A stretch of 64,000 bases of DNA, taken from assembly GCF_038022665.1 (NCBI RefSeq), contig NZ_CP150629.1, forward strand, positions 1,904,480 through 1,968,479, in the 5' to 3' direction. A program made the position numbers and the translations under genes. Below the pieces are notes generated by a model. The model saw only the letters and a list, made by a program, of their open reading frames with translations. It searched no databases and was not told the origin of the DNA. The DNA is from Methanolobus sp. WCC4 (GTDB lineage Archaea; Halobacteriota; Methanosarcinia; Methanosarcinales; Methanosarcinaceae). How positions within the stretch are numbered: position 1 is the first letter of the stretch; each line of letters begins with the position of its first letter. Shown here one piece after another: positions 1-64,000 of this stretch.

Positions 1-2685
1 TCCACCAACTGTGGTTGATCCGGGATGATAAATAAAACCACCATCATCGTACAGATTATACGCAGAGTTCCATTCAACTGTGTAGTCTAAATCTGAAATG
101 TACACATTTTCCTGCCTGTTCTGGCACCTTGCCAAAAATACCTGTGCTTTGTCCCATAGATCATGATCTTTTGGCAAACCTGCTGCATCCAGAGCCATTA
201 AAGCCCATTGGGAATTGGAAAGGTCCGGTCTTTCGTGACTACCATAACCAAACCCTCCATAATACCAATTATCCTTATCAACTGAAGGCCATAGGCTATC
301 TTCATCCCATTGAGATTCAACAAGCCAATTTTTTGCAGCTTCAATTTCATCTTCATAGTCTGGATTGTGGGTTGCTACAAGTGCCATAGTAGCAAGAGAA
401 GTACCGTATGTTGGGCGGTAATCATACATCGTGCCATCAGATTTTCTTCTACTTAAAATGTATTCAATTGCATTGCTGACAGCAGGATCACTTTCGTCAT
501 AGCCAGCATTCATGAAACATAGAGCAGACAGAGACGTTATACCAACGTTATTACTCCAAGACCCATCTGACTTTTGACTTGTTCTTAACCAGTCAAGCCC
601 AGTTAAAACAGCAGCTTCATCCTTATAATCTAATGCAGTTTCAACGTTCAATGATCCGTAGCCTGATTCAGAATCCCATCCAATAAAACCTATATTGTTT
701 GCTGACAATTCGAATAGATGAGATAGTACTCTTGGTTTTCCTTGAAAACTTGGTTCTGCTTCAAGTATGACTGCAGCTGCACCAGCTACATGTGGAGCTG
801 CCATTGAAGTTCCTGCAGCTCGACTATTATAATCTGAAGAATCATTTACTTCATAATTGTTTCCATTGATTATGGATGTAGATACTACCTCTGTGTAAGG
901 AGGATTATTGTTAAAACCAGACCATCGCCCACCAGGAGCAACAACATTAGGTTTTTCAATATCATTGTTTGTCGGTCCATAACTTGAATAACTTGCAACA
1001 TTATTAGTGTTTTTATAGATAGCTCCTACTGTGAAAGCGGATGGTGCAGTACCAGGGTCAGTTAAAGTGTTTGAAGAGCTAAATGGGGCAAAATTTTGAT
1101 TATATTGAACGTTGCCTACAACAGTATCGCGAGTGCAATACAAATGAAAAACCTGCTCTTCATTTACTGAAGTTCCTTCTACAGTTACATTATAAGTTCC
1201 AGGAGCTAAAGCAAGTGATTCTTCTCTCCCTGAATTAGTTGAAGACTCAGCTACTCTATTACCAGCGGCATCGTAGACAACCAAATCCAAGTCATTTGCT
1301 ACACCTTCAGGATTTACCCAAGTAAGATATACATCTGTTCCTCCTCCAAAAAGGCCCCAGAAATATTGTGGAATTTGTGTGGTCAAATCAAAATCTACAA
1401 TATTTCCTTCTCTCACAGAACCTGTAGCATGGCATCGTTTACTTTGATCGTTTCCAGCCGATTTTACAAAAAAAGCACCATTTTCGACTGCATATTCAAC
1501 TGCATTGCACATATCATCAGTTCCATCACGAGTTGTAAACCACCATCCCATACTACAACTTATAACATCTGCTTCATACTCGTCAACTGCCCGAAATATC
1601 GCTGCAACCACTTCAGTTTCATCAGAAGCCTTTATTACAGTAATGTTGGAACCAGATGCGATTCCTTTTATTCCAAATTCAAAAAAAGAACCATCTTCTT
1701 GAATCTGGGCAATTGGATAAAATGAAAAAGGTGGAGCTATGTCATTTTGATTCATGTTTGTCCATTCAAATTCGTAGAATGGACCTTCATTGGCATCCAA
1801 CCAGTCGCCATCTCCAAAATCTATGTACACCGCATCGTACTCATTGTTATTTGAAGTGTCAGCAAGTAAAACATTCCATACATCTAAACTGTCTCCATCA
1901 TCATTAAAATCATATTGATGTTCAGCATCGACATTTTCATTTATTATACCAAAATGGTAGTTCCCACTCTGGGAAGTTCCGGGTGTAACTTCAGCATGCT
2001 CAGCAAATATATTTGGAGTTTCCACGATAAGCGGGTTTGCTGCAATTATTCCTGTGCAATGAGTACCGTGGTCATTTTCAGGTTCTGCAATGTCATTATT
2101 ATTCTCAATATCATACTGGTTAACAATATTGTCACTAATAAAAGGATTGCTGGCATCCACGCCTGAACTGTCTATAACAACAACCTCAATTCCATTTCCA
2201 TTATAACCTAAATCCCATAAAGGAATTACATTTATTTGCTGGGAAGTTGCAACCAACTCGTTAGTTCCTTTTTCGTATCCAGGATTTATCTCTTGAATAT
2301 AAGGAAGTTCTGCTATTTTTATTAGGGATGAAAGGGGAATTTTTGCAGTATACACTGGTTGTTCAAACGGTAAATACTGTCCCAGCAAAACACCTAAATC
2401 CGATAATTCTTGTTCTTGATTTGTATCTAATTTACCTGCTACCCTTAAAAAACATGGTAGTGAGTTTAAAGAAATTTGTTCAAATTGTTCATTTAAAACA
2501 TTGCTAGTTTTGATATCTTCTGAATTTTGTTCCAATGAGTAATCGTGATATAGATTCTTTAAAATTGGTGATATTTTGTTTTCATACGATTCAATTTCTG
2601 AGATATTATCTTGTGTAGCAGCATTACTTGAAATGCAAAAGGCACTAAATAATATCAATATACTAACTATATATTTAAATTTCAT
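1..2685 (-). CDS. Secreted subtilisin-like (S8) protease with squalene-cyclase-like C-terminal repeats, partial
   Basis: The gene begins at the ATG at 2685 and is still open at base 1, giving at least 895 residues. Residues 1-22 form a signal peptide and about 77-135 an I9-like propeptide. The S8 triad is visible: Asp172 in VVVIDSSGVD, His206 in DHGTHCTG and Ser627 in GTSMAAPHVAG. The His-Ser distance is unusually long because a beta-rich PPC-like domain (DLDLVVYDAAGNRV, then GTYNVTVEG) sits between them. From about residue 690 onward come repeats such as LDWLRTSQKSDGSW and ALCFMNAGYDESDPAV, typical of the prenyltransferase/squalene-oxidase alpha-alpha barrel fold. It is exported and probably processes extracellular protein. 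It lies 19 bp downstream of the lipoprotein gene, so the two are probably one operon. The family is certain; the substrate and the role of the C-terminal domain are unknown. Confidence 0.9.
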   Translation of the reverse strand, partial: MKFKYIVSILILFSAFCISSNAATQDNISEIESYENKISPILKNLYHDYSLEQNSEDIKTSNVLNEQFEQISLNSLPCFLRVAGKLDTNQEQELSDLGVLLGQYLPFEQPVYTAKIPLSSLIKIAELPYIQEINPGYEKGTNELVATSQQINVIPLWDLGYNGNGIEVVVIDSSGVDASNPFISDNIVNQYDIENNNDIAEPENDHGTHCTGIIAANPLIVETPNIFAEHAEVTPGTSQSGNYHFGIINENVDAEHQYDFNDDGDSLDVWNVLLADTSNNNEYDAVYIDFGDGDWLDANEGPFYEFEWTNMNQNDIAPPFSFYPIAQIQEDGSFFEFGIKGIASGSNITVIKASDETEVVAAIFRAVDEYEADVISCSMGWWFTTRDGTDDMCNAVEYAVENGAFFVKSAGNDQSKRCHATGSVREGNIVDFDLTTQIPQYFWGLFGGGTDVYLTWVNPEGVANDLDLVVYDAAGNRVAESSTNSGREESLALAPGTYNVTVEGTSVNEEQVFHLYCTRDTVVGNVQYNQNFAPFSSSNTLTDPGTAPSAFTVGAIYKNTNNVASYSSYGPTNNDIEKPNVVAPGGRWSGFNNNPPYTEVVSTSIINGNNYEVNDSSDYNSRAAGTSMAAPHVAGAAAVILEAEPSFQGKPRVLSHLFELSANNIGFIGWDSESGYGSLNVETALDYKDEAAVLTGLDWLRTSQKSDGSWSNNVGITSLSALCFMNAGYDESDPAVSNAIEYILSRRKSDGTMYDYRPTYGTSLATMALVATHNPDYEDEIEAAKNWLVESQWDEDSLWPSVDKDNWYYGGFGYGSHERPDLSNSQWALMALDAAGLPKDHDLWDKAQVFLARCQNRQENVYISDLDYTVEWNSAYNLYDDGGFIYHPGSTTVGG

Positions 2686-2704
2686 TTATTTCCCAACTCC
2701 TTTG

Positions 2705-3538
2705 TTATCCTGGCGTTCCTTCTTCGCCTCCATAATCAATATTTTTTATAAATTGTAACTCAGCTAAATTAGATACATTTTCAACAGTGATTTTTCCTAT
2801 ACACGTTGTTTCAAAACACGTTAACTCACTAACTCCACTTTTTTGAACCAAATTTATCTGTTCGTGAGTCAATTTTTTATCGATATTAATGAAAATTGGA
2901 ATCTCTTTTTCTATTAGATTTGAATATTTCATTTGTAGCACAATATTTTTTAAAGTCGGTGCTATTTTATCACTAAGAATATCTTGATAGGCTACTGATA
3001 TTTTATTCGAAGTTAAATCTGCATAATTCTGCTCAAAAAAAGTAGTTGCAGCTTCTAATCCTAGTGTGTCATTCCCAGCAATCACCAGTATCTTATTTTC
3101 AATGTTCCAAGGATTGGGGACAATTAAAAGTAATCCTTTGCCTTTTAATTTACTTTTTTCCCAGATACTATCAACTTCAGTTTCATTCTGAATGAGTGAC
3201 AAAAGACTATTAGAGTTAAAAGTTCCAATCAAAATCAAATTTTTTCCAACAAGTGTTGATTCTGTTATACGTTGAGATACTTTTATTTCAGGTTTTTCCC
3301 CTATATTTTCAAAAAAAAAGCTCTGCAATTTTTTTGCACTGGTGAACTCTATTGATGATGATTCATTGCCAATAATAATAATTGTATTCGAATCAAGCAA
3401 CAAATGCGTATTGTTCAAACTCAAATTAGTTTTTTCAGTATCTTGTATTCTGCTTGTCTCCAAGCAACCAAATGTAGAGAATAGTAACAAAACAACTAAA
3501 ATATAATAGAAATGCCTAATAATTTTTGTCTTTATCAC
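2705..3538 (-). CDS. Lipoprotein with a C-terminal domain resembling the subtilase propeptide
   Basis: I chose the GTG at 3538 (277 residues) because AAGGAG lies just upstream; a TTG at 3598 would add 20 residues before the signal peptide. The N-terminus is a signal peptide ending in the lipobox STFGC (Cys25), so the mature protein should be lipid-anchored outside the cell. The middle part alternates short hydrophobic strands with glycine turns (NLILIGTFNSNSLL, ILVIAGNDTLGLEAATTFF), as in archaeal surface proteins. The last ~60 residues (PIFINIDKKLTHEQ ... NLAELQFIKNIDYG) align by eye with the propeptide of the downstream protease (PCFLRVAGKLDTNQ ... IKIAELPYIQEINPG). That suggests an inhibitor or folding helper for the protease. 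The function is inferred; no exact family was recognised. Confidence 0.75.
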   Translation of the reverse strand: MIKTKIIRHFYYILVVLLLFSTFGCLETSRIQDTEKTNLSLNNTHLLLDSNTIIIIGNESSSIEFTSAKKLQSFFFENIGEKPEIKVSQRITESTLVGKNLILIGTFNSNSLLSLIQNETEVDSIWEKSKLKGKGLLLIVPNPWNIENKILVIAGNDTLGLEAATTFFEQNYADLTSNKISVAYQDILSDKIAPTLKNIVLQMKYSNLIEKEIPIFINIDKKLTHEQINLVQKSGVSELTCFETTCIGKITVENVSNLAELQFIKNIDYGGEEGTPG

Positions 3539-3598
3539 TATAGAACTCCTTATGATTGAATAAGATATAATCTCGAAAGTAATAATTTTATTACTCAA

Positions 3599-4095
3599 TT
3601 AACAAAATTGATAATATCTATTATAAAAACATTGTTATATTTTTGTTACAGAAGAAAGATACTAAACACTCTTACATATTTAGGTAGTTGGCAAAGTAGC
3701 ACAATTAGTAATAGTATCCATTTTGTAATGATAGCTGGTTGAAGATAGGGTTAGAAAGCTAGTGGTAAACATAAAATACTTAATTTGTTTCTCAAATGCC
3801 TATTATATATTACATATTTTGTGTCGTTTTGAAGAAAGATATGAGATAATTTAGAAATTGTTCATCAGCAAAAAATTAACAACAACCCTTAAATAGCACC
3901 TCCCCCAATCCTAATCTAATGTCTAACCCTACCACAACTCACACTTTACGCAATGTGCCAGTGTCTGTAGTAGTGGTAGTGATAAACGCTTGAGCTAACA
4001 AAAGAAACTTTTCTGGCTCAAGTGCGCTGTTTTATGACAACTTTACTGAATAGTGTATCCTGTGCCGGGATCGTTTCTTTCATGGAGAATTCACA
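3599..4095. other. A+T-rich divergent intergenic region
   Basis: About 500 bases without a gene separate the lipoprotein gene (leftward) from the acetolactate synthase-like gene (rightward). It must hold both promoters; TTAAATA near 3891 is a plausible TATA box for the rightward gene. An 18-base sequence at 3692-3709 recurs with one mismatch at 23083-23100. A hairpin at 3989-4022 is listed separately. Confidence 0.5.
3989..4022 (+). promoter_or_regulatory. Hairpin in the probable 5' leader of the acetolactate synthase-like gene
   Basis: CTTGAGC (3989-3995) pairs with GCTCAAG (4016-4022), and inside it AAAAG (4000-4004) pairs with CTTTT (4008-4012) around a three-base loop. It lies about 75 bases before the start codon, downstream of the likely TATA box, so it would be transcribed. 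It may be a leader attenuator or an RNA-processing site; this is inferred from structure only. Confidence 0.4.
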
Positions 4096-5823
4096 ATGGA
4101 AGAAATGAATGGAGCAGAAATATTAGTTAAAAGTCTGGAGGACCTTGGGGTCAAACAAATTTTCGGTTATACCGGAGCGGCGATACTGCCGGTCTTCCAT
4201 GCACTTGAGAAGAGTGACATCGATATAGTCATCAATTCAAATGAGCAGTCGGCGGCTTTCAGTGCTGCCGGTTATTCACGGTCCAGTAACGAGGTCGGTG
4301 TTGCAATAGTCACATCCGGACCTGCGATCACCAATACGCTGACCAGTGTTGCTGATGCCTATGGTGACAGCATTCCGCTCGTTGTTATAGCAGGTCAGGT
4401 CCCGGCACACAAGATAGGTACCGATTCCTTCCAGCATATCAATGTTGAGGGAATCTTCGGAGAAGCTGCAAAGAAGGTTATGCTCGTTTCTGATGGGGAT
4501 GACCTCGAGGCTATCATCAAGGATGCATACTACTTTGCCAGATCAGGTAAACCCGGGCCTGTTGTCATAGATATCCCGCTGGACAAACAGCAGAAGATGC
4601 ACGAGTACCAGGACATCAACATCATGAGGTTCGAGGAAAGTTACCACGATGACAGACATCTCTGTGAGGAACAGTGCGAGGAGTTCTTCCGTTTGTTCCT
4701 GAACTCAAAAAGACCACTTCTCTATCTCGGTGGAGGTCTCAATTCTGAAGCCGGAAGCCATGCCATCCGGGAGTTCAACGAATACTTCAGGATACCTTCG
4801 GTCAACACTCTCATGGCAAAAGGTGTCGTTGACGGGCGGGATGATATCAACCTCGGAATGCTCGGGATGTTCGGAACACCCTATGCTAACATGCTCATAC
4901 AGGAGAACGACTTCTTCTTCGCCATCGGTGTCCGCTGGGATGACAGGGTCGCTGAGAAGGTCGGGTTTGCAATAGGCACCGATATAGCCTATATCGATAT
5001 CAACCCTGAGAAGATGCACCAGATAAAGATAGAACGAGGGCCTAAGTTCACATTCATCGGGGATGCTGCCACAGCTATAATGGACCTGCTCAACTATGCT
5101 AAGAAGCATAATATTACTCTGGATATCCACCAGTGGCAGGAACGTGCAAGATCCCTGAAGAGGTCCTGGCCGCTGGACTACAACCGTGAGTCAGAATTCA
5201 TCCAGTCTGCCGAGGTCATGTCCCTGCTGTCTGAATATATCGATGGGAACACAATGGTCACAACAGGTGTCGGCAACCAGCAGATGCTTGCAGCCCAGTA
5301 TCTTCCAATGCAGAAAGCAAAGTCCTTCATGACCTCCGGTTCCTTCGGTACCATGGGCTTTTCCATGCCAACATCCATCGGTGTCCAGTACGCGAACCCT
5401 GAAGCAAGGGTCATAGCCATCGACGGTGACGGCAGTCTCAGAATGAACCTTGGAGAACTTCACACCATTGCATCACTTGACCTGCCCATCAAGATACTCA
5501 TGATCAACAACAGGAGTGATGGAATGGTCCAGAATCTTCAGGATGCCGCTTATGATGGAAAGAGGACCGGAACACAGAGACCAAAGGACGTCCGCTTTGC
5601 TGATATCGCCACATCCTTCGGCTTTAATTTCGCAGAAAGGATAACCGATAGAAGTGAGCTCAAAGCTGGGATGGAAGCCTTCCTGAACTCAGAAGGACCA
5701 TCTTTCCTTGAGATCTGTACGGACAGGGAAGAGGTCCTGTATCCGAAGGTTCCTGCAGGTGGAGCATATAAAGATATGATCCTGGGTCCGTATATCAAGG
5801 AGGTTAATGACTCTGGTATGTGA
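4096..5823 (+). CDS. Thiamine-diphosphate enzyme of the acetolactate synthase large-subunit family
   Basis: This 575-residue protein has the three-domain layout of acetolactate synthase: an N-terminal PYR domain (GAEILVKSLEDLGVKQIFGY) with the catalytic Glu in NEQSAAF, a central domain, and a C-terminal PP domain with the ThDP/Mg motif AIDGDGS ... NN. GGAG precedes the ATG. It departs from the classical enzyme in several places: HEQ is NEQ, the GPGATN turn is GPAITN, and the Trp-containing GMVxQWQ segment reads GMVQNLQ. In acetolactate synthase that Trp shapes 2-ketoacid selectivity. No ilvN regulatory subunit follows. It could be a stand-alone acetolactate synthase or a paralog acting on another 2-oxoacid. 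The family is certain, the substrate is not. Confidence 0.85.
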   Translation: MEEMNGAEILVKSLEDLGVKQIFGYTGAAILPVFHALEKSDIDIVINSNEQSAAFSAAGYSRSSNEVGVAIVTSGPAITNTLTSVADAYGDSIPLVVIAGQVPAHKIGTDSFQHINVEGIFGEAAKKVMLVSDGDDLEAIIKDAYYFARSGKPGPVVIDIPLDKQQKMHEYQDINIMRFEESYHDDRHLCEEQCEEFFRLFLNSKRPLLYLGGGLNSEAGSHAIREFNEYFRIPSVNTLMAKGVVDGRDDINLGMLGMFGTPYANMLIQENDFFFAIGVRWDDRVAEKVGFAIGTDIAYIDINPEKMHQIKIERGPKFTFIGDAATAIMDLLNYAKKHNITLDIHQWQERARSLKRSWPLDYNRESEFIQSAEVMSLLSEYIDGNTMVTTGVGNQQMLAAQYLPMQKAKSFMTSGSFGTMGFSMPTSIGVQYANPEARVIAIDGDGSLRMNLGELHTIASLDLPIKILMINNRSDGMVQNLQDAAYDGKRTGTQRPKDVRFADIATSFGFNFAERITDRSELKAGMEAFLNSEGPSFLEICTDREEVLYPKVPAGGAYKDMILGPYIKEVNDSGM

Positions 5824-5905
5824 CTGCAGTACATCTCACAATTGCACATTTATAGAAAAAAGAACAAATGTCAATTAGAACTGTAGTTCGATTCTGGTGT
5901 TAACT

Positions 5906-6343
5906 ATGAAGAAAGCAACGACAATTACTATAATGTCCTTAGTAATGGCAGTTCTTCTTACTGCCGGATGTGCGGGTATCGGAGGCAGTCCGACAAAGAC
6001 AGTGGAGAACTTCGTGTCGCAGTTCGATGAAGGGAACTATGACACATGTTATGACCTGATGTCATCCGAATACAAGCAGAATACAGGCCTTGCAGACTTT
6101 GTAGATATCTGCAAGGATGTCAACCCTGACAAGTACGAGTTCATTGAAGTGACAAAGGAATATGTTGATGAGGATACTGCAGTTGTGGATGTCCTTGTGA
6201 ATGAATCCAGCGTAGCTATCAAGTTCTCACTTAAGAACCTCATTGAGGTCGAACCTGAGTTCGAGGAGACCACAAAGGAGATAGAACTCGTAAAGCAGGA
6301 AGATGAATGGAAGATAACAGAATTCCCCTATGCTCTGACCTGA
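5906..6343 (+). CDS. Small lipoprotein, NTF2-like (DUF4878-type)
   Basis: The ATG at 5906 was chosen because GGTG lies seven bases upstream; a GTG at 5897 is in frame. The 145-residue product starts with a signal peptide and lipobox LTAGC, so it is probably anchored on the outer face of the membrane. The body (TVENFVSQFDEGNYDTCYDLMSSEYK, read in two halves) and the final strand EDEWKITEFPYALT fit the DUF4878/NTF2-like lumazine-binding fold common in archaeal and bacterial lipoproteins. It lies downstream of the ThDP enzyme on the same strand with an 82-base gap, so linkage is uncertain. No function can be given. Confidence 0.75.
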   Translation: MKKATTITIMSLVMAVLLTAGCAGIGGSPTKTVENFVSQFDEGNYDTCYDLMSSEYKQNTGLADFVDICKDVNPDKYEFIEVTKEYVDEDTAVVDVLVNESSVAIKFSLKNLIEVEPEFEETTKEIELVKQEDEWKITEFPYALT

Positions 6344-6420
6344 TGCTATCTTTTCATATGTCCTGAATGGGCCTTTGATAAATAGCAGAACAGAGTGTAT
6401 ACGGGAGTGGGGGTAAGAAA

Positions 6421-6930
6421 ATGCGCGATGTAATATTATTGATAACATGCAGCCTTGATGGCTTTATAGCAGCGGAGGACGGGAACGTTGACTGGCTGCT
6501 GGGGGAAGATGAATATGACTTTGATGCCTTCCTTGATGGAGTGGACACTCTGCTAATGGGTTACACAACCTACAAGCAGGTCCTTGGTTTTGGAAAATGG
6601 CCCTACGAAGGCAAGGAATGCTACGTATTCACAAAAGAACATCTACACTCTAAAGATGATAATGTGGTGTTCTCAAATGACCCCGTAGGTACCACTGAGA
6701 ATCTCATGCTCGGTACAGGAGGAGCTATATGGGTAGTGGGCGGTCCCTCTATCATATCTCCGCTTCTTAACAAAAATCTCATCAACGAATTCAGGATAAC
6801 GATACAGCCTGTAATACTCGGTAAAGGCATACCACTTTTCAAAGACATAAAAAAGAGCATCAGGCTTAAGCTCAAAAGCACGCAAAGATATGATTCTGGT
6901 ATCGTGGATCTTGTTTATGGTCTGCACTAA
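6421..6930 (+). CDS. Dihydrofolate reductase-like protein (RibD C-terminal fold)
   Basis: The 169-residue protein begins CSLDGFIAAEDGNVDWL, the signature of the YyaP/RibD-C family that has the dihydrofolate reductase fold. WVVGGPSIISPLL is the nucleotide-binding glycine loop and RITIQPVILGKGIPLF the conserved penultimate strand. GGGGGTAAG before the ATG is a strong ribosome binding site. Members are cytoplasmic NAD(P)H-dependent reductases, mostly of unknown substrate; in archaea some relatives reduce pterin or riboflavin precursors. It appears to be a single-gene unit that ends at a hairpin shared with the convergent carbonic anhydrase gene. Confidence 0.85.
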   Translation: MRDVILLITCSLDGFIAAEDGNVDWLLGEDEYDFDAFLDGVDTLLMGYTTYKQVLGFGKWPYEGKECYVFTKEHLHSKDDNVVFSNDPVGTTENLMLGTGGAIWVVGGPSIISPLLNKNLINEFRITIQPVILGKGIPLFKDIKKSIRLKLKSTQRYDSGIVDLVYGLH

Positions 6931-6982
6931 GGGACCAGAATTCATAATTCAAGAGAAAAGAAAAGAAAAGAAAAGAAGAGTT

Positions 6983-7006
6983 GATGGAACCTTATATGTT
7001 TCCATC
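6983..7006. terminator. Hairpin between convergent genes
   Basis: GATGGAAC (6983-6990) pairs with GTTTCCATC (6998-7006), leaving one bulged base and a short loop. It lies between the convergent reductase and carbonic anhydrase genes and directly follows a simple (GAAAA) repeat at about 6955-6977. It is probably a transcription end for one or both genes. Confidence 0.45.
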
Positions 7007-7052
7007 TCTTTGTTCACTTAGTTTATTCCAGGCACTTTGAATGCAGTATCTC

Positions 7053-7598
7053 TCACTTTTTACAGGCTAGGTCAGTGTAACCCTTGATCAGGTCAAGATT
7101 TGCATTTATGACCGAGGCTTTGAACTTCTCAAGGTCAGAGCAGATATCATCCAGTCCTTCCACAGCTTCCTGGTTGACAATTACCTGTCCGTCATTGATA
7201 ACTCTGCATGAAGGTATCTCAACGCCGCGCACTGTTGCGTTGTGAAGGATGACCACATCATCTCCGACATTGCAGTCGAATACGACAGCACCGAATCCGA
7301 TAAAACATCCGCTTCCAAGGGTACATGGTCCGTGAACGATACATCCGTGTGCAAGTGATGTGTTGTCTTTGATCACCACTTCTGATCCGGAAAGTCCGTG
7401 CAGTATCACACCGTCCTGTATATTGCAATTGTCACCTATGACAATGGATGAACCAGGTTCATCTGCCCTGATGACCGCATTGTGGGCCACATAGACGTTG
7501 TCTCCGATAGTCACGTTACCAAGTACAATGGCTGTTTCAGATATCCATGCGCTCTTGCTTATGTTTGGTTCTTGTTTATCAGGATTTTGTAATAACAT
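7053..7598 (-). CDS. Gamma-class carbonic anhydrase (CamH-like left-handed beta-helix protein)
   Basis: The 181-residue protein consists of hexapeptide repeats (IVLGNVTIGDNVYVAHNAVI) forming a left-handed beta-helix. The three metal-binding histidines of the gamma class are in place: His67 in QDGVILHG, and His84 and His89 in LAHGCIVHG. It lacks a signal peptide and the acidic loop carrying the proton-shuttle Glu of Methanosarcina Cam, so it is the cytoplasmic CamH type. It would interconvert CO2 and bicarbonate, useful in a methanogen that produces or consumes CO2. GGTGA precedes the ATG at 7598. Some relatives are acetyltransferases, but the complete His triad favours carbonic anhydrase. Confidence 0.85.
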   Translation of the reverse strand: MLLQNPDKQEPNISKSAWISETAIVLGNVTIGDNVYVAHNAVIRADEPGSSIVIGDNCNIQDGVILHGLSGSEVVIKDNTSLAHGCIVHGPCTLGSGCFIGFGAVVFDCNVGDDVVILHNATVRGVEIPSCRVINDGQVIVNQEAVEGLDDICSDLEKFKASVINANLDLIKGYTDLACKK

Positions 7599-7862
7599 TC
7601 TTTCACCACGTGTTGTTGTTGATCAGGTATGCGACTCCATAAAAGCCAGAATTTTTGCTATTATATGCACTATGCATTTAATTCGATCAATTGTAACATG
7701 AATAATCATGACAATTTATTTAAATCTACTGACCTAAAAGGATAGAAATGTTTATTATTGTCCGAAACTTAATTGTAAACCATAGGATTAGAAACCCACC
7801 TCCTAAAGTTTACAGGAGTATCCATTAAAGGGAAAGGGGGAATTATAATATCCAACGCTACT

Positions 7863-8366
7863 ATGGGACTTCCGGAGAAGTTAAGGGATCAAGGATATGA
7901 GCTAGCCACTTTTGCTGCAGGTAGCTTCTGGGTTGCAGAAGCCATATTTCGTAAGGTTCAGGGTGTTATCGCAACTGCCGTAGGTTATATGGGTGGAGAA
8001 CTTGATTACCCCACATATGAGGAAGTCAGCGAGGGAGACACCGGACATGTTGAGGCTGTCCAGATAGTTTACGATCCGGAGATCTTATCATATGAAAAGC
8101 TTCTGGAATTATTCTGGGAACTTCACAATCCCACAGTTCCGGATGGTGAAGAAGAACTACCCGAACAATATCGTTCGGTAATCTTTTATCACAATGAGAT
8201 TCAGAGGGCCCTGGCAATCAGGTCAAAGGATGAAGTTAAAAAGTCCGGAAAATTCAAGAAGGACCTGATCACTGAGATACGCCCCGCTGAAAGGTTCTTC
8301 AGGGCAAAGGAATACCATCAGCAGTATTATGAGAAAATGGACTCAGGCGGCCATATTATTAAGTGA
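7863..8366 (+). CDS. MsrA-like protein without any cysteine
   Basis: The 167-residue protein matches peptide methionine sulfoxide reductase A along its length: ATAVGYMGGELDYPTYEEV, GDTGHVEAVQIVYDP, ELFWELHNPT, RSVIFYHNEIQ and FFRAKEYHQQYYEK. The catalytic GCFW motif reads GSFW (Ser21, codon AGC), and the whole protein contains no cysteine, so neither catalytic nor resolving Cys exists. Cys-dependent sulfoxide reduction should therefore be impossible; it may bind oxidised Met without reducing it. The ATG at 7863 is the first in frame; a GGGGG stretch lies about 20 bases upstream, further than usual. The family is certain, the activity doubtful. Confidence 0.85.
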   Translation: MGLPEKLRDQGYELATFAAGSFWVAEAIFRKVQGVIATAVGYMGGELDYPTYEEVSEGDTGHVEAVQIVYDPEILSYEKLLELFWELHNPTVPDGEEELPEQYRSVIFYHNEIQRALAIRSKDEVKKSGKFKKDLITEIRPAERFFRAKEYHQQYYEKMDSGGHIIK

Positions 8367-8546
8367 TGATCTATTTAGGCATGTCTTGCATTTCCTTTAT
8401 CTTTTGAGCAATTATTTGTGCAACAAATAATAATATATTTTACTGACAATTCTTATATATAAACAGCAGCATACCTTATTTAAAACTCAATATCTTCCTT
8501 AAGATTACGGTGTGTAGCTAATTGCGCAACATTTGAGGTTTTATTC

Positions 8547-10523
8547 GTGGAATACGAGAAAAAAACGAAAGAAGAGTTAATATCCGAAATTCATGAATTA
8601 CGCTCCCGTCTCAGAGAATCTGAAGCATCTTTCATTAAACTTCAAAACACTTTTAATGGAAGTTCCGTGCCTATTTTTGTAATTGACAGGAATCATACCG
8701 TAACTTACTGGAACAAGGCCTGTGAAAAATTGACCGGTGTTTCTGCAGATGAGATGCTTGACGGGAAGGAACTATGGACTGCATTCTACAATCAAAAAAG
8801 ACTTCTTATGGCTGATATGATAGTTGATGATGATTCTGAGAATATACATGCCTATTATAGTGACCTAAAATTATCATTCATCGAAGGTGCATATGAGTCG
8901 ATAGAATATTTCCAGAAAGTTGACAAATGGCTTAATATTACTGCGGCCCCCCTCAGGAATGCGCAAGGTGAGATTATAGGGGCTGTAGAGACCATGCAGG
9001 ATGTAAGTGCTACTAAAATGGCTGAAATGGAACTTATAAATCAGCATGAACAATATCTCTCTATATTCGAGGCGATAAACGAACCTGTTTATGTGTGTGA
9101 TCCTGAAACCTATGAGATACTGTTCATAAACTCTCCAGGAAAAAAGATTGTTGGTGACAATGTTATAGGTAAGAAATGCTATCTGGTTTTGCAGGATCAG
9201 GATTCTCCCTGTCCGTATTGTACCAATCACCTGATACTGGGGAAGAATCTTGGAAGGACACATGTCAGGGAATTCATGAATCCAATAAACCATCGCTGGT
9301 ACCGCTGCATCAACAAAGCTATTGAATGGACAGACGGACGCATGGTTAGGTTCGAGATGGCCATAGATATCCACGATAGTAAGGTGACAGAAATAGAGCT
9401 CCTGGAGAGTGAGGAAAGGTTTGAAGCTATTAGCACCTTTGCTCAGGATGCGATAATAGCTATTGACAACGAAGGAAAGGTAACTTTTTGGAATAAGGCA
9501 GCAGAACACATGTTTGGTTATTCTAGGAGGGACGTCCTTTATATGAATGTGCATTCCCTTATAGCTCCTCAACAGTATCAAAAGGCATACCATGAAGCAT
9601 TCTCGCTTTTCAAAGATACAGGAAAGGGCAACGCTGTAGGTGAAACCTTGGAACTGACAGCCAGAAGGAAGGATGGAAGTGAATTTCTCGTTGAATTATC
9701 TCTCTCAGCCATAAAACTAAAAAATAAATGGACTGCTGTTGCTGTTATCCGTGATGTCACTGAAAAGAAAAAGATTGCAGGCGATCTTCTTAATGCCAAG
9801 ATTGCAGCAGAGAATGCCAACTGTACCAAGAGCGAGTTCCTTGCTAACATGAGTCATGAACTCAGAACACCTTTGAACTCTGTTATAGGTTTTTCCAATA
9901 TTCTTCTGGAAAGATACTTCGGGGAGCTGAATGAAAAACAGATGGGGTACGTAAGGAATATATCTAACAGTGGCACCCATCTCCTTAATCTTATCAATAC
10001 AATCCTTGATATTTCAAAAGTCGAATCTGGAAAAATGATTCTCTACAAGGATGATATATGCGTTCGGGATATATTCGAGGAAATGTGTTCCGTAATGGAA
10101 CCTCTTGCATTTACGAAAGATATGAATCTGGAGCTTGATTTCGATGCCAATCCGGTCTATGTGAACGCGGACGATGCAAAGATAAAACAGGTGCTCTACA
10201 ATCTGATAGGAAACGCCATCAAATTCACGGATGCTGGTGGTTCAGTAACCATAAAAGAGAGGAGGAATGGAGAGATGGTCTACATCTCTATAATAGATGA
10301 TGGCATTGGAATCTCCAGGAGTGATATAGAAAAACTATTCACACCTTTCATCCAGCTTGATACTAACGCCTCCCGGGAATATGAGGGTACAGGCCTTGGC
10401 CTTGCTCTTGCCAGGGAACTCGTTGAACTTCATGGTGGTACTATATGGGTTGAAAGTGAAGTGGGCAAGGGCAGTAACTTCAGCTTTACCCTGCCCCTGA
10501 GTGATAAGGAAGTTCTTAATTGA
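8547..10523 (+). CDS. Soluble PAS-PAS-PAS histidine kinase
   Basis: The start is a GTG at 8547 with TTGAGGTTT upstream, giving 658 residues. A short N-terminal coiled coil is followed by three PAS domains (about 30-160, 165-280 and 285-410), then HisKA with the phospho-acceptor His437 in SHELRTPLN, and HATPase_c with N box [11 protein letters not shown]1 DDGIGIS and G2 GTGLGLAL. No membrane segment is visible, so it senses a cytoplasmic signal. The second PAS carries GKKCY and SPCPYC, cysteines that could bind a metal, heme or act as a redox switch. No response regulator is adjacent, as is common for methanogen kinases. The signal is unknown. Confidence 0.9.
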
Positions 10524-10654
10524 CCTATTTTTCAAACCTGAAACTCATTTTTCCAGTCCACGATATAGGAAAGCATATTTTACCGTATGGAATAATGTAG
10601 TATGTTCTTAGTTTTGATGGTATTTGATCAATTCAACCAAAACGAAGAACACTT

Positions 10655-11449
10655 TTATTGCTTTTGACTGTCAAGGTCGGATTCTTCCAGATAACTCATC
10701 GCGGCAGCTTTCTCCGCTTTTCTCTTGCTGTTACCTGAACCGGAAGCAAGCAGCCTTTCATCAAGATACAGGCCCACTGTGAAATATCTGTCATGGGCAG
10801 GCCCTTCCTCATCGATGACCCGATAGAGAGGATTTCCAATTCCTTTCTGGTGGAACATCTCCTGAATGATTCCTTTTGGATTGGATATGCTGATCCTGTC
10901 CAGTGCATGATCTATATCAAATGATCTGTAGACGAAATCCCTTGCAATGGAATAATTTCTGTCTGAGTTACTGCCACCAGATCCACCGTCCAGATAGATA
11001 GCACCTATTAGCGATTCCATCATATCCGACAGTTTCCCATCGATGTTCACATGTGGTTCGGCAAGCACGAATCTCGAGAGTTTTATCTTCCTCGCAACGG
11101 GTTTCAGGTTTTTGTTGGAGGCAAGCACCTCTTTTATCTTAGTACACACCCCTTCGATGGTGAGTCCCTTTGAGGCGGCATATTCGTTGATATCTTTATC
11201 GTGGTAGGCATATTCTGCGATGATCAGGCCAAGCACCGAATCCCCGAGATATTCAAGCTTCTCATAGTCCTTGTTCTCAAGACCATTGACCTTTCTGAAC
11301 TCACTCAGTTTTTCTTTATCTCCACTGAAAAGTGAGCCATGCAGAAGTGCCTGTATAAGGTATGTCCTGTCATTGAACCTGAACCCTATTATCTCCTCGA
11401 ATTCTTCAAGGTCATCATCATTCACTTTCAGATCGGCACTAAGTCTCAC
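10655..11449 (-). CDS. rnc: Ribonuclease III
   Basis: The GTG at 11449 follows GAGGGA and gives 264 residues. The RNase III signature EKLEYLGDSVLGLIIAE and the second metal-site helix KLSDMMESLIGAIYLDGG are complete, with the expected acidic residues. The C-terminal part (GIIQEMFHQKGIGNPLYRVI ... GNSKRKAEKAAAMSYL) is a double-stranded-RNA-binding domain. It would cut double-stranded RNA in the cytoplasm, for example rRNA precursors or antisense duplexes. It is 22 bases downstream of the DUF2284 gene and probably cotranscribed. RNase III is standard in bacteria and eukaryotes but patchy in archaea, which use other rRNA-processing enzymes. Confidence 0.88.
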   Translation of the reverse strand: MRLSADLKVNDDDLEEFEEIIGFRFNDRTYLIQALLHGSLFSGDKEKLSEFRKVNGLENKDYEKLEYLGDSVLGLIIAEYAYHDKDINEYAASKGLTIEGVCTKIKEVLASNKNLKPVARKIKLSRFVLAEPHVNIDGKLSDMMESLIGAIYLDGGSGGSNSDRNYSIARDFVYRSFDIDHALDRISISNPKGIIQEMFHQKGIGNPLYRVIDEEGPAHDRYFTVGLYLDERLLASGSGNSKRKAEKAAAMSYLEESDLDSQKQ

Positions 11450-11471
11450 TTTTTTCCCTCATATGGATATG

Positions 11472-12008
11472 TTATTCCAGCAATAGTATTCCCACACATT
11501 TTACTTTGTCAAAGTTACAGTACCCGATCTCCAGTCCTTTCTTCTCCATTAGCTTTGAAAGATTGATCCCAACGGCTTCAGGGGGTAAACGTCTGAGATC
11601 CGGTCTGTTGCATTCCTCTCCACATGTTTCACACTCATTGCAGGCACCCGGCCGCAGCAACTGGGCAAAGTTGAACCCTCTCCTGAAAGCAAAATATTCC
11701 AGGTCAAGCATCTTATGAAAAGTCCCTTTGCGCAACCTTGACCATGCTTTGAAGATATCATCCTCAGAAGATGTATCATGTTCTTCGATAAGCAGGATGG
11801 CAGTGCTGTATTCTTTGAGCATCTTCCTGAACTCATCAACGGATATTATATGTGGCGGACAGCTCAGCCTTTTGCCATAACCTCTGCACCCATAGGCACA
11901 TTTGAGCCTGGTCCTGTTCTCCACATCGATCTCAGAAGCATCCAGCAAGTAAGCTGAGAGTCCCAGTTCTTCTGCCTTGTTCATTACTGATCGGATATCT
12001 TGTGCCAT
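11472..12008 (-). CDS. DUF2284 cysteine-rich metal-binding protein
   Basis: The 178-residue protein has the DUF2284 cysteine pattern: CAYGCRGYGKRLSCPPH near residue 35-52, then GACNECETCGEECNRPD, and a final YCNFDKVKC. Three cysteine groups of this kind suggest an iron-sulfur cluster or zinc site. The role is unknown; members are common in methanogens and other anaerobes. No ribosome binding site is visible, but TTTAAA-like sequence upstream (near 12040) could give a short-leader transcript. It probably forms an operon with the RNase III gene. Confidence 0.8.
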   Translation of the reverse strand: MAQDIRSVMNKAEELGLSAYLLDASEIDVENRTRLKCAYGCRGYGKRLSCPPHIISVDEFRKMLKEYSTAILLIEEHDTSSEDDIFKAWSRLRKGTFHKMLDLEYFAFRRGFNFAQLLRPGACNECETCGEECNRPDLRRLPPEAVGINLSKLMEKKGLEIGYCNFDKVKCVGILLLE

Positions 12009-12164
12009 TGGATGTTAATTTATTGAACATGATCATTTAAAAAAGAATCGAGTTCCTTACAAAAAAGATATTTCCTGATATCAGTTATCCCAATATCAGT
12101 TATCTCAATACATTAGAGAATAGATATTTTCATAGAATAGGTGAGCAGTCCATATCATGAATTT

Positions 12165-13394
12165 CTATAGGGGCAGGCGCTTCACCCTTCTGTACTTCTG
12201 CACAAGTTCATGGATCGATCTTTTGTAGAATGACTCTCCATCTATCTGTTTTGTGATCTTCCATTCTATATCTTCTTCGATCTCGTTCCTGTTCATTTCT
12301 CCCAGCTTGACAGGTGTCATGTCGGCCCAGGGGATGTATTCCCATTTCCAGAGCTCATGGTTCGTATCAGACTCGGCCATTGCATGGTTGGATGTGTTTA
12401 TGAAGATCACAGGATGTTTCCTGTTCTTGAAATAGTATTTGATCTTATGCTCAGGGATATTTTCTCCCGAATCTCCATGTATCGAATCATATTCCAGGTC
12501 ATATTTTCCACTGTAGATGTTGTGGAACACGAATGTATCGTTCTTTTCGTCCTGTTTGAGCCTTATCCTGAATGTCTCGATGTCTGCTGTCCTTCCATAC
12601 CGATAGTAACGATACAGCTCATAGATATTGTTGAGATACAGGTTCTTTCTGAGCTGTTCATTATTGAAGATAAGGGAGACTTCAATTTCCTTGTAGCCTT
12701 TTGCGGTCTTACTTTCAGAACAGTGGATCTCACGAAGGAAATTCTTCATACAATCCACTGCGGGCTGGTAGATGATCGGAATGATCCGGTCATCCTGCCC
12801 AGTGTCTTTAATATCTGTTGCTTCAAAGTGGTTATCACTTTTTGTTGGGATATCTATCTCTGTGCAAAGGGAATTGTACAATCTGTACACATTAGATGAT
12901 CCAATATCCTGTCCATCCTTTGCCCATTCCCATATCCAGCAATTGTCATTGAACTGGAAGACCCATCTCTTTTTCGGACCCTCAATGACATTACGACCTT
13001 TCTCGTTCTCCCTTGCCGTATAGATATCGGTCTTTGGTTTGTAGACCCTTTTCAGATCAAACCCTATCATTCTTCTGACACTTACGAACTTGTGCATGAA
13101 TTCGCTGTCAATTTCCTCTTCTCTTCTGACCACGACTTTCAATTCATCATCAGATGCCCTTGCAAAACTTATATTGCAGTTCTTGTAGTCCCAGACATCA
13201 ACCTGTCCGGTCCAGAAGAATTTTTTAGTCCTGCGGGCCCATTTACCTTCCGTGTCCCATCTTTTTTCCATGTAGGAGAACCAGACACCTTCTGCGCCTA
13301 TGAGTTCAGGTGTTGTTTCTGATATGATTACATCTTTGTTGTTTGATATATTTTCAGAAACCATATTTACATCTTCATGCATTTTACCTTCCAT
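12165..13394 (-). CDS. Hypothetical protein, tryptophan- and charge-rich
   Basis: The 409-residue protein starts at an ATG preceded by GGAAGGAG. I recognise no family. It has no signal peptide or membrane helix, and is rich in aromatic and charged residues (KRWVFQFNDNCWIWEW, NHELWKWEYIPW), suggesting a beta-rich soluble fold. It sits 117 bases downstream of a small membrane protein gene on the same strand and close to a STAND ATPase module, in what looks like an accessory stretch. Its base composition is like the neighbours. Nothing in it points to a specific activity. Confidence 0.7.
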   Translation of the reverse strand: MEGKMHEDVNMVSENISNNKDVIISETTPELIGAEGVWFSYMEKRWDTEGKWARRTKKFFWTGQVDVWDYKNCNISFARASDDELKVVVRREEEIDSEFMHKFVSVRRMIGFDLKRVYKPKTDIYTARENEKGRNVIEGPKKRWVFQFNDNCWIWEWAKDGQDIGSSNVYRLYNSLCTEIDIPTKSDNHFEATDIKDTGQDDRIIPIIYQPAVDCMKNFLREIHCSESKTAKGYKEIEVSLIFNNEQLRKNLYLNNIYELYRYYRYGRTADIETFRIRLKQDEKNDTFVFHNIYSGKYDLEYDSIHGDSGENIPEHKIKYYFKNRKHPVIFINTSNHAMAESDTNHELWKWEYIPWADMTPVKLGEMNRNEIEEDIEWKITKQIDGESFYKRSIHELVQKYRRVKRLPL

Positions 13395-13511
13395 TGCTCC
13401 TTCCTCTCATTATTTGTCAGTTGTTGAATTATCTCCCTAAAAGGAAAATGGGACTATTATCAATTTAACAGAACGATGATAGTTTCCTGTCAGCAGTTTC
13501 CATCTATCGAT

Positions 13512-13952
13512 TCAGGTCTTTGATTTTTCGATGTATTTGATAAGATCATGCAGTGGTTTTGTTCCCCCTCCGATGGTGAGTCCTGTTACTATTGTATCGA
13601 TCGTAGGATTGGCCGATACTTCAAGCAGATCCAGGAATCTGATATTCAGTAGAAAAGCTATAATGATTCCCACAGTGGATGCAATAATTAAAGTTCTAAA
13701 CACTATCTTGCTCTCAAATTTTGTCTTATCTTTCAGAAGTTTCTCTATATCATTATATAGGTCGTCCTTTTTTTTGTTATCATGAGTTTTTTCTATCTCT
13801 TTTTTTAAATTATCGATCCTTATATCAGCTGTCTTTGTTGCTGCTTTTGCATCATCATGTCCCGGGCATATCTTGCTTATCAGGGACTCGGTGATTCGCT
13901 CTACAGCCTGAGCAGCAACATAGAACACAGCAAAGGCAGTTACAACGGACAA
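13512..13952 (-). CDS. Small membrane protein with coiled-coil segment and GGGTKPLHDLI motif
   Basis: The 146-residue protein has an N-terminal hydrophobic segment (VVTAFAVFYVAAQAV), a charged helical stretch of about 45 residues (TADIRIDNLKKEIEKTHDN), a second membrane helix (RTLIIASTVGIIIAFLL) and the C-terminal motif GLTIGGGTKPLHDLI. The same ending is familiar to me from small uncharacterised bacterial membrane proteins, but I cannot name the family. It lies upstream of the 409-residue unknown gene and may share its transcript. It could be an effector or anchor for a neighbouring accessory system; that is speculation from position. Confidence 0.65.
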   Translation of the reverse strand: MSVVTAFAVFYVAAQAVERITESLISKICPGHDDAKAATKTADIRIDNLKKEIEKTHDNKKKDDLYNDIEKLLKDKTKFESKIVFRTLIIASTVGIIIAFLLNIRFLDLLEVSANPTIDTIVTGLTIGGGTKPLHDLIKYIEKSKT

Positions 13953-14241
13953 AACTCTTCCTCCTGTTGTTCATTGATTCCCTAATGCAGCCCTGCATGG
14001 GCTTGAAAGCTAACATCAGGCAAAGAAAACGTCATTATCGAATTCCCCACACAATTTTAGAATTTCCTATCCCTGGTGTACAATTAGTATTTTTAAGCTC
14101 ATATACAATAAATATTTTGAAATTATGTTCCGTATTTCAGGTTCTGATCTAAATAAAGTATGCAAGTTCCAGGCCAGGTCGAATCGTCTACTTTTTATAC
14201 TCATATATCAGACATTCAATTAACTTTAAGGGGTGATATCA

Positions 14242-14709
14242 GTGGAAGAAGAATGCTGCCCGAAATTCGACCCGGAGCCGTGGGATGGAAAGATCATTGA
14301 ATGGGAGAACAAGAGGTTCGTAAAAGACAGGGTCCTGACACTATTCTATATGCCGGTCAATTTTGGCGGCGTAATGAAAAGGCTTGACAGGAAGATTCGT
14401 GAAGCTGGAGCCACTATGCCGGATTATCTCGGTCTTTCCGACCACACATCGAAATGGAGCATGGATATCTATCTGGCAGTCGATAAGGATATACCTAATG
14501 CAGAGAACGTGACCTTAAGTGGCAGGTTCCTGAGTAAGGTCTACGAGGGTCCGTTCAGGGATACTAAAAAGTGGTCTGAGGATTTCGAGGAATATGCTAA
14601 GGAGCAGGGTCATGAGATAAAGAAATGGTACATGTGGTACACTACCTGTCCTAAATGTGCGAAGAAATATGGTAAGAACTACGTTGTCATCATAGCTGAA
14701 ATTGAGTGA
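14242..14709 (+). CDS. Conserved GyrI-like/hydrolase-annotated protein
   Basis: AAGGGGTGAT ends five bases before the GTG at 14242, so that start is preferred over the GTG inside the ribosome binding site at 14233. The product has about 155 residues. It begins ECCPKFDPEPWDGKIIEWEN and ends CPKCAKKYGKNYVVIIAEI, with a central LSGRFLSKVYEGPF. This matches a conserved family often labelled hydrolase and thought to have a GyrI-like ligand-binding fold. The N-terminal CC and C-terminal CPKC could bind metal together. No pathway is suggested by the neighbours. Confidence 0.75.
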   Translation: MEEECCPKFDPEPWDGKIIEWENKRFVKDRVLTLFYMPVNFGGVMKRLDRKIREAGATMPDYLGLSDHTSKWSMDIYLAVDKDIPNAENVTLSGRFLSKVYEGPFRDTKKWSEDFEEYAKEQGHEIKKWYMWYTTCPKCAKKYGKNYVVIIAEIE

Positions 14710-14865
14710 AGGGGACGAAAAGCTCATTTATTTTTTTATCTGGTACAGATTCGATTTCGGTTTTAGAAGTTTCACGCAATAGTTTTCTACAGAGCCAAAG
14801 TAGTTTAATGCATAACTTTATTATTTTGTATATTCTATTTGAAAAAGAATAGGAGTTAATCATCA

Positions 14866-15285
14866 ATGACAGGGGAACAGGAATCTGATAAAAAAGTTGT
14901 TGGCGGTACAGGCATAAACACTGGTGGAAATGTATCTTTTGGTAATGTCAGCGGTCAGGTGGCTATTGGTGAAAATATCAAACAGATTCAATCTATATCT
15001 GCAACTGACCTTGATGATTTAAGAACAAGTCTCCTTGATCTTAAAAATGGAATAGACAAACTTAATCTTCCTTTCGATGATCAGGAAATAGTTAAAGGAG
15101 ATCTAAGTGCTGCTGTCAAGGAAGCCAAAAAAGACAAACCAGAGTTGTCAATAATCAAAGAAAAGTTTGAAAGCGCTATTAACACTATCAAAGAAGCGGA
15201 TAAGACCATAGACAACATTTCGGAGCTTTACGAGCCTGCTAAGAAAATAGCCAAATTGGTTGGGATAGGTATCGCTTTGCTTTAA
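14866..15285 (+). CDS. Small helical protein sharing an N-terminal motif with the adjacent STAND ATPase
   Basis: The 139-residue protein starts ten bases after AGGAG. Residues 13-40 form a glycine-rich motif (TGGNVSFGNVSGQVAIGENI is its core) that is 19/28 identical to residues 8-35 of the next protein. The rest (about 48-139) is all-helical by eye, ending in the amphipathic, hydrophobic segment AKKIAKLVGIGIALL. The gene is 12 bases upstream of the STAND gene, clearly cotranscribed. By analogy with NLR/effector pairs that communicate through shared amyloid-type motifs (BASS, RHIM-like), this could be the effector, with the C-terminal helix acting on the membrane. The shared motif is seen directly; the signalling role is inference. 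Confidence 0.8.
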   Translation: MTGEQESDKKVVGGTGINTGGNVSFGNVSGQVAIGENIKQIQSISATDLDDLRTSLLDLKNGIDKLNLPFDDQEIVKGDLSAAVKEAKKDKPELSIIKEKFESAINTIKEADKTIDNISELYEPAKKIAKLVGIGIALL

Positions 15286-15297
15286 TTGGGTGCATCA

Positions 15298-17544
15298 ATG
15301 GATAAACAATATATTGCAGGTGGCTCCGGCATAACTGCTGGTGGAAATGTATCCTTTGATGATAACAGTGGTCAGATTGCAATTGGTGAATATATCAATC
15401 AGTTCAATTTAGAAAATCTCTCAGGTAAGGAATTAGCTGAACTGATAGATACTCTTAATCAAAAAAGGAAGGAAACGGCTAACTTAAGAATCGCAAGTAG
15501 TTACAATCCTTCCATTCTTCCAGATCTTCCATCTCGACTTAGAGAATTCGTTATTGAAAACCGAGTTGTTGAACTAACTCAAACTCTTGAATATCTTCAG
15601 AATCATCGCGTTTTGTTAATTAGTGGCATAGGTGGTGTGGGTAAGACAACATTAGCACGTGCTCTTGTTGAAACAATACCAGCAAATGTTCCAATTCCAT
15701 TCTGGTTTGATTTCAACAAAAATAGAAATGCTACATTGGGGGACATTCTCGAACAGTTGGCAAGCTACATGAATAAACCGGACATTGCAAGTTTTAAACC
15801 TGAAGGAAAAGATGCTGGACAGGACGATATCAATAAATTGACTGCAGAATTAAGCAAGCGGGAAGGCGTCTGGCTAATCTTTGATAATCTGGAAACTGTA
15901 CTGGAAGGCAGGAATTTCCATGAAGAAGGAATTGATCAATTGTTTACATCTTTGCGTGACAGTACCCATCAAGCCAGAATAATTGTAACAAGTAGAACTT
16001 TGCCTGTACTAAAGAATGGAGAAAGCTTAGTCGACGTAATAGATGAAGAAAAACAAGAACTAAAGGGTTTAAACGTTAATTTTGGCATTGATTTCCTGAG
16101 AAAGAATGGGCTTGATGAAGTCGAACCTGAAAAACTAGAAGAACTAGTGAAAGGAGTAGAAGGGCATCCATTAGCATTAAAGCTTCTGGTGAAAATCGTA
16201 AAGAAATTTGGTATAAAGGATGCACTAGATGATTTAAGCATGTACAAAGGAGAAAAAGAAGATACCATTAAAAAGGCGAGAAGGTTATTTGATAAACTGG
16301 CAGGGGATGAAAAAGAACTGTTAGAGCGTATAGCTGTTTTCCGCCAGCCTGAATCCATGACCGCACTCAAAAAAATGTTCACTGATAAGACCCCAAAAGA
16401 TGCTTTAATGAAACTTATTGACAGCTCGCTTCTGGAAACAGATTGTGATGGTAACTATTGGCTTCACCCTTTAGTTCAGGAGTTTTCATATGATGATCTG
16501 GAAAATAAGGTGGAAGTCCATAAACTTGCCTGTGAACACTATCTTTCCTTCCCCATACCAGAAACACGAACAAAAAAAGAGGATGTTCATCCATTGATTG
16601 AGGCACAGTATCATGCATGCCTTGCCAAAGAGTATGACATGGCTGTCGCTATTATTTTTTCTAATAATCTGAATGAAGACCTTGATAGGTGGGGAAATTA
16701 TAGGACACTTGTTGACATCTACTCTGATCTGCTATCTGATGATTCGTTCAAGAATCCTCCTTTGTTGAGCAAGATGAATATTCACAGTGCAGTTCTTGGA
16801 AGTCTCGGTCTCACTTACAGTAAACTTGGCCAGGTTGAGAAAGCCATTGAGTACTATGAGCAGGGACTTGTAATTGCACGCGATATAGGGGACAGGCTCA
16901 ACGAAGGTAAACATCTTGGAAACCTTGCTGGCGCTTACCGTAACCTTGGTCAGGTTGAGAAAGCCGTTGAGCACTATGAACAGGGACTTGTAATTGCACG
17001 CAATATAGGGGACAAACGCAGCGAGAGCAATAATCTTGGAAATCTAGGTAACGCTTATTTTGATTTTGGTCAGGTTGAGAAAGCCACTGAATACTATGAG
17101 CAGGCACTTATGATTGCACGCGATATCGGAGACAGGCATGGCGAGAATACTTATCTTGGAAACCTTGGTAGCGCTTACTATGTTCTTGATCAGGTTGAGA
17201 AAGCCACTGAATACTATGAGCAGGCACTTATAATTGCACGTGATATAGGGGACAAGCGCGGTGAAGGCAATCATCTTGAAAACCTTGGTAGTGCTTACTA
17301 TGTTCTTGATCAGGTTGAGAAAGCCACTGAATACTATGAGCAGGCCCTTATGATTGCACGCGATATAGGGGACAAGCGCGGTGAAGGCAATCGACTTGGA
17401 AACCTAGGAAACGTTTATAAAAATTTTAACCAGGTTGAAAGAGCCATTGAATACTATGAGCAGGCACTTAAGATAGCCACAGAAATAAAAAATCCACGAC
17501 TATTCAATATCTGCAAAGAGAATCTTGAAGCACTGAAGAAATGA
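15298..17544 (+). CDS. STAND/NB-ARC ATPase with TPR repeats (NLR-like)
   Basis: The ATG at 15298 follows GGGTG; a TTG at 15286 is less likely. The 748-residue protein has the N-terminal shared motif (8-35), an NB-ARC-type STAND domain with Walker A GIGGVGKTT (110-118), Walker B WLIFDN (192-197), sensor RIIVTSR (227-233) and GHPLAL (289-294), a winged-helix region ending near residue 400, and six 40-residue tetratricopeptide repeats (about 500-745). The architecture is that of bacterial and archaeal NLR-like switches: the repeats sense a signal, the ATPase oligomerises, and the N-terminus recruits an effector, here probably the preceding gene product. A defence or programmed-death role is likely but not shown. 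Confidence 0.88.
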   Translation: MDKQYIAGGSGITAGGNVSFDDNSGQIAIGEYINQFNLENLSGKELAELIDTLNQKRKETANLRIASSYNPSILPDLPSRLREFVIENRVVELTQTLEYLQNHRVLLISGIGGVGKTTLARALVETIPANVPIPFWFDFNKNRNATLGDILEQLASYMNKPDIASFKPEGKDAGQDDINKLTAELSKREGVWLIFDNLETVLEGRNFHEEGIDQLFTSLRDSTHQARIIVTSRTLPVLKNGESLVDVIDEEKQELKGLNVNFGIDFLRKNGLDEVEPEKLEELVKGVEGHPLALKLLVKIVKKFGIKDALDDLSMYKGEKEDTIKKARRLFDKLAGDEKELLERIAVFRQPESMTALKKMFTDKTPKDALMKLIDSSLLETDCDGNYWLHPLVQEFSYDDLENKVEVHKLACEHYLSFPIPETRTKKEDVHPLIEAQYHACLAKEYDMAVAIIFSNNLNEDLDRWGNYRTLVDIYSDLLSDDSFKNPPLLSKMNIHSAVLGSLGLTYSKLGQVEKAIEYYEQGLVIARDIGDRLNEGKHLGNLAGAYRNLGQVEKAVEHYEQGLVIARNIGDKRSESNNLGNLGNAYFDFGQVEKATEYYEQALMIARDIGDRHGENTYLGNLGSAYYVLDQVEKATEYYEQALIIARDIGDKRGEGNHLENLGSAYYVLDQVEKATEYYEQALMIARDIGDKRGEGNRLGNLGNVYKNFNQVERAIEYYEQALKIATEIKNPRLFNICKENLEALKK
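16801..17510 (+). repeat. Six tandem 120-bp repeats encoding TPRs
   Basis: A 120-base unit is repeated six times inside the STAND gene, each encoding one 40-residue TPR with the core QVEKATEYYEQAL. Units four and five (about 17161-17400) are almost identical at the DNA level. Such near-identity indicates recent duplication or gene conversion and makes repeat number likely to vary between strains. Confidence 0.85.
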
Positions 17545-17682
17545 GATGGTTTACCCGGTTTGTAATTGCTATCTATATATTGCATAATATTGCACCTAAA
17601 TCCCCATTTCAATCTATAGATGGTGATTTAGATATTTCCTACAGACATCGGTTCCTGAAAAATAAAAAAAATAGAGTTGCCT

Positions 17683-18318
17683 TTATTCGGTAAAGACAAC
17701 GTTGACCTCTTCAACATCCCAGAGGGACTCGAGTTTCTCAAGGATTTCTTCTTTGATGTTAGTTGCAAACTGATGGTTGGAAGGGAGGTCTACAAGTACT
17801 CTTATAACACCGTCATTGATCTCCATCTTTGTCACAAGTTCGGTCCTGATGACATCAAGGCCTGCCATTGGATTCATGACATGCTTGAGCCTGCTTCTGA
17901 TCACATCGACGGTGGTTGGTTCCTGTTCGGTCACAAGACCGTGCTTTTCTTCATAGTCACGGATGGCAGCCCTGAGACCTTCAACTGCAAGCACGGAGCA
18001 GTGTGCTTTTACAGGAGGGAGTCCTCCAAGTTCTTCAGCGGCTTCCTGCCATGTGATCTTCTTTGCTTCCTCGATGGTCTTGCCTTTTGCAAGTTCTGTG
18101 ATTATGGAAGCGGTCGCGATATTAGAGGCACATCCGTATGACTCGAATTTTATATCCTCAATGATCTGTGTGTCCTGGTCGACTTGCAGGTAGACAGCCA
18201 CCATATCACCACATGCAGGACTGCCTTCAAGTCCCTTTCCGTCAGGATTCTCCATCTTTCCTACGTTGCGGGGGTTCTTAAAGTGTTCAAGTACTTCTTT
18301 AGTATACGGGAATTTCAT
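17683..18318 (-). CDS. IscU scaffold fused to a DUF59 (MIP18-like) domain
   Basis: Residues 1-125 are an IscU/NifU N-terminal scaffold with its three cysteines (Cys36 in PACGDM, Cys63 in YGCASNIA, Cys107 in AHCSVL) and the conserved Asp38. Residues 135-210 match the DUF59/MIP18 fold (RSRLKHVMNPMAGLDVIRTE ... LVDLPSNHQFATNIKEEI), but the usual conserved Cys of that domain is absent. The protein would assemble Fe-S clusters on the IscU part and perhaps pass them on through the second domain. The gene overlaps the desulfurase gene by four bases (ATGA), so the two are translationally coupled. The scaffold call is firm and the fusion partner call is good. Confidence 0.87.
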   Translation of the reverse strand: MKFPYTKEVLEHFKNPRNVGKMENPDGKGLEGSPACGDMVAVYLQVDQDTQIIEDIKFESYGCASNIATASIITELAKGKTIEEAKKITWQEAAEELGGLPPVKAHCSVLAVEGLRAAIRDYEEKHGLVTEQEPTTVDVIRSRLKHVMNPMAGLDVIRTELVTKMEINDGVIRVLVDLPSNHQFATNIKEEILEKLESLWDVEEVNVVFTE

Positions 18319-19493
18319 TCTTTCACCTCACTGCTATACAGAGGACTGATAGCCCTTAGCTGACTTACTATCTCTTTTATCGCATCTACGACGGCATCCA
18401 CATCTTCCATGCTGTTGTAGCGTCCGAATGTGAACCTTATGGAACCGTGTGCCCTTTCGTGGTCTCCACCGATACCGAGTATCACGTGGCTCGCTTCAAG
18501 TGAACGACTGAAGCAGGCAGAACCGGTGCTCACTGCAAAACCTCTCATATCAAGGTGCAGTGTCATGGACTCGCCTTCTACATAGTGGAATGTGATGTTC
18601 GCGTTCTGCGGTGTTCTCTGTGCCTTGCTTCCGTTCAGGGTCACATGTGGTATCTCTTCAAAGACCCTCTTGATGGTGTAATCCCTGAGTGATGCAAGGA
18701 ACTCATTCTCTTTCTCAGTTACAAGTTCGACTGCCTTTGCAAATCCTACAGCACCCGGGATGTTCTCAAGTCCGGCACGACGGTCGGTTTCCTGATATCC
18801 ACCATCCATCCACTTGATGAGAGGAGTGCCCTTGCGGACATACAATGCACCTACGCCTCTTGGTCCGTGGATGGTGTGTGCTGACATGCTTATCAGGTCC
18901 ACAGGTATCTTTGTGACATCTATGGGCACTCTCATGTAGCTGTGTGTTGCATCGGTATGGAACAGCACATCCTTTTCTTTGCATATCTTTGCAATTGCAT
19001 CCATATCCTGAAGGGTACCTATCTCCTGGTTCGCATGCTGGATGGAGACCAGGACGGTATCATCACGTATCTTGCCCTTAAGTTCCTCAAGATCCAGGAT
19101 ACCTTCTGCGTCAACACTGATGTAGTCCACACTGTAGCCCTGTTTCTCAAGGTTCTTTGCAGTGTTCAGGACCGCAAAATCCTCAAGTTTCGACACGATG
19201 ATGTGTTCTCCCTTCTTTTTCTGAAGGGCGGAGAGCACACCTTTTATTGCCATATTGCTGGACTCGGTCTCACCTGATGTGAAGACGATCTCCTCGGAAG
19301 AGGCGCCAAGTGAAGCTGCGATGGTACCTCTGGCTGCTTCCAGTCCCTCCTTTGCGTCAATTCCCATGGAGTAACCGAACTCTGATGTGGCTACCGCATA
19401 GGTATCAAAGTAATAAGGATTCATTGCGTCCAGTACTTTTTCATCTAATCGGGTACTGGCAGAATTATCAAGATATGTTATCTTATCGAACAT
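18315..19493 (-). CDS. Atypical NifS/IscS cysteine desulfurase without the PLP lysine
   Basis: I chose the ATG at 19493, six bases after GAGGAG, giving 392 residues; the upstream ATG at 19532 lacks such a site. The aminotransferase class V fold is clear (YLDNSASTRLDE, TSGETESSN, HTDATHS), with the persulfide Cys327 in STGSACFSRS. The lysine that forms the Schiff base with PLP, normally in SxHKxxGP, is Thr207 in SAHTIHGP. The stacking His (EHxAVL) is Asp105 and the DAVQ glutamine is His; Asp181 remains. An IscS of Archaeoglobus fulgidus without this lysine has been studied, so this is probably the same subtype. It lies in the tusA-dsrE-iscS-iscU operon and should supply sulfur or act as a scaffold partner. 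Confidence 0.88.
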   Translation of the reverse strand: MFDKITYLDNSASTRLDEKVLDAMNPYYFDTYAVATSEFGYSMGIDAKEGLEAARGTIAASLGASSEEIVFTSGETESSNMAIKGVLSALQKKKGEHIIVSKLEDFAVLNTAKNLEKQGYSVDYISVDAEGILDLEELKGKIRDDTVLVSIQHANQEIGTLQDMDAIAKICKEKDVLFHTDATHSYMRVPIDVTKIPVDLISMSAHTIHGPRGVGALYVRKGTPLIKWMDGGYQETDRRAGLENIPGAVGFAKAVELVTEKENEFLASLRDYTIKRVFEEIPHVTLNGSKAQRTPQNANITFHYVEGESMTLHLDMRGFAVSTGSACFSRSLEASHVILGIGGDHERAHGSIRFTFGRYNSMEDVDAVVDAIKEIVSQLRAISPLYSSEVKE

Positions 19494-19536
19494 CTGTTTC
19501 TCCTCGGGTCTTTCCCGGTCTGTTAAATGCAATAAT

Positions 19537-19974
19537 TCATATGAAAAGTGTTATCTTTGCATCCTTAGCTTCCATTATGTAAGTGCCCACTGCACCATAC
19601 TCATCTATCCACTCCCGGTTGAGTTCCTCGGGTTTGATGCCCATTATCTCCATGGTCATCTCACAGGCAATGATCTTACCGCCAAGTTCCTTATAGTCTT
19701 CCATGAGCTTGTCAAGGGAGACAACGTTGGCTTTCTTCATCCTGCTTTGAACCATCTTTTTCCCAAGTCCCAGTAAGTTCATCCTTGAAAGTGGCCCTTT
19801 GTCAAGTCCGTTCTTTTTCAGGCTCTGCAACCCCCAGAATGTAAAGAAAAGGGATGCTTCCATTCCCATTGAAAGTGCACCGTTCGCAACTATCATGGCG
19901 CTGTATATCTTGTCGAGGTCACCACTGTGAACCACTATTACAGCCTTGTCTGCCGCCATGTCTGTCATATCCAT
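19537..19974 (-). CDS. DsrE/DsrF-like sulfur-carrier family protein
   Basis: The 145-residue protein has the DsrE fold: AVIVVHSGDLDKIYSAMIVA at the N-terminus, the membrane-like stretch MEASLFFTFWGLQSL, and the candidate sulfur-carrying cysteine in GKIIACEMTMEIMG. A second ATG at 19968 sits at a better distance from GTGGGGA and may be the true start. It lies between tusA and the desulfurase, with gaps of about 40 bases, so it should be part of a sulfur relay. Members are commonly paired with TusA. Confidence 0.85.
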   Translation of the reverse strand: MDMTDMAADKAVIVVHSGDLDKIYSAMIVANGALSMGMEASLFFTFWGLQSLKKNGLDKGPLSRMNLLGLGKKMVQSRMKKANVVSLDKLMEDYKELGGKIIACEMTMEIMGIKPEELNREWIDEYGAVGTYIMEAKDAKITLFI

Positions 19975-20012
19975 TCCCCACTTATATTCCTATAACAGTA
20001 TCTGATCCTGCA

Positions 20013-20237
20013 TCATCTCTTGATGCGTATCTTCCACTCTTTATCATCATTCTCTTCGACTTCCATGACCTCAAGACCCATTGCATTACAGGCCATTGGT
20101 ATCTCTTTTTTGGAAGCAGGATGCGTTCCCAATATGACTATCTCATCTCCCGGAGCAGCTTTTTTGAGGGCTTTGCGGCATTCTACAAGAGGAACCGGGC
20201 AGGTCTCTCCTCTTACATCGATATTAGTTTCTGTCAT
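20013..20237 (-). CDS. TusA/SirA-like sulfur-carrier protein
   Basis: The 74-residue protein carries the CPxP motif (ETCPVPLV, Cys13) of TusA near its N-terminus and the conserved DEIVILGTHPASKKEIP segment. GGGGT precedes the ATG. TusA accepts persulfide from a cysteine desulfurase and hands it to DsrE-type proteins; here all three genes follow one another, with tusA first. The end targets in this organism (tRNA thiolation, cofactor sulfur, Fe-S clusters) cannot be read from the sequence. Confidence 0.9.
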   Translation of the reverse strand: MTETNIDVRGETCPVPLVECRKALKKAAPGDEIVILGTHPASKKEIPMACNAMGLEVMEVEENDDKEWKIRIKR

Positions 20238-20371
20238 ATATTTACCCCATATAGTATCAGTGTCAGAGTAATTTAAATGTTCCTGATGATGCCCACTCTA
20301 TGAGCTTATTCATATTTAACAATTGTGAACTGGGTAATTTCATCTAAGAGAGTTTGTGAGGCTCTGTACGC

Positions 20372-21190
20372 TTATTTATCAAGGGTGATAATCCTGTAGT
20401 TTTCATCCCGTCCTTCTTCATCCTGACCAAAAACGAAAACAGAGGCCTCATTACCTTTCACGGTGGCAAATGTGCCTGTATTTTTGATACCTGTGTATCC
20501 GGGGCTTGAGAATATTGACAGGAGTCTTTTGTCGAACAACCATGCATAGCCGCGGAAGTATGCTGTATGGGCACGTATCATCAATGAAAGTCCGTTCAGT
20601 CTCATAAAATCATGAAATACATCAGGTCCGAAACATTCCGGTCTTATGCCCCTTGTGGATGCGGTCATACCTGGAAGGTTCGATGGGTCGTTCCAGAGAT
20701 AAGGGAAAGAGTTCTCTTTGGTCATTTCCTTAATATCGACAACTCCCGGAATGCCCCCATGTACACAAAATATAGTATTGTTCAGGAGTGCTGCGACCGG
20801 CATTTCCTGAAAGATGCTGTTGGCAAAAAGAAAGAGGTCGTGGTCCTGTATCTCATCGTAAAGACCATAGATGCTGTTCATTTCCTGTGTCTCATGATTC
20901 CCTTTCAGGAGTATGATGTTCCGTTCATTCTTTAGTTTCAGTTCAAGCAACCGGCAGAGCACAGCAACAGAATCCTGTCCCCTGTCAACGTAATCTCCAA
21001 GGAAGATCACATCCTCACATCCCATTTCCTGATACATCCTGAGAATGAACTCCAGTGCCTTGATATTGCCATGGATATCGCCAATTATCATAGCGTTAGC
21101 TGAACTTATACGAATGAGTGGAGCCTCATTTTTGAAAATAACCGAGGTTCCTTCAAGAAGTGTACGTAAGTCATTGTGACACAAAGCCAT
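20372..21190 (-). CDS. PPP-family serine/threonine protein phosphatase
   Basis: The 272-residue protein has all three metal motifs of the phosphoprotein phosphatase family: GDIHG, GDYVDRG and GNHE, followed by CVHGGIPG, LWNDPS and IRAHTAYFRGYAWLF. This is the eukaryote-like PP1/PP2A type found in several archaea, not the shorter bacterial calcineurin-like type. It would remove phosphate from Ser/Thr of cytoplasmic proteins using two metal ions. AAGGTCGT precedes the start codon. The target is unknown; the next gene is also a phosphatase-fold enzyme but is exported. Confidence 0.9.
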   Translation of the reverse strand: MALCHNDLRTLLEGTSVIFKNEAPLIRISSANAMIIGDIHGNIKALEFILRMYQEMGCEDVIFLGDYVDRGQDSVAVLCRLLELKLKNERNIILLKGNHETQEMNSIYGLYDEIQDHDLFLFANSIFQEMPVAALLNNTIFCVHGGIPGVVDIKEMTKENSFPYLWNDPSNLPGMTASTRGIRPECFGPDVFHDFMRLNGLSLMIRAHTAYFRGYAWLFDKRLLSIFSSPGYTGIKNTGTFATVKGNEASVFVFGQDEEGRDENYRIITLDK

Positions 21191-21244
21191 ACGACCTTTA
21201 ATTATGTCAATTGATCTTCTTCTACTTACTATAATATCTCTCGT

Positions 21245-22744
21245 TCATTCCTTCAATATCTTGCGGATCAGAGCAAGTCCTGTCAGGTTCACACAGACTA
21301 TCAGTACCCCACCTGCAATGTAACGTTTGTTCCAAAATGATCCGTCACCTGTGGACTGGCTTCCTTCTGCCTGTGTAAGGGAAAGTATGTCAAGAAATGT
21401 GCTCGAACCCGTATCTATGGTGTATTCTATTATATTATCAGGTTCTGATGTTGACGTATACCTGAGTATGTACTCGATACCTGATTCAAGTCCCATGAAA
21501 GAAATGGTTCCCTCATTTGTATTCTGGTAGATGGTCTCTTCATTTCTCAGAATGATGATGTCCCCCTCTTCCGGCAAACTGACCCTGAGGTTCACATAGT
21601 CCTTTACATGTATCGCTGTGCCATCGGCAACTCTCAGTTCTCCGTGAAGGTTCAGCACTTCCAGGATGGTGGGTGCGATATCCTCCTGTCCGAATTTACC
21701 CTGGATCACACCGGTATCAACATCCTCTGCTGATATGATAAAAGGTACTTTCTGGGATTCGGTCATCACAGAATATTTGTCTGACTGATGCCCTCCTCTG
21801 GAATCTGCTGTCGGGAATGCCATTCCATGGTCACCTGTAAGGATGAAAGCCATATCATTTTCTAAGCAGGTAGTGTAGAGTTCAAAGGTAGCTTCATCCA
21901 GTCCTTCAATAGTTGCAATATATCCACTGTCCTTTTTGTAATGACCGGCACTGTCTACTGCTCCTGCATTGATGGTGAGGATATAGTTCTGTTCAGGATA
22001 TTCTTTCGCCATGAACCCAACAAGGGCTGTACCTGTATCGATCGCCCAGATGTCATAAGCGTCATATCTTTCCTGAGAGCCTTCCGGATACTGGTCCAGT
22101 ATTCCCTGTAATATGGATGAATGTTCCTGCATCATGTCTGCCACTGCAAAGGATATGCTCTTATCTGATGTTGATAACATGTTTGTGTCTGTGACCATCT
22201 TAGGTTCGTTGATGGAGTTATCCACATCATGTATCACTACATTCTGCTTGCTGCACATTCCGGATGAGTCTCCTTTCTGCATAATGGCAAATGCCATATA
22301 GTCATTGTCATGAGCTACATCGTATATCGTTGTCCTGTAAGCTCCCACAAGTTCTCCATCTGCTTTTGAATAACCGGTAGCAAGAACTGAATGTCCACCC
22401 TCCGTGAATGTCTGGGGTGCAGTTACATCAAGTACTCTGCAACTCTGGTCGAAGATACTCAATATCTTTTCCGGTCGGGCTTTCTCAAGTTCGCTTCCAT
22501 CGATAGCATAAGGTGTGTATTCAGGATAGATATAAGAAGAACTGAGTCCGTCAACTATGAGAATTACCGCTCCATGTGGTGTATTTACCGGACCTATTTC
22601 TACAATACTGTTTGCAGTGCAGGTCGGGGATAGGAATAAAAGCAAAAAGCATAGCGTGAGTAGCTTAAAAACAGCATGCTCATGCAAGTTGCACCTTCCA
22701 TCACCCGGGCATTTATGCTTCATTCCGTTTTTACTGGCTGTCAT
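21245..22744 (-). CDS. Membrane-anchored alkaline phosphatase superfamily protein
   Basis: The 499-residue protein has an N-terminal signal segment (KLLTLCFLLLFLSP), a large extracellular domain and a C-terminal anchor (YIAGGVLIVCVNLTGLALIR) followed by a basic tail. The catalytic domain has the metal and nucleophile elements of the alkaline phosphatase/sulfatase/iPGM fold: AVILIVDGLSSSY, the probable nucleophile in APQTFTEGGHSVLATGYS, AGAVDSAGH, and TGDHGMAF. After it comes a small beta domain of about 80 residues. A TTTATAAAAAG promoter lies near 22800. It should hydrolyse phosphate or phosphonate esters outside the cell; the exact substrate is open. Confidence 0.82.
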   Translation of the reverse strand: MTASKNGMKHKCPGDGRCNLHEHAVFKLLTLCFLLLFLSPTCTANSIVEIGPVNTPHGAVILIVDGLSSSYIYPEYTPYAIDGSELEKARPEKILSIFDQSCRVLDVTAPQTFTEGGHSVLATGYSKADGELVGAYRTTIYDVAHDNDYMAFAIMQKGDSSGMCSKQNVVIHDVDNSINEPKMVTDTNMLSTSDKSISFAVADMMQEHSSILQGILDQYPEGSQERYDAYDIWAIDTGTALVGFMAKEYPEQNYILTINAGAVDSAGHYKKDSGYIATIEGLDEATFELYTTCLENDMAFILTGDHGMAFPTADSRGGHQSDKYSVMTESQKVPFIISAEDVDTGVIQGKFGQEDIAPTILEVLNLHGELRVADGTAIHVKDYVNLRVSLPEEGDIIILRNEETIYQNTNEGTISFMGLESGIEYILRYTSTSEPDNIIEYTIDTGSSTFLDILSLTQAEGSQSTGDGSFWNKRYIAGGVLIVCVNLTGLALIRKILKE

Positions 22745-23436
22745 AACTTCATGAAAGAGGCGACAGGCATAATAAAGTTTCTATTTGGATTCACTTTTTA
22801 TAAAATGAAGGCAATGCTTCTTATTTATTTCATCCATCTTCTGTTTTTGGGCATTTTTACGTGTGTTAAGACAAAGGGTAGGTTTATGTAATTATATTTA
22901 GTTACGTTAAGGTGGAATTAATATACACTAAACTATCTGATTCAGTGTAATAAATTTTAGTTACAGTTTTAACTTATAAGTAAATATGTGTTTAAAAATT
23001 AATTTATTATTAAAGTTATGAATTGTATTATGCTATTTTTATTTAAATATTTAGTGTTTGAATAGTATAGAGGTTGCAAATACAAAGTAGCGCAATTAGT
23101 CTATCTTGATTATTTCCGAATGTGTGATGAAATATGCAAAACATATAGATTTACTTTAAAAAGTATGACAGTTAAATTGAAGAAATCTTGTATGATTTCT
23201 GATATCAAAATATGAAATAACAAAATCTCATTTTTGATATCATTTACTACGTGTGATGGAGCTGTGCAAAAAAGAGTATTTTTCAGAAAACACTTGTTCA
23301 ATGGTAATAGAAATATAGAGTTTTTGTTACGTCCCAACAAAATCCATAGCAGTAATACTATGAACAAAAAGTGGTAAACAAGCAAATTTAATTGTAAAAT
23401 AGACATCTATTAATATTTGTAAAACCCCTTTCTTTT
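22745..23436. other. A+T-rich intergenic region
   Basis: Nearly 700 bases without a supportable gene. It carries the divergent promoters of the phosphatase-fold gene and the HEPN-motif gene. An 18-base sequence at 23083-23100 matches 3692-3709 with one mismatch. Nothing else stands out. Confidence 0.5.
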
Positions 23437-24141
23437 ATGGACGATGTACTGAATGTAGATATACTTAAAGAATTTAATAAATTTGGACGGGTCTGGGGAA
23501 CTCGTCCTGGTGAATTCGAGTCACCCTTTATGGTAACACCTAAAGAATTCATACAATATGCGGAAGCTAACTTAAATGAGAATACACCTCATGGCTTACT
23601 TGACTGTCTTTCAAACACCAAAAGAGCTATTGAGTGCCAAATGGATTCCCTCTTAATGTTTTTGGGGCTTTATGACATAGCTAAAAAGAAAAATCTAGGT
23701 TTCCCTTCAAAAGCTGAGATGCTAAATAAAGCAGGAATTATCTCACCTCGCATATTAATAAAGATTAATAAAACTAGAAATTTAATGGAGCATTCTTATG
23801 AGATACCAGAAAAAGAAAAAGTCGAAGATTCACTTGATGCTGCTTATCTTTTTGTGCTCAGCACAGAAAAATATCTAAGCATTTCTACTTATGCTTTTGA
23901 TATTGAAAATGATTTACAGGAAGATGAGATTGAAAATGAAAAACCATTATATGATGGATCTTATTCTATCAAATTGGATCCGGAATTAAGAACATTATTC
24001 ATAAAATCTAATATTTTTTTATTTTCTGAAACGTATGAGGGGCGTCAAGAAATTGAAAAAGAAATTGTTTTTGATTCAGATGAATACTACGATTATCTAA
24101 AAATTTATGTGCAACTTTATGACTTGGTTGGAATTCGTTAA
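23437..24141 (+). CDS. HEPN-motif protein of unknown function
   Basis: The 234-residue protein has a helical N-terminal half containing RNLMEH (Arg114 to His119), the RNxxxH motif of HEPN RNases, with the typical preceding helix LLDCLSNTKRAIECQMDSLL. The C-terminal 80 residues (YDGSYSIKLDPELRTLFIKS) look like a separate mixed domain that I cannot name. The start codon follows A+T-rich DNA with no ribosome binding site, as in leaderless archaeal mRNAs. HEPN proteins usually act in toxin-antitoxin or defence systems, but no MNT antitoxin partner is adjacent. The low G+C content fits acquired DNA. Confidence 0.65.
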   Translation: MDDVLNVDILKEFNKFGRVWGTRPGEFESPFMVTPKEFIQYAEANLNENTPHGLLDCLSNTKRAIECQMDSLLMFLGLYDIAKKKNLGFPSKAEMLNKAGIISPRILIKINKTRNLMEHSYEIPEKEKVEDSLDAAYLFVLSTEKYLSISTYAFDIENDLQEDEIENEKPLYDGSYSIKLDPELRTLFIKSNIFLFSETYEGRQEIEKEIVFDSDEYYDYLKIYVQLYDLVGIR

Positions 24142-24291
24142 ATCTATTATTTTCACTCCGCTAGCCAAACCTTAACTTGTAAAAAGTAGTAACTTGTGGG
24201 CTGTGGCGGGTTTTAAATCCATTTGTGAAAAGCGATTCGCAGGGGACACTTGAGTGAATCACATCCCTAATAAACAACTTCCTTGAAGATT

Positions 24292-25437
24292 TCACTCCCC
24301 ACTTTCCAGTCCATCCTTCAGAAAAAGGGACAGCACCATAAAAGCAGCACTCAAGATGAACACTGCCTGGTAGCCCATATCGATGAACAGGCCTGCAATT
24401 ATCGGCATGAATGCGAGTCCTGCGTAGGTATATGTATTGAAGATGCCCATTGCAAGCCCTCTGTCAAAAGGCATGTGGGATACAGCAACAGGCAGGCCGA
24501 TCATCCCTATTCCTGAACCGATCCCGAGCAGTGCGAATCCGGTGAATGGGAACCTTATAGAGATAAGCACTCCGGCCGCTGCTAATATCATTCCTGAGGT
24601 GACCATGTGTTTGAAATGCAGTTTCATCCTGCCGACCACGAGGTTCGTTATCATGGAGCTGATGTACAGTATTGCTATTGCAATGCCGAGTTCAGGTTTG
24701 CTGAGTATGTCCTTGCTGTATTCGGGATAGAACGCGAGCAGTACTCCGGTGATACCAAAAAGCAGGAATGCGGTTATCCAGATCCGCAGGAAGCGGATAT
24801 TGAACAGCTTGCCTAATACTCTCTTGATTTCTGATCCAGGGGACATCCTTTTTGTGGGGGGTGTTGTTCTCTCTGTAGTCTTTGTACTCTCTTTCTCCTT
24901 ATTGAGAAATAGGGTGACAATCCCTATGACCAGAACTATAATAGATAGTATAGTGAAGAGTGTGATCGCTCCCCTGACTGATCTGGAAGCAAGGAATCCG
25001 GATGCAAGAACTCCAACAGCGAGTCCTGCATTAAGGAGGAAGTTGAACTCACCGATGTATCTGTTCTTTTCATGGAAGCCTGCCAGCAGTGCATACGCTG
25101 GTGGGAAGAATGCGCCGCATGCGATTCCTTCCAGGAGTCTGGCAGTGACGAGTAGATAAATGTTCTCACTAAGTATCAACATCATCCCTGCAAAGGATGT
25201 TAATGTAATGGAAAGGGTGATGATCTTTATATTGTTATATCGGTCTGTCATGAAACCAAATGGGATCATGGTGAGTAAGGCACCTATGAAGTAGCCGGAA
25301 AAGAGTAATGTGTATGAGATGGTCCCTGATGATACAAGACTACCTGCAGCTATCTCAGGCAGAACCGGGATTACGGAATTTGACAATCCCATGATCAGAA
25401 AAACAGTAGAATATATTAGAATTCTTTTTTTGTCCAT
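24292..25437 (-). CDS. Major facilitator superfamily transporter
   Basis: The 381-residue protein is almost entirely hydrophobic, with about 12 membrane helices and the MFS loop motif GFMTDRYNNIKI between helices 2 and 3. A charged loop rich in Thr, Lys and Pro (residues about 185-205) separates the two six-helix halves. GGTGA precedes the ATG. It resembles drug/metabolite efflux members, but the substrate cannot be predicted. Confidence 0.87.
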   Translation of the reverse strand: MDKKRILIYSTVFLIMGLSNSVIPVLPEIAAGSLVSSGTISYTLLFSGYFIGALLTMIPFGFMTDRYNNIKIITLSITLTSFAGMMLILSENIYLLVTARLLEGIACGAFFPPAYALLAGFHEKNRYIGEFNFLLNAGLAVGVLASGFLASRSVRGAITLFTILSIIVLVIGIVTLFLNKEKESTKTTERTTPPTKRMSPGSEIKRVLGKLFNIRFLRIWITAFLLFGITGVLLAFYPEYSKDILSKPELGIAIAILYISSMITNLVVGRMKLHFKHMVTSGMILAAAGVLISIRFPFTGFALLGIGSGIGMIGLPVAVSHMPFDRGLAMGIFNTYTYAGLAFMPIIAGLFIDMGYQAVFILSAAFMVLSLFLKDGLESGE

Positions 25438-27960
25438 ATGTCACCTGCACAGTTAATCAAATATGCCACCATCTCATATTTAGGTTTAGGAGTTCTGTCA
25501 AAGAGGCAGGTATGATTGTATGAATTGTTTCAGTTAGCAATAATAGCTTTCAATTAGCTAATATATACTTAAGTGTATATTTTGTGGATAGTTGAGAGGT
25601 GAATCTGTGATAAGTTAAAAAAGCATATTGTAGAATATATCCTTTAAACAATCTGTTATATTTCTTTAAAATTTACTATGTAGTTTTGTGTGCAAAACTT
25701 TTAAAATTTATAAAAGTTATATTTTTATTTATCTATTTTTATTTATTATTAATTGGTTTAGCTAGTATAGGCTAAAAGTTAAGTATTTATTTATATAAAA
25801 ATAAGCAAATAAAATTAAACATTCAACTAATTTTTATTTAAGATTATAATTTACTTACAATTGCATGCTCAATAAATCTTAGGTTATCTGTCAAATAATC
25901 TTGATTGTTGCCAAATGTCAAATAAATTGATATTTTTATGATTCGGAGTTGTATTAGCTTATAGTTGGTCACTCAAGGATAATGGTGATTATTTTTAAAT
26001 TTATCTCCCACTTAGCCCAGCAAAAAATAAAAAAACTAGTTACAATGACTATAGTAATATGGATGCCAGATAGTATGATGTGATTATTTGTACTGTTTTT
26101 GTGTAGATCATGACGGGGTGCTAAGTCATAAGTGGTATATTCTTATATACTATGGAATGGATGATTTTTCAAAAACATAGCATTTTTGCCATTTTTGGCA
26201 GCTTTAGACATCTGTACATATAGTCTATAGGAAAATGGATTTTTATGTTTTCAAGCTATGAAGTGCTGGACATAAACTTAAAAATTTCGAAAAGTTCATC
26301 CACTATAATTTAAAATTATATGCTAAAGTGGTTCAAAATTCCAGAACTTTATAATTTATCAGTGACAGTTTTAGTTGCGATTTTTCAGTTTGCATACTAT
26401 AGACTAAAAGTACTAAAAACTATTATATAAAAATAGTATAATAATACTGGTTTGAAAACGTGCTTACTTCTAAAATAAATGTGTCTTAATAACGACTAGT
26501 AATTTTATTGTGCGCTTTTATTAGCGTACTTCCGATTTATTCACTAAATCCTCAAAAATGCAGAGTTTGTTCGCAATGATACGAAAACACCAATTATTTT
26601 AATTGCTCTTTATAAATATGCACGGATAATATTTTACTTTTATTACTTCACAATAAATTAATGTAACTATATATTGTAACTATATATTGTTCACTAAAGT
26701 GTATATTAATGCTCTATCCCATAACTATTCTTGATCACATTCTTTGTTTTCAGATGCAAAGCTGTAAATCTTATAATTTCCACCCTGTTCTAAATACTTC
26801 TTAATTTATGTTAATGGTCTTTTTATACTTTATTACATTGCATTTGAACAGCAAAAAACCCAATAGTTATATTACAAAGAGCATTTAGAGTTACTTTTAG
26901 TAGGTCGGAGGTCGATTAAAGCTGTCAGAAATGTTAAAAGCTCATGGTGGCAGACTATCATCAACCCCCTGGAAAGATATCCTGCCACCCCATCTGGTCC
27001 GTACTTTAGTTGGTTGCAAATAGGAATATTGTGCTTGTTTATACTTAAAGAGATAAGAAACATTGATTTTTATATAAATTATATCTTCGATACATTATAG
27101 GGTTATGATCAATTAAAAATTAAAGGTCTGATCAGGAAGTTTATTTGGTTGATCTGGTGGTACGATTAAAGCATCCTATCAGACCTTAAGCAATATGAGA
27201 ATATCCAATTTTATCTAGTAGCAACAAGGTGCTATCTAGAGAACATCTCACAAGTAGACAATATATCTGTTTCTTCTTCTTCCTATTAGTAACTGCACGA
27301 AACAATATTCCTTATTATGAACGAACGTAAAAGTGAGTTCCTGGCAGAGCATATGAGGGAACAATGTTGTATTGGTAGTACAAAATGATATTGGCTATTG
27401 TGGGTGGTGGTAATTGCTCTACCAGGAGAATCTGGTCTTTCCCTCTAACCCTTGTATGCAAATGTTGCTATATAAGTCTATTGTTTTAGATCAACAGAAA
27501 ACAGTAACTGTATATTCAATGTACAAATAACCAATTGTGTTTTTACAATTCATGGGCGTATATTTTATATTGAAAAAGAGCTATTGACGTCGATTTTATC
27601 TGCAATTAAGTTATATCCAAATGAATCTTACCATTTAGTTATGTATTTTTTGCACACAATATACAAAAAAAACCAGGGATTAAAATTATATGGGGTGTAT
27701 TTAAATTTTTTAAATAATATTTGCAAAAAGTTTAGCTAGTTTTTTTGGGACATTTTGCAGTTGAAACCTCTATCAGCTTGAATCATAATGTGTATTTATA
27801 AAAATGGCATTATTAATTCCCACTGTCTGTTTATTTACAAACTGTGTATCATGCACAGTTATAATTTTTATAAAAGCTAGTTTGACTTTCATATAAAATT
27901 CTAAAATTTAATGTGTGGTGATCACATTATATGATCTTTTGTAATATGTCTATTCCTGAA
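25438..27960. other. 2.5-kb gene-free A+T-rich region
   Basis: I find no convincing open reading frame on either strand across about 2.5 kb. It contains poly-A/T tracts, a 13-base tandem duplication of TGTAACTATATAT at 26662-26687, and inverted repeats at 26946-26989 and 27123-27187 that are listed separately. No transposase remnant was recognisable. It could hold untranslated RNAs or be decayed mobile DNA. Confidence 0.5.
26946..27187. repeat. Two inverted repeats in the gene-free region, possible ncRNA
   Basis: GGTGGCAG (26946-26953) is matched by CTGCCACC (26982-26989), and AAGGTCTGAT (27123-27132) by ATCAGACCTT (27178-27187). Both are perfect. Around them the base composition is less A+T-rich than the rest of the region, which is what an RNA gene in such DNA often looks like. 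The call is structural only. Confidence 0.3.
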
Positions 27961-28410
27961 TCATATGTTGATATTGATTCCAAAAAGTTCCTCAAAATCC
28001 GCATATTTCTTCCTGGCTCTGTAAAGGTACTGGCGAACATATTTCTCTCCACGTACTTTTGCATACATGGCTCCCGTTTCTGCTGGTGTGAAAACAGTGG
28101 ATAGCTTTTTCTTATCAATACCATCAAGGACTTTCAGATCATTGCAATTCTTGATATCAAAGAACTGAGTGATAGGTTCCTCACCTTGCCAGTTCCAGTC
28201 AGTATCATATCGGATAGCAAATATCGTATCACAAAGGCTGCATTTTCCAGCAACTATAGTACCTTTTTCATATGCGTGATAGCTTAAACTACTTACATCT
28301 GAATTACAGTTACTGCAAACACCAATGAAGTTCTTATCCAGACTCTGAGGGTCAATTTCAACAGAATCGACCTGAATTATATTCTTTTCAATATCGTACC
28401 TTATTTCCAT
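27961..28410 (-). CDS. Zinc-ribbon protein of unknown function
   Basis: I chose the ATG at 28410, preceded by GGTGA, giving 149 residues; an upstream ATG at 28446 would add 12. Two CxxC pairs (CSNC and CSLC, about residues 32-62) form a zinc ribbon. The C-terminal part (YVRQYLYRARKKYADFEELF) is helical and basic. Such a layout fits a nucleic-acid-binding or regulatory protein, but I do not know the family. It stands alone, divergent from a small winged-helix protein gene. Confidence 0.7.
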   Translation of the reverse strand: MEIRYDIEKNIIQVDSVEIDPQSLDKNFIGVCSNCNSDVSSLSYHAYEKGTIVAGKCSLCDTIFAIRYDTDWNWQGEEPITQFFDIKNCNDLKVLDGIDKKKLSTVFTPAETGAMYAKVRGEKYVRQYLYRARKKYADFEELFGININI

Positions 28411-28566
28411 ATCGTCACCGAATATCTGAGATGTAAAACAATGCATTGATCATATTTATTCATTTTACTTCAGCAGCTTAATATTTCCACTTCATTATAA
28501 TAGTTTAAAAACATATATATAGAGTGAGGGGCATATAAAAGGTTGTGCTATATATGAGGTGAAGCT

Positions 28567-28890
28567 ATGGACTCAATTCGCGCAAAGATAAAAAGAAGAT
28601 TACAAAAGTTCATTGAACTGGATTGTAATGGACTCCGTAGTCATATCTTATCACTGTTCTTAAAAGTGAAAGAGACAACAGTTGATGAACTGCATGAGAA
28701 CATCACACAGAAGTATGATATCTCACGTAGCGCTGTAGCATCAATGGTAGGTTACATCTATTCGAAGTTAGGTGTACTCCGGTCTCACAAGGAGTCGTAT
28801 AAGACCCCGATAGTGTATTCCTTGAAGGAAGAATACGAAGACCTTATCCGGTCTACACTGGAATCGAAACCTTCAGCTTCCGGTTGTTGA
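28567..28890 (+). CDS. DUF2551 archaeal winged-helix protein
   Basis: The 107-residue protein starts after GAGGTGAAGCT. It is a single winged-helix domain: VDELHENITQKYDISRSAVA spans helices 2-3 and YSLKEEYEDLIRSTLE closes the fold. This matches the archaeal family DUF2551, thought to bind DNA. It is probably a small transcription regulator; its targets are unknown. Confidence 0.75.
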   Translation: MDSIRAKIKRRLQKFIELDCNGLRSHILSLFLKVKETTVDELHENITQKYDISRSAVASMVGYIYSKLGVLRSHKESYKTPIVYSLKEEYEDLIRSTLESKPSASGC

Positions 28891-28942
28891 GGCAGCGAAT
28901 ACAGCAACAGAATACGAATATCCTGTCAGCTCACGCATTTAA

Positions 28943-29344
28943 ATGTCCATTGTAAAAAACGCACCAAGAACCTCTACAACGCTTGTAGTACGTTCCGATG
29001 CCAATTCACGCATTACTCATTCCAGAGACCCGTATTACAACCTGATGAGGCGTCTCTTTCAGGAAGAAGCAACGGCCATTCGCGGCCAGAAATTCCTTAT
29101 GATGGTCGAGGACCGCCAGAAAAGTGGGAATCCGATAAAGACCAGTGAATGGGAAAACCTTCTTGAAGAACTTGATATCGGAAGAGCCTCATTCTACGCA
29201 ATGCGAAATAAGCTGCTGGGAGCAGGCCTTATTACTCATAAAGATAAGGAATATCGTCTGTCAGGTCAGTTCAGCAAGGATCTCATAGATATGGCACGAT
29301 GGTGGTGGACCGCAGTTCTCAACGAGAACCCGGAAGGCCTGTAA
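28943..29344 (+). CDS. Conserved archaeal winged-helix-like protein
   Basis: The 133-residue protein has a flexible N-terminus (first ~30 residues), then a helical part and a winged-helix-like segment: SEWENLLEELDIGRASFYAM as the helix-turn-helix and AGLITHKDKEYRL as the wing. It ends in a tryptophan cluster (RWWWTAVLNE). No ribosome binding site is visible and TTTAAATG abuts the start. It lies 52 bases after the DUF2551 gene and may be cotranscribed with it. Probably a DNA-binding regulator. Confidence 0.7.
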   Translation: MSIVKNAPRTSTTLVVRSDANSRITHSRDPYYNLMRRLFQEEATAIRGQKFLMMVEDRQKSGNPIKTSEWENLLEELDIGRASFYAMRNKLLGAGLITHKDKEYRLSGQFSKDLIDMARWWWTAVLNENPEGL

Positions 29345-29404
29345 TAGTCTGCCAGCCGATACCTTTATATCTAACCTTTACAATTAAGGAGATGCATTCA
29401 CCGT

Positions 29405-29480
29405 AGCCCGGTAGTGTAGTGGTCAATCATGCAGGACTCTGGATCCCGCAACCTCGGTTCGAATCCGTGCCGGGCTACCA
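29405..29480 (+). tRNA. tRNA-Gln (anticodon CUG)
   Basis: The acceptor stem AGCCCGG pairs with CCGGGCT, followed by A and an encoded CCA. The anticodon loop CTCTGGA gives anticodon CTG at 29439-29441, reading CAG (glutamine). The T loop TTCGAAT is canonical, with one mismatch in its stem and one in the anticodon stem. A TATA-like CTTTATATCTAA lies about 35 bases upstream. Confidence 0.88.
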
Positions 29481-29631
29481 AATATCTTTTTTAGTATTTC
29501 TTTAAGTCATGCTTGTTATCCTGCAATTGATAGTATGATTTGTTACTTAGGTAGTTATAATAGCAACGAATACATATTGATTATATACAGGATTATTTGC
29601 ATTTTTTCCGGAACTACAGGTGGCATTGCAT

Positions 29632-31635
29632 ATGTCTGATGACCATAGATTCAGGGAACTTATTCAGAAGCTCCAGATAGGTGTTCTTTGTTGTGATACA
29701 GAAGGAAATATCACATATGTTAACCAATTCCTACTGGATATTCTTGGCTCTCCTTCTGAAGAAGTTACAAGTTCCGTCAATCTCTTCACATTCAAACCTT
29801 TGATGAAAGCAGGTTTACCTGAGCTTCTGGAAAGGTCTATGAACGAAGATATCGAAGTAACTACTGAAGTTGCCTACACTTCGATCTGGGGCAAAGAACT
29901 TTTTTTAAAGCTGACTTCAAGACCTGATAGGGATGAGAAGAATGAACTCATTGGTTGTGTTGTCACCTTTGAGAACATTTCCAGAAGACGGAATGTAGAG
30001 AACATTCTCCTTAAAAAAAGTAAGATCGAGCACTTAATGGCGAAGATATCTGCAATGTTCATGATTCTTGCACCAGATGAAATAGATGGAGGTATCATAG
30101 AGGCACTCGGGTCTTTAGGTGAGATCACAAGTTCTGATCTCATCTGTATTTTTCAGGTCGATGTAAAAGGACAGATAGCCTGCACTCACTTCTGGCATGA
30201 TAGATATGCAAGATCAAGGGAAATTATCCTTAAAGATATTGTACTCAGGAATCCTGAATGGTTCATCGGGAAATGTGAGGATCCCTGCATAGTTTCAGAT
30301 ACGGATCTTGAAACTATAGGCGTGGATGTGGCTGATCTGAATGTGCTTACCAGGGGTGGAAAACAGTCCCTTGTTGTTGTCCCGATCGTCGATCGTGATA
30401 AAAATATGAATTTTTTGTGTCTGGATTCATCATACAACTCTGATGAGCTGGATGATGAGATGTTCCGACTTTTGAGCATCATTGGTGAGATCCTTATAAG
30501 TGCAATACAGCGCAAGGAGCACGGTCAGCTTCTGATGAAGAATGAAGAGAAATATCGCAGGATATTTGAAGAGATCCATGATGTATATTTTGAAGATAAC
30601 TTTGAAGGTGAGATCTTAACAATAAGTCCCTCCATAATGAAACATCTGGGCTATCATGAAAGTGAGTTGATAGGCAGACATATAAGTATTTTATATAATG
30701 AACCTGATGAACGACAAAACTTCCTGAATGAGATAACTAAAAATGGTTTTGTAACACATTATGAGATAAAATTGGTTAAGAAAGATGGTAGTGTAATTGA
30801 TACATCTGTAAATGCACATCTTGTTTATGGAAAAAATGGTAAACCTTCGATGATTGCCGGTATCATAAGGGATATTACCAAACAAAAGATGATAGAGCAG
30901 GCTCTTATCGAGGCAAGGATGATGGCTGAGGTGGCCAACAGGACAAAAAGTGAGTTCATTGCAAATATGAGTCATGAACTGCGTACACCTCTGAACTCCA
31001 TTATCGGCTTCTCGGATTTCCTTCTGGAACGTACCTTCGGTGACCTTAATGATAAACAAATGAGATATATCTCGAATATATCCAGTAGTGGGAAACATCT
31101 TCTTGTGCTTATCAATGATATTCTCGACATATCTAAGATCGAAGCAGGTGAGATGGTGATCAATTTTGAGGACTTTGTTCTCACAGATGTCATAGAGGAA
31201 GTACTTTCTATCATGAATCCGCAGGCTTTGAAGAAGAATATCGCAATTAAATACAATAATCCAGCCACATTAGAGATAAATGGGGACAAGGCAAGAATAA
31301 AACAGGTTCTCTATAACCTTATAAGCAATGCTATAAAGTTCACGCTGGAAGGGGGTTCAATAGAAATTATTGCTGTTATTGACAATGGCCATATGGCAAT
31401 ATCCGTATGTGACACAGGAATTGGTATTTCCCCTGAGGATATTGGCACTTTATTCCATCCTTTCAAACAGGTAGATTCATTCTATAACCGCCAATATCAT
31501 GGAACTGGCCTGGGCCTTGCTCTTGTGAAAAAGTTCATTGAAATGCACAATGGTACTGTCAGTGTTGAAAGTGAACCGGGTGTAGGTAGTTGTTTCATTG
31601 TCAGGATACCATTGTCTCCTGAGATCCCAATATGA
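29632..31635 (+). CDS. Soluble PAS-GAF-PAS histidine kinase
   Basis: The ATG at 29632 lies about ten bases after AGGTGG, so it is preferred over the GTG at 29620; the product has 667 residues. Domains in order are PAS (about 5-120), a GAF-like domain (about 130-295), PAS (about 300-420), HisKA with His448 in SHELRTPLN, and HATPase_c with NLISNAIKFT, CDTGIGIS and GTGLGLAL. No membrane segment is present. It is related to the kinase at 8547 in its C-terminal half. No response regulator gene is next to it; the signal is unknown. Confidence 0.9.
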   Translation: MSDDHRFRELIQKLQIGVLCCDTEGNITYVNQFLLDILGSPSEEVTSSVNLFTFKPLMKAGLPELLERSMNEDIEVTTEVAYTSIWGKELFLKLTSRPDRDEKNELIGCVVTFENISRRRNVENILLKKSKIEHLMAKISAMFMILAPDEIDGGIIEALGSLGEITSSDLICIFQVDVKGQIACTHFWHDRYARSREIILKDIVLRNPEWFIGKCEDPCIVSDTDLETIGVDVADLNVLTRGGKQSLVVVPIVDRDKNMNFLCLDSSYNSDELDDEMFRLLSIIGEILISAIQRKEHGQLLMKNEEKYRRIFEEIHDVYFEDNFEGEILTISPSIMKHLGYHESELIGRHISILYNEPDERQNFLNEITKNGFVTHYEIKLVKKDGSVIDTSVNAHLVYGKNGKPSMIAGIIRDITKQKMIEQALIEARMMAEVANRTKSEFIANMSHELRTPLNSIIGFSDFLLERTFGDLNDKQMRYISNISSSGKHLLVLINDILDISKIEAGEMVINFEDFVLTDVIEEVLSIMNPQALKKNIAIKYNNPATLEINGDKARIKQVLYNLISNAIKFTLEGGSIEIIAVIDNGHMAISVCDTGIGISPEDIGTLFHPFKQVDSFYNRQYHGTGLGLALVKKFIEMHNGTVSVESEPGVGSCFIVRIPLSPEIPI

Positions 31636-31640
31636 AAAAA

Positions 31641-31671
31641 GTTTATCAGTGATACGGACTGATAGATAAAC
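31641..31671 (+). terminator. Hairpin after the histidine kinase gene
   Basis: GTTTAT (31641-31646) pairs with ATAAAC (31666-31671) and CAGT with ACTG inside it, with a four-base bulge. It starts six bases after the stop codon and may mark the transcript end. Confidence 0.35.
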
Positions 31672-31717
31672 TTAGCTTATATCTAAATTAATGAGTTATA
31701 ATCTTTGTAGAGGTAGC

Positions 31718-33169
31718 ATGATCCTTCAGAAAAAACGTCCAGTTGTGCTGGCCATGATGATTATGGTCTTTGCCTTTATTCTCTCATCCGGGTGTCTAAT
31801 AGAAGAAACCCCTGGTGACAATCCATATGGTGAAGGCGAAATTGTAAATGGCTATGAAGGAGCCTCAGACCCTGAAGATGTTCTGGAAGGCAATGGTTTT
31901 GATAAGGAATACCAGGATATCTATTCTTTCCCGTATACGGTATCCCTAAAAAGGACAGGCATCCTTGAATTTGAGAACAATTATTCTCTGAAAGTGCTTG
32001 ATGTGGACAAAGAGAACGAACGTGTCACCATATCTTTCAGAAAGAATGGATATGAGTATGCATCAGGTACGATGCTTGTAGGTTCGGCATACAATATCAA
32101 AGATACGAATGACCTGAATGTCATCTACACCATTTATGTTGACGGGATCCTTGACAATAGTTTTGTTGTTAACCTGACATATACGGTAGAACCTGGGATC
32201 ATTCTGGAAGCCGACCCCTATGAAGGCAAAGCAAGGGAGACAGACCTCAGGATAAATGAGGATACGATCGAAAGGATCTACAGATGGGATTACGAAAGTA
32301 CGGAGTTCACAGTTGAATATGAGTACAATATCGAAGCGTATGACTCATATTCAGAAAGGAGTCGTAACAGGGAATATACTCATTTTGTCAATGATCCATA
32401 TGATGATGAACTGATATCCATGATAGCATCACAACTGAGTGAACTTGCTGAGGAAGGGGGTTACAGCAGAGATGATATTCCTTACATTGCCATGACATTC
32501 GTCCAGTCACTCCCGTATGTAAGTGACAGTGCTTCTGCAGGGTATGATGAATACCCTCGCTTCCCCTTCGAGACATTATACCATGGTGGCGGGGATTGCG
32601 AGGATTCCTCGATACTGCTGGCTTCCCTGCTCTATGATATGGGTTATGGTGTAGCCCTTATAGAACTCCCGGGACATATGGCGGTCGGAGTAAAAGGTAG
32701 CTCTGATCTTCAGGGCAGTTATTATGAGTACTCGGGTGTAAGGTATTATTATCTTGAGACTACAAATTCCGGATGGGATGTTGGGGTGATCCCTGATGAA
32801 TATGCTGGTCTTGAAGCAACTGTAGTGCCAGTTTTTGAAGGCTATCCGGAGCTTATGCCAGAGTTCAGTGGTAAGGGTCAAAGTATCGGACAGGTGACCT
32901 ATGTAGACCTTGAAATAGAAGTGGTAAACGTGGGCTCCGGGGATGCTGAAGACGTTGTTATATATGCAACACTTGAGACAACTACCGATGGCATGGTGTG
33001 GGATGACATGGAAACTGATACCAATATAGACCTTGCTGTTGATGAGGCACTGACCTATACTGTTTATGACCTCCATGTTCCGGCTGGTGAGAAGTATCGT
33101 GTGGGTATCTGGGCATGGGGTCAGAATGCGGATCCTGCGTATGTTTACAGCGACTGGACCACTGCATGA
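31718..33169 (+). CDS. Lipoprotein with transglutaminase-like domain
   Basis: The ATG at 31718 follows AGAGGT and gives 483 residues; an ATG at 31691 is in frame but lacks a site. The N-terminus is a signal peptide with lipobox LSSGC. After beta-rich N-terminal regions comes a transglutaminase-like core with the catalytic Cys in GGGDCEDSSILLASLLYDMG and the His in LPGHMAVGV. The C-terminal 130 residues are CARDB-like (VDLEIEVVNVGSGDAEDVVI). The enzyme would act outside the cell as a peptidase or cross-linker of surface proteins. It is a family common in methanogens; its substrate is unknown. Confidence 0.82.
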   Translation: MILQKKRPVVLAMMIMVFAFILSSGCLIEETPGDNPYGEGEIVNGYEGASDPEDVLEGNGFDKEYQDIYSFPYTVSLKRTGILEFENNYSLKVLDVDKENERVTISFRKNGYEYASGTMLVGSAYNIKDTNDLNVIYTIYVDGILDNSFVVNLTYTVEPGIILEADPYEGKARETDLRINEDTIERIYRWDYESTEFTVEYEYNIEAYDSYSERSRNREYTHFVNDPYDDELISMIASQLSELAEEGGYSRDDIPYIAMTFVQSLPYVSDSASAGYDEYPRFPFETLYHGGGDCEDSSILLASLLYDMGYGVALIELPGHMAVGVKGSSDLQGSYYEYSGVRYYYLETTNSGWDVGVIPDEYAGLEATVVPVFEGYPELMPEFSGKGQSIGQVTYVDLEIEVVNVGSGDAEDVVIYATLETTTDGMVWDDMETDTNIDLAVDEALTYTVYDLHVPAGEKYRVGIWAWGQNADPAYVYSDWTTA

Positions 33170-33220
33170 TAATGATAAAATACAAAAAAGAGTTTAAGGA
33201 AAAGGTTATACCTTTTCCGT

Positions 33221-34393
33221 TCACATCACGTATGCTTTCAAAGGTGGGATGCCATTGAAGGCGACGGAACAGTAACTCTGGGTGTATGCACCTGTAGTGA
33301 AAACATAGAGACGTTCACCTTCTTCCATTGCATCCGGAAACACATATTTATGGTCCTCATAGAGGATGTCCATGCTGTCACAGGTAGGCCCGGCAAGTAT
33401 GGCCTCTTCCTCATATCCTTTCCTTTCAGAGTATATGGGATATTTTATGCATTCTTCAAGGGTCTCAATAAGTCCTCCGAACTTTCCTATATCCAGATAG
33501 ACCCATTTGTACTGATTCAGTTTTGACTTCTTTGATATCATGATGACCTCGGTGACAATTATTCCCGCATCTGCAACAAGTGAGCGTCCGGGTTCTATGA
33601 TAATCTCCGGGTGATCATCTCCGAAGTCTTCTTTTATGAATCGCAGGATCTCATGTGCATATGTGCTGAGCTCATTGGCAGGTGAGAGGTATTTAGCAGG
33701 GAAACCACCGCCCAGATTTATCATCTTAAGTTTTATACCATGAAGAGCAACGGCTTCGAAGAGGTATTTGCATTTTGAAAGAGCATTGTCCCATTGTCCT
33801 ATATCGCGTTGCTGAGAACCGACATGGAATGACAGGCCGTAGGGTTCAAGCCCGAGTTCCTGTGCCAGGATTATAAGTTCAAAAACAACATCCGGATGTG
33901 CGCCGAACTTACGGGAAAGTGGCCAGTCAGCACCATCACTTTCTGTTAACAGACGGAAGAATACCCGGGAACCTGGTGCATTCTTTGCTATCTTCCTCAG
34001 ATCGCTCTCAGAATCCGTAACAAAGAGACGAACACCTTTCTGGTATGCGTAGGCAACATCCTTTTCCTTTTTGATAGTATTACCATAGCTGATCCTTTCA
34101 GGCTGGACACCAAGTCTTAACAGATGGTCTATTTCATAGACTGTTGCAGCATCGAAGTTCGAACCTTTATTCTTGAGTGTCAGGATGACCTCATCAAGAG
34201 GATTTGCCTTTATTGCATAGTATACCTTGACAAAAGGCATATTCTCTATTAGTTCATCGTACATCTTTCCGACTTTAGCAAGGTCTATAACAAGGAAGGG
34301 GGTCTCTTTGTCCTTTGCGAACTTTTTTACCTTTTCAAAGTCATCCTCTGAGATAAGATCCTCTAGAGGGAAGTTGTATTGCTCTTTTCTCAT
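33221..34393 (-). CDS. Fold III PLP-dependent ornithine/lysine-type decarboxylase
   Basis: The ATG at 34393 lies after AAAGGAG and gives 390 residues. The PLP lysine is Lys62 in YAIKANP. Further hallmarks of eukaryote-like ornithine decarboxylase are LSFHVGSQQRD, LGGGFP, IIEPGRSLVADAG, the catalytic Cys in GPTCDSMDIL and the final TGAYTQSYCSVAFNG. It should make putrescine (or cadaverine) for polyamine synthesis in the cytoplasm. Diaminopimelate decarboxylase is related, but its sequence differs at the GPTCDSMD segment. Single gene, with A+T-rich promoter region upstream. Confidence 0.87.
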   Translation of the reverse strand: MRKEQYNFPLEDLISEDDFEKVKKFAKDKETPFLVIDLAKVGKMYDELIENMPFVKVYYAIKANPLDEVILTLKNKGSNFDAATVYEIDHLLRLGVQPERISYGNTIKKEKDVAYAYQKGVRLFVTDSESDLRKIAKNAPGSRVFFRLLTESDGADWPLSRKFGAHPDVVFELIILAQELGLEPYGLSFHVGSQQRDIGQWDNALSKCKYLFEAVALHGIKLKMINLGGGFPAKYLSPANELSTYAHEILRFIKEDFGDDHPEIIIEPGRSLVADAGIIVTEVIMISKKSKLNQYKWVYLDIGKFGGLIETLEECIKYPIYSERKGYEEEAILAGPTCDSMDILYEDHKYVFPDAMEEGERLYVFTTGAYTQSYCSVAFNGIPPLKAYVM

Positions 34394-34748
34394 ATCTACT
34401 CCTTTTTTAGTTAGAAACAAGTAATACAAGGAGCTAGCAAGTTGTAAAACAAGACTATACTAGTTTATTCTGATATATACTTGATAATTAGCAGTTAATA
34501 TCATATTAGATATTTAAAATTGATTCTTGATGGTAATAATTAGCTATTGTCAAATATATAATGTTTATTCATGTCTATAATCTATAGAATAAAGTATAAA
34601 CTGATATATTACATTTATAATACATAAAAAGTGACATATGGCGATATATAGTGAAATTACTTCAATTTAATTATTTATATCAATGATGATATTGCAGGAA
34701 CTCTATAAATCACTTATAACATGCTTAAACAGCTTCATAAGTGAAAAT
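34394..34748. other. A+T-rich intergenic region
   Basis: About 355 bases with no gene, separating the decarboxylase gene (leftward) from the end of the membrane protein gene. It should carry the decarboxylase promoter. No structure stands out. Confidence 0.4.
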
Positions 34749-35453
34749 TCATTCATCCATAAGTTCAAAAGTAGTATTGACAAGTATCTGCTGGCTGAGT
34801 GGGGTTGTAAGGACGATACCAGCTATATAGCCAGAAAGACTTAGCCACTGTGGCCATTGCAAGAAGAAACCTGCATAATATGGCACAACCCCTGCCAGTG
34901 CGACCAAAGCAATGATGGTGCATACTATGGTACTTGCAATGAAGTTGTCCTTCACCACCTGAATGCTCTCCGATATCGCCTCGGTAATCGCATATTTCCT
35001 GATCACAAAAAGAGGGAGCACATAGATCACAAGGATGGCAGGAACGGCGGCTACACATGCCAGGACTATGGCTACGACCATGATCAAGGCGACCACCATG
35101 GTTTCGGTAAGGACCTGTCCTGTCAATGGACCGGCCAGGACCATGATCACACCTGCAAAAACGAAAAGTATGACCCATATCAGCATCAATACGACAATGA
35201 CAGCCAGCATGAAAAGGAAGTACACCCATCCTCTTACAAAATTGCCGGAATGAAAACCGCTGAAGATGTCAGCTGTCCTGACTGTTTCCTGACGTGCCCC
35301 TTTTACAAGCATTGAGACAAAGCCATAGAGTAGGGATGGTGCGGTTATGGTGAAAATAGAGCCGAAAGTGAGGATAAGGGCAGCCATCCCATAAGCTGGG
35401 AGATTGTTTAAAGTGATGTTCAATGATTCCCTGAACAGCTTTGTGTATTCCAT
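34749..35453 (-). CDS. Multi-pass membrane protein of unknown function
   Basis: The 234-residue protein has about six membrane helices, including MAALILTFGSIFTITAPSLL, VVLMLIWVILFVFAGVIMVL and VALIMVVAIVLACVAAVPAI. Its layout, with charged loops such as KYAITEAISESIQVVKDNF, resembles the DUF7847/YckC-like membrane proteins of methanogens. No catalytic motif is visible. It lies next to the potassium channel gene on the same strand with a 53-base gap, so an operon is possible. Confidence 0.7.
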   Translation of the reverse strand: MEYTKLFRESLNITLNNLPAYGMAALILTFGSIFTITAPSLLYGFVSMLVKGARQETVRTADIFSGFHSGNFVRGWVYFLFMLAVIVVLMLIWVILFVFAGVIMVLAGPLTGQVLTETMVVALIMVVAIVLACVAAVPAILVIYVLPLFVIRKYAITEAISESIQVVKDNFIASTIVCTIIALVALAGVVPYYAGFFLQWPQWLSLSGYIAGIVLTTPLSQQILVNTTFELMDE

Positions 35454-35506
35454 ATTCTTTCAGCCTTTTTTCTGTACATTAAAAAGACCGGAGCTGATAT
35501 TAAAGA

Positions 35507-35854
35507 CTACGGATTGTCATTAACGGTTCCTGAAAAAAGGTTGAGGAACGTGTTCACGATCTCATACACTACAATGACCACAGGTACGAAGAGGATACTG
35601 TAACCAAGGGTCTGAAGTAAGATGGCAATGATCCTGCCGAATCCTGTCTGCGGTACGATGTCACCGTATCCTACGGTCAGGAGTGTTGAAGATGCCCAGT
35701 ATATCGATAATGGGATAGTATTAAAGCCACCATTCTTTCCTTCTATAATGTACATCAGGATACCTGTCAGTACTGTTATGAATAATATTATGATCATGAA
35801 TATCCCAATTTTGAAACAGCTTTTTCCTATGATCCGTTTCAGTATCTCATTCAT
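35507..35854 (-). CDS. Two-helix potassium channel
   Basis: The 115-residue protein has two membrane helices flanking a pore helix and the selectivity filter TVGYGD, the hallmark of potassium channels. The ATG at 35854 is preferred over a TTG just before it. There is no RCK or other regulatory domain, so it is a minimal pore that should assemble as a tetramer in the cytoplasmic membrane and conduct K+. Confidence 0.87.
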   Translation of the reverse strand: MNEILKRIIGKSCFKIGIFMIIILFITVLTGILMYIIEGKNGGFNTIPLSIYWASSTLLTVGYGDIVPQTGFGRIIAILLQTLGYSILFVPVVIVVYEIVNTFLNLFSGTVNDNP

Positions 35855-35951
35855 CAAGTAGTAAAATTAATTTATTTTAATTTAAATTTATGTATCGTTC
35901 TGTTCAATTTTTCCTTAGTTCTTCTCTTCATAATACATTCTGAACCGGATG

Positions 35952-38612
35952 CTATCGTCCTTTATTTTCCCTGGATTGTTTATGCAACTTCTTTTCCGCT
36001 TCGATCAGGAAGAATACAGTACTTGAGATCAGTATGATCGCTATCCAGTCTGAGATATCGAGCGGAGAGGTTCTCAGGACAGTATTCATCATGGAACTAT
36101 ATGTAATGAAAAATTGCAATGACAGCACAATGAATATCCCGCCAAGCATTGCACGGTTCGAGAACAAGCGATCCAGGACATTCTCATAGATGGATTTTGA
36201 AGTGAAGAGGTAGAATATCTCAAAAAGGACAATGGTGTTCAGGACAATTGTCTGTGCCTTTGATATATCGACACCTGCACCTGTCTTTTCGAAGAAGAGC
36301 AGGAAACTTGCAGTTACCATCAAAAGTGCTACGATCACTATCCTTTGTTTTATCACCGGGAGAAGCAATGGCTCATCCGGTGGTCTTGGTGCTCTCATAA
36401 GGAGGTTCCTTTCCTTTGGTTCGAATACAATGGGAACACCAAGTCCAATAGCTGTGACAGTATTGATCCACAGGATATGGATAGGTAACAGTGGAGGGTT
36501 TGTGATCCCTAACAATACTGCTGTCATAATGGCAAGTCCTTCGGCTGCATTGGTCGGTAAGGTCCAGAGAACTACCTTCTGTATCTTGTCATAGACATCC
36601 CTTCCTTCCTCCACAGCATTGACGATCGATGCGAAATTATCATCTGCAAGGACCATGTCAGAAGCTTCTTTTGCAACCTCGGTACCGGACATACCCATAG
36701 CCACACCTATGTCCGCTTTTTTAAGGGCAGGCGCATCATTGATACCATCCCCGGTAACAGCCACCACATCTCCTTTCTTCTGGAGCAGGCCTACAATACG
36801 GGATTTGTCTTCAGGGGATGTACGGGCAAAGACCGATATCGTTCCCAGTTCCCCGGAAAGATGTTCATCGGACATGGCTCCCAGGTCCGACCCGGATAAA
36901 ACACCACCAGTTTTGATCCCAAGCTGTCCGGCAATGCTGTTTGCTGTAAGGACATGGTCTCCGGTGATCATTATAACCCTGATGCCTGCAGTATTGCACT
37001 TTTTTATCGCTTCCCTGGCCTCTTCCCGTGGCGGGTCCATCATACCCTGTAATCCAAGGAAGATAAGGTCATGTATATCTTCAGGAGCCATCTCCTTCTT
37101 ATTGACATCCATATGCCTGTATGCCATTGCTATGACACGCAATCCCCTTGACGCCATTTCGGAAGCTGCTTCAAGTATCTTTCCACCATGAAGGTCTGTT
37201 TCGTTCTCTCCGTCATACCGAGAGGTGCACATGCTCACTATCTTTTCAGGAGAGCCTTTTACATAAATGATGTTCGTACCCTCATCCGGTTCATTCAGAG
37301 TTGCCATGAACATCTTCTCTGATTCAAAGGGAATTGAATCCAGCCTTGGGAGATGGAATGCCGACAACTTTCTTCCTGATACGAGCAATGCACGTTCTGT
37401 GGGGTCTCCGTCAATACCGCCATCTTCCTTCATGTAGGCATCATTGCACAGGGCTCCGGCCTTGAGTGTCTGTACAAGCGAGGGATACTTCGCTGCATCT
37501 ATGGGCTGTCCATTCTGAAAGAAACCACCTTCTATGGAGTATCCATCGCCTGTAACCGAGAACATGCCTTCTGAGGTGTATATTGAGACCACGGTCATCT
37601 GATTCATCGTGAGAGTGCCGGTCTTGTCGGAACAGATGACACTTGCCGAACCCAATGTTTCAACAGATGGCAGGTTCCTTACAATAGCGTTCTTCGATGC
37701 CATGGCTTTTACACCAATAGCAAGGGATATGGTGATAAGTGCAGGCAATCCTTCAGGGATAGCTGCCACAGCCATGCTTACAGTGGCAAGGAATATTTCC
37801 AGATCCTCAAAACCCTGATATCTCCCGACAAAGTATGTGATGATCGAAAGTAGTATGATGACAAGGAAAAGCTTCTTTCCCAGGCGGTCGATCGTGCGTG
37901 TGAGGGGAGTGGATATTGTCTCTGTTTCCCTGATAAGTTCCGATATCTTACCTATCTCGGTCCTGATGCCAGTGGATACTACCACACCCATGCCGGTGCC
38001 ATGTGTGATCAGTGTTGCGGAAAATGCCATGTTCTTCTGGTCACCAAGGGGTACATCCTCGCCTGTCAGGGCAATTGTATCCTTTTCAGCGGCCACGGAT
38101 TCACCGGTAAGGGCCGATTCATCTATACTGAGATTCCTGGTCTGGAACAAACGAAGGTCTGCCGGAACCCTTGCTCCCGCCTCAAGCAGCACGACATCAC
38201 CGACGACAAGTTCCCGGCTATGGATCTGCTCACGCAGACCGTCCCTCAGAACAGTGGCTTCCGGTTGCATCATCTTTGCAAGAAGTTCAAGGGCATTCTC
38301 CGCTTTTCTTTCCTGCACGAAACCTATGATGGCATTGGCAAGAACAACACCTGTAATAACAGCAGAATCCGCATATTCATCCAGAAGGAATGTGACAACT
38401 GCTGCAGTTATCAGTACATAGATAAGAGGATTTTTGAATTGCTTTAAGAACAGGTACAATGGCCCGTGTTTTTTCTTAGTTTCAACTTCGTTGTAACCAT
38501 GCTTTGAAAGACGGAGGCTCGCCTCTTCTTCTTTCAATCCTTCCTTTCCCGTCTCAAGAAGAGTAAAGGTCTCTTCCGGACCTGTGCGGTACCAGCTAAC
38601 CTCCCCACTCAT
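35952..38612 (-). CDS. P-type (type II) cation-transporting ATPase
   Basis: The ATG at 38612 gives 886 residues; the longer frame starts with TTG and is unlikely. All domains are present: actuator TGES (169-172), PEGLP in helix 4 (286-290), the phosphorylated Asp329 in SDKTGTLTMN, nucleotide domain and GDGINDAPALKKADIGVAMG hinge, and about ten membrane helices. The PEGLP motif and overall length are those of type II calcium/proton/sodium pumps. It should export a cation across the membrane using ATP; the ion cannot be fixed by eye. It is divergently transcribed from RuBisCO with about 150 bases between. Confidence 0.9.
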   Translation of the reverse strand: MSGEVSWYRTGPEETFTLLETGKEGLKEEEASLRLSKHGYNEVETKKKHGPLYLFLKQFKNPLIYVLITAAVVTFLLDEYADSAVITGVVLANAIIGFVQERKAENALELLAKMMQPEATVLRDGLREQIHSRELVVGDVVLLEAGARVPADLRLFQTRNLSIDESALTGESVAAEKDTIALTGEDVPLGDQKNMAFSATLITHGTGMGVVVSTGIRTEIGKISELIRETETISTPLTRTIDRLGKKLFLVIILLSIITYFVGRYQGFEDLEIFLATVSMAVAAIPEGLPALITISLAIGVKAMASKNAIVRNLPSVETLGSASVICSDKTGTLTMNQMTVVSIYTSEGMFSVTGDGYSIEGGFFQNGQPIDAAKYPSLVQTLKAGALCNDAYMKEDGGIDGDPTERALLVSGRKLSAFHLPRLDSIPFESEKMFMATLNEPDEGTNIIYVKGSPEKIVSMCTSRYDGENETDLHGGKILEAASEMASRGLRVIAMAYRHMDVNKKEMAPEDIHDLIFLGLQGMMDPPREEAREAIKKCNTAGIRVIMITGDHVLTANSIAGQLGIKTGGVLSGSDLGAMSDEHLSGELGTISVFARTSPEDKSRIVGLLQKKGDVVAVTGDGINDAPALKKADIGVAMGMSGTEVAKEASDMVLADDNFASIVNAVEEGRDVYDKIQKVVLWTLPTNAAEGLAIMTAVLLGITNPPLLPIHILWINTVTAIGLGVPIVFEPKERNLLMRAPRPPDEPLLLPVIKQRIVIVALLMVTASFLLFFEKTGAGVDISKAQTIVLNTIVLFEIFYLFTSKSIYENVLDRLFSNRAMLGGIFIVLSLQFFITYSSMMNTVLRTSPLDISDWIAIILISSTVFFLIEAEKKLHKQSRENKGR

Positions 38613-38768
38613 AAATGAATGTGGTCGTTCTTTAGTTAAAAAAATTTGCAATACCGTGCGATATTCGGGAAAAAAGTATTATCCTATTTTCATCATGTTT
38701 TCATCCCGGTCTCAGGAACGGTCAAACATTCCAAAAACTAAAATAGATTGCAGACTTTTTTCCTTTAT

Positions 38769-40208
38769 ATGAGTTCTATTCACGAAGATCTGGTCAAGTC
38801 GCTCAATCCGAAACAGGAAGCATATGTGAATCTGGAGTTGCCGGAACCCACCAACGGAGAATACCTTCTCAGTGTCTTCCGTCTGGTGCCTGGAGGTAAG
38901 TTCAATGTATTGCAGGCTGCTGCTGAGGTTGCTGCTGAATCGTCCACTGGGACGAATTTCAAGGTCAATACAGAGACACCATTCTCAAGGACCATGAACG
39001 CGCTGGTCTACCAGCTGGACCTTGACAGGGAACTTGTATGGATAGCATATCCGTGGAGGCTCTTTGACAGGGGAGGGAATGTCCAGAATATACTCACCTA
39101 CATTGTGGGCAACATTCTCGGAATGAAGGAGGTTGCAGCTCTTAAACTCCTTGATGTATGGTTCCCTCCATCCATGCTGGAACAGTATGATGGTCCTGGT
39201 TTTACAGTGGACGATATGCGCAGGTATCTCAATGTGTACGACAGGCCGATCCTCGGGACCATCGTCAAACCGAAGATGGGACTCACATCTGCAGAGTATG
39301 CAGAGGTCTGTTATGATTTCTGGGCAGGCGGTGGTGATTTTGTCAAGAATGATGAACCACAGGCCAACCAGGATTTCTGTCCCTATGAGAAGATGGTAGC
39401 TCATGTAAAGGAGGCTATGGACAAGGCTGTAAGGGAAACAGGACAGAAGAAAGTGCATTCATTCAACGTCTCTGCCGCAGATTTCGATACCATGATCGAA
39501 AGGTGTGAGATGATAGTCAATGCAGGTTTCGAACCCGGAAGTTATGCATTCCTCATTGACGGTATAACTGCCGGATGGATGGCCGTACAGACTCTCAGGC
39601 GCAGGTATCCTGATGTCTTCATCCACTTCCACAGGGCAGCTCACGGTGCTTTCACAAGACCTGAGAACCCCCTTGGATTCTCTGTGCTGGTACTCTCAAA
39701 GTTCGCAAGACTTGCAGGTGCTTCAGGTATTCACACAGGTACTGCTGGTGTGGGTAAGATGAAGGGAACACCGGAAGAGGATGTCGTTGCAGCCCATGAG
39801 ATCCAGTATATGAGTGCAGAGGGTCATTTCTTCACACAGAGCTGGTCAAAGATACCTGAAACGGATAAGGATGCCATAGCTATTGTCAATGAAGATATTG
39901 CGCATCACGTGGTACTCGAGGATGATAGCTGGAGAGGCATGAAGAAATGCTGTCCTATCGTATCAGGTGGCCTGAATCCTGTGAGGCTAAAGCCATTCAT
40001 CGATGTGATGGGAAATGTTGATTTCATAACCACCATGGGTTCAGGTGTACATGCTCACCCTGAAGGCACACAGGCAGGAGCAAAGGCCCTTGTACAGGCA
40101 TGTGATGCCTACCTTAGAGGTGTGGATATAGAGGAATATGCTAAGGACCATAAGGAACTGGCACAGGCAATTGAGTTCTTCACAAAGGCAGCGAAAGATG
40201 CAATGTGA
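38769..40208 (+). CDS. rbcL: Form III ribulose-1,5-bisphosphate carboxylase/oxygenase
   Basis: The 479-residue protein matches methanogen form III RuBisCO along its whole length. The catalytic lysine Lys167 lies in GTIVKPKMG, the carbamylated Lys193 with Asp195 and Glu196 in GGGDFVKNDEP, and later segments HFHRAAHGAF and SGIHTGTAGVGKM are intact. The ATG at 38769 was chosen over the in-frame start at 38748. In archaea this enzyme works with AMP phosphorylase and ribose-1,5-bisphosphate isomerase in nucleoside salvage, turning ribulose bisphosphate and CO2 into 3-phosphoglycerate. Neither partner gene is in the window. Confidence 0.95.
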   Translation: MSSIHEDLVKSLNPKQEAYVNLELPEPTNGEYLLSVFRLVPGGKFNVLQAAAEVAAESSTGTNFKVNTETPFSRTMNALVYQLDLDRELVWIAYPWRLFDRGGNVQNILTYIVGNILGMKEVAALKLLDVWFPPSMLEQYDGPGFTVDDMRRYLNVYDRPILGTIVKPKMGLTSAEYAEVCYDFWAGGGDFVKNDEPQANQDFCPYEKMVAHVKEAMDKAVRETGQKKVHSFNVSAADFDTMIERCEMIVNAGFEPGSYAFLIDGITAGWMAVQTLRRRYPDVFIHFHRAAHGAFTRPENPLGFSVLVLSKFARLAGASGIHTGTAGVGKMKGTPEEDVVAAHEIQYMSAEGHFFTQSWSKIPETDKDAIAIVNEDIAHHVVLEDDSWRGMKKCCPIVSGGLNPVRLKPFIDVMGNVDFITTMGSGVHAHPEGTQAGAKALVQACDAYLRGVDIEEYAKDHKELAQAIEFFTKAAKDAM

Positions 40209-40250
40209 TCACCAATAGCATTCAATATACGGTAAAAAGGACTGTTGAAT

Positions 40251-41021
40251 ATGAGAATAAGGGAACTTGTGGACTGGAACATCTACTGGTTCCTCTTCGT
40301 GCTTGGAGAGCTTTCCTTCCTTGCATCTTTCCCCTATTCTATAACAATGTCAAAGGAATTCCTGTATGATCTGGGAGTTTCTTTGCCCAGTTTATTGGCA
40401 ACACAATTCATTCGGTCTACGGTCATTTTGATGATCGCCATATTCACAGGTCTTTATCTTGGAAAAAAAGTGGGTCTGGAAACACCGATTCTCAGTTCAT
40501 TATCTGAAAAAAAAGAATTCCCTTCTGAAACGACTTCTATTGTGAAGCTGTCCATTCTCATGGGTCTGTTCCTGTCCATTGTATTGTTCGTTCTTGACTA
40601 TTTTGTATTTTCAATGTTCACTGAACCTCTCATAACCTTTCTGACAACACCACCATTATGGCAACGTTTACTGTATTCCATATACGCAGGTATTGTAGAA
40701 GAGATAGTGCTGAGATTCTTGCTGGTTACACTACTCGTGTGGATCTCGTGGAAGATAAGGAAGACAGCAGATGGTCAGCCAACCAAAACCGGTGTGTTGA
40801 TCTCAATAGTGCTGATAAGTCTCATATATGCTATTGGATATCTGGTATCGTACTCACCATTGTTGATGGATCAGATACTTGCTTTACGTTTTGTAGTCCT
40901 GAACGGTATAGCAGGCATGGTTATGGGGTGGTTATACTGGAAAAAAGGACTTGAGGCATCACTCTTAGCAAACCTGACTGCAAGTTTTATGTTGTTCGTC
41001 GTTTTTGGCTCATTCTTTTGA
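40251..41021 (+). CDS. CPBP-like membrane protein lacking the metal histidines
   Basis: The 256-residue protein has about seven membrane helices. GIVEEIVLRFLLV contains the EExxxR motif (Glu150, Glu151, Arg155) of the CPBP/Abi intramembrane protease family. The two later histidines expected in this family are replaced: LIYAIGYL has Tyr197 in place of His, and LLANLTAS has Asn241. It is therefore probably not a working metalloprotease, or it is a distant relative. It starts 42 bases after RuBisCO on the same strand, so cotranscription is possible. Confidence 0.7.
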   Translation: MRIRELVDWNIYWFLFVLGELSFLASFPYSITMSKEFLYDLGVSLPSLLATQFIRSTVILMIAIFTGLYLGKKVGLETPILSSLSEKKEFPSETTSIVKLSILMGLFLSIVLFVLDYFVFSMFTEPLITFLTTPPLWQRLLYSIYAGIVEEIVLRFLLVTLLVWISWKIRKTADGQPTKTGVLISIVLISLIYAIGYLVSYSPLLMDQILALRFVVLNGIAGMVMGWLYWKKGLEASLLANLTASFMLFVVFGSFF

Positions 41022-41614
41022 TAGAGGATAAGCCTGTTAATCAAAATGTTAAGTGCGATATAGCAATTAAAAGTAGATGTCACTGATATTTCGATATTAG
41101 TGAAAAGTAGAGGGGAAATAAGTAATGACAATAACCCCGTTCCTTCAAGGAACTATTTCCCCTGTCGCTCATACTCCATCTTATATTCAGATAATTGTGA
41201 TACAACTAAAGCCTGAACGTAACAAACCCTGTGTGTGTGGTGTGGGAGTAATGTGAGAGTGGGTCTGTTAACGTTCCAGTTTGTTTGTTTTTAGCTTCAG
41301 TTGTTTTCAATCAAGTCAAAGATCGTACCACCGATCGGTCATACAGCCGGTCTGCACTTCAGATCATGTGGCTGCAATCACTAGTATATTTTTCAGCTAT
41401 ATAAATATATGTATTGTTTAGTATATAATGAGTATGATGATGATGATATAGGTGATTTAGACTGTTCTATAAAAACAAGTACAAGAGCTATAAAATAGAT
41501 GTTTTGTGGAAAAAAAGAAAAACTGTATTTCCTGAAAATTGTTGGCAGGGTCAGAGATTGTCTCATCCCCTGACATCTGCCTGTGATAAAAATATAAAAT
41601 AAAAACAATCTGAT
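41022..41614. other. Intergenic region with a nested inverted repeat
   Basis: About 590 bases without a gene between a rightward and a leftward gene. Besides the nested repeat at 41111-41163 it has a 10-base palindrome ACCGATCGGT at 41331-41340 and a GT-rich stretch near 41230. No coding sequence is convincing; an untranslated RNA is possible. Confidence 0.45.
41111..41163. repeat. Nested hairpin, possible terminator or small RNA
   Basis: AGGGGAAATA (41111-41120) pairs perfectly with TATTTCCCCT (41154-41163). Directly inside the right arm, GTTCC (41139-41143) pairs with GGAAC (41149-41153). The left side leaves 18 unpaired bases. It lies 90 bases after the CPBP-like gene and could terminate it or be part of a separate RNA. 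Confidence 0.4.
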
Positions 41615-42040
41615 CTAAGCTTCTACAACTTTGATCTTAAATGTCAGCGTCTTGCCGGCAAGAGGATGGTTCAGGTCGAACGTGACCTCATCATCAGTAA
41701 GAGCAATCACTTTTGCAGGCATAGGTTCCCCATGTGGCGTCTGCACGAAGAATGTCTTACCAATCTCCATCACCATATCGTTGCTTTGAACAAGGTCTCT
41801 GGATACAGTGTCAACCAGTGAGGACTTATGTTCACCATATGCTTCTTCAGGAGGAATTGTGATCTCTGTCTCATCACCGACTTCCAGCCCCATTACTGCA
41901 TCGTCAAATCCCTTTATTACCTGACCGGAGCCTACTGTGAATTCCAGAGGCTGTCTTCCCTCGGATGAATCGAAAACAGAGCCGTCTTCAAGCATTCCTG
42001 TATAGTCTACCTTTACTGTATCGCCGTCTTTTATTGTCAA
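41615..42040 (-). CDS. FKBP-type (SlyD-like) peptidyl-prolyl isomerase
   Basis: The 141-residue protein starts at a TTG (no upstream ATG or GTG in frame). The FKBP core is clear: VKVDYTGMLEDGSVFDSSEG, then PLEFTVGSGQVIKGFDDAVM and EITIPPEEAYGEH. The insert (about residues 72-120) is the IF chaperone domain of SlyD-like and archaeal short FKBPs, and DLNHPLAGKTLTF closes the fold. It helps proteins fold in the cytoplasm by turning prolyl bonds. It has no metal-binding His-rich tail. Confidence 0.9.
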   Translation of the reverse strand: MTIKDGDTVKVDYTGMLEDGSVFDSSEGRQPLEFTVGSGQVIKGFDDAVMGLEVGDETEITIPPEEAYGEHKSSLVDTVSRDLVQSNDMVMEIGKTFFVQTPHGEPMPAKVIALTDDEVTFDLNHPLAGKTLTFKIKVVEA

Positions 42041-42108
42041 TCTATCAACTCTGTGTTTTTGAAGTAGCCGACCTTACTTAGGTATTTTGGTATATCAAAA
42101 TGAGGCGA

Positions 42109-42666
42109 TCAGCTCTTTTTCATCAGGACAGCCCTGCTGAAGAATATCTCTGGCCTTTCGAGAGCAACAAATCCCAGAGCTTCAGCTTTTGAGATAGTGT
42201 TCTTAAAAGCCCTTCCTGAAACATGCAGGTATGGTTCGCATATCAATAAAAGTCCATCTGGTTTCAGGATCTCCTTTATTTCAGCAAGGGTCTTTTTCTG
42301 ATCTGGAACCTCATGCAGCATGTAAAAAGTGTTAACAAGGTCCACCTTCTCAGAGATGCCGATCCTGTCAGCTTCACATTTATGCAGGATGATGCGTTTT
42401 TCGAGTTTAGTTCCCTGAACTTTATTCCTGACCTTCTGAAGCATTCCTTCCTGCAAATCAACAGCAATTACTTTCCCTGAAGCGCCTACGAGTTTTGCCA
42501 GCACCACTGAGAAGAATCCCGGGCCGCAACCAAGGTCGAGTACCGTCATACCTTCTTTCACAAATGGTCCCATTATGGTTTCGGGATTCTGAAGCTTCCT
42601 TCGGAATCTGTTGTCAAGGATGCCTGCGATCTCAGCAGGACATACATGTACATTCTTAAGGTCCAC
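42109..42666 (-). CDS. Class I SAM-dependent methyltransferase
   Basis: The GTG at 42666 lies after GGAG and gives 185 residues. The SAM-binding motif I is VLDLGCGPGFFSV, with motif II KVIAVDLQEGM and post-motif DLVNTFYMLHEVPD. It is a Methyltransf_11/31-type enzyme acting on an unknown substrate. The gene overlaps the end of the HD-domain gene by 11 bases, so the two are translated together. Confidence 0.85.
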   Translation of the reverse strand: MDLKNVHVCPAEIAGILDNRFRRKLQNPETIMGPFVKEGMTVLDLGCGPGFFSVVLAKLVGASGKVIAVDLQEGMLQKVRNKVQGTKLEKRIILHKCEADRIGISEKVDLVNTFYMLHEVPDQKKTLAEIKEILKPDGLLLICEPYLHVSGRAFKNTISKAEALGFVALERPEIFFSRAVLMKKS

Positions 42667-43456
42667 TGGTCTTGTTCTCCAGAATATTGTCTATGTAATT
42701 CTCAAGATGAGAATGAAGCTCATCTATCTCTTTACTTTGAGGCAAAACAGCAATTATCTTCTCTATGTATCCTCTCTCGCGGAGAAGCTGCATGGCTTTA
42801 ACGGTATTCATATCGAATACCCATGCCAGACGGGTCAGGTTCAGGTCATTGTAATTCCTGACATCCTGCATGCTTGCTATCTTATTGTTCATCAGGTCAT
42901 CAATAATGACCTTTGAGTATCCGTGCGTATCTGGCATCTCCTGATCGAGTGCGGAATTCGGGGATTCTGCCCTGATCGCAAAGTGGTCAGTGAAGACCTT
43001 ATAGATATCAAGTTTATCCGCATCCCTTATGATACGTGAATGCAGATGGGTCTTCTTATCTGGTATATCAGGAAGAATATGCATATTGTGGCAGCCGATC
43101 GCTGTAAGGATAAGCTTCTGTTCACTGGCTGGCAAATTGGAAAGTACTTTCTCTTCCTTCAGAACCCTTACTCCAAGATTTGCATGGTTCTCTGAGTCGG
43201 AATCCCTGAATGTCCTGTATTTCCTGATCTGCTCGAAGCGACCAATATCATGAAAAAGAGCGATCGTCCTTGCCAGAAATAAGTCCTCATCATCAAGTTT
43301 CCCAGCTTCAGCGATCAGAACAGCATTCTCAACGACCCTGAGGCTATGTTCCTCTTTCAGGATTATGTTCTGCTGGATGAAGTCATCATCTGTATAGAAT
43401 GACCTGACATATTCCTGAAACCACTCACTGAGATTCCCAAACTCATTTCCTTTCAT
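42656..43456 (-). CDS. HD-domain phosphohydrolase
   Basis: The 266-residue protein starts after GGAAGTAA. It has the HD motif in ALFHDIGRFEQ, an upstream His in EHSLRVVENAVLIAE and a downstream IRDADKLDIYKVF Asp. This is the HD metal-dependent phosphohydrolase fold, probably acting on a nucleotide or phosphoester in the cytoplasm. It is coupled to the downstream methyltransferase gene. Confidence 0.85.
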   Translation of the reverse strand: MKGNEFGNLSEWFQEYVRSFYTDDDFIQQNIILKEEHSLRVVENAVLIAEAGKLDDEDLFLARTIALFHDIGRFEQIRKYRTFRDSDSENHANLGVRVLKEEKVLSNLPASEQKLILTAIGCHNMHILPDIPDKKTHLHSRIIRDADKLDIYKVFTDHFAIRAESPNSALDQEMPDTHGYSKVIIDDLMNNKIASMQDVRNYNDLNLTRLAWVFDMNTVKAMQLLRERGYIEKIIAVLPQSKEIDELHSHLENYIDNILENKTSGP

Positions 43457-43556
43457 TTACTTCCTGAAGGTTTCGTTAAGTATTAGGTCTTTTGTGTGTC
43501 CGGGAAAATGCTCTAATAAAATATTCCATATAGTTTCTTTAAAAAGGCAGTATAAT

Positions 43557-44231
43557 ATGAATAAAGAAATCGAAGAAATGAAAAACAGGTTGATAGAAGC
43601 CTATCATTCTTCCAGGAATGAAGAGCAGGCATTCCAGATGTCTGCCTATATGAAGAACCAGTTCCCGTTCTTAGGTACAAAGAAGCCTCAAAGGACAGTT
43701 TTACAAAAGCAGTTCATAAAGCAGTCCAGAAAGAATAAAATAGCCGACTGGGAGTTCATATTTCAACTATGGGAACTGCCGGAGAGGGAATTCCAATATC
43801 TTGCTCAGGACATCCTTATCGCTCTGGCCGGTGAACTCCGAGAGACCGATATTGATAATGTTGAGCATCTGATCATCACAAGGTCATGGTGGGATACTGT
43901 GGATGCCCTTGCATCAAACGTTGTCGGGAAGATGTGTCTCAATCATTCCACATTGAAAGAGAGTACTATACCTGTATGGAGCAAAAGCAACAACATGTGG
44001 CTTTCAAGGGCTGCCATATTATTCCAGTTGAAATATAAGGAAGAAACGGATACAGATCTGCTCAGGAAGGTCATTTTAGATAATACAGGCTCTGATGAGT
44101 TCTTCATCAACAAGGCGATCGGCTGGGCATTGAGGCAGTATTCAAAGACCGATGATCAGTGGGTAAAGGACTTCATAGAGCATCATGAGCTGCATCCTCT
44201 GAGCATCAGGGAAGGTAGCAAGTATCTGTGA
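43557..44231 (+). CDS. AlkD-like DNA alkylation repair protein
   Basis: The ATG at 43557 follows AAAAAGG and gives 224 residues; an upstream start at 43494 would add 21 residues without a site. The protein is all-helical HEAT-like repeats typical of AlkD: WELPEREFQYLAQDIL, SWWDTVDALASNVVG, MWLSRAAILFQLKYKE and FINKAIGWALRQYSK. The Trp-Asp pair in the second segment and the final Arg correspond to residues that hold the damaged base in AlkD. It should remove bulky or cationic alkylated bases from DNA. Confidence 0.87.
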   Translation: MNKEIEEMKNRLIEAYHSSRNEEQAFQMSAYMKNQFPFLGTKKPQRTVLQKQFIKQSRKNKIADWEFIFQLWELPEREFQYLAQDILIALAGELRETDIDNVEHLIITRSWWDTVDALASNVVGKMCLNHSTLKESTIPVWSKSNNMWLSRAAILFQLKYKEETDTDLLRKVILDNTGSDEFFINKAIGWALRQYSKTDDQWVKDFIEHHELHPLSIREGSKYL

Positions 44232-44262
44232 AAAGAATATTTTGAATGCTCAAATTATGTAA

Positions 44263-44285
44263 AAGCATCCTTCAAAAGGATGCTT
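44263..44285. terminator. Perfect hairpin between convergent genes
   Basis: AAGCATCCTT (44263-44272) and AAGGATGCTT (44276-44285) form a perfect ten-base-pair stem with a three-base loop. It lies between the convergent AlkD-like gene and the surface protein gene, ten bases from the latter's stop codon, and is probably a bidirectional terminator. Confidence 0.6.
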
Positions 44286-44295
44286 GATCTTCCTG

Positions 44296-45537
44296 TTATT
44301 GTTTCCTCAGGAAAAGAATTGTAAAAATACCCAATGCACTTGCTGTGATCAGAGGTGTGGCTGTTGGAACAGCTTCTGGTTGTGCCAGTGCTCCCATATC
44401 GCTTACCAGGTACTCCCAGAAAGCATTTCCTTCTTCAGTTGTGTCATTGTAGCTGATAGATGCACCTTCCTGCTGGAAGGACATGAAGTCTACAAAACCC
44501 CCGTTCTCAATAGGTGTTATGTAGTTGAAGACAGCCACATTGTCGGCATTGATATTGACCTTAAGGTCGGATGTTGATAATGTAGTGCTTAGCGGCCGTA
44601 TCCTATTATATTGTTCTTCAGCTATCCAGTCTTTTTCAATAACATCGACCTCATCCCCGAAATACTCAGAGATGACCTTTCCACTGCATTTTTCCATCAA
44701 TATCAGGTGCTTGTATGAGTATTCATCATAGCCATCACCAACTATGTCCCTGACACCGTAGAAAACCGTCTGATAGTTATCCGTGCTTACCTCGGACCAG
44801 CTCCAGCCATGCATCTCCATTGGCCATGTTATCTCTGTGTTCGTCATTGATATCATGTGGTCCATATAGCTTTCACCCTGCACTACTGTATACTTTTTAC
44901 CATCAAGGACTATTGACCCACTAAGATCTCCACAGGCATGTTCGTACGTTATGAATCTCAATGGTTCTTCAGCCTGGTCCACGGTTTTGTCCGCATTGGT
45001 CTGGAATAACAGGTCCATTTCCATATCCTCACATGTGTAATTCAATTCATATCCCTGAGATTGCGAACCATTGTAGCTCTTCATGCCATCAGGGAACGTA
45101 TAGTCCACATAAGGTGTGTGTATCCCTACATAATTAGAAAGAAGAGCACGTGGAATATAAGTATCGGTCTTGTTGAAAAGTGCTGTACCATTATCGTAAT
45201 AGAGACCGTAGAAAGTAAGCATATAGGAGAGTTGTGTTCCATCAGAGGTCACCATTATGGGTGATTCCTGATGTGCCAGCACAACAAAGAAACCGAGATC
45301 CCTTTCTTCTCCATCATCTGCTACAAGCGTTGTATTCCCATTTAGATACCACCATTCTGCCATCATATTTGTAGTAAAGTCAGTGTCAAGGTATCCTCCT
45401 TCGGTGTAGTCTTCTTCAGTTCCCTGTATCAAGAACATCTCATCGGCTTCAGTGACCGCCGACGCTGTACCAATAAGAACTATAAAAATTAAAAATAAAA
45501 TCCCAAAACAAGATTTCAGATATTGTCTTATTTTCAT
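44296..45537 (-). CDS. Secreted CrtC/AttH lipocalin-like protein with VPxxxP sorting signal
   Basis: The ATG at 45537 follows GGGGGAA and gives 413 residues. A signal peptide (SCFGILFLIFIVLIGTASAV) leads into a two-lobed beta domain. MMAEWWYLNGNT, FFVVLAHQESP and MEMHGWSWSEVS are the hallmarks of the CrtC/AttH lipocalin-like family, which includes carotenoid hydratases but also many enzymes of unknown role. The C-terminus has VPTATP, a hydrophobic helix and a short basic end (LRKQ): the VPxxxP-CTERM signal that archaeosortase B is thought to cleave. It is therefore a surface-anchored protein. Its chemistry is unknown. Confidence 0.8.
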   Translation of the reverse strand: MKIRQYLKSCFGILFLIFIVLIGTASAVTEADEMFLIQGTEEDYTEGGYLDTDFTTNMMAEWWYLNGNTTLVADDGEERDLGFFVVLAHQESPIMVTSDGTQLSYMLTFYGLYYDNGTALFNKTDTYIPRALLSNYVGIHTPYVDYTFPDGMKSYNGSQSQGYELNYTCEDMEMDLLFQTNADKTVDQAEEPLRFITYEHACGDLSGSIVLDGKKYTVVQGESYMDHMISMTNTEITWPMEMHGWSWSEVSTDNYQTVFYGVRDIVGDGYDEYSYKHLILMEKCSGKVISEYFGDEVDVIEKDWIAEEQYNRIRPLSTTLSTSDLKVNINADNVAVFNYITPIENGGFVDFMSFQQEGASISYNDTTEEGNAFWEYLVSDMGALAQPEAVPTATPLITASALGIFTILFLRKQ

Positions 45538-45807
45538 TTGTATTTCCCCCACAGTTAATTAAAAATAAGTGATAGTTATATATGTAAAAGTTATATTTGT
45601 CTCTAAAAAATTATAAATGTATGGAAGCTATTATTCTAAACTGTAGTCCTGAACATCATTGTTGAAAAAATTTCCATTTTGTTTTCCAGGCCAACAATTT
45701 ACAATATTTTAGAGAAGAGGCTTAAAAATAGCTTCGCTGAATGGCTGGTACAAGAATAAAAAAGAAAGAGAGAACGAACATCGAATTGATGCTCGGTCAA
45801 AAAACGA

Positions 45808-48168
45808 TCATTTCCTTTTACGTATGATCATCAGGGATACAAAAATACCCAGTACACCTGCTGTTATCAAAGGATCAGCAGTTGGTACAGCAGTTGGTTC
45901 CCAATCACCGTCATCTGCTTCCGCACCGTAATACACACCGGTGTCTTCATCGCTTGCAACCAGGCCTTCAAAATCACCCGTTACATTAACGGTGTTGTGA
46001 TACAGACCGTATTCTGTTGCTACACCTTCCCATTCACAGGTCATGGATTCACCGGGTGCAAGGCTAGTAACTGGACAGGGTATAAGACCTTCCATGTCAT
46101 CGCTCAGTACTATGTTGGAAAGTGTCACATTGCCGGTGTTTGTGATCACATATTGCCAGGTGACTTCATCTCCAATATAGACCCCTGGAGTGAAATCCTT
46201 ATCCATATCAAATCCATTGGTGTACTTTTCAACATCTATTGACGGATCAGCACCAAAGTAGTTGGCAGGGTCTTCATCACTCAGTAATAATTCGAACTCA
46301 ATGCCTTCATAAGTTGCTGAAACAGTGCCCAGATTTGCATGAGGACCGTACTCAACCGTTCCCTCTACAGTACACATTGAACTCTGGCCGGGCATTAGCT
46401 TTTCAATAGAACAGATGGTCCCAAGTTCATCGTCTGTGACAGTGATGCCTGTCAGGATGACATTGCCAGTGTTATTGACCACGTATTCCCATGTTACAGT
46501 ACTATTCTCCCTAAGGGCCACTCCAATAGGGTTGTCCGCATCCACTCCATTTACATATTTTTCAAGATCGATGACCGGACCGAGATTCAATGGAAGGAGA
46601 TCGGTATTGTTTGCATCGAGGTCGAACTGTGTATCACAGAATCCATCATTGTCCATGTCCACACAAGTCTGACTGAATCCTGTTCCATTCGGTTCTGCCC
46701 AGTAGTTTCCACCAAGGAATGGTCCGCTTATGATGTTCGGACCGCTGGTCTTGCTGATGTTCCATGAGTTATCGTTGCTGGCTCCTTCTATCTGAGTATT
46801 GTTCGTGTTATTGAAATAGTTGTTATAAATGGTGTTATCATCACTATTGAACAAACGAATACCAAATGCACTGTTATTGCAAATGATATTACTATCCAGG
46901 GTGGTGTTACTGGAATCAACCAAACGTACACCCCTGTCCATGTTAGAATGAACATTGTTACTGTTCAGCACATTGCCGGATGAATACTCAATATAGATAC
47001 CATCTTTCTGATTCATTTTTGCAATGTTCTGGAAAAGATAGTTGTCATTCGATCCCAGCAGATAGATACCCACCATTACATTGGAATCTGCGGTGTTGTT
47101 GTTTATTGTATTGTTGTGTGAACCCACAATGAAAATACCGTTGTCATCATTCTTCAGTGCAGTATTATTCTCAAGTGTATTGTTATAGTTCTCATTATCA
47201 AGAACTATACCATTGCCTTTGTTTGATGATGCGATATTGGAATCGAACATGTTGTATTCGCTTCTCTTCACGATTATACCATGTTCATTATTTGAACTCG
47301 CATTGTTGCGATATACTGTATTATTTTTGGCAAGACGAAGAGAGATACCTTCAAGATTATTTGTTGCAACGTTCTCTGTAAGGGTACTGTTGTAACCGCC
47401 CTCAATCAGAATACCAGCATTTGTATTGTAGAGAACGATATTTTTACTCAGAATATTCTCAAACCCATGTATGTATAATCCATCATAATTCTCTGATGCA
47501 TTATTACCTGTCAGGGTATTATTATCAGAACTCGATACCCATATCCCGAAATGACTTTCCAGAACAGTGTTATTGATCAGGGTATTGTTGTTACATGAAG
47601 ATGCAAGATATATGCCGTTACCGCATTCGATGATCACGTTATTTACAATCATATTATCGCTGGCATAATATAGCAGGATTCCGTCGAAACCGCTTGAATA
47701 AATGTAATTGTTCGTTATATTGCTGTTACCTGTAGCATTGAAACGGACACCGCTTGGGTTATCCATAAGATGGTTGTTGACTATTCTGACGTTCTCAACA
47801 TCTGAAACATATACTCCGCAAGCAGGACCTACATCCACTCCTGTGATATTGAACCCCTCTATCAGTACATCATCAACAGTCACATTGAACGCATTATCAA
47901 AACCATCGGCAGCATCTACAATGGTATCACCAGGATCACCAGACTGAGATTGTATTGATACCGATCTGTTAACTATAACATTCTCAGTGTACGTTCCCGG
48001 ATACACAAGTATGGTATCCGTATCATTTGCAGCATTTATCGCTTCCTGTATTGTGGTATAGTCCTTTCCCGGATCATCGTCAACCGTTATCGTTGCAGCT
48101 GCTGAAATATTCACAACTAATAAAAATAAGAATAATGCCATTACAGATCTTCCACGAGTTCCTATCAT
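45808..48168 (-). CDS. Surface protein with NosD-like beta-helix repeats and VPxxxP sorting signal
   Basis: The ATG at 48168 follows GGGGTTGAT and gives 786 residues. After a signal peptide comes the opening typical of this type (TITVDDDPGKDYTTIQEAIN), then about 20 right-handed parallel beta-helix turns of the form NNTLxxNxxxxNxxGI (to about residue 500), then two DUF11-like domains (WEYVVNNTGNVILTGITVTD and WQYVITNTGNVTLSNIVLSD). The end has VPTADP, a hydrophobic helix and IIRKRK, the same VPxxxP signal as the previous gene. It is probably part of the cell envelope, binding carbohydrate or serving adhesion. Confidence 0.87.
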   Translation of the reverse strand: MIGTRGRSVMALFLFLLVVNISAAATITVDDDPGKDYTTIQEAINAANDTDTILVYPGTYTENVIVNRSVSIQSQSGDPGDTIVDAADGFDNAFNVTVDDVLIEGFNITGVDVGPACGVYVSDVENVRIVNNHLMDNPSGVRFNATGNSNITNNYIYSSGFDGILLYYASDNMIVNNVIIECGNGIYLASSCNNNTLINNTVLESHFGIWVSSSDNNTLTGNNASENYDGLYIHGFENILSKNIVLYNTNAGILIEGGYNSTLTENVATNNLEGISLRLAKNNTVYRNNASSNNEHGIIVKRSEYNMFDSNIASSNKGNGIVLDNENYNNTLENNTALKNDDNGIFIVGSHNNTINNNTADSNVMVGIYLLGSNDNYLFQNIAKMNQKDGIYIEYSSGNVLNSNNVHSNMDRGVRLVDSSNTTLDSNIICNNSAFGIRLFNSDDNTIYNNYFNNTNNTQIEGASNDNSWNISKTSGPNIISGPFLGGNYWAEPNGTGFSQTCVDMDNDGFCDTQFDLDANNTDLLPLNLGPVIDLEKYVNGVDADNPIGVALRENSTVTWEYVVNNTGNVILTGITVTDDELGTICSIEKLMPGQSSMCTVEGTVEYGPHANLGTVSATYEGIEFELLLSDEDPANYFGADPSIDVEKYTNGFDMDKDFTPGVYIGDEVTWQYVITNTGNVTLSNIVLSDDMEGLIPCPVTSLAPGESMTCEWEGVATEYGLYHNTVNVTGDFEGLVASDEDTGVYYGAEADDGDWEPTAVPTADPLITAGVLGIFVSLMIIRKRK

Positions 48169-48419
48169 GATATCAACCCCAATGCACAGCTCCAACAAAG
48201 CTGAAACACTCCAATTCAGACTAGATCCTGTGAACGCTTATATATTTGGAACCAATCTTCAGGAAAAAGGGTACTTAATAACTGTTCTTAACAACAGTTC
48301 TTAACAAATGTTCTGATAAACAGTATGGAATAAATGATGCAACCTGATCACGTAATCATTTTTATAATAACACTTTAATAGTCAGTAAGCTAAAAACAGT
48401 TTGTGAGGGAAGATGAACT

Positions 48420-48887
48420 ATGCCTGATGGAAAAACCCATGACACAATAAATGCTGCAGTGCTGATAGCAGTGATATTTGGTCTTTATTACCTTATCTGG
48501 AAAGAAATTGCTGTAATATCCGTTTATCTCAACACTTACACGATACTGTCATTCTCACTGGCATACATGTTCGCGACATTCTTCCTGAGTCCTGACCTGG
48601 ATGTGAACAGCAAACCCTACAAAAGATGGGGAGTGCTCAGGTTCCTGTGGTGGCCGTATAAGGAAATATTCAAACACAGGGGATTCTCCCATAACCCGGT
48701 TATCGGACCTCTGACGATAGTACTGAACCTTGCTGTTATAGTTGCTGCAATACTGCTACTCGGTGGCTTCGATCTTAGGTCCATACCTTCCAGTTTCATA
48801 ATAGCGACCACAGCAGGAATGGTCCTCTCGATGGAAGTCCACATAATATCCGATAATGTGATCTCCAGAATGAAAAGGATCTTCTGA
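48420..48887 (+). CDS. DUF2227-type membrane metal-binding protein
   Basis: The 155-residue protein starts after GAGGGAAGATG. It has the conserved pattern of the DUF2227/YdjM group: PDGKTHDTIN at the start, FFLSPDLDVNSKPYKRWG, KHRGFSHNPVIGP and MEVHIISD near the end, with about four membrane helices between. The His and Asp residues are thought to bind metal. A membrane hydrolase role is possible but unproven. Confidence 0.8.
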   Translation: MPDGKTHDTINAAVLIAVIFGLYYLIWKEIAVISVYLNTYTILSFSLAYMFATFFLSPDLDVNSKPYKRWGVLRFLWWPYKEIFKHRGFSHNPVIGPLTIVLNLAVIVAAILLLGGFDLRSIPSSFIIATTAGMVLSMEVHIISDNVISRMKRIF

Positions 48888-48933
48888 TATTCCTTTCTTT
48901 ACAGGAAAAACAGGCAGGAACTAACTGAATATC

Positions 48934-49584
48934 TCAGTTTATCCTGTCCCTGAACTCTGTATCCAGATGAGTGCCATCGCAGAACGGCTTGTTCTTTGAA
49001 GCCCCACACCTGCAGAGAGCATAGTGGTCCTTAGTCTCAGGTTTTGAACCATCCGGGTCATCCAGTTCTATTCCACCGACAACGTGATAGGGGCCGTTCT
49101 TTACAAGGAATATCTCAGGTTCATGAGGATAATCCTTATGCAGTTCTCCATTTATCGTATAGCTCAATGAGCCTGAGGGACAGGATCTGATGACCTTTGC
49201 TATCTCTTCAGGTTTTGCAGCTTCCGTATCCACCCAGGGTTTCTGTCCCTTTCTGAAAACCTCTGGTAATTTCAGGATACAGTTGCCTATATGGGAACAT
49301 ACTCCCTTGTTGTGGTGGACGGTTATGTTCTCACCAACATAGGAATCGGTCCTGTCGGGAACCCGGTCTTCTTCTTTCTCACCTGAAAGTTCGTTCTTTG
49401 TATGGGCTCCGTCACAGAATGGTTTGTCCTTTGAAGCTCCGCATCTGCATAATGCCATAACAGGAACCGTTTCGATGAATGTGCCCTTTGAGTTCCTGAG
49501 TGTTTTGAGGTCCCTGACGATGAAAGGTCCGTCCCTTGATACTTTTATTGCAGGCTTTTTCTCTTTTTCAACTTCTTTTTTCAA
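48934..49584 (-). CDS. Iron-sulfur protein: CDGSH - Fer4_19 - CDGSH
   Basis: The start is a TTG at 49584, nine bases after AGGAG; the product has 216 residues. It has two CDGSH-type [2Fe-2S] motifs, ALCRCGASKDKPFCDGAH near residue 45 and ALCRCGASKNKPFCDGTH near residue 190. Between them is a divergent ferredoxin-like domain (VCSHIGNCILKLPEVF ... RSCPSGSLSYTI) of the Fer4_19 type. It is the last gene of a five-gene leftward operon. It should carry electrons or sense redox state in the cytoplasm. Confidence 0.88.
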   Translation of the reverse strand: MKKEVEKEKKPAIKVSRDGPFIVRDLKTLRNSKGTFIETVPVMALCRCGASKDKPFCDGAHTKNELSGEKEEDRVPDRTDSYVGENITVHHNKGVCSHIGNCILKLPEVFRKGQKPWVDTEAAKPEEIAKVIRSCPSGSLSYTINGELHKDYPHEPEIFLVKNGPYHVVGGIELDDPDGSKPETKDHYALCRCGASKNKPFCDGTHLDTEFRDRIN

Positions 49585-49648
49585 TGTATATTTCTCCTGG
49601 AATATTCTTCAGGAACTATCTGACCTAAATCAAGGAAAGGGTACATTC

Positions 49649-49759
49649 TCAGTTCCTGTCATCTCTGAATTTGATATGCCAGTGGTTTCTGTCACAGAAT
49701 GGTTTGGTCGAAGAGCCACCACATCTGCAATACACCCCATTTGTTTTTGTTTTGTTCAC
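49649..49759 (-). CDS. Tiny CDGSH-type iron-sulfur protein
   Basis: A 36-codon frame from GTG at 49759 to TGA at 49649 encodes YCRCGGSSTKPFCDRNHWHI, which keeps the C-x-C ... C ... H ligands of the CDGSH fold (CDGSH itself reads CDRNH). It lies 22 bases after the preceding gene and 64 bases before the larger CDGSH gene, on the same strand. No good ribosome binding site precedes the GTG; an in-frame TTG further upstream is possible. Intact ligands argue for a real small gene rather than debris. Its size is close to the minimum for one CDGSH motif. Confidence 0.65.
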   Translation of the reverse strand: MNKTKTNGVYCRCGGSSTKPFCDRNHWHIKFRDDRN

Positions 49760-49781
49760 ATCTGTTATGTAGTTTTGTGAT

Positions 49782-50168
49782 TCATGGGACCAGAAGAAGG
49801 TCAAGTGTAAGGATTAACTGTACCAGCGATACTATGAGGGTTGCCGAAAGGATGAACAGGGACATGGGAATCCTGAACTCTTCCCGACCCATTTTGATAA
49901 AATACATGTGTGCTGTGAATGCAAATAATCCTGAAAGGCTCAGGACCAATGAGAAAATAAGACCTGTATAGGACTGCTGGTATACCAGGACCAGCCCATA
50001 AAGAACGAAGAAAAGGACAGGTATGTGTATCAGAAGGAAACCCGTGATACCTCCGGGTAGCCTGAACAAATCCCACTCCTTCCAGTAAGCTGAATCGATC
50101 TCATGGTCGATCAGCAGAACAGAGTTTATCAGATATATCCAGAACAGGGTATTCGACATGGATCTCAC
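49782..50168 (-). CDS. Four-helix membrane protein of unknown function
   Basis: The 128-residue protein has about four membrane helices: IYLINSVLLIDHEIDSAYW leads into the first, followed by FLLIHIPVLFFVLYGLVLVY, SLVLSLSGLFAFTAHMYFI and FILSATLIVSLVQLILTL. Its start overlaps the end of the PEP-synthase-like gene by four bases (ATGA), so it is translationally coupled. I do not know a function; the His-Glu-Asp rich first loop might bind a metal. Confidence 0.75.
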   Translation of the reverse strand: MRSMSNTLFWIYLINSVLLIDHEIDSAYWKEWDLFRLPGGITGFLLIHIPVLFFVLYGLVLVYQQSYTGLIFSLVLSLSGLFAFTAHMYFIKMGREEFRIPMSLFILSATLIVSLVQLILTLDLLLVP

Positions 50169-52321
50169 TTCCGTTTTATTGTGATGATCCCGAGATAACC
50201 ATCCACCGTGATCTCATCACCGTTCCTGACAACCCGGGTTGCATCGGGTATGCCGGTCACACATGGGATCCCGTATTCTCTTGCAATTATAGCACCATGT
50301 ATCAGCATTCCACCCCTGCGCTCGACTATCCCGCTCACAAGGGGAACAACGAATGTCATGTTAGGGTCTATAGCATCGCATACCAGTATCTCACCGAACT
50401 TGATATTGAAAAGGTCATCGTTATTGGTTATAACATGTGCAATACCGGTGACCAGTCCTTTTCCTGCAGGCTGCCCCTGTATCTGTCTTTTGAACAAACC
50501 TTCATCGGGGGAACCCACCTTTTCATCGGTATTGTCCCTGACAACTGGAATATACGACTTATCATTGAGTGCTTTCCGGAGTTCCTGTAGTTCAATGTAT
50601 TCTACCGAACCGGGATCATCCAGTCTCCCGATAAGCCTCTCCTTTCCCTCATTGACAGCGATAAGATATTGGTTCTCGATCCTGCCAAGATGGATGTTAT
50701 CGTCATCACGCAGACGATAGCTTATACGTCCCATATCCAGAAGCTCTTCGGCAAATACTCTGTCCTTTTCAGGGAAAGAGGACAGGAACATCTCTTCCTG
50801 ATCGCTATGGTCCTTATCTGCCACAGCTTCTTTTTCAGGCTTTATTGCCATTTCCAGAATGAGCTTGATCAAATCCTCTCTGCTGTTGATAAAGCCGGAA
50901 TGGGCAAAGTCATCAAGAAAGCCATTGATCTCTTCTTCTAAGATATCATCAATAGAATTGTTCTTTGCCCTTTCAAAAAGAGACTTATCTTTCCTGAGCA
51001 TGTCCGCAATTCTTTCAAGTCTTTCATTCCTCTTGAGACTAAGCAGCCCCGAACCTGAAAGAAGACCCATGAACTCATATGGGTCGGATGGTCGTACAAT
51101 GTCATTGTAGACCTGGCCAAAGAGCCGCATTCCGTGGGCAAAAGGAATGAACTCGTCCGTATATCTCTTATCCCAGTTATCGTATAGATCCTTTCGTCGT
51201 ACTATTTCCCTGGCAAGTTCCTCATCGCTTAGTGATCTGAATTCTACGGAAGCCAGTTTTCTGGCATCCTCTATCATCTCAGGGATGAGTTCATTCTCTA
51301 TCTTCAGGCGGAGATCTTGCAGGTTGTTCACCGTCCTTCTGAGAGAAAGGTACCAGAGTTTTTCTTTATCATCAAGGGTTGTTATTGGTCTGGACTGGAG
51401 AATGTAGACCTCTTTCTCCTTTTTCGTCCATTCGATATCCTGTGGTTGTCCTGATGAACTCTCAAGTTCAATTGCTATATCGTGTAATCTGAGAACATCA
51501 TTCTCATCCAGAGGAACTAACATGGAAACATCATCTGATGTCATGTCGATCGATGTCCCGGTTTCCCTGAGATGCACGATCCTCTCACGGGAAGAAGGGC
51601 TTGAATACTGAACTATGGCTGCTGTTCTCCTGTCGACCACCCATCTGTCAGGTTCGATATCACCGTCCACAAGTCCTTTGTTCAGGCCATGTACAGCTTC
51701 TATGACCATCTCTTCCCTGTTCTCCGGACTGCTACTGAAGATTATCCCGGAAACATCGCTCTCTATGAGTTCCTGAACAAGGACGGCCATTTTACTGTGT
51801 TTGATATCAAGACCAAGTTCCTTCCTGTAGAGAAAGGCTGCATCGGACCAGAGGGAAGCCCACACGAGCCTGATATGTTCCAGTATAGCCTCTTCACCTC
51901 TTATATTCACATAGGATTCATGCAGCCCTGCAAAGGATGTCTGGGATGAATCTTCTCCGGGCGCTGATGACCTCACGACTACGGGTTTATTGGAAAAGTG
52001 TTCAGTGAGGTATTCCATGATAGAGCTGGCAAGTGAACCGGTGACCGGCGTATTGAGGAACATGTTCCTTATCCGCAGGGATGTATCCCACATCTCTTCC
52101 CAGCGCATATCACCGATATCCTTTCTGGAAAGTTCCAGTATGATCCTTCCTTTAAGGGAGCTTGAGCTAATATATCGTTCATATGCTTTTGTAGTTATGC
52201 AGATAAAAAAAGGAACTTTAAAACCGCTATTGAATATGGAATGAAGTGAGAATGCCTTTGAACCGATAAGATCCCTGTGTTCTTCCTGTATGTTCCCCAT
52301 AGGAATTACGAGTTCTTTCAT
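50165..52321 (-). CDS. PEP synthase-like phosphotransferase
   Basis: The 718-residue protein has an N-terminal ATP-grasp/PPDK domain (VVRSSAPGEDSSQTSFAGLH, then DIEWTKKEKEVYILQSRPI), a central helical insert of about 250 residues, and the swivelling phosphohistidine domain with GGMLIHGAIIAREYGIPCV near the C-terminus. The phosphorylated His is present; the PEP/pyruvate barrel domain of true PEP synthase is missing. This layout is that of PEP-synthase-related phosphotransferases such as rifampin phosphotransferase. It overlaps both neighbours by four bases. The acceptor substrate is unknown. Confidence 0.85.
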   Translation of the reverse strand: MKELVIPMGNIQEEHRDLIGSKAFSLHSIFNSGFKVPFFICITTKAYERYISSSSLKGRIILELSRKDIGDMRWEEMWDTSLRIRNMFLNTPVTGSLASSIMEYLTEHFSNKPVVVRSSAPGEDSSQTSFAGLHESYVNIRGEEAILEHIRLVWASLWSDAAFLYRKELGLDIKHSKMAVLVQELIESDVSGIIFSSSPENREEMVIEAVHGLNKGLVDGDIEPDRWVVDRRTAAIVQYSSPSSRERIVHLRETGTSIDMTSDDVSMLVPLDENDVLRLHDIAIELESSSGQPQDIEWTKKEKEVYILQSRPITTLDDKEKLWYLSLRRTVNNLQDLRLKIENELIPEMIEDARKLASVEFRSLSDEELAREIVRRKDLYDNWDKRYTDEFIPFAHGMRLFGQVYNDIVRPSDPYEFMGLLSGSGLLSLKRNERLERIADMLRKDKSLFERAKNNSIDDILEEEINGFLDDFAHSGFINSREDLIKLILEMAIKPEKEAVADKDHSDQEEMFLSSFPEKDRVFAEELLDMGRISYRLRDDDNIHLGRIENQYLIAVNEGKERLIGRLDDPGSVEYIELQELRKALNDKSYIPVVRDNTDEKVGSPDEGLFKRQIQGQPAGKGLVTGIAHVITNNDDLFNIKFGEILVCDAIDPNMTFVVPLVSGIVERRGGMLIHGAIIAREYGIPCVTGIPDATRVVRNGDEITVDGYLGIITIKRK

Positions 52322-52758
52322 CTCATATCTATCTCCACAACATTCTGGAACCTGCTGGCAACTATGTACCTTTGGACCTCCATTCTCATCAGAGCTGAGG
52401 ATGGAGAGTCAAGGAAATCAGCAAGATACGGATGTTTTTCAAGATAGGGGGCTTTGAACTCCTGTGTTTTTTCAACCTCTGTAACGGTTCCTGTGGCATT
52501 GACCGCCATCGCATCCCTGAAGTCTATCTCCCTGTTCGATCTGTTGTCGATCATCATGGATGCTTTCTTAGAATCCTGAAGATAAGCGTACTTTCTCGTG
52601 GCAAGCGGTGTAACAAAAAAGATGTATCTCAGGTCTTCACTGCTTGCAAATCCCACAAGGTTGGTATATGGTTCATCATCATGGAAAGTAGCAAGAACTG
52701 CTAATTTCTGTTCTTTCAATAATTTCCTCAGGACCTTCATGGTCTTATCATCAGGCAT
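52318..52758 (-). CDS. Pyridoxamine-phosphate oxidase-like FMN-binding protein
   Basis: I chose the ATG at 52758, about ten bases after GGTGGTG, giving 146 residues; the longer frame begins in promoter-like DNA. The split beta-barrel is recognised from KLAVLATFHDDEPYTNLVGF, YIFFVTPLATRKYAYL and KKASMMIDNRSN. It should bind FMN or F420 and reduce a small substrate. It is the first gene of the operon and its stop overlaps the next start. Confidence 0.8.
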   Translation of the reverse strand: MPDDKTMKVLRKLLKEQKLAVLATFHDDEPYTNLVGFASSEDLRYIFFVTPLATRKYAYLQDSKKASMMIDNRSNREIDFRDAMAVNATGTVTEVEKTQEFKAPYLEKHPYLADFLDSPSSALMRMEVQRYIVASRFQNVVEIDMR

Positions 52759-52883
52759 TAAAGGTAACACCACCCCAAACTTCCACAATTTTAGATTGGT
52801 CCCTGTGTATTTATGCTTTGTTGGAGGAATAAGCACAAGATATTTCAATAAATATGATATATTTTCTAATTGTTGATGTTGAA

Positions 52884-53624
52884 ATGAGAATATCAAATAT
52901 AGCCATTGTGATAATCATCCTATGCATATTGTTTTTATCTACACAGCCGGTAAATGCCGATGTCCTATTTCCCGGAACAAAAGTTATAGAAAGGTGCGTA
53001 AAGATAGACAATATCGGTGACTTCCCAGATGTGGTATTTGTCGGATACATCAGAGGACCTGTGATCCAATGTAAGAATTCCTATGTCATCGATACGGATG
53101 AATGTCTTACCCAGTTCTACAAAGCCAATGACCTAACGGTCTATGCTGTTGAAAGGGAGTATTTTGAGAGAACGGGACTTGAAAATATCAGTTTTGATGA
53201 CGAACATAATCATCCGGGCTATACTTTTGACCTTAATGTTGAATGGGATACTCTTGTGGTAGCTAACCCGCTAACCAAAGAAAAGAGATACTACTCAATA
53301 GCCGGATCCAATGATACAGACCTGATATTGTATGAATCAAAAAGATTGTCCACATATGTTGGCGGTGTGGAAAGAGTGCAGACCTTTGACAGACCGGATA
53401 TCGACGGTCTAAGTTTAACCCTGGGATCCTCTATGTCAGATATGGAAGATAGTCTCAATGATGAACAGGAATTTGAAGCATCAGCAATCGAACAAGCAGA
53501 TGAAGGACAACAAGGAGCATCTCCTGAACAGGAGAACAGCAAATGGTCTGTGCTGGATAATATGAGGAACTTTTTCAAAGGCATATTTGGTTCATCCACA
53601 TGGATAATTATTGAGGGTAACTGA
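52884..53624 (+). CDS. Secreted protein of unknown function
   Basis: The ATG at 52884 is preferred over one at 52854 that lies in the TATA-like promoter region. The 246-residue protein has a signal peptide (IAIVIIILCILFLSTQPVNA) and a compact domain with three cysteines (KVIERCVKI, VIQCKNSY, DECLTQF). After residue 190 it is acidic and disordered-looking. It overlaps the next gene, a small membrane protein, by one base (TGATG), so the two should act together. I do not recognise the family with certainty. Confidence 0.72.
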   Translation: MRISNIAIVIIILCILFLSTQPVNADVLFPGTKVIERCVKIDNIGDFPDVVFVGYIRGPVIQCKNSYVIDTDECLTQFYKANDLTVYAVEREYFERTGLENISFDDEHNHPGYTFDLNVEWDTLVVANPLTKEKRYYSIAGSNDTDLILYESKRLSTYVGGVERVQTFDRPDIDGLSLTLGSSMSDMEDSLNDEQEFEASAIEQADEGQQGASPEQENSKWSVLDNMRNFFKGIFGSSTWIIIEGN

Positions 53625-53986
53625 TGACCTATGAGTATCTGTTCCTGCTTTCCCTTATATTGACCATCGCAATTGAGACCTCTCTGTTATTCATAGTTGT
53701 CAGGCATTTCTTCAAAGTAAACAAAGAAAACATCAGTGATCCTATACTGTTATTTGCAGGATTCTTTGCTTCTTTTGCGACCCTGCCATATCTGTGGTTC
53801 GTATTACCATTTTTCATAAGGGAACACCACGTTTATGTCGCATCCGGTGAGACATTTGTTTTCCTGGTCGAATCCCTCATCTATTATTTTGTATTGGATC
53901 TCCCTGCAAGAAAAGTACTGATTCTCTCATTTGTCTGTAATCTGATATCATTTCTGGCAGGATTGTTGTTGTTCCCAATTATTTGA
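53624..53986 (+). CDS. Four-helix membrane protein coupled to the secreted protein
   Basis: The 120-residue protein has about four membrane helices: YLFLLSLILTIAIETSLLFI, LLFAGFFASFATLPYLWFVL, ETFVFLVESLIYYFVLDL and FVCNLISFLAGLLLFPII. The start codon overlaps the previous stop (TGATG), showing translational coupling. It is likely a membrane partner of the upstream secreted protein. No motif suggests a function. Confidence 0.75.
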   Translation: MTYEYLFLLSLILTIAIETSLLFIVVRHFFKVNKENISDPILLFAGFFASFATLPYLWFVLPFFIREHHVYVASGETFVFLVESLIYYFVLDLPARKVLILSFVCNLISFLAGLLLFPII

Positions 53987-54043
53987 TCAGCATATCGAAA
54001 CAAAAGAAGAAATTATATCTGGCAGGAACAACCTTTGATCATC

Positions 54044-54562
54044 ATGGAATTTCAGAATGAGGAATTCGAAGATGAATCCTTTGAGGATCTTGATCTTACC
54101 GGTGTCTCCTTTAAGAACTCAAAATTCATAGATTGTACATTTCAGGACTGCAATCTTACGAATATAGATCTGAACAATACAAGGTTGCAGGATGTCAGGT
54201 TTATTGATTGCAAAGTGATGGGTCTGGATCTTTCAAAGTGCAATGACTTCGTTCTTAGTTTTGCCTTTGAAGGCTGTTCTATATCCTATTCGAACTTCTC
54301 TGACATGGACCTGAAGGATGCCGAATTCATCGGTTGTGAGATACATGGTTGTGACTTTGTCAATACCAGCCTCAAAAATGCAAGCTTTGAAGGCTCTGAC
54401 CTGAAGGATAGCCTGTTCGGGAACACTGACCTTAGTTTCGCCTCATTCAGGAATGCAAGGAACTACAATATCGACCCGAACAACAATAAGCTGAAAAAGG
54501 CAAAGTTCTCTATGCCTGAAGTGGTCTCTCTTCTGAGCATTTATGATATTGAGATAGAATAA
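54044..54562 (+). CDS. Pentapeptide-repeat protein
   Basis: The 172-residue protein is built from pentapeptide repeats of the type A(D/N)LxF, here often with Cys or Val in place of Ala: DLDLTGVSFKNSKFIDCTFQ, then DLNNTRLQDVRF, FEGCSISYSNFS and LKNASFEGSDLKDSLF. This folds as a right-handed quadrilateral beta-helix. Some members mimic DNA and protect gyrase; most are of unknown role. Single gene. Confidence 0.87.
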   Translation: MEFQNEEFEDESFEDLDLTGVSFKNSKFIDCTFQDCNLTNIDLNNTRLQDVRFIDCKVMGLDLSKCNDFVLSFAFEGCSISYSNFSDMDLKDAEFIGCEIHGCDFVNTSLKNASFEGSDLKDSLFGNTDLSFASFRNARNYNIDPNNNKLKKAKFSMPEVVSLLSIYDIEIE

Positions 54563-54667
54563 CATACGACATGTTCCATAATTTCCAGCCATACCATATG
54601 TCTAACAGGCCCAGGAGCCCTTTTCCCGGTGAAGGTATATATAATTTAAATGCCAAGAGGAGGCCTG

Positions 54668-55387
54668 ATGGCCGAAGACAATAACGATCTTAGAACAGTA
54701 ATATACTCCTTACAGAACGAAACGATCGAAATATTGTACAATGCTCAGAGAGAAACAAAGAGCACCGTCAGAGAGATCAATTCCCATCTAGGGAATGTAA
54801 TCCCTTCCACCAGTCGCCAGTCTCTGTTCCTGTTTCCGTTCACGGATTCTGTGAACCTGAACCAGCCAATAAATGCCATCAAGGAGATCTTCCTGAACCA
54901 GATAATCCAGATCGAAAGTAACAATTGTCTGAAGATCACTGTAGACTATGACAGCGTTCTTGAATTCATAGATGACCTGGAGAACTATGATGCTTTCAGG
55001 ATAGCTGAACATGTCAGGAACGAATATCTACAGAACGATGAGCATATATTAAAACGGATAAAAAGCGATTGCAGACGTTTGATCCCTCTTGTTCATGTCC
55101 ATTCCTCAAAAGAACTGGAGAACAGGAACAGGACCGTTATTAAATTAAAAACGTTAAAGGATTCTGAACAATCAATCAGTTGCCTTGAAAGTCTCGGAAA
55201 ACTCGTTGACATAACCCTGAACAGCACCCCTCCATCCAAAGCAAAAGGAATCAAAGTATATCCCGGTGAATCCCATGTCGATGAAAGGATGAGATTATAC
55301 TATTTCAAAAATGGAAATATCCGTCTTGTATTCGATGATCCTGAACACACTGAGAAAATAACCAATGCACTTGAGATACCATATTGA
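54668..55387 (+). CDS. Hypothetical protein with coiled-coil segment
   Basis: The ATG at 54668 lies after AGAGGAGG and gives 239 residues. It is soluble and mostly helical in the first half (TVIYSLQNETIEILYNAQRE), with a middle rich in Glu/Lys and a C-terminal beta region (MRLYYFKNGNIRLVFDDPEH). No family was recognised. Strong translation signals argue it is real. Confidence 0.7.
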   Translation: MAEDNNDLRTVIYSLQNETIEILYNAQRETKSTVREINSHLGNVIPSTSRQSLFLFPFTDSVNLNQPINAIKEIFLNQIIQIESNNCLKITVDYDSVLEFIDDLENYDAFRIAEHVRNEYLQNDEHILKRIKSDCRRLIPLVHVHSSKELENRNRTVIKLKTLKDSEQSISCLESLGKLVDITLNSTPPSKAKGIKVYPGESHVDERMRLYYFKNGNIRLVFDDPEHTEKITNALEIPY

Positions 55388-55703
55388 ATCGGTTATTTTG
55401 CAGATTTCCTACCCAAATAGAATTATTTAGTGTGCATACCGTCCAAACTCAAGTATCAATATTCTAATAAATCATGCGCTTCTTTCATTAAATGTGCTAG
55501 ATGTCAATGGGCAAAAATGATATTAAAGAAGACTTTTTGTAGAAACTATCAAATAGCAGACTAACGAATTTAGTTTATTACTCAATCTAGGACAACATAA
55601 GGTTCAATCATTTAGGGAAAATTATGCTATACAATTCTTGTACGTTTGTAGTGGAATCATCTTACATCAAAGATACATTTAAATATAGTAATACATTATA
55701 AAA
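55388..55703. other. A+T-rich intergenic region before the asparaginase-like gene
   Basis: About 316 bases without a gene. Base composition becomes markedly more A+T-rich here and stays so through 57510. TTTAAATATAGTA near 55678-55690 is a likely TATA box about 25 bases before the start codon, implying a leaderless mRNA. Confidence 0.5.
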
Positions 55704-56792
55704 ATGGTAATGACTAAATTAAGGATAATATACACTGGTGGAACTATTGGTGGTAAATTTAGTGATTCCGGTGATATAGGTCATGATCTTACAAGAAAAA
55801 CATTTATAAGTACTTTGTCTAATAAGTATTCTTCTCTTGAAGACTATTTGAAAAAAAAAGATGTAAGTTTATCTTTTGACACACCAATTAGAGAATTTAG
55901 TGAAAATCTAATTCCTTCTGATTGGTCGAAGTTAGCAAAATCAGTTGATAATGCTATTAATGAAGGAATTGATTCTATAATAATTGCGCATGGAACTGAT
56001 ACTATGTGCTATAGTTCAGCTGCTTTATCTTTTATGCTTCAAGGTATTAAAATTCCAGTAGTATTTACTGGATCAAATATTCCTTTAGAAGGAGAAGGGA
56101 CTGATGCTGTTACTAATATGCATGATGCATTTAGAGTAGCATTGGATAAAAGGTTTAAAGGAGTTTTTTTAGTATTTTCAGGGATACCTGACAAACCTAG
56201 TGACATTCACCTTGGTTGTAGGGTCAGAAAGAAAAAATTTTATGATAACTGCTTTGATTCCATTAACACAAATAAAATTGGAATACTTAAAAAGAATATA
56301 TTTTCATCAAATTATAATATAAATATTGTTAATGATAAGTTGTTCAATAGTGTTATTGAAGCAAATGATAATAAGGATTATAATTTGATTAATGCATTGG
56401 ATGAAAAAATTTCTTTTTTCAAAGTTTATCCCGGTTTTAATCCAGATTTGATAAGTTATGTTGTCGAGAAAAAAACAAAAGCTATTATTTTAGAGCTTTA
56501 TAATGCGGGCACAGGATGCACACGAAATAATCATTCTTTAATTCAATCTATTAAAAAGGCAAATGATATTCCAGTATTTATTACTTCTCAGCATGAAGGT
56601 AATGTATTAATGGACACTTATAAGACCTCTTTAGAATTAAAAGAAGCTGGAGCTATTCCTTTAAGGGATATGATTACAGAGGCTGCAATTCCAAAATTGA
56701 TGTGGATATTAAAACAAAAAACTAATAAAGATGAAATTATAGACTTGATGCTTACTAATGTTTCTGGAGAAATAGATTGTTATGAGCATTAA
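55704..56792 (+). CDS. Type I L-asparaginase-like enzyme, probably acquired
   Basis: The 362-residue protein has the asparaginase catalytic elements: RIIYTGGTIGG with both Thr residues, IIIAHGTDTM with Thr-Asp, and a Lys in ALDKRFKGVF at the place of the catalytic lysine. The C-terminal domain has LELYNAGTGCTRNNHSLIQS. It is closest in length to cytoplasmic type I enzymes and GatD, but has no gatE partner and lacks the GatD N-terminal domain. The gene is far more A+T-rich than its neighbours and is coupled by an 11-base overlap to a membrane protein with a V4R-like domain. The natural amide substrate is open. Confidence 0.8.
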   Translation: MVMTKLRIIYTGGTIGGKFSDSGDIGHDLTRKTFISTLSNKYSSLEDYLKKKDVSLSFDTPIREFSENLIPSDWSKLAKSVDNAINEGIDSIIIAHGTDTMCYSSAALSFMLQGIKIPVVFTGSNIPLEGEGTDAVTNMHDAFRVALDKRFKGVFLVFSGIPDKPSDIHLGCRVRKKKFYDNCFDSINTNKIGILKKNIFSSNYNINIVNDKLFNSVIEANDNKDYNLINALDEKISFFKVYPGFNPDLISYVVEKKTKAIILELYNAGTGCTRNNHSLIQSIKKANDIPVFITSQHEGNVLMDTYKTSLELKEAGAIPLRDMITEAAIPKLMWILKQKTNKDEIIDLMLTNVSGEIDCYEH

Positions 56793-57510
56793 GACATGTT
56801 TGCGTGATATTTTTTTTAAAATAGATTCATCTGAAAGAACAAATACTGTAATTATGATTTTGCAAATAATTGCAACACTTTCTGCATTCTCATATTCCTA
56901 CTTTAAAGATACACAAATAGAATGGATTGGAATTTTTCCTTTTATTTTTGCATTTTGTCAATTTACAGTTCTAGCATATTTAATTATTGTTGGTATTGTT
57001 TCGGGAAAGTACCGCCCAATAAAACTGAGATTAAACAGAACTACTGGAATGCTTTATGACAATACAACAAATTTTAGAAATATTGCGTTAAGAGACGAAA
57101 CATTAAATCTTATTTTAGATAAGTTTTCAAAGGAGGACGCTTACGACTTGGGAAAAGAAGTAGGTAAGAACTTTTGTATAAACTTTGTGAAAGAACTACA
57201 CCGCAAGGGAACTGAATTGAGTATAGACGATAAACTAAAAAAATGGATTGAATATGATTCAAGCTCTGGTATAGGTAAATTTCAAATTATAGAACACTCT
57301 AATTCTCCAATACACATAAAGATTAAGATTTCTTCTCCATTTATTGGTGATTGCCCTATTAGTAAAGAACCAAATAGTCGATGCAAATTTTTACTTGGAT
57401 ATGTTGAGGGTTTAATTTCCCAGTTATATTCTACTGAACTCACGCTAGGTTCAGGATGTTCGTACAACTCAAGTCCTTCACATTGTACTTTAACTTTGAG
57501 CCCTAAATGA
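56782..57510 (+). CDS. Membrane protein with V4R-like sensor domain
   Basis: The 242-residue protein has two membrane helices (TVIMILQIIATLSAFSYSYF and FPFIFAFCQFTVLAYLIIVG), then a cytoplasmic region. Its C-terminal part (FIGDCPISKEPNSRCKFLLG, VEGLISQLY, GSGCSYNSSPSHCTL) matches the end of V4R (4-vinyl-reductase) domains, including the conserved cysteines. V4R domains bind small hydrophobic ligands or metal and often act as sensors. The 11-base overlap with the asparaginase-like gene shows that the two are made together. Confidence 0.68.
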   Translation: MSIKTCLRDIFFKIDSSERTNTVIMILQIIATLSAFSYSYFKDTQIEWIGIFPFIFAFCQFTVLAYLIIVGIVSGKYRPIKLRLNRTTGMLYDNTTNFRNIALRDETLNLILDKFSKEDAYDLGKEVGKNFCINFVKELHRKGTELSIDDKLKKWIEYDSSSGIGKFQIIEHSNSPIHIKIKISSPFIGDCPISKEPNSRCKFLLGYVEGLISQLYSTELTLGSGCSYNSSPSHCTLTLSPK

Positions 57511-57544
57511 GCAAAGAACATGTTCCAATAACATATATAAGTTT

Positions 57545-58201
57545 TTAAACCCTGTCACCGAATAGTGCAGAACCTATACGGACCATGGTGGCCCCTTCCT
57601 CTATAGCAACCTTATAGTCACCGGACATGCCCATGGACAAATTCTGAATGTCGATATTATCATATTTTCCCTCAGTTTCAGTCTTCAGTTCATCAAAGAG
57701 GGCTTTCATCTTTTTGAAATAAGGACGTGCCTGCTCTGGTGGAACATAAGGGGGAATGCACATGAAACCTGTGACCCGGATATTCTTGAGTTCAGCAATG
57801 TCCTGCAATGCCTGTTCTATTTCCTTTATTTTGAAGCCGTGTTTCTGTGGCTCATCGCCTATGTTGACCTGAAGGTAGATCTCCTGGACCTTGTCTGCTT
57901 CCCTGGCTCTCTTGTCGATCTCCTGTGCGATCTTGAGCGAGTCTACCGACTGGATCACATCGAAGAACTGAACGGCTTTTTTGACCTTGTTTGTCTGCAA
58001 ATGTCCTATCAGGTGCCTTGAAGATGGGAGGAGGTCATCGGATTTTCCTTCATACTCCTGAACCCTGTTCTCACCAATTATCGTAGCTCCGGCTTTGATA
58101 GCCTCGTTTATCCTTTCAGGGTCCACGGTCTTTGTGACACAGACCAGTTCAGTATTTCCAAGTTCTTGCAAGACCGCGGTAATATTTTCTTTTACTGACA
58201 T
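57545..58201 (-). CDS. YggS/PLPBP-family PLP-binding protein
   Basis: The 218-residue protein has the alanine-racemase-like barrel: LVCVTKTVDPERINEAIKAG with the PLP lysine, IIGENRVQEYEGK, LIGHLQTNKVK, LQVNIGDEPQKHGF and LSMGMSGDYKVAIEEGATMV. It binds PLP and keeps the cofactor and amino acid pools in balance; no enzymatic activity is established for the family. Single gene, with GGGA before the ATG. Confidence 0.9.
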   Translation of the reverse strand: MSVKENITAVLQELGNTELVCVTKTVDPERINEAIKAGATIIGENRVQEYEGKSDDLLPSSRHLIGHLQTNKVKKAVQFFDVIQSVDSLKIAQEIDKRAREADKVQEIYLQVNIGDEPQKHGFKIKEIEQALQDIAELKNIRVTGFMCIPPYVPPEQARPYFKKMKALFDELKTETEGKYDNIDIQNLSMGMSGDYKVAIEEGATMVRIGSALFGDRV

Positions 58202-58372
58202 ACTTTTCCCGGAATAAGATCATGTTTCAATTATCATATAGGTATTCTTAGATAGAATATGTTACTACTTAGCTTTTAACCCATTTACCATCTTCGTTAT
58301 TTTCAGACTTTTTCCATCCCTTAAGCTCTGGTCAGAACTATCTATTTTTTATGTTAGTCCTTCATCAATAAG

Positions 58373-59425
58373 ATGGGGAATTCTATCACTCAGGAAAAAG
58401 ATGTTCTCAGAAAAAGATTCAATGATATCCTTAAAGGGAAAGGTACTGACATTCCTCCTGTAGGTACTGTCACAACCTCACCTGTACTGGAACTAATGGA
58501 TATCATCGGTGCAGAACGACCGGAAGCAGACAGAGTGCCTGAGAAAATGGCACAACTTACATCCTCATTACATAGTGTTTCCAAATTCGAGATAATACGT
58601 TTTCCTTTTGATGTAACCGTTCTCGCTGAAGCACTTGGCTGTGGAATAGACCCCGGTACCAAAGCAAGGACTCCTGCCGTGGTGTCTCATCCTTTCAAAG
58701 ACAGGTTCAAAGAACAAGCTGACATGCTCGATGTACATGAAGAACTTCTGGATAAAGGAAGGATCCCGGTAGTCCTGAGAACGTGCGAGATCTTAAGAGA
58801 AAATAAAGAACTGAATGCACCCATCGTAGCAGGTATTGAGGGACCTGCTGACCTTGCAGCTTCTATTTGCGGGATCAAACCGTTCCTTAAATGGACAATT
58901 AAAAAACCAGAACTTGTGACAGCCATTGTAAACAGATGTGTTGATGCCTGCATATTGTATGCTAATGCATGTCTGGACCATGGCGCTGACGCGGTGGTGA
59001 TCGCGGATGCGACTTCTTCTCCGGATATGATGGGACCGGATGCTTTCAGGAAATTGATGAAAAATGAATATTCAAGGCTCGCTGATAGTATACAGGGAAA
59101 TTGTATCAGCCATATATGTGGGCGGACGGACAACATCATCCCTGACCTTCTGGACTGTGGTTTCAATGCATTGAGTATCGAGGAAAATGTGGGTGATCTG
59201 AGACACATTATTGCTCAGGCTCACGAGGAGAATATAGCTGTAATAGGTAATATCTCCACATCAGATACCCTGATAAATAAAAGTGCTGCCGAAGTAAAAA
59301 GTGAAGCCCGAAAGTGTCTTGAAAGCGGTATAGACATACTTGCTCCCGGGTGTGGGATCGCACCGGAAACACCTTTGAGGAATCTTCTGGCAATGGCAGA
59401 GGCACGGGATGAATATATCTCTTAA
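58373..59425 (+). CDS. Methylcobamide:CoM methyltransferase (MtaA/MtbA family)
   Basis: The 350-residue protein has the uroporphyrinogen-decarboxylase fold and the zinc ligands of CoM methyltransferases: His247 and Cys249 in ISHICG and Cys327 in LAPGCGIAP. It moves a methyl group from a methylated corrinoid protein to coenzyme M, feeding methanol- or methylamine-derived methyl groups into methanogenesis. The start codon is close to a TATA-like stretch, so the mRNA may be leaderless. No corrinoid protein or substrate-specific methyltransferase gene is adjacent, so whether it is MtaA, MtbA or another paralog cannot be told. Confidence 0.88.
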   Translation: MGNSITQEKDVLRKRFNDILKGKGTDIPPVGTVTTSPVLELMDIIGAERPEADRVPEKMAQLTSSLHSVSKFEIIRFPFDVTVLAEALGCGIDPGTKARTPAVVSHPFKDRFKEQADMLDVHEELLDKGRIPVVLRTCEILRENKELNAPIVAGIEGPADLAASICGIKPFLKWTIKKPELVTAIVNRCVDACILYANACLDHGADAVVIADATSSPDMMGPDAFRKLMKNEYSRLADSIQGNCISHICGRTDNIIPDLLDCGFNALSIEENVGDLRHIIAQAHEENIAVIGNISTSDTLINKSAAEVKSEARKCLESGIDILAPGCGIAPETPLRNLLAMAEARDEYIS

Positions 59426-59495
59426 TTCCTGGTGCATTACGGATTAAGCGTGTAATAGATATAACATAGGTTTCACACTGAATAAGGGGTGTTCT

Positions 59496-62249
59496 ATGAA
59501 AGTTATAAAAATTCTTCTTTTCCTGATAATTGCATTATTTTTTGGAATCGGACCTTTCGTAGGTATCTATACTGATTATCTGTGGTTCGACATGATAGGC
59601 TATACTTCCGTGTTCACAACGATATTACAATGGAAGATCATCACAATAATACCCGGATTCCTGCTTTCTTTTATCTTTCTCTATGTCAATGCGAGATATG
59701 CAGGGGATTCCATAAGGAAGATACTGGAAGAAAAGGAGATCAGACGTAGCAGGACTGAGTCGGAAGAGTCGGCCGTTGTCCTGATAGCCATTGCTGCATT
59801 CTCATTGCTCTTTGGTCTTGGATTCAGCGCAAGCTGGAGAACGATCCTGTTATATCTGAACAGCTCCACATTTGGAATAGAGGATCCGATACTCATGAAC
59901 GACATCGGGTTCTACGTGTTCCAGTTACCGCTCATACAGATGATCCGCGGAGCATTGCTGACACTTACTATCATCTCCATCATACTGGCCGTTGTCCTGT
60001 ACTTCGTCAAGCTTCAACCTGTGTTCAGGTCAGAGGCTATCGAGATCGATGATACGGAAGAATCCTACTTCCTTTATCAGACAGGTGGTCTTAAGGATAT
60101 AATGCCTTCAAGGGTGCTTGTACATCTATCAGCTCTCTTCGCTTTCTTTTTTGTATTGATAGCATTCGGCTTCTTCCTTAACAGGTACGACATACTGTTC
60201 TCACAACAGGGTGTTGTCGCTGGTGCCGGCTATACGGATGTACATGTCAGGCTTCCGATCTTCAACATACTGACAGCATTATCCTTGCTTACAGCTATTG
60301 CTTTGGGCGCGAACATTAAACTGAAGAACGTGAATATCCCGTTTGCAGCTATTGCTATGCTTATTTTGTTCATAGTGCTCAGCTCTTTTATACCCAATAT
60401 CTATCAGCAGTTCAAGGTAGAACCAACAGAGATCCAGTTGGAAGAGCAGTATCTGGATTACAATATCAATTATACGAGAATGGCATTTGGCCTGTCGGAC
60501 ATCGAGGAAAGACCTTTTGAGGCCAATGCCGACCTGACAGCTGAAGAGCTGGCGAACAATACCCATATTACGGAGAATATACGGATATGGGACCGGCGGG
60601 CCCTGGAGCAGACCTATAAACAGCTCCAGCAGATCAGGACCTACTATACTTTCAATGATGTTGACACCGACCGTTACATGATGGACGAGGGCTACCAGCA
60701 GTACATGATATCCGCAAGGGAACTCGACACCATGCAACTGGCACCTGAGGCCAGGACATGGGTGAATGAACGTCTGGTCTATACACATGGGTTCGGTATC
60801 GTTATGAATTCCGTGAGTACCAAGACAGAGGATGGACGACCTGAGTTCGTGCTACAGGACATCCCTCCTAGCGGAGAGTTCAGCGTTGACAATCCACGTA
60901 TATACTACGGCGAGATAACCACCGGCTATAAGATAGCAGATACAGGACAGGCAGAACTGGATTATCCTCGTGAAGGGCAGAACGTTTTCACACAATATGA
61001 GGGTGAGAGCGGGATACTTCTGGATTCATTTGCAAAGAGAGTTATATTCGCTTTTGTTTTCGGTGAATCCAATTTCATCCTGAGCGAGTACATAGATGAT
61101 GATTCCAGACTGATGTATCACAGGGAGATCGTCGACAGGGCAGAGACCATAGCCCCGTTCCTTGAGTATGACAGCGACCCGTATCCGGTGATATATGAAG
61201 GAAAGATATACTGGATCATCGATGCATACACCACAGCAGACAGATATCCTTATTCTGAGAACTACTACGGTGAAAAGTTCTATGGTATCAACTATATCCG
61301 CAATTCCGTTAAGGTGGTCGTGGATGCCTATGAAGGGACGGTGGACTTCTATGTTATGGAAGATGAGCCAGTGGTGAATAGCTATTCAAAGATATTCCCT
61401 GACCTTTTCAAGCCTTTCAGCGAGATGCCGGAAGGTCTTCAGAACCATATCCGTTATCCAAAGGACTTCTTCAAGGTACAGATGGACCTGTATGAGAATT
61501 ACCATATGACAGACGCTGATACCTTCTACAATAAGGAGGATGCATGGGAGATCCCTAAGGAAGTCTACAGGGGAACCAGCATCGAAATGGAACCCTACTA
61601 TATGATCACGAAACTCCCGAATGACGGCGGACTGGAATATGTCCTGTTGCAACCGTTCACACCAAGGAACAGGGAGAATATGATCGCCTGGATAGCCGCC
61701 AGATGCGACGAGCCGAACTACGGTGAGCTCAAGCACTATGAATTGCCAAAGGGTGAACTCATCTACGGACCGACCCAGATCGAATCCAGGATAGACCAGG
61801 ATCCTGACATATCGGAACAACTGACCCTGTGGGGCCAGACAGGTTCCAGGGTAATCAGAGGAAACCTGCTGGTCGTACCTATCGGAAATTCGATTTTGTA
61901 CACAGAACCGATATTCATCAGTGCCGAGGAGTCGGAGATACCTGAACTCAGGAGGGTCGTGGTATCCTCCGGACAGAAAGTAGTAATGGGAGAGGACCTG
62001 CACGAGTCACTTCAGATGCTTGTTGAAGGCAGGATTCGTGTTGAAGAGGAAGATAGCGGACAGGATACAGAGGTTCCTGCAACCGCAAGGGAACTTGCAC
62101 AGCAGGCTCTGGAACACTATGACAGGGCTCAGGAGTACCTGGCAGAAGGCGACTGGGCAGGATACGGCGAGGAGATCGGCAGGATGGAAAATGTACTTGA
62201 ACAACTGGCTCAGGTGCTTGAAGAAGCAGATATAAGTGTATCCGGCTGA
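59496..62249 (+). CDS. UPF0182 family large membrane protein
   Basis: The 917-residue protein starts after AAGGGGTG. It has seven membrane helices in the first 310 residues (for example FLIIALFFGIGPFVGIYTDY and VHLSALFAFFFVLIAFGFFL), followed by a large extracellular domain (EEQYLDYNINYTRMAFGLSD, then WDRRALEQTYKQLQQIRTYY) and an acidic helical tail. This is the UPF0182/COG1615 layout. The family is found in cyanobacteria, actinobacteria and methanogens and has no known function. Confidence 0.9.
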   Translation: MKVIKILLFLIIALFFGIGPFVGIYTDYLWFDMIGYTSVFTTILQWKIITIIPGFLLSFIFLYVNARYAGDSIRKILEEKEIRRSRTESEESAVVLIAIAAFSLLFGLGFSASWRTILLYLNSSTFGIEDPILMNDIGFYVFQLPLIQMIRGALLTLTIISIILAVVLYFVKLQPVFRSEAIEIDDTEESYFLYQTGGLKDIMPSRVLVHLSALFAFFFVLIAFGFFLNRYDILFSQQGVVAGAGYTDVHVRLPIFNILTALSLLTAIALGANIKLKNVNIPFAAIAMLILFIVLSSFIPNIYQQFKVEPTEIQLEEQYLDYNINYTRMAFGLSDIEERPFEANADLTAEELANNTHITENIRIWDRRALEQTYKQLQQIRTYYTFNDVDTDRYMMDEGYQQYMISARELDTMQLAPEARTWVNERLVYTHGFGIVMNSVSTKTEDGRPEFVLQDIPPSGEFSVDNPRIYYGEITTGYKIADTGQAELDYPREGQNVFTQYEGESGILLDSFAKRVIFAFVFGESNFILSEYIDDDSRLMYHREIVDRAETIAPFLEYDSDPYPVIYEGKIYWIIDAYTTADRYPYSENYYGEKFYGINYIRNSVKVVVDAYEGTVDFYVMEDEPVVNSYSKIFPDLFKPFSEMPEGLQNHIRYPKDFFKVQMDLYENYHMTDADTFYNKEDAWEIPKEVYRGTSIEMEPYYMITKLPNDGGLEYVLLQPFTPRNRENMIAWIAARCDEPNYGELKHYELPKGELIYGPTQIESRIDQDPDISEQLTLWGQTGSRVIRGNLLVVPIGNSILYTEPIFISAEESEIPELRRVVVSSGQKVVMGEDLHESLQMLVEGRIRVEEEDSGQDTEVPATARELAQQALEHYDRAQEYLAEGDWAGYGEEIGRMENVLEQLAQVLEEADISVSG

Positions 62250-62391
62250 GAGCAGGACATCTTATCTTTTAGAGAGCAGGGGTATATCGATGGTATGTGA
62301 CTATTTGTCTGGTCATTTACCATCTTTTTTTTGTTTTTATAGTGATTTGGACTCTATGGAAATCCTAATTATCAACGATTTTTGAATCATA

Positions 62392-62511
62392 GCCGCAAAT
62401 AAACACAGATGACGTAGATATTGATTATTTGCATCTGCGTAACCTGCTGAACGAAAGTTCAGCAGGCATCCAGCTCCGAAGGAGGTGGATGTATCCGTGT
62501 TTATCTATGGT
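62392..62511. other. 120-bp element folding as a four-way junction
   Basis: The outer arms 62392-62410 and 62493-62511 pair over about 16 of 19 positions. Inside are three hairpins: 62412-62419 with 62433-62440 (one G-U pair), CCTGCTGAAC-GAAA-GTTCAGCAGG at 62443-62466 (perfect ten base pairs, GNRA loop), and 62467-62477 with 62481-62491 (one mismatch). No gene overlaps it. It could be a structured RNA in front of marR or a dispersed cruciform repeat; the opening resembles ACACAGATGACGCAGAT-type repeats known from other genomes. Confidence 0.6.
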
Positions 62512-62569
62512 TCATATTATCCAGGGAGTCCTACAAGGCCGTAATTTACCCAAACCGACAGGTTTTTAT

Positions 62570-62584
62570 TTAGGTAAAGCCTAA
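62570..62584. promoter_or_regulatory. Probable MarR operator upstream of marR
   Basis: TTAGGT-aaa-GCCTAA is an imperfect copy of the palindrome found upstream of lon at 63041-63059. It overlaps the TTTTTATTTAGG promoter-like sequence and lies 20 bases before the marR start, fitting autorepression. Confidence 0.6.
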
Positions 62585-62603
62585 CTAACTATCTGGCCAG
62601 AAC

Positions 62604-63023
62604 ATGACGGAGAACAAAGAGCATTTATTAGTGGTTTTTGAAAATTTGCTGAGTATCAGAAACCAGTGCTCTTCTGAGATCCTCTGTGAATGCGGATCAC
62701 CGGACCTGACCATGAAGCAGGTCAGATATCTGCAGGTCATTGACGAGCATGGGGAGATAACATTCAGCAAGCTTGCTGAGGTAACAAGGAACTCCAAACC
62801 AACTATCTCGGAAATGATCAGCAAGTTCATCCGTATGGAATATGTTTACAAGAAAAGATCTCCTGACGATGGCAGAGCATACTATATCTGCCTGACCGAG
62901 AAAGGACAGAACATCTGTCGCAGTGAACAGATCGCTTTATTGAAGCTTACTGAGAGAATGTCTCATTCACTGAACGAAGCAGAGATGTCCACTCTTATCA
63001 GGATACTGGGAAAGGTGAGATGA
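62604..63023 (+). CDS. MarR-family transcription regulator
   Basis: The 139-residue protein is a winged-helix MarR type: TFSKLAEVTRNSKPTISEMI holds the helix-turn-helix and KKRSPDDGRAYYICLTEKG the wing, with dimerisation helices at both ends. The N-terminal helices contain two cysteines (NQCSSEILCECGSPD has three in all) that could sense oxidants or metals. The same palindrome sits in its own promoter and in front of the next gene, a bacterial-type lon, so it should control both. The ligand is unknown. Confidence 0.87.
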   Translation: MTENKEHLLVVFENLLSIRNQCSSEILCECGSPDLTMKQVRYLQVIDEHGEITFSKLAEVTRNSKPTISEMISKFIRMEYVYKKRSPDDGRAYYICLTEKGQNICRSEQIALLKLTERMSHSLNEAEMSTLIRILGKVR

Positions 63024-63040
63024 TTTTTTTATATCTCTAT

Positions 63041-63059
63041 AGTTAGGTAAAACCTAACT
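63041..63059. promoter_or_regulatory. Perfect palindrome, probable MarR operator of lon
   Basis: AGTTAGGT-aaa-ACCTAACT is a perfect eight-base inverted repeat with a three-base spacer. TTTTTTATATC just upstream is a likely TATA box, so the palindrome covers the expected transcription start and would block it when bound. A near copy lies in front of marR. Confidence 0.65.
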
Positions 63060-63098
63060 AACGAATTAACAGACCAACGACCATAGAACAAGAGAACA

Positions 63099-64000
63099 AT
63101 GTACCCACAAGCAACCGAAAACAAGACAGAAAGCATTGTGATAAGACTTTCTGAAATGGTAGTATACCCGGAAAGCAGGACAAAGTTCCTCGCTGACAAA
63201 GATACTGGACAGATACTTCTTTCAATGATGGAAAATGAGGAAACTGCATATGCAGTGGGACTCACAATGAAAAGTGGAGCATCCCTTTCTGAGATATCAG
63301 AAGAGTCACTGTACAGGACCGGAAACCTTCTGGAGATAAGATCGATCATGCCTGCAGATAAAGGTTTTCTCGTTTCTGCAAGATCAGTACAAAGGGTGAA
63401 AGCTGTTTCATTGTACCAGAAGGACAAAATGTTCTTCACTACATATGAAGAAGTTCCTGACATAAATGATATTGACGAGAAACTTCAGGAAGAGATCGTA
63501 AAGGATATCAAAAGGACGATCCACGAGATAAGTGAACGTTTCAAGAGCTCGGAAGCCTTTACCAAACCAATTGACAGTATGACGTCAGTTGACCAGATCA
63601 TGGGTTATGTAATGCCTTTCATCTCAATAGAACTGGCCGACAAACAGGACCTTCTGGAGACTACATCTGTCCGTGAACGTTACCTTACATTCCTGTATGT
63701 TCTGACAAACCATAAGGAGAACATCAATATCCAGATGGAGGTAGCTAAGAAGGTTGCTGAGAAGGTCAACAGGTCACACAGGGAAGCAATGCTGCGTGAA
63801 CAACTGAAGGTGATTCAGGAAGAGCTTCACGAATTCGATGGTCCGGCTTCAGGTGAGGACAACTATCGTGAAAGGATAGAAAGCTCCGGCATGCCTGACG
63901 ATGTTAAGAAGAAGGCACTTTCTGAACTGAAGAAACTTGAGACCGGTGGTCACAATAATCCTGAAAACCATGTTATCAGGAACTATCTCGATCTCCTGCT
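63099..64000 (+). CDS. lon: Bacterial-type Lon protease (LonA), partial
   Basis: From the ATG at 63099 the frame stays open to the window end (300 codons). The N-terminal substrate domain (SIVIRLSEMVVYPESRTKFL) is followed by the long helical segment with LREQLKVIQEELHEFDG and SSGMPDDVKKKALSELKKLE, hallmarks of bacterial LonA. The ATPase and Ser-Lys protease domains lie outside the window. Archaea normally carry the membrane-bound LonB; a LonA gene in a methanogen points to transfer from bacteria. It degrades damaged or regulatory proteins in the cytoplasm. A MarR-type operator lies about 40 bases upstream. Confidence 0.87.
   Translation, partial: MYPQATENKTESIVIRLSEMVVYPESRTKFLADKDTGQILLSMMENEETAYAVGLTMKSGASLSEISEESLYRTGNLLEIRSIMPADKGFLVSARSVQRVKAVSLYQKDKMFFTTYEEVPDINDIDEKLQEEIVKDIKRTIHEISERFKSSEAFTKPIDSMTSVDQIMGYVMPFISIELADKQDLLETTSVRERYLTFLYVLTNHKENINIQMEVAKKVAEKVNRSHREAMLREQLKVIQEELHEFDGPASGEDNYRERIESSGMPDDVKKKALSELKKLETGGHNNPENHVIRNYLDLL

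Follow-up and report, generated by a model that had tools for sequence, protein, structure and literature searches.

A pair of overlapping genes, coding for an enzyme of the asparaginase/GatD fold and for a predicted membrane protein which carries a V4R-family domain, was identified in the window, i.e. the whole stretch of 64,000 nucleotides that was analysed. Pairing of V4R and asparaginase domains was seen in four lineages, the window pair included. The reading that we prefer, with a confidence that stays just short of even, is that of a compact sensor-effector module acquired by horizontal transfer, in which the V4R protein would be the sensor or regulator and the asparaginase the effector, stopping growth by amino-acid starvation in a conflict or anti-virus role. 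A wider proposal, which we put forward more tentatively and with some doubt, is that of an undescribed immune or conflict system across archaea and bacteria: its effector would be a V4R-gated asparaginase depleting asparagine/glutamine, and its versions would be extended by a second asparaginase, a KGGVGR ATPase, a HerA or a RelA/SpoT synthetase.

The features of the pair and of its surroundings are listed below, with the data on which each of them is based.

55397..57557, no strand: variable slot around the pair (comparison with the congener G117)
55704..56792, plus strand: gene for an asparaginase/GatD-fold amidohydrolase, 362 aa (ORF, Pfam, catalytic columns, model)
56782..56792, plus strand: overlap of 11 bases between the stop of the enzyme gene and the start of the partner gene (sequence)
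56782..57510, plus strand: partner gene, 242 aa, two-helix membrane hairpin and V4R-family domain (ORF, hhalign, Foldseek, homologues in L040, L069 and L103)
56827..57000, plus strand: membrane helices predicted at aa 16-44 and at aa 48-73 (model helices, hydropathy)
57076..57498, plus strand: V4R-family domain, aa 99-239, with C201, C226 and C235 (hhalign, Foldseek, cysteine positions)

The 11-base overlap, which agrees in length and coordinates with the preliminary description of this DNA, probably reflects translational coupling of the two genes. The same description had pointed to a composition far richer in A+T than the surroundings, and this was borne out: the G+C content is 0.289 for the enzyme gene and 0.309 for the partner gene (29-31%), against 0.41 for the window, and at third codon positions it is 0.18 and 0.22, respectively. 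In the flanking genes, the corresponding values range between 0.39 and 0.47, and between 0.37 and 0.55 at third positions. The congener G117 features the same flanking genes, with an unrelated 695-bp stretch in place of the pair; homology to its DNA breaks off at about position 55396 and returns at about 57558, so that the pair occupies a variable slot. The host genome is complete (2.85 Mb) and would be that of a methanogen of the Methanosarcinaceae, to judge by gene content and relatives; the partner gene is present in only one of the 186 genomes of the order, being absent from the 185 relatives. From these sequence comparisons, the pair looks like an accessory and rare insertion, acquired recently and horizontally. 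The ten neighbours scanned did not include any recognised part of an established defence system.

A TATA-like ATTTAAATATAG was noticed by eye at positions 55677-55688, 16-27 bases ahead of the ATG of the enzyme gene; its closeness to the ATG would suggest that the transcript of the pair is nearly leaderless. Further downstream, a gene for a URO-D-type methyltransferase, MtaA/MtbA-like (58373-59425, plus strand), could not be found between the corresponding neighbours of G117, and the slot beyond the YggS-like gene is therefore variable too.

Both asparaginase domains are present in the enzyme, which matches the Pfam families PF00710 (Asparaginase N, 9.9e-41) and PF17763 (Asparaginase C, 2.3e-20). 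As had been claimed earlier, the catalytic residues are kept: T14, T98, D99 and K176 are intact, as seen in an alignment comprising 48 asparaginase sequences. The structural model (pLDDT 88) finds its top PDB matches in GatD (1zq1) and in archaeal L-asparaginases, the best fold match being GatD of the archaeal GatDE tRNA amidotransferase (PDB 1zq1, 2d6f; E 3e-30, 31% identity), with which the catalytic Thr/Thr-Asp/Lys set is shared. Unlike GatD, however, the enzyme scores below the cut-offs of both GatD models (223.9 against 310 bits and 217.5 against 324 bits), its matches begin at profile positions 77 and 64, the N-terminal GatD region being missing, and the flanking genes that were examined include no GatE. 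At another place (C1:2160794-2161648), the same genome carries a separate GatD-like gene, of 432 aa. The family cut-offs, the missing N-terminus and the separate gene rule out that the enzyme is a copy of GatD or the partner in a GatDE pair, a point on which the preliminary description was right.

Fold and catalytic residues are also shared with the type I L-asparaginase (AnsA; TIGR00519); unlike AnsA, the enzyme remains below the cut-off of this family (220.5 against 260.5 bits), and its long branch falls outside the AnsA-type rows. The type II cut-off is likewise missed, and the alternative of an ordinary asparaginase, considered at the outset, did not hold. In the tree, where its branch measures 3.1-3.2 changes per site, the enzyme is weakly sister to GatD (88/86). 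It is not grouped with the asparaginase 2 clade of the bacterial loci described below, although such a grouping is not rejected (p-AU 0.09-0.10). By sequence, the enzyme is best classified as a fast-evolving protein of the asparaginase/GatD fold, other than GatD. Loss of the lid tyrosine was dropped as a hallmark of the enzyme, because other asparaginases in the alignment are devoid of it too.

The partner gave no direct match in Pfam, NCBIfam, PADLOC or PDB sequences, and PF02830 matched neither the partner nor the V4R domain of the Bipolaricaulota locus L040, even at E 10. L040 was reached by the asparaginase scan, and one of its neighbour genes matches the C-terminal half of the partner (1e-10); the first V4R-domain profile consisted of these two rows. 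Matches to this profile were found in 18 other genomes among 393 of Halobacteriota: all five archaeal matches checked are PF02830 V4R proteins, and of the weakest matches L066, at least, seems to be spurious. When the partner domain was compared with an archaeal V4R alignment by using hhalign, a probability of 98.2% was obtained (E 4e-14), and of 98.7% (E 2e-16) with a five-member profile. The partner model shows a mean pLDDT of only 62.7, higher over parts of the V4R domain; its top Foldseek matches are the V4R domains of MopR, PoxR and DmpR, H-NOX and TRAPP subunits (probability 1.00), and a BFVD search with the same model returned nothing convincing. According to the profile searches, the profile-profile comparison and the predicted fold, the C-terminal domain is assigned to the V4R/H-NOX/TRAPP superfamily, and the V4R likeness suspected beforehand was reinforced by these profile and fold comparisons.

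The partner contains seven cysteines, three of which (C201, C226 and C235) stand in V4R positions, in agreement with the cysteine-bearing domain initially described. Their spacing, 25 and 9, resembles that of the zinc ligands of DmpR, C151, C177 and C185, spaced 26 and 8, where the metal site is made of three Cys and one Glu (C151, E172, C177, C185; PMC7264223). The counterpart of the Glu was not located in the partner. A metal site is plausible for the partner domain, yet not general across its relatives, since the middle cysteine of the trio is missing in the locus L103. The two membrane helices previously proposed are also predicted here, the second being strongly hydrophobic (hydropathy up to 2.46) and the first near threshold (1.67). 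Because the V4R proteins of the three bacterial loci show no clear membrane segment, the two-helix hairpin is a feature of the archaeal version, where it probably serves as an anchor. The partner is therefore like the V4R domains of DmpR, MopR and PoxR and the archaeal PF02830 proteins in profile, fold and cysteine spacing; unlike the PF02830 V4R proteins, it is missed by PF02830, predicted to be membrane-anchored, paired with an asparaginase and devoid of a DNA-binding or AAA output domain.

In L040, the gene order is asparaginase 1, a short ORF, a KGGVGR ATPase-V4R fusion, asparaginase 2 and a HerA-like ATPase. Asparaginase 1 is AnsA-like, with a C-terminal extension, and scores above the TIGR00519 cut-off; the KGGVGR ATPase scores above its own NCBIfam cut-off, and the closest matches of the HerA-like ATPase are anti-phage HerA models. 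The locus L069 (Acidobacteriota, genome G874), composed of a V4R protein, asparaginase 1, asparaginase 2 and a RelA/SpoT synthetase, was detected from the V4R profile alone (E 5e-18), and the next two genes are the asparaginases. The opposite strand codes for a ParA-like ATPase and, next to it and to the operon just described, for a TIR protein that carries another V4R-like domain, weaker than the first (12106-13701, minus strand; hhalign 93.6%). L103, on an IMG/VR contig, includes an ATPase-V4R protein, asparaginase 2 and asparaginase 1; it was detected from the asparaginase 2 profile alone, and a V4R domain ends the preceding gene (E 4e-28). The same contig also contains a phage terminase large subunit gene (L104, 308-2575, plus strand), adjoining the housekeeping gene gatA. 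The L103 operon may lie beside a provirus.

Since L069 and L103 were each found from one half and then showed the other half, they represent an independent test of the link; by a rough estimate, chance would produce a V4R/asparaginase neighbourhood at a rate well below 1%. Between the Bipolaricaulota and Acidobacteriota loci, identity is 53% for asparaginase 1 and 57% for asparaginase 2, and among all three loci it ranges between 44 and 53% and between 57 and 63%, respectively; this similarity, despite the differing phyla, points to horizontal spread. As for recurrence of the pair in other genomes, the combination of V4R and asparaginase was found in three other lineages, whereas the exact form, a two-helix V4R protein with a single asparaginase, was found only in this genome. 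The window enzyme is not placed with the bacterial asparaginase 2 clade and is weakly nearer to GatD, so that the window pair, in which the ATPase, the second asparaginase, HerA and RelA of the bacterial loci are also lacking, might represent a pairing of these families that is separate from theirs.

These data bear on the possibility that the two genes are chance neighbours, namely an isolated asparaginase, or a divergent copy of GatD, and an unrelated membrane V4R gene, both carried by A+T-rich incoming DNA. The 11-base overlap, the like composition, the intact catalytic residues and the reappearance of the domain pair in three further lineages, of which two were reached from one half only, argue against such an explanation, which we regard as very improbable, even considering that the exact arrangement was seen once and that the enzyme, on its long branch, groups weakly with GatD.

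In the sensor-effector module, the V4R protein would be held in the membrane by its two-helix hairpin, with the V4R domain in the cytoplasm, and would hold or activate the asparaginase-fold effector. Once triggered, the enzyme would act as a hydrolase on free asparagine, on free glutamine or on both, or else on a related amide; given the reaction of the asparaginase family, depletion of asparagine/glutamine would be the natural consequence. Growth would then be arrested through amino-acid starvation, an outcome which would fit a conflict or anti-virus role. We infer in this way the complex, its membrane topology, ligand and substrate, the growth arrest and the antiviral benefit; the sensor role, the coupling and the phage defence are suggested by family membership and gene neighbourhood. 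It is only the neighbours in L040, L069 and L103 that suggest a function in defence, as they are of conflict type: KGGVGR ATPase and HerA in L040, RelA/SpoT and TIR-V4R in L069, where the RelA/SpoT gene fits the theme of growth arrest.

Many asparaginases are catabolic, and several plasmid asparaginases adjoin transport and catabolic genes. The pair might accordingly serve metabolic regulation, the V4R protein sensing a small hydrophobic ligand or a metal and tuning an asparaginase/glutaminase for nitrogen supply or amide detoxification, in line with the action of V4R domains as ligand sensors in DmpR (PMC7264223). The bacterial loci, however, link the asparaginases to KGGVGR-type ATPases, HerA, RelA/SpoT and TIR, rather than to transporters or aspartate metabolism, two different asparaginases per operon would be odd for supply, and the window pair is an insertion of a rare, accessory kind; metabolic regulation is thus considered unlikely, though worth weighing.

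Roles could also be exchanged, the two-helix V4R protein being the effector, by membrane disruption, and the asparaginase fold acting on another amide, for example to synthesise or degrade a signal or to deamidate a macromolecule. Membrane effectors with two helices are common in defence systems, GatD is an example of the same fold in a non-asparaginase reaction, and residues S66-E67 of the window enzyme resemble GatD in the alignment. We give this exchange little credence, as a pore would not be a shared function, the three bacterial V4R proteins having no clear membrane segment.

No description of a link of asparaginase with V4R was found in Pfam, NCBIfam, PADLOC or the open literature searched, in agreement with the earlier statement that no described system was known to hold this combination. 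The same literature yielded no account of an asparaginase as a defence effector, and neither protein of the pair matches a listed defence protein of PADLOC 2.0.0 at E 10. The ingredients of the bacterial loci (KGGVGR ATPases, HerA, TIR, RelA/SpoT) are those of a known kind of conflict locus: such an ATPase carries V4R in L040, and TIR-V4R adjoins the asparaginase operon in L069. Unlike KGGVGR ATPase/TIR loci, the window pair includes neither ATPase nor TIR, and the asparaginase takes the likely effector place. The effectors known from defence systems act by depleting NAD, nucleotides, nucleic acids or membrane integrity, and V4R is known mainly as a sensor of aromatic ligands and metals. If the enzyme is a starvation effector, it would be of a new kind; if the module switches on the asparaginase, amino-acid starvation would become a direct effector strategy, and V4R would be added as a trigger domain. 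Even if the function is not defence, a ligand-sensing domain is recurrently linked, in a manner previously undescribed, with a medically important enzyme family.

The genome scan used asparaginase alone as query, so that the reported recurrence is a lower bound and the true spread is larger. The partner was not found in plasmids, in the remaining genomes of the order, in 296 Bacteroidota genomes or, with the partner sequence as query, in viral contigs, and 100 Bipolaricaulota genomes yielded only L040; the asparaginase 1 alignment had no match in viral contigs, and no annotated V4R gene was present in the inspected neighbourhoods of plasmid asparaginases. Two candidates were rejected as further pairs: L076 is an ordinary V4R gene with no asparaginase, and in L044 an asparaginase 1-type enzyme stands alone, no V4R partner being found in the locus. 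A KGGVGR-type ATPase in a Sinorhizobium plasmid bears the annotation of a TIR protein. Another context was seen in a Vibrio plasmid, where the gene for a 527-aa asparaginase-domain protein (L047, 5998-7581) forms a row together with those for a C45 peptidase and hypothetical proteins. A fourth V4R relative, with no asparaginase alongside, is a 708-aa protein, apparently an AAA+-type ATPase, ending in a V4R-family domain (L075, 9757-11880, minus strand), located between genes for secreted proteins; V4R may serve several systems.
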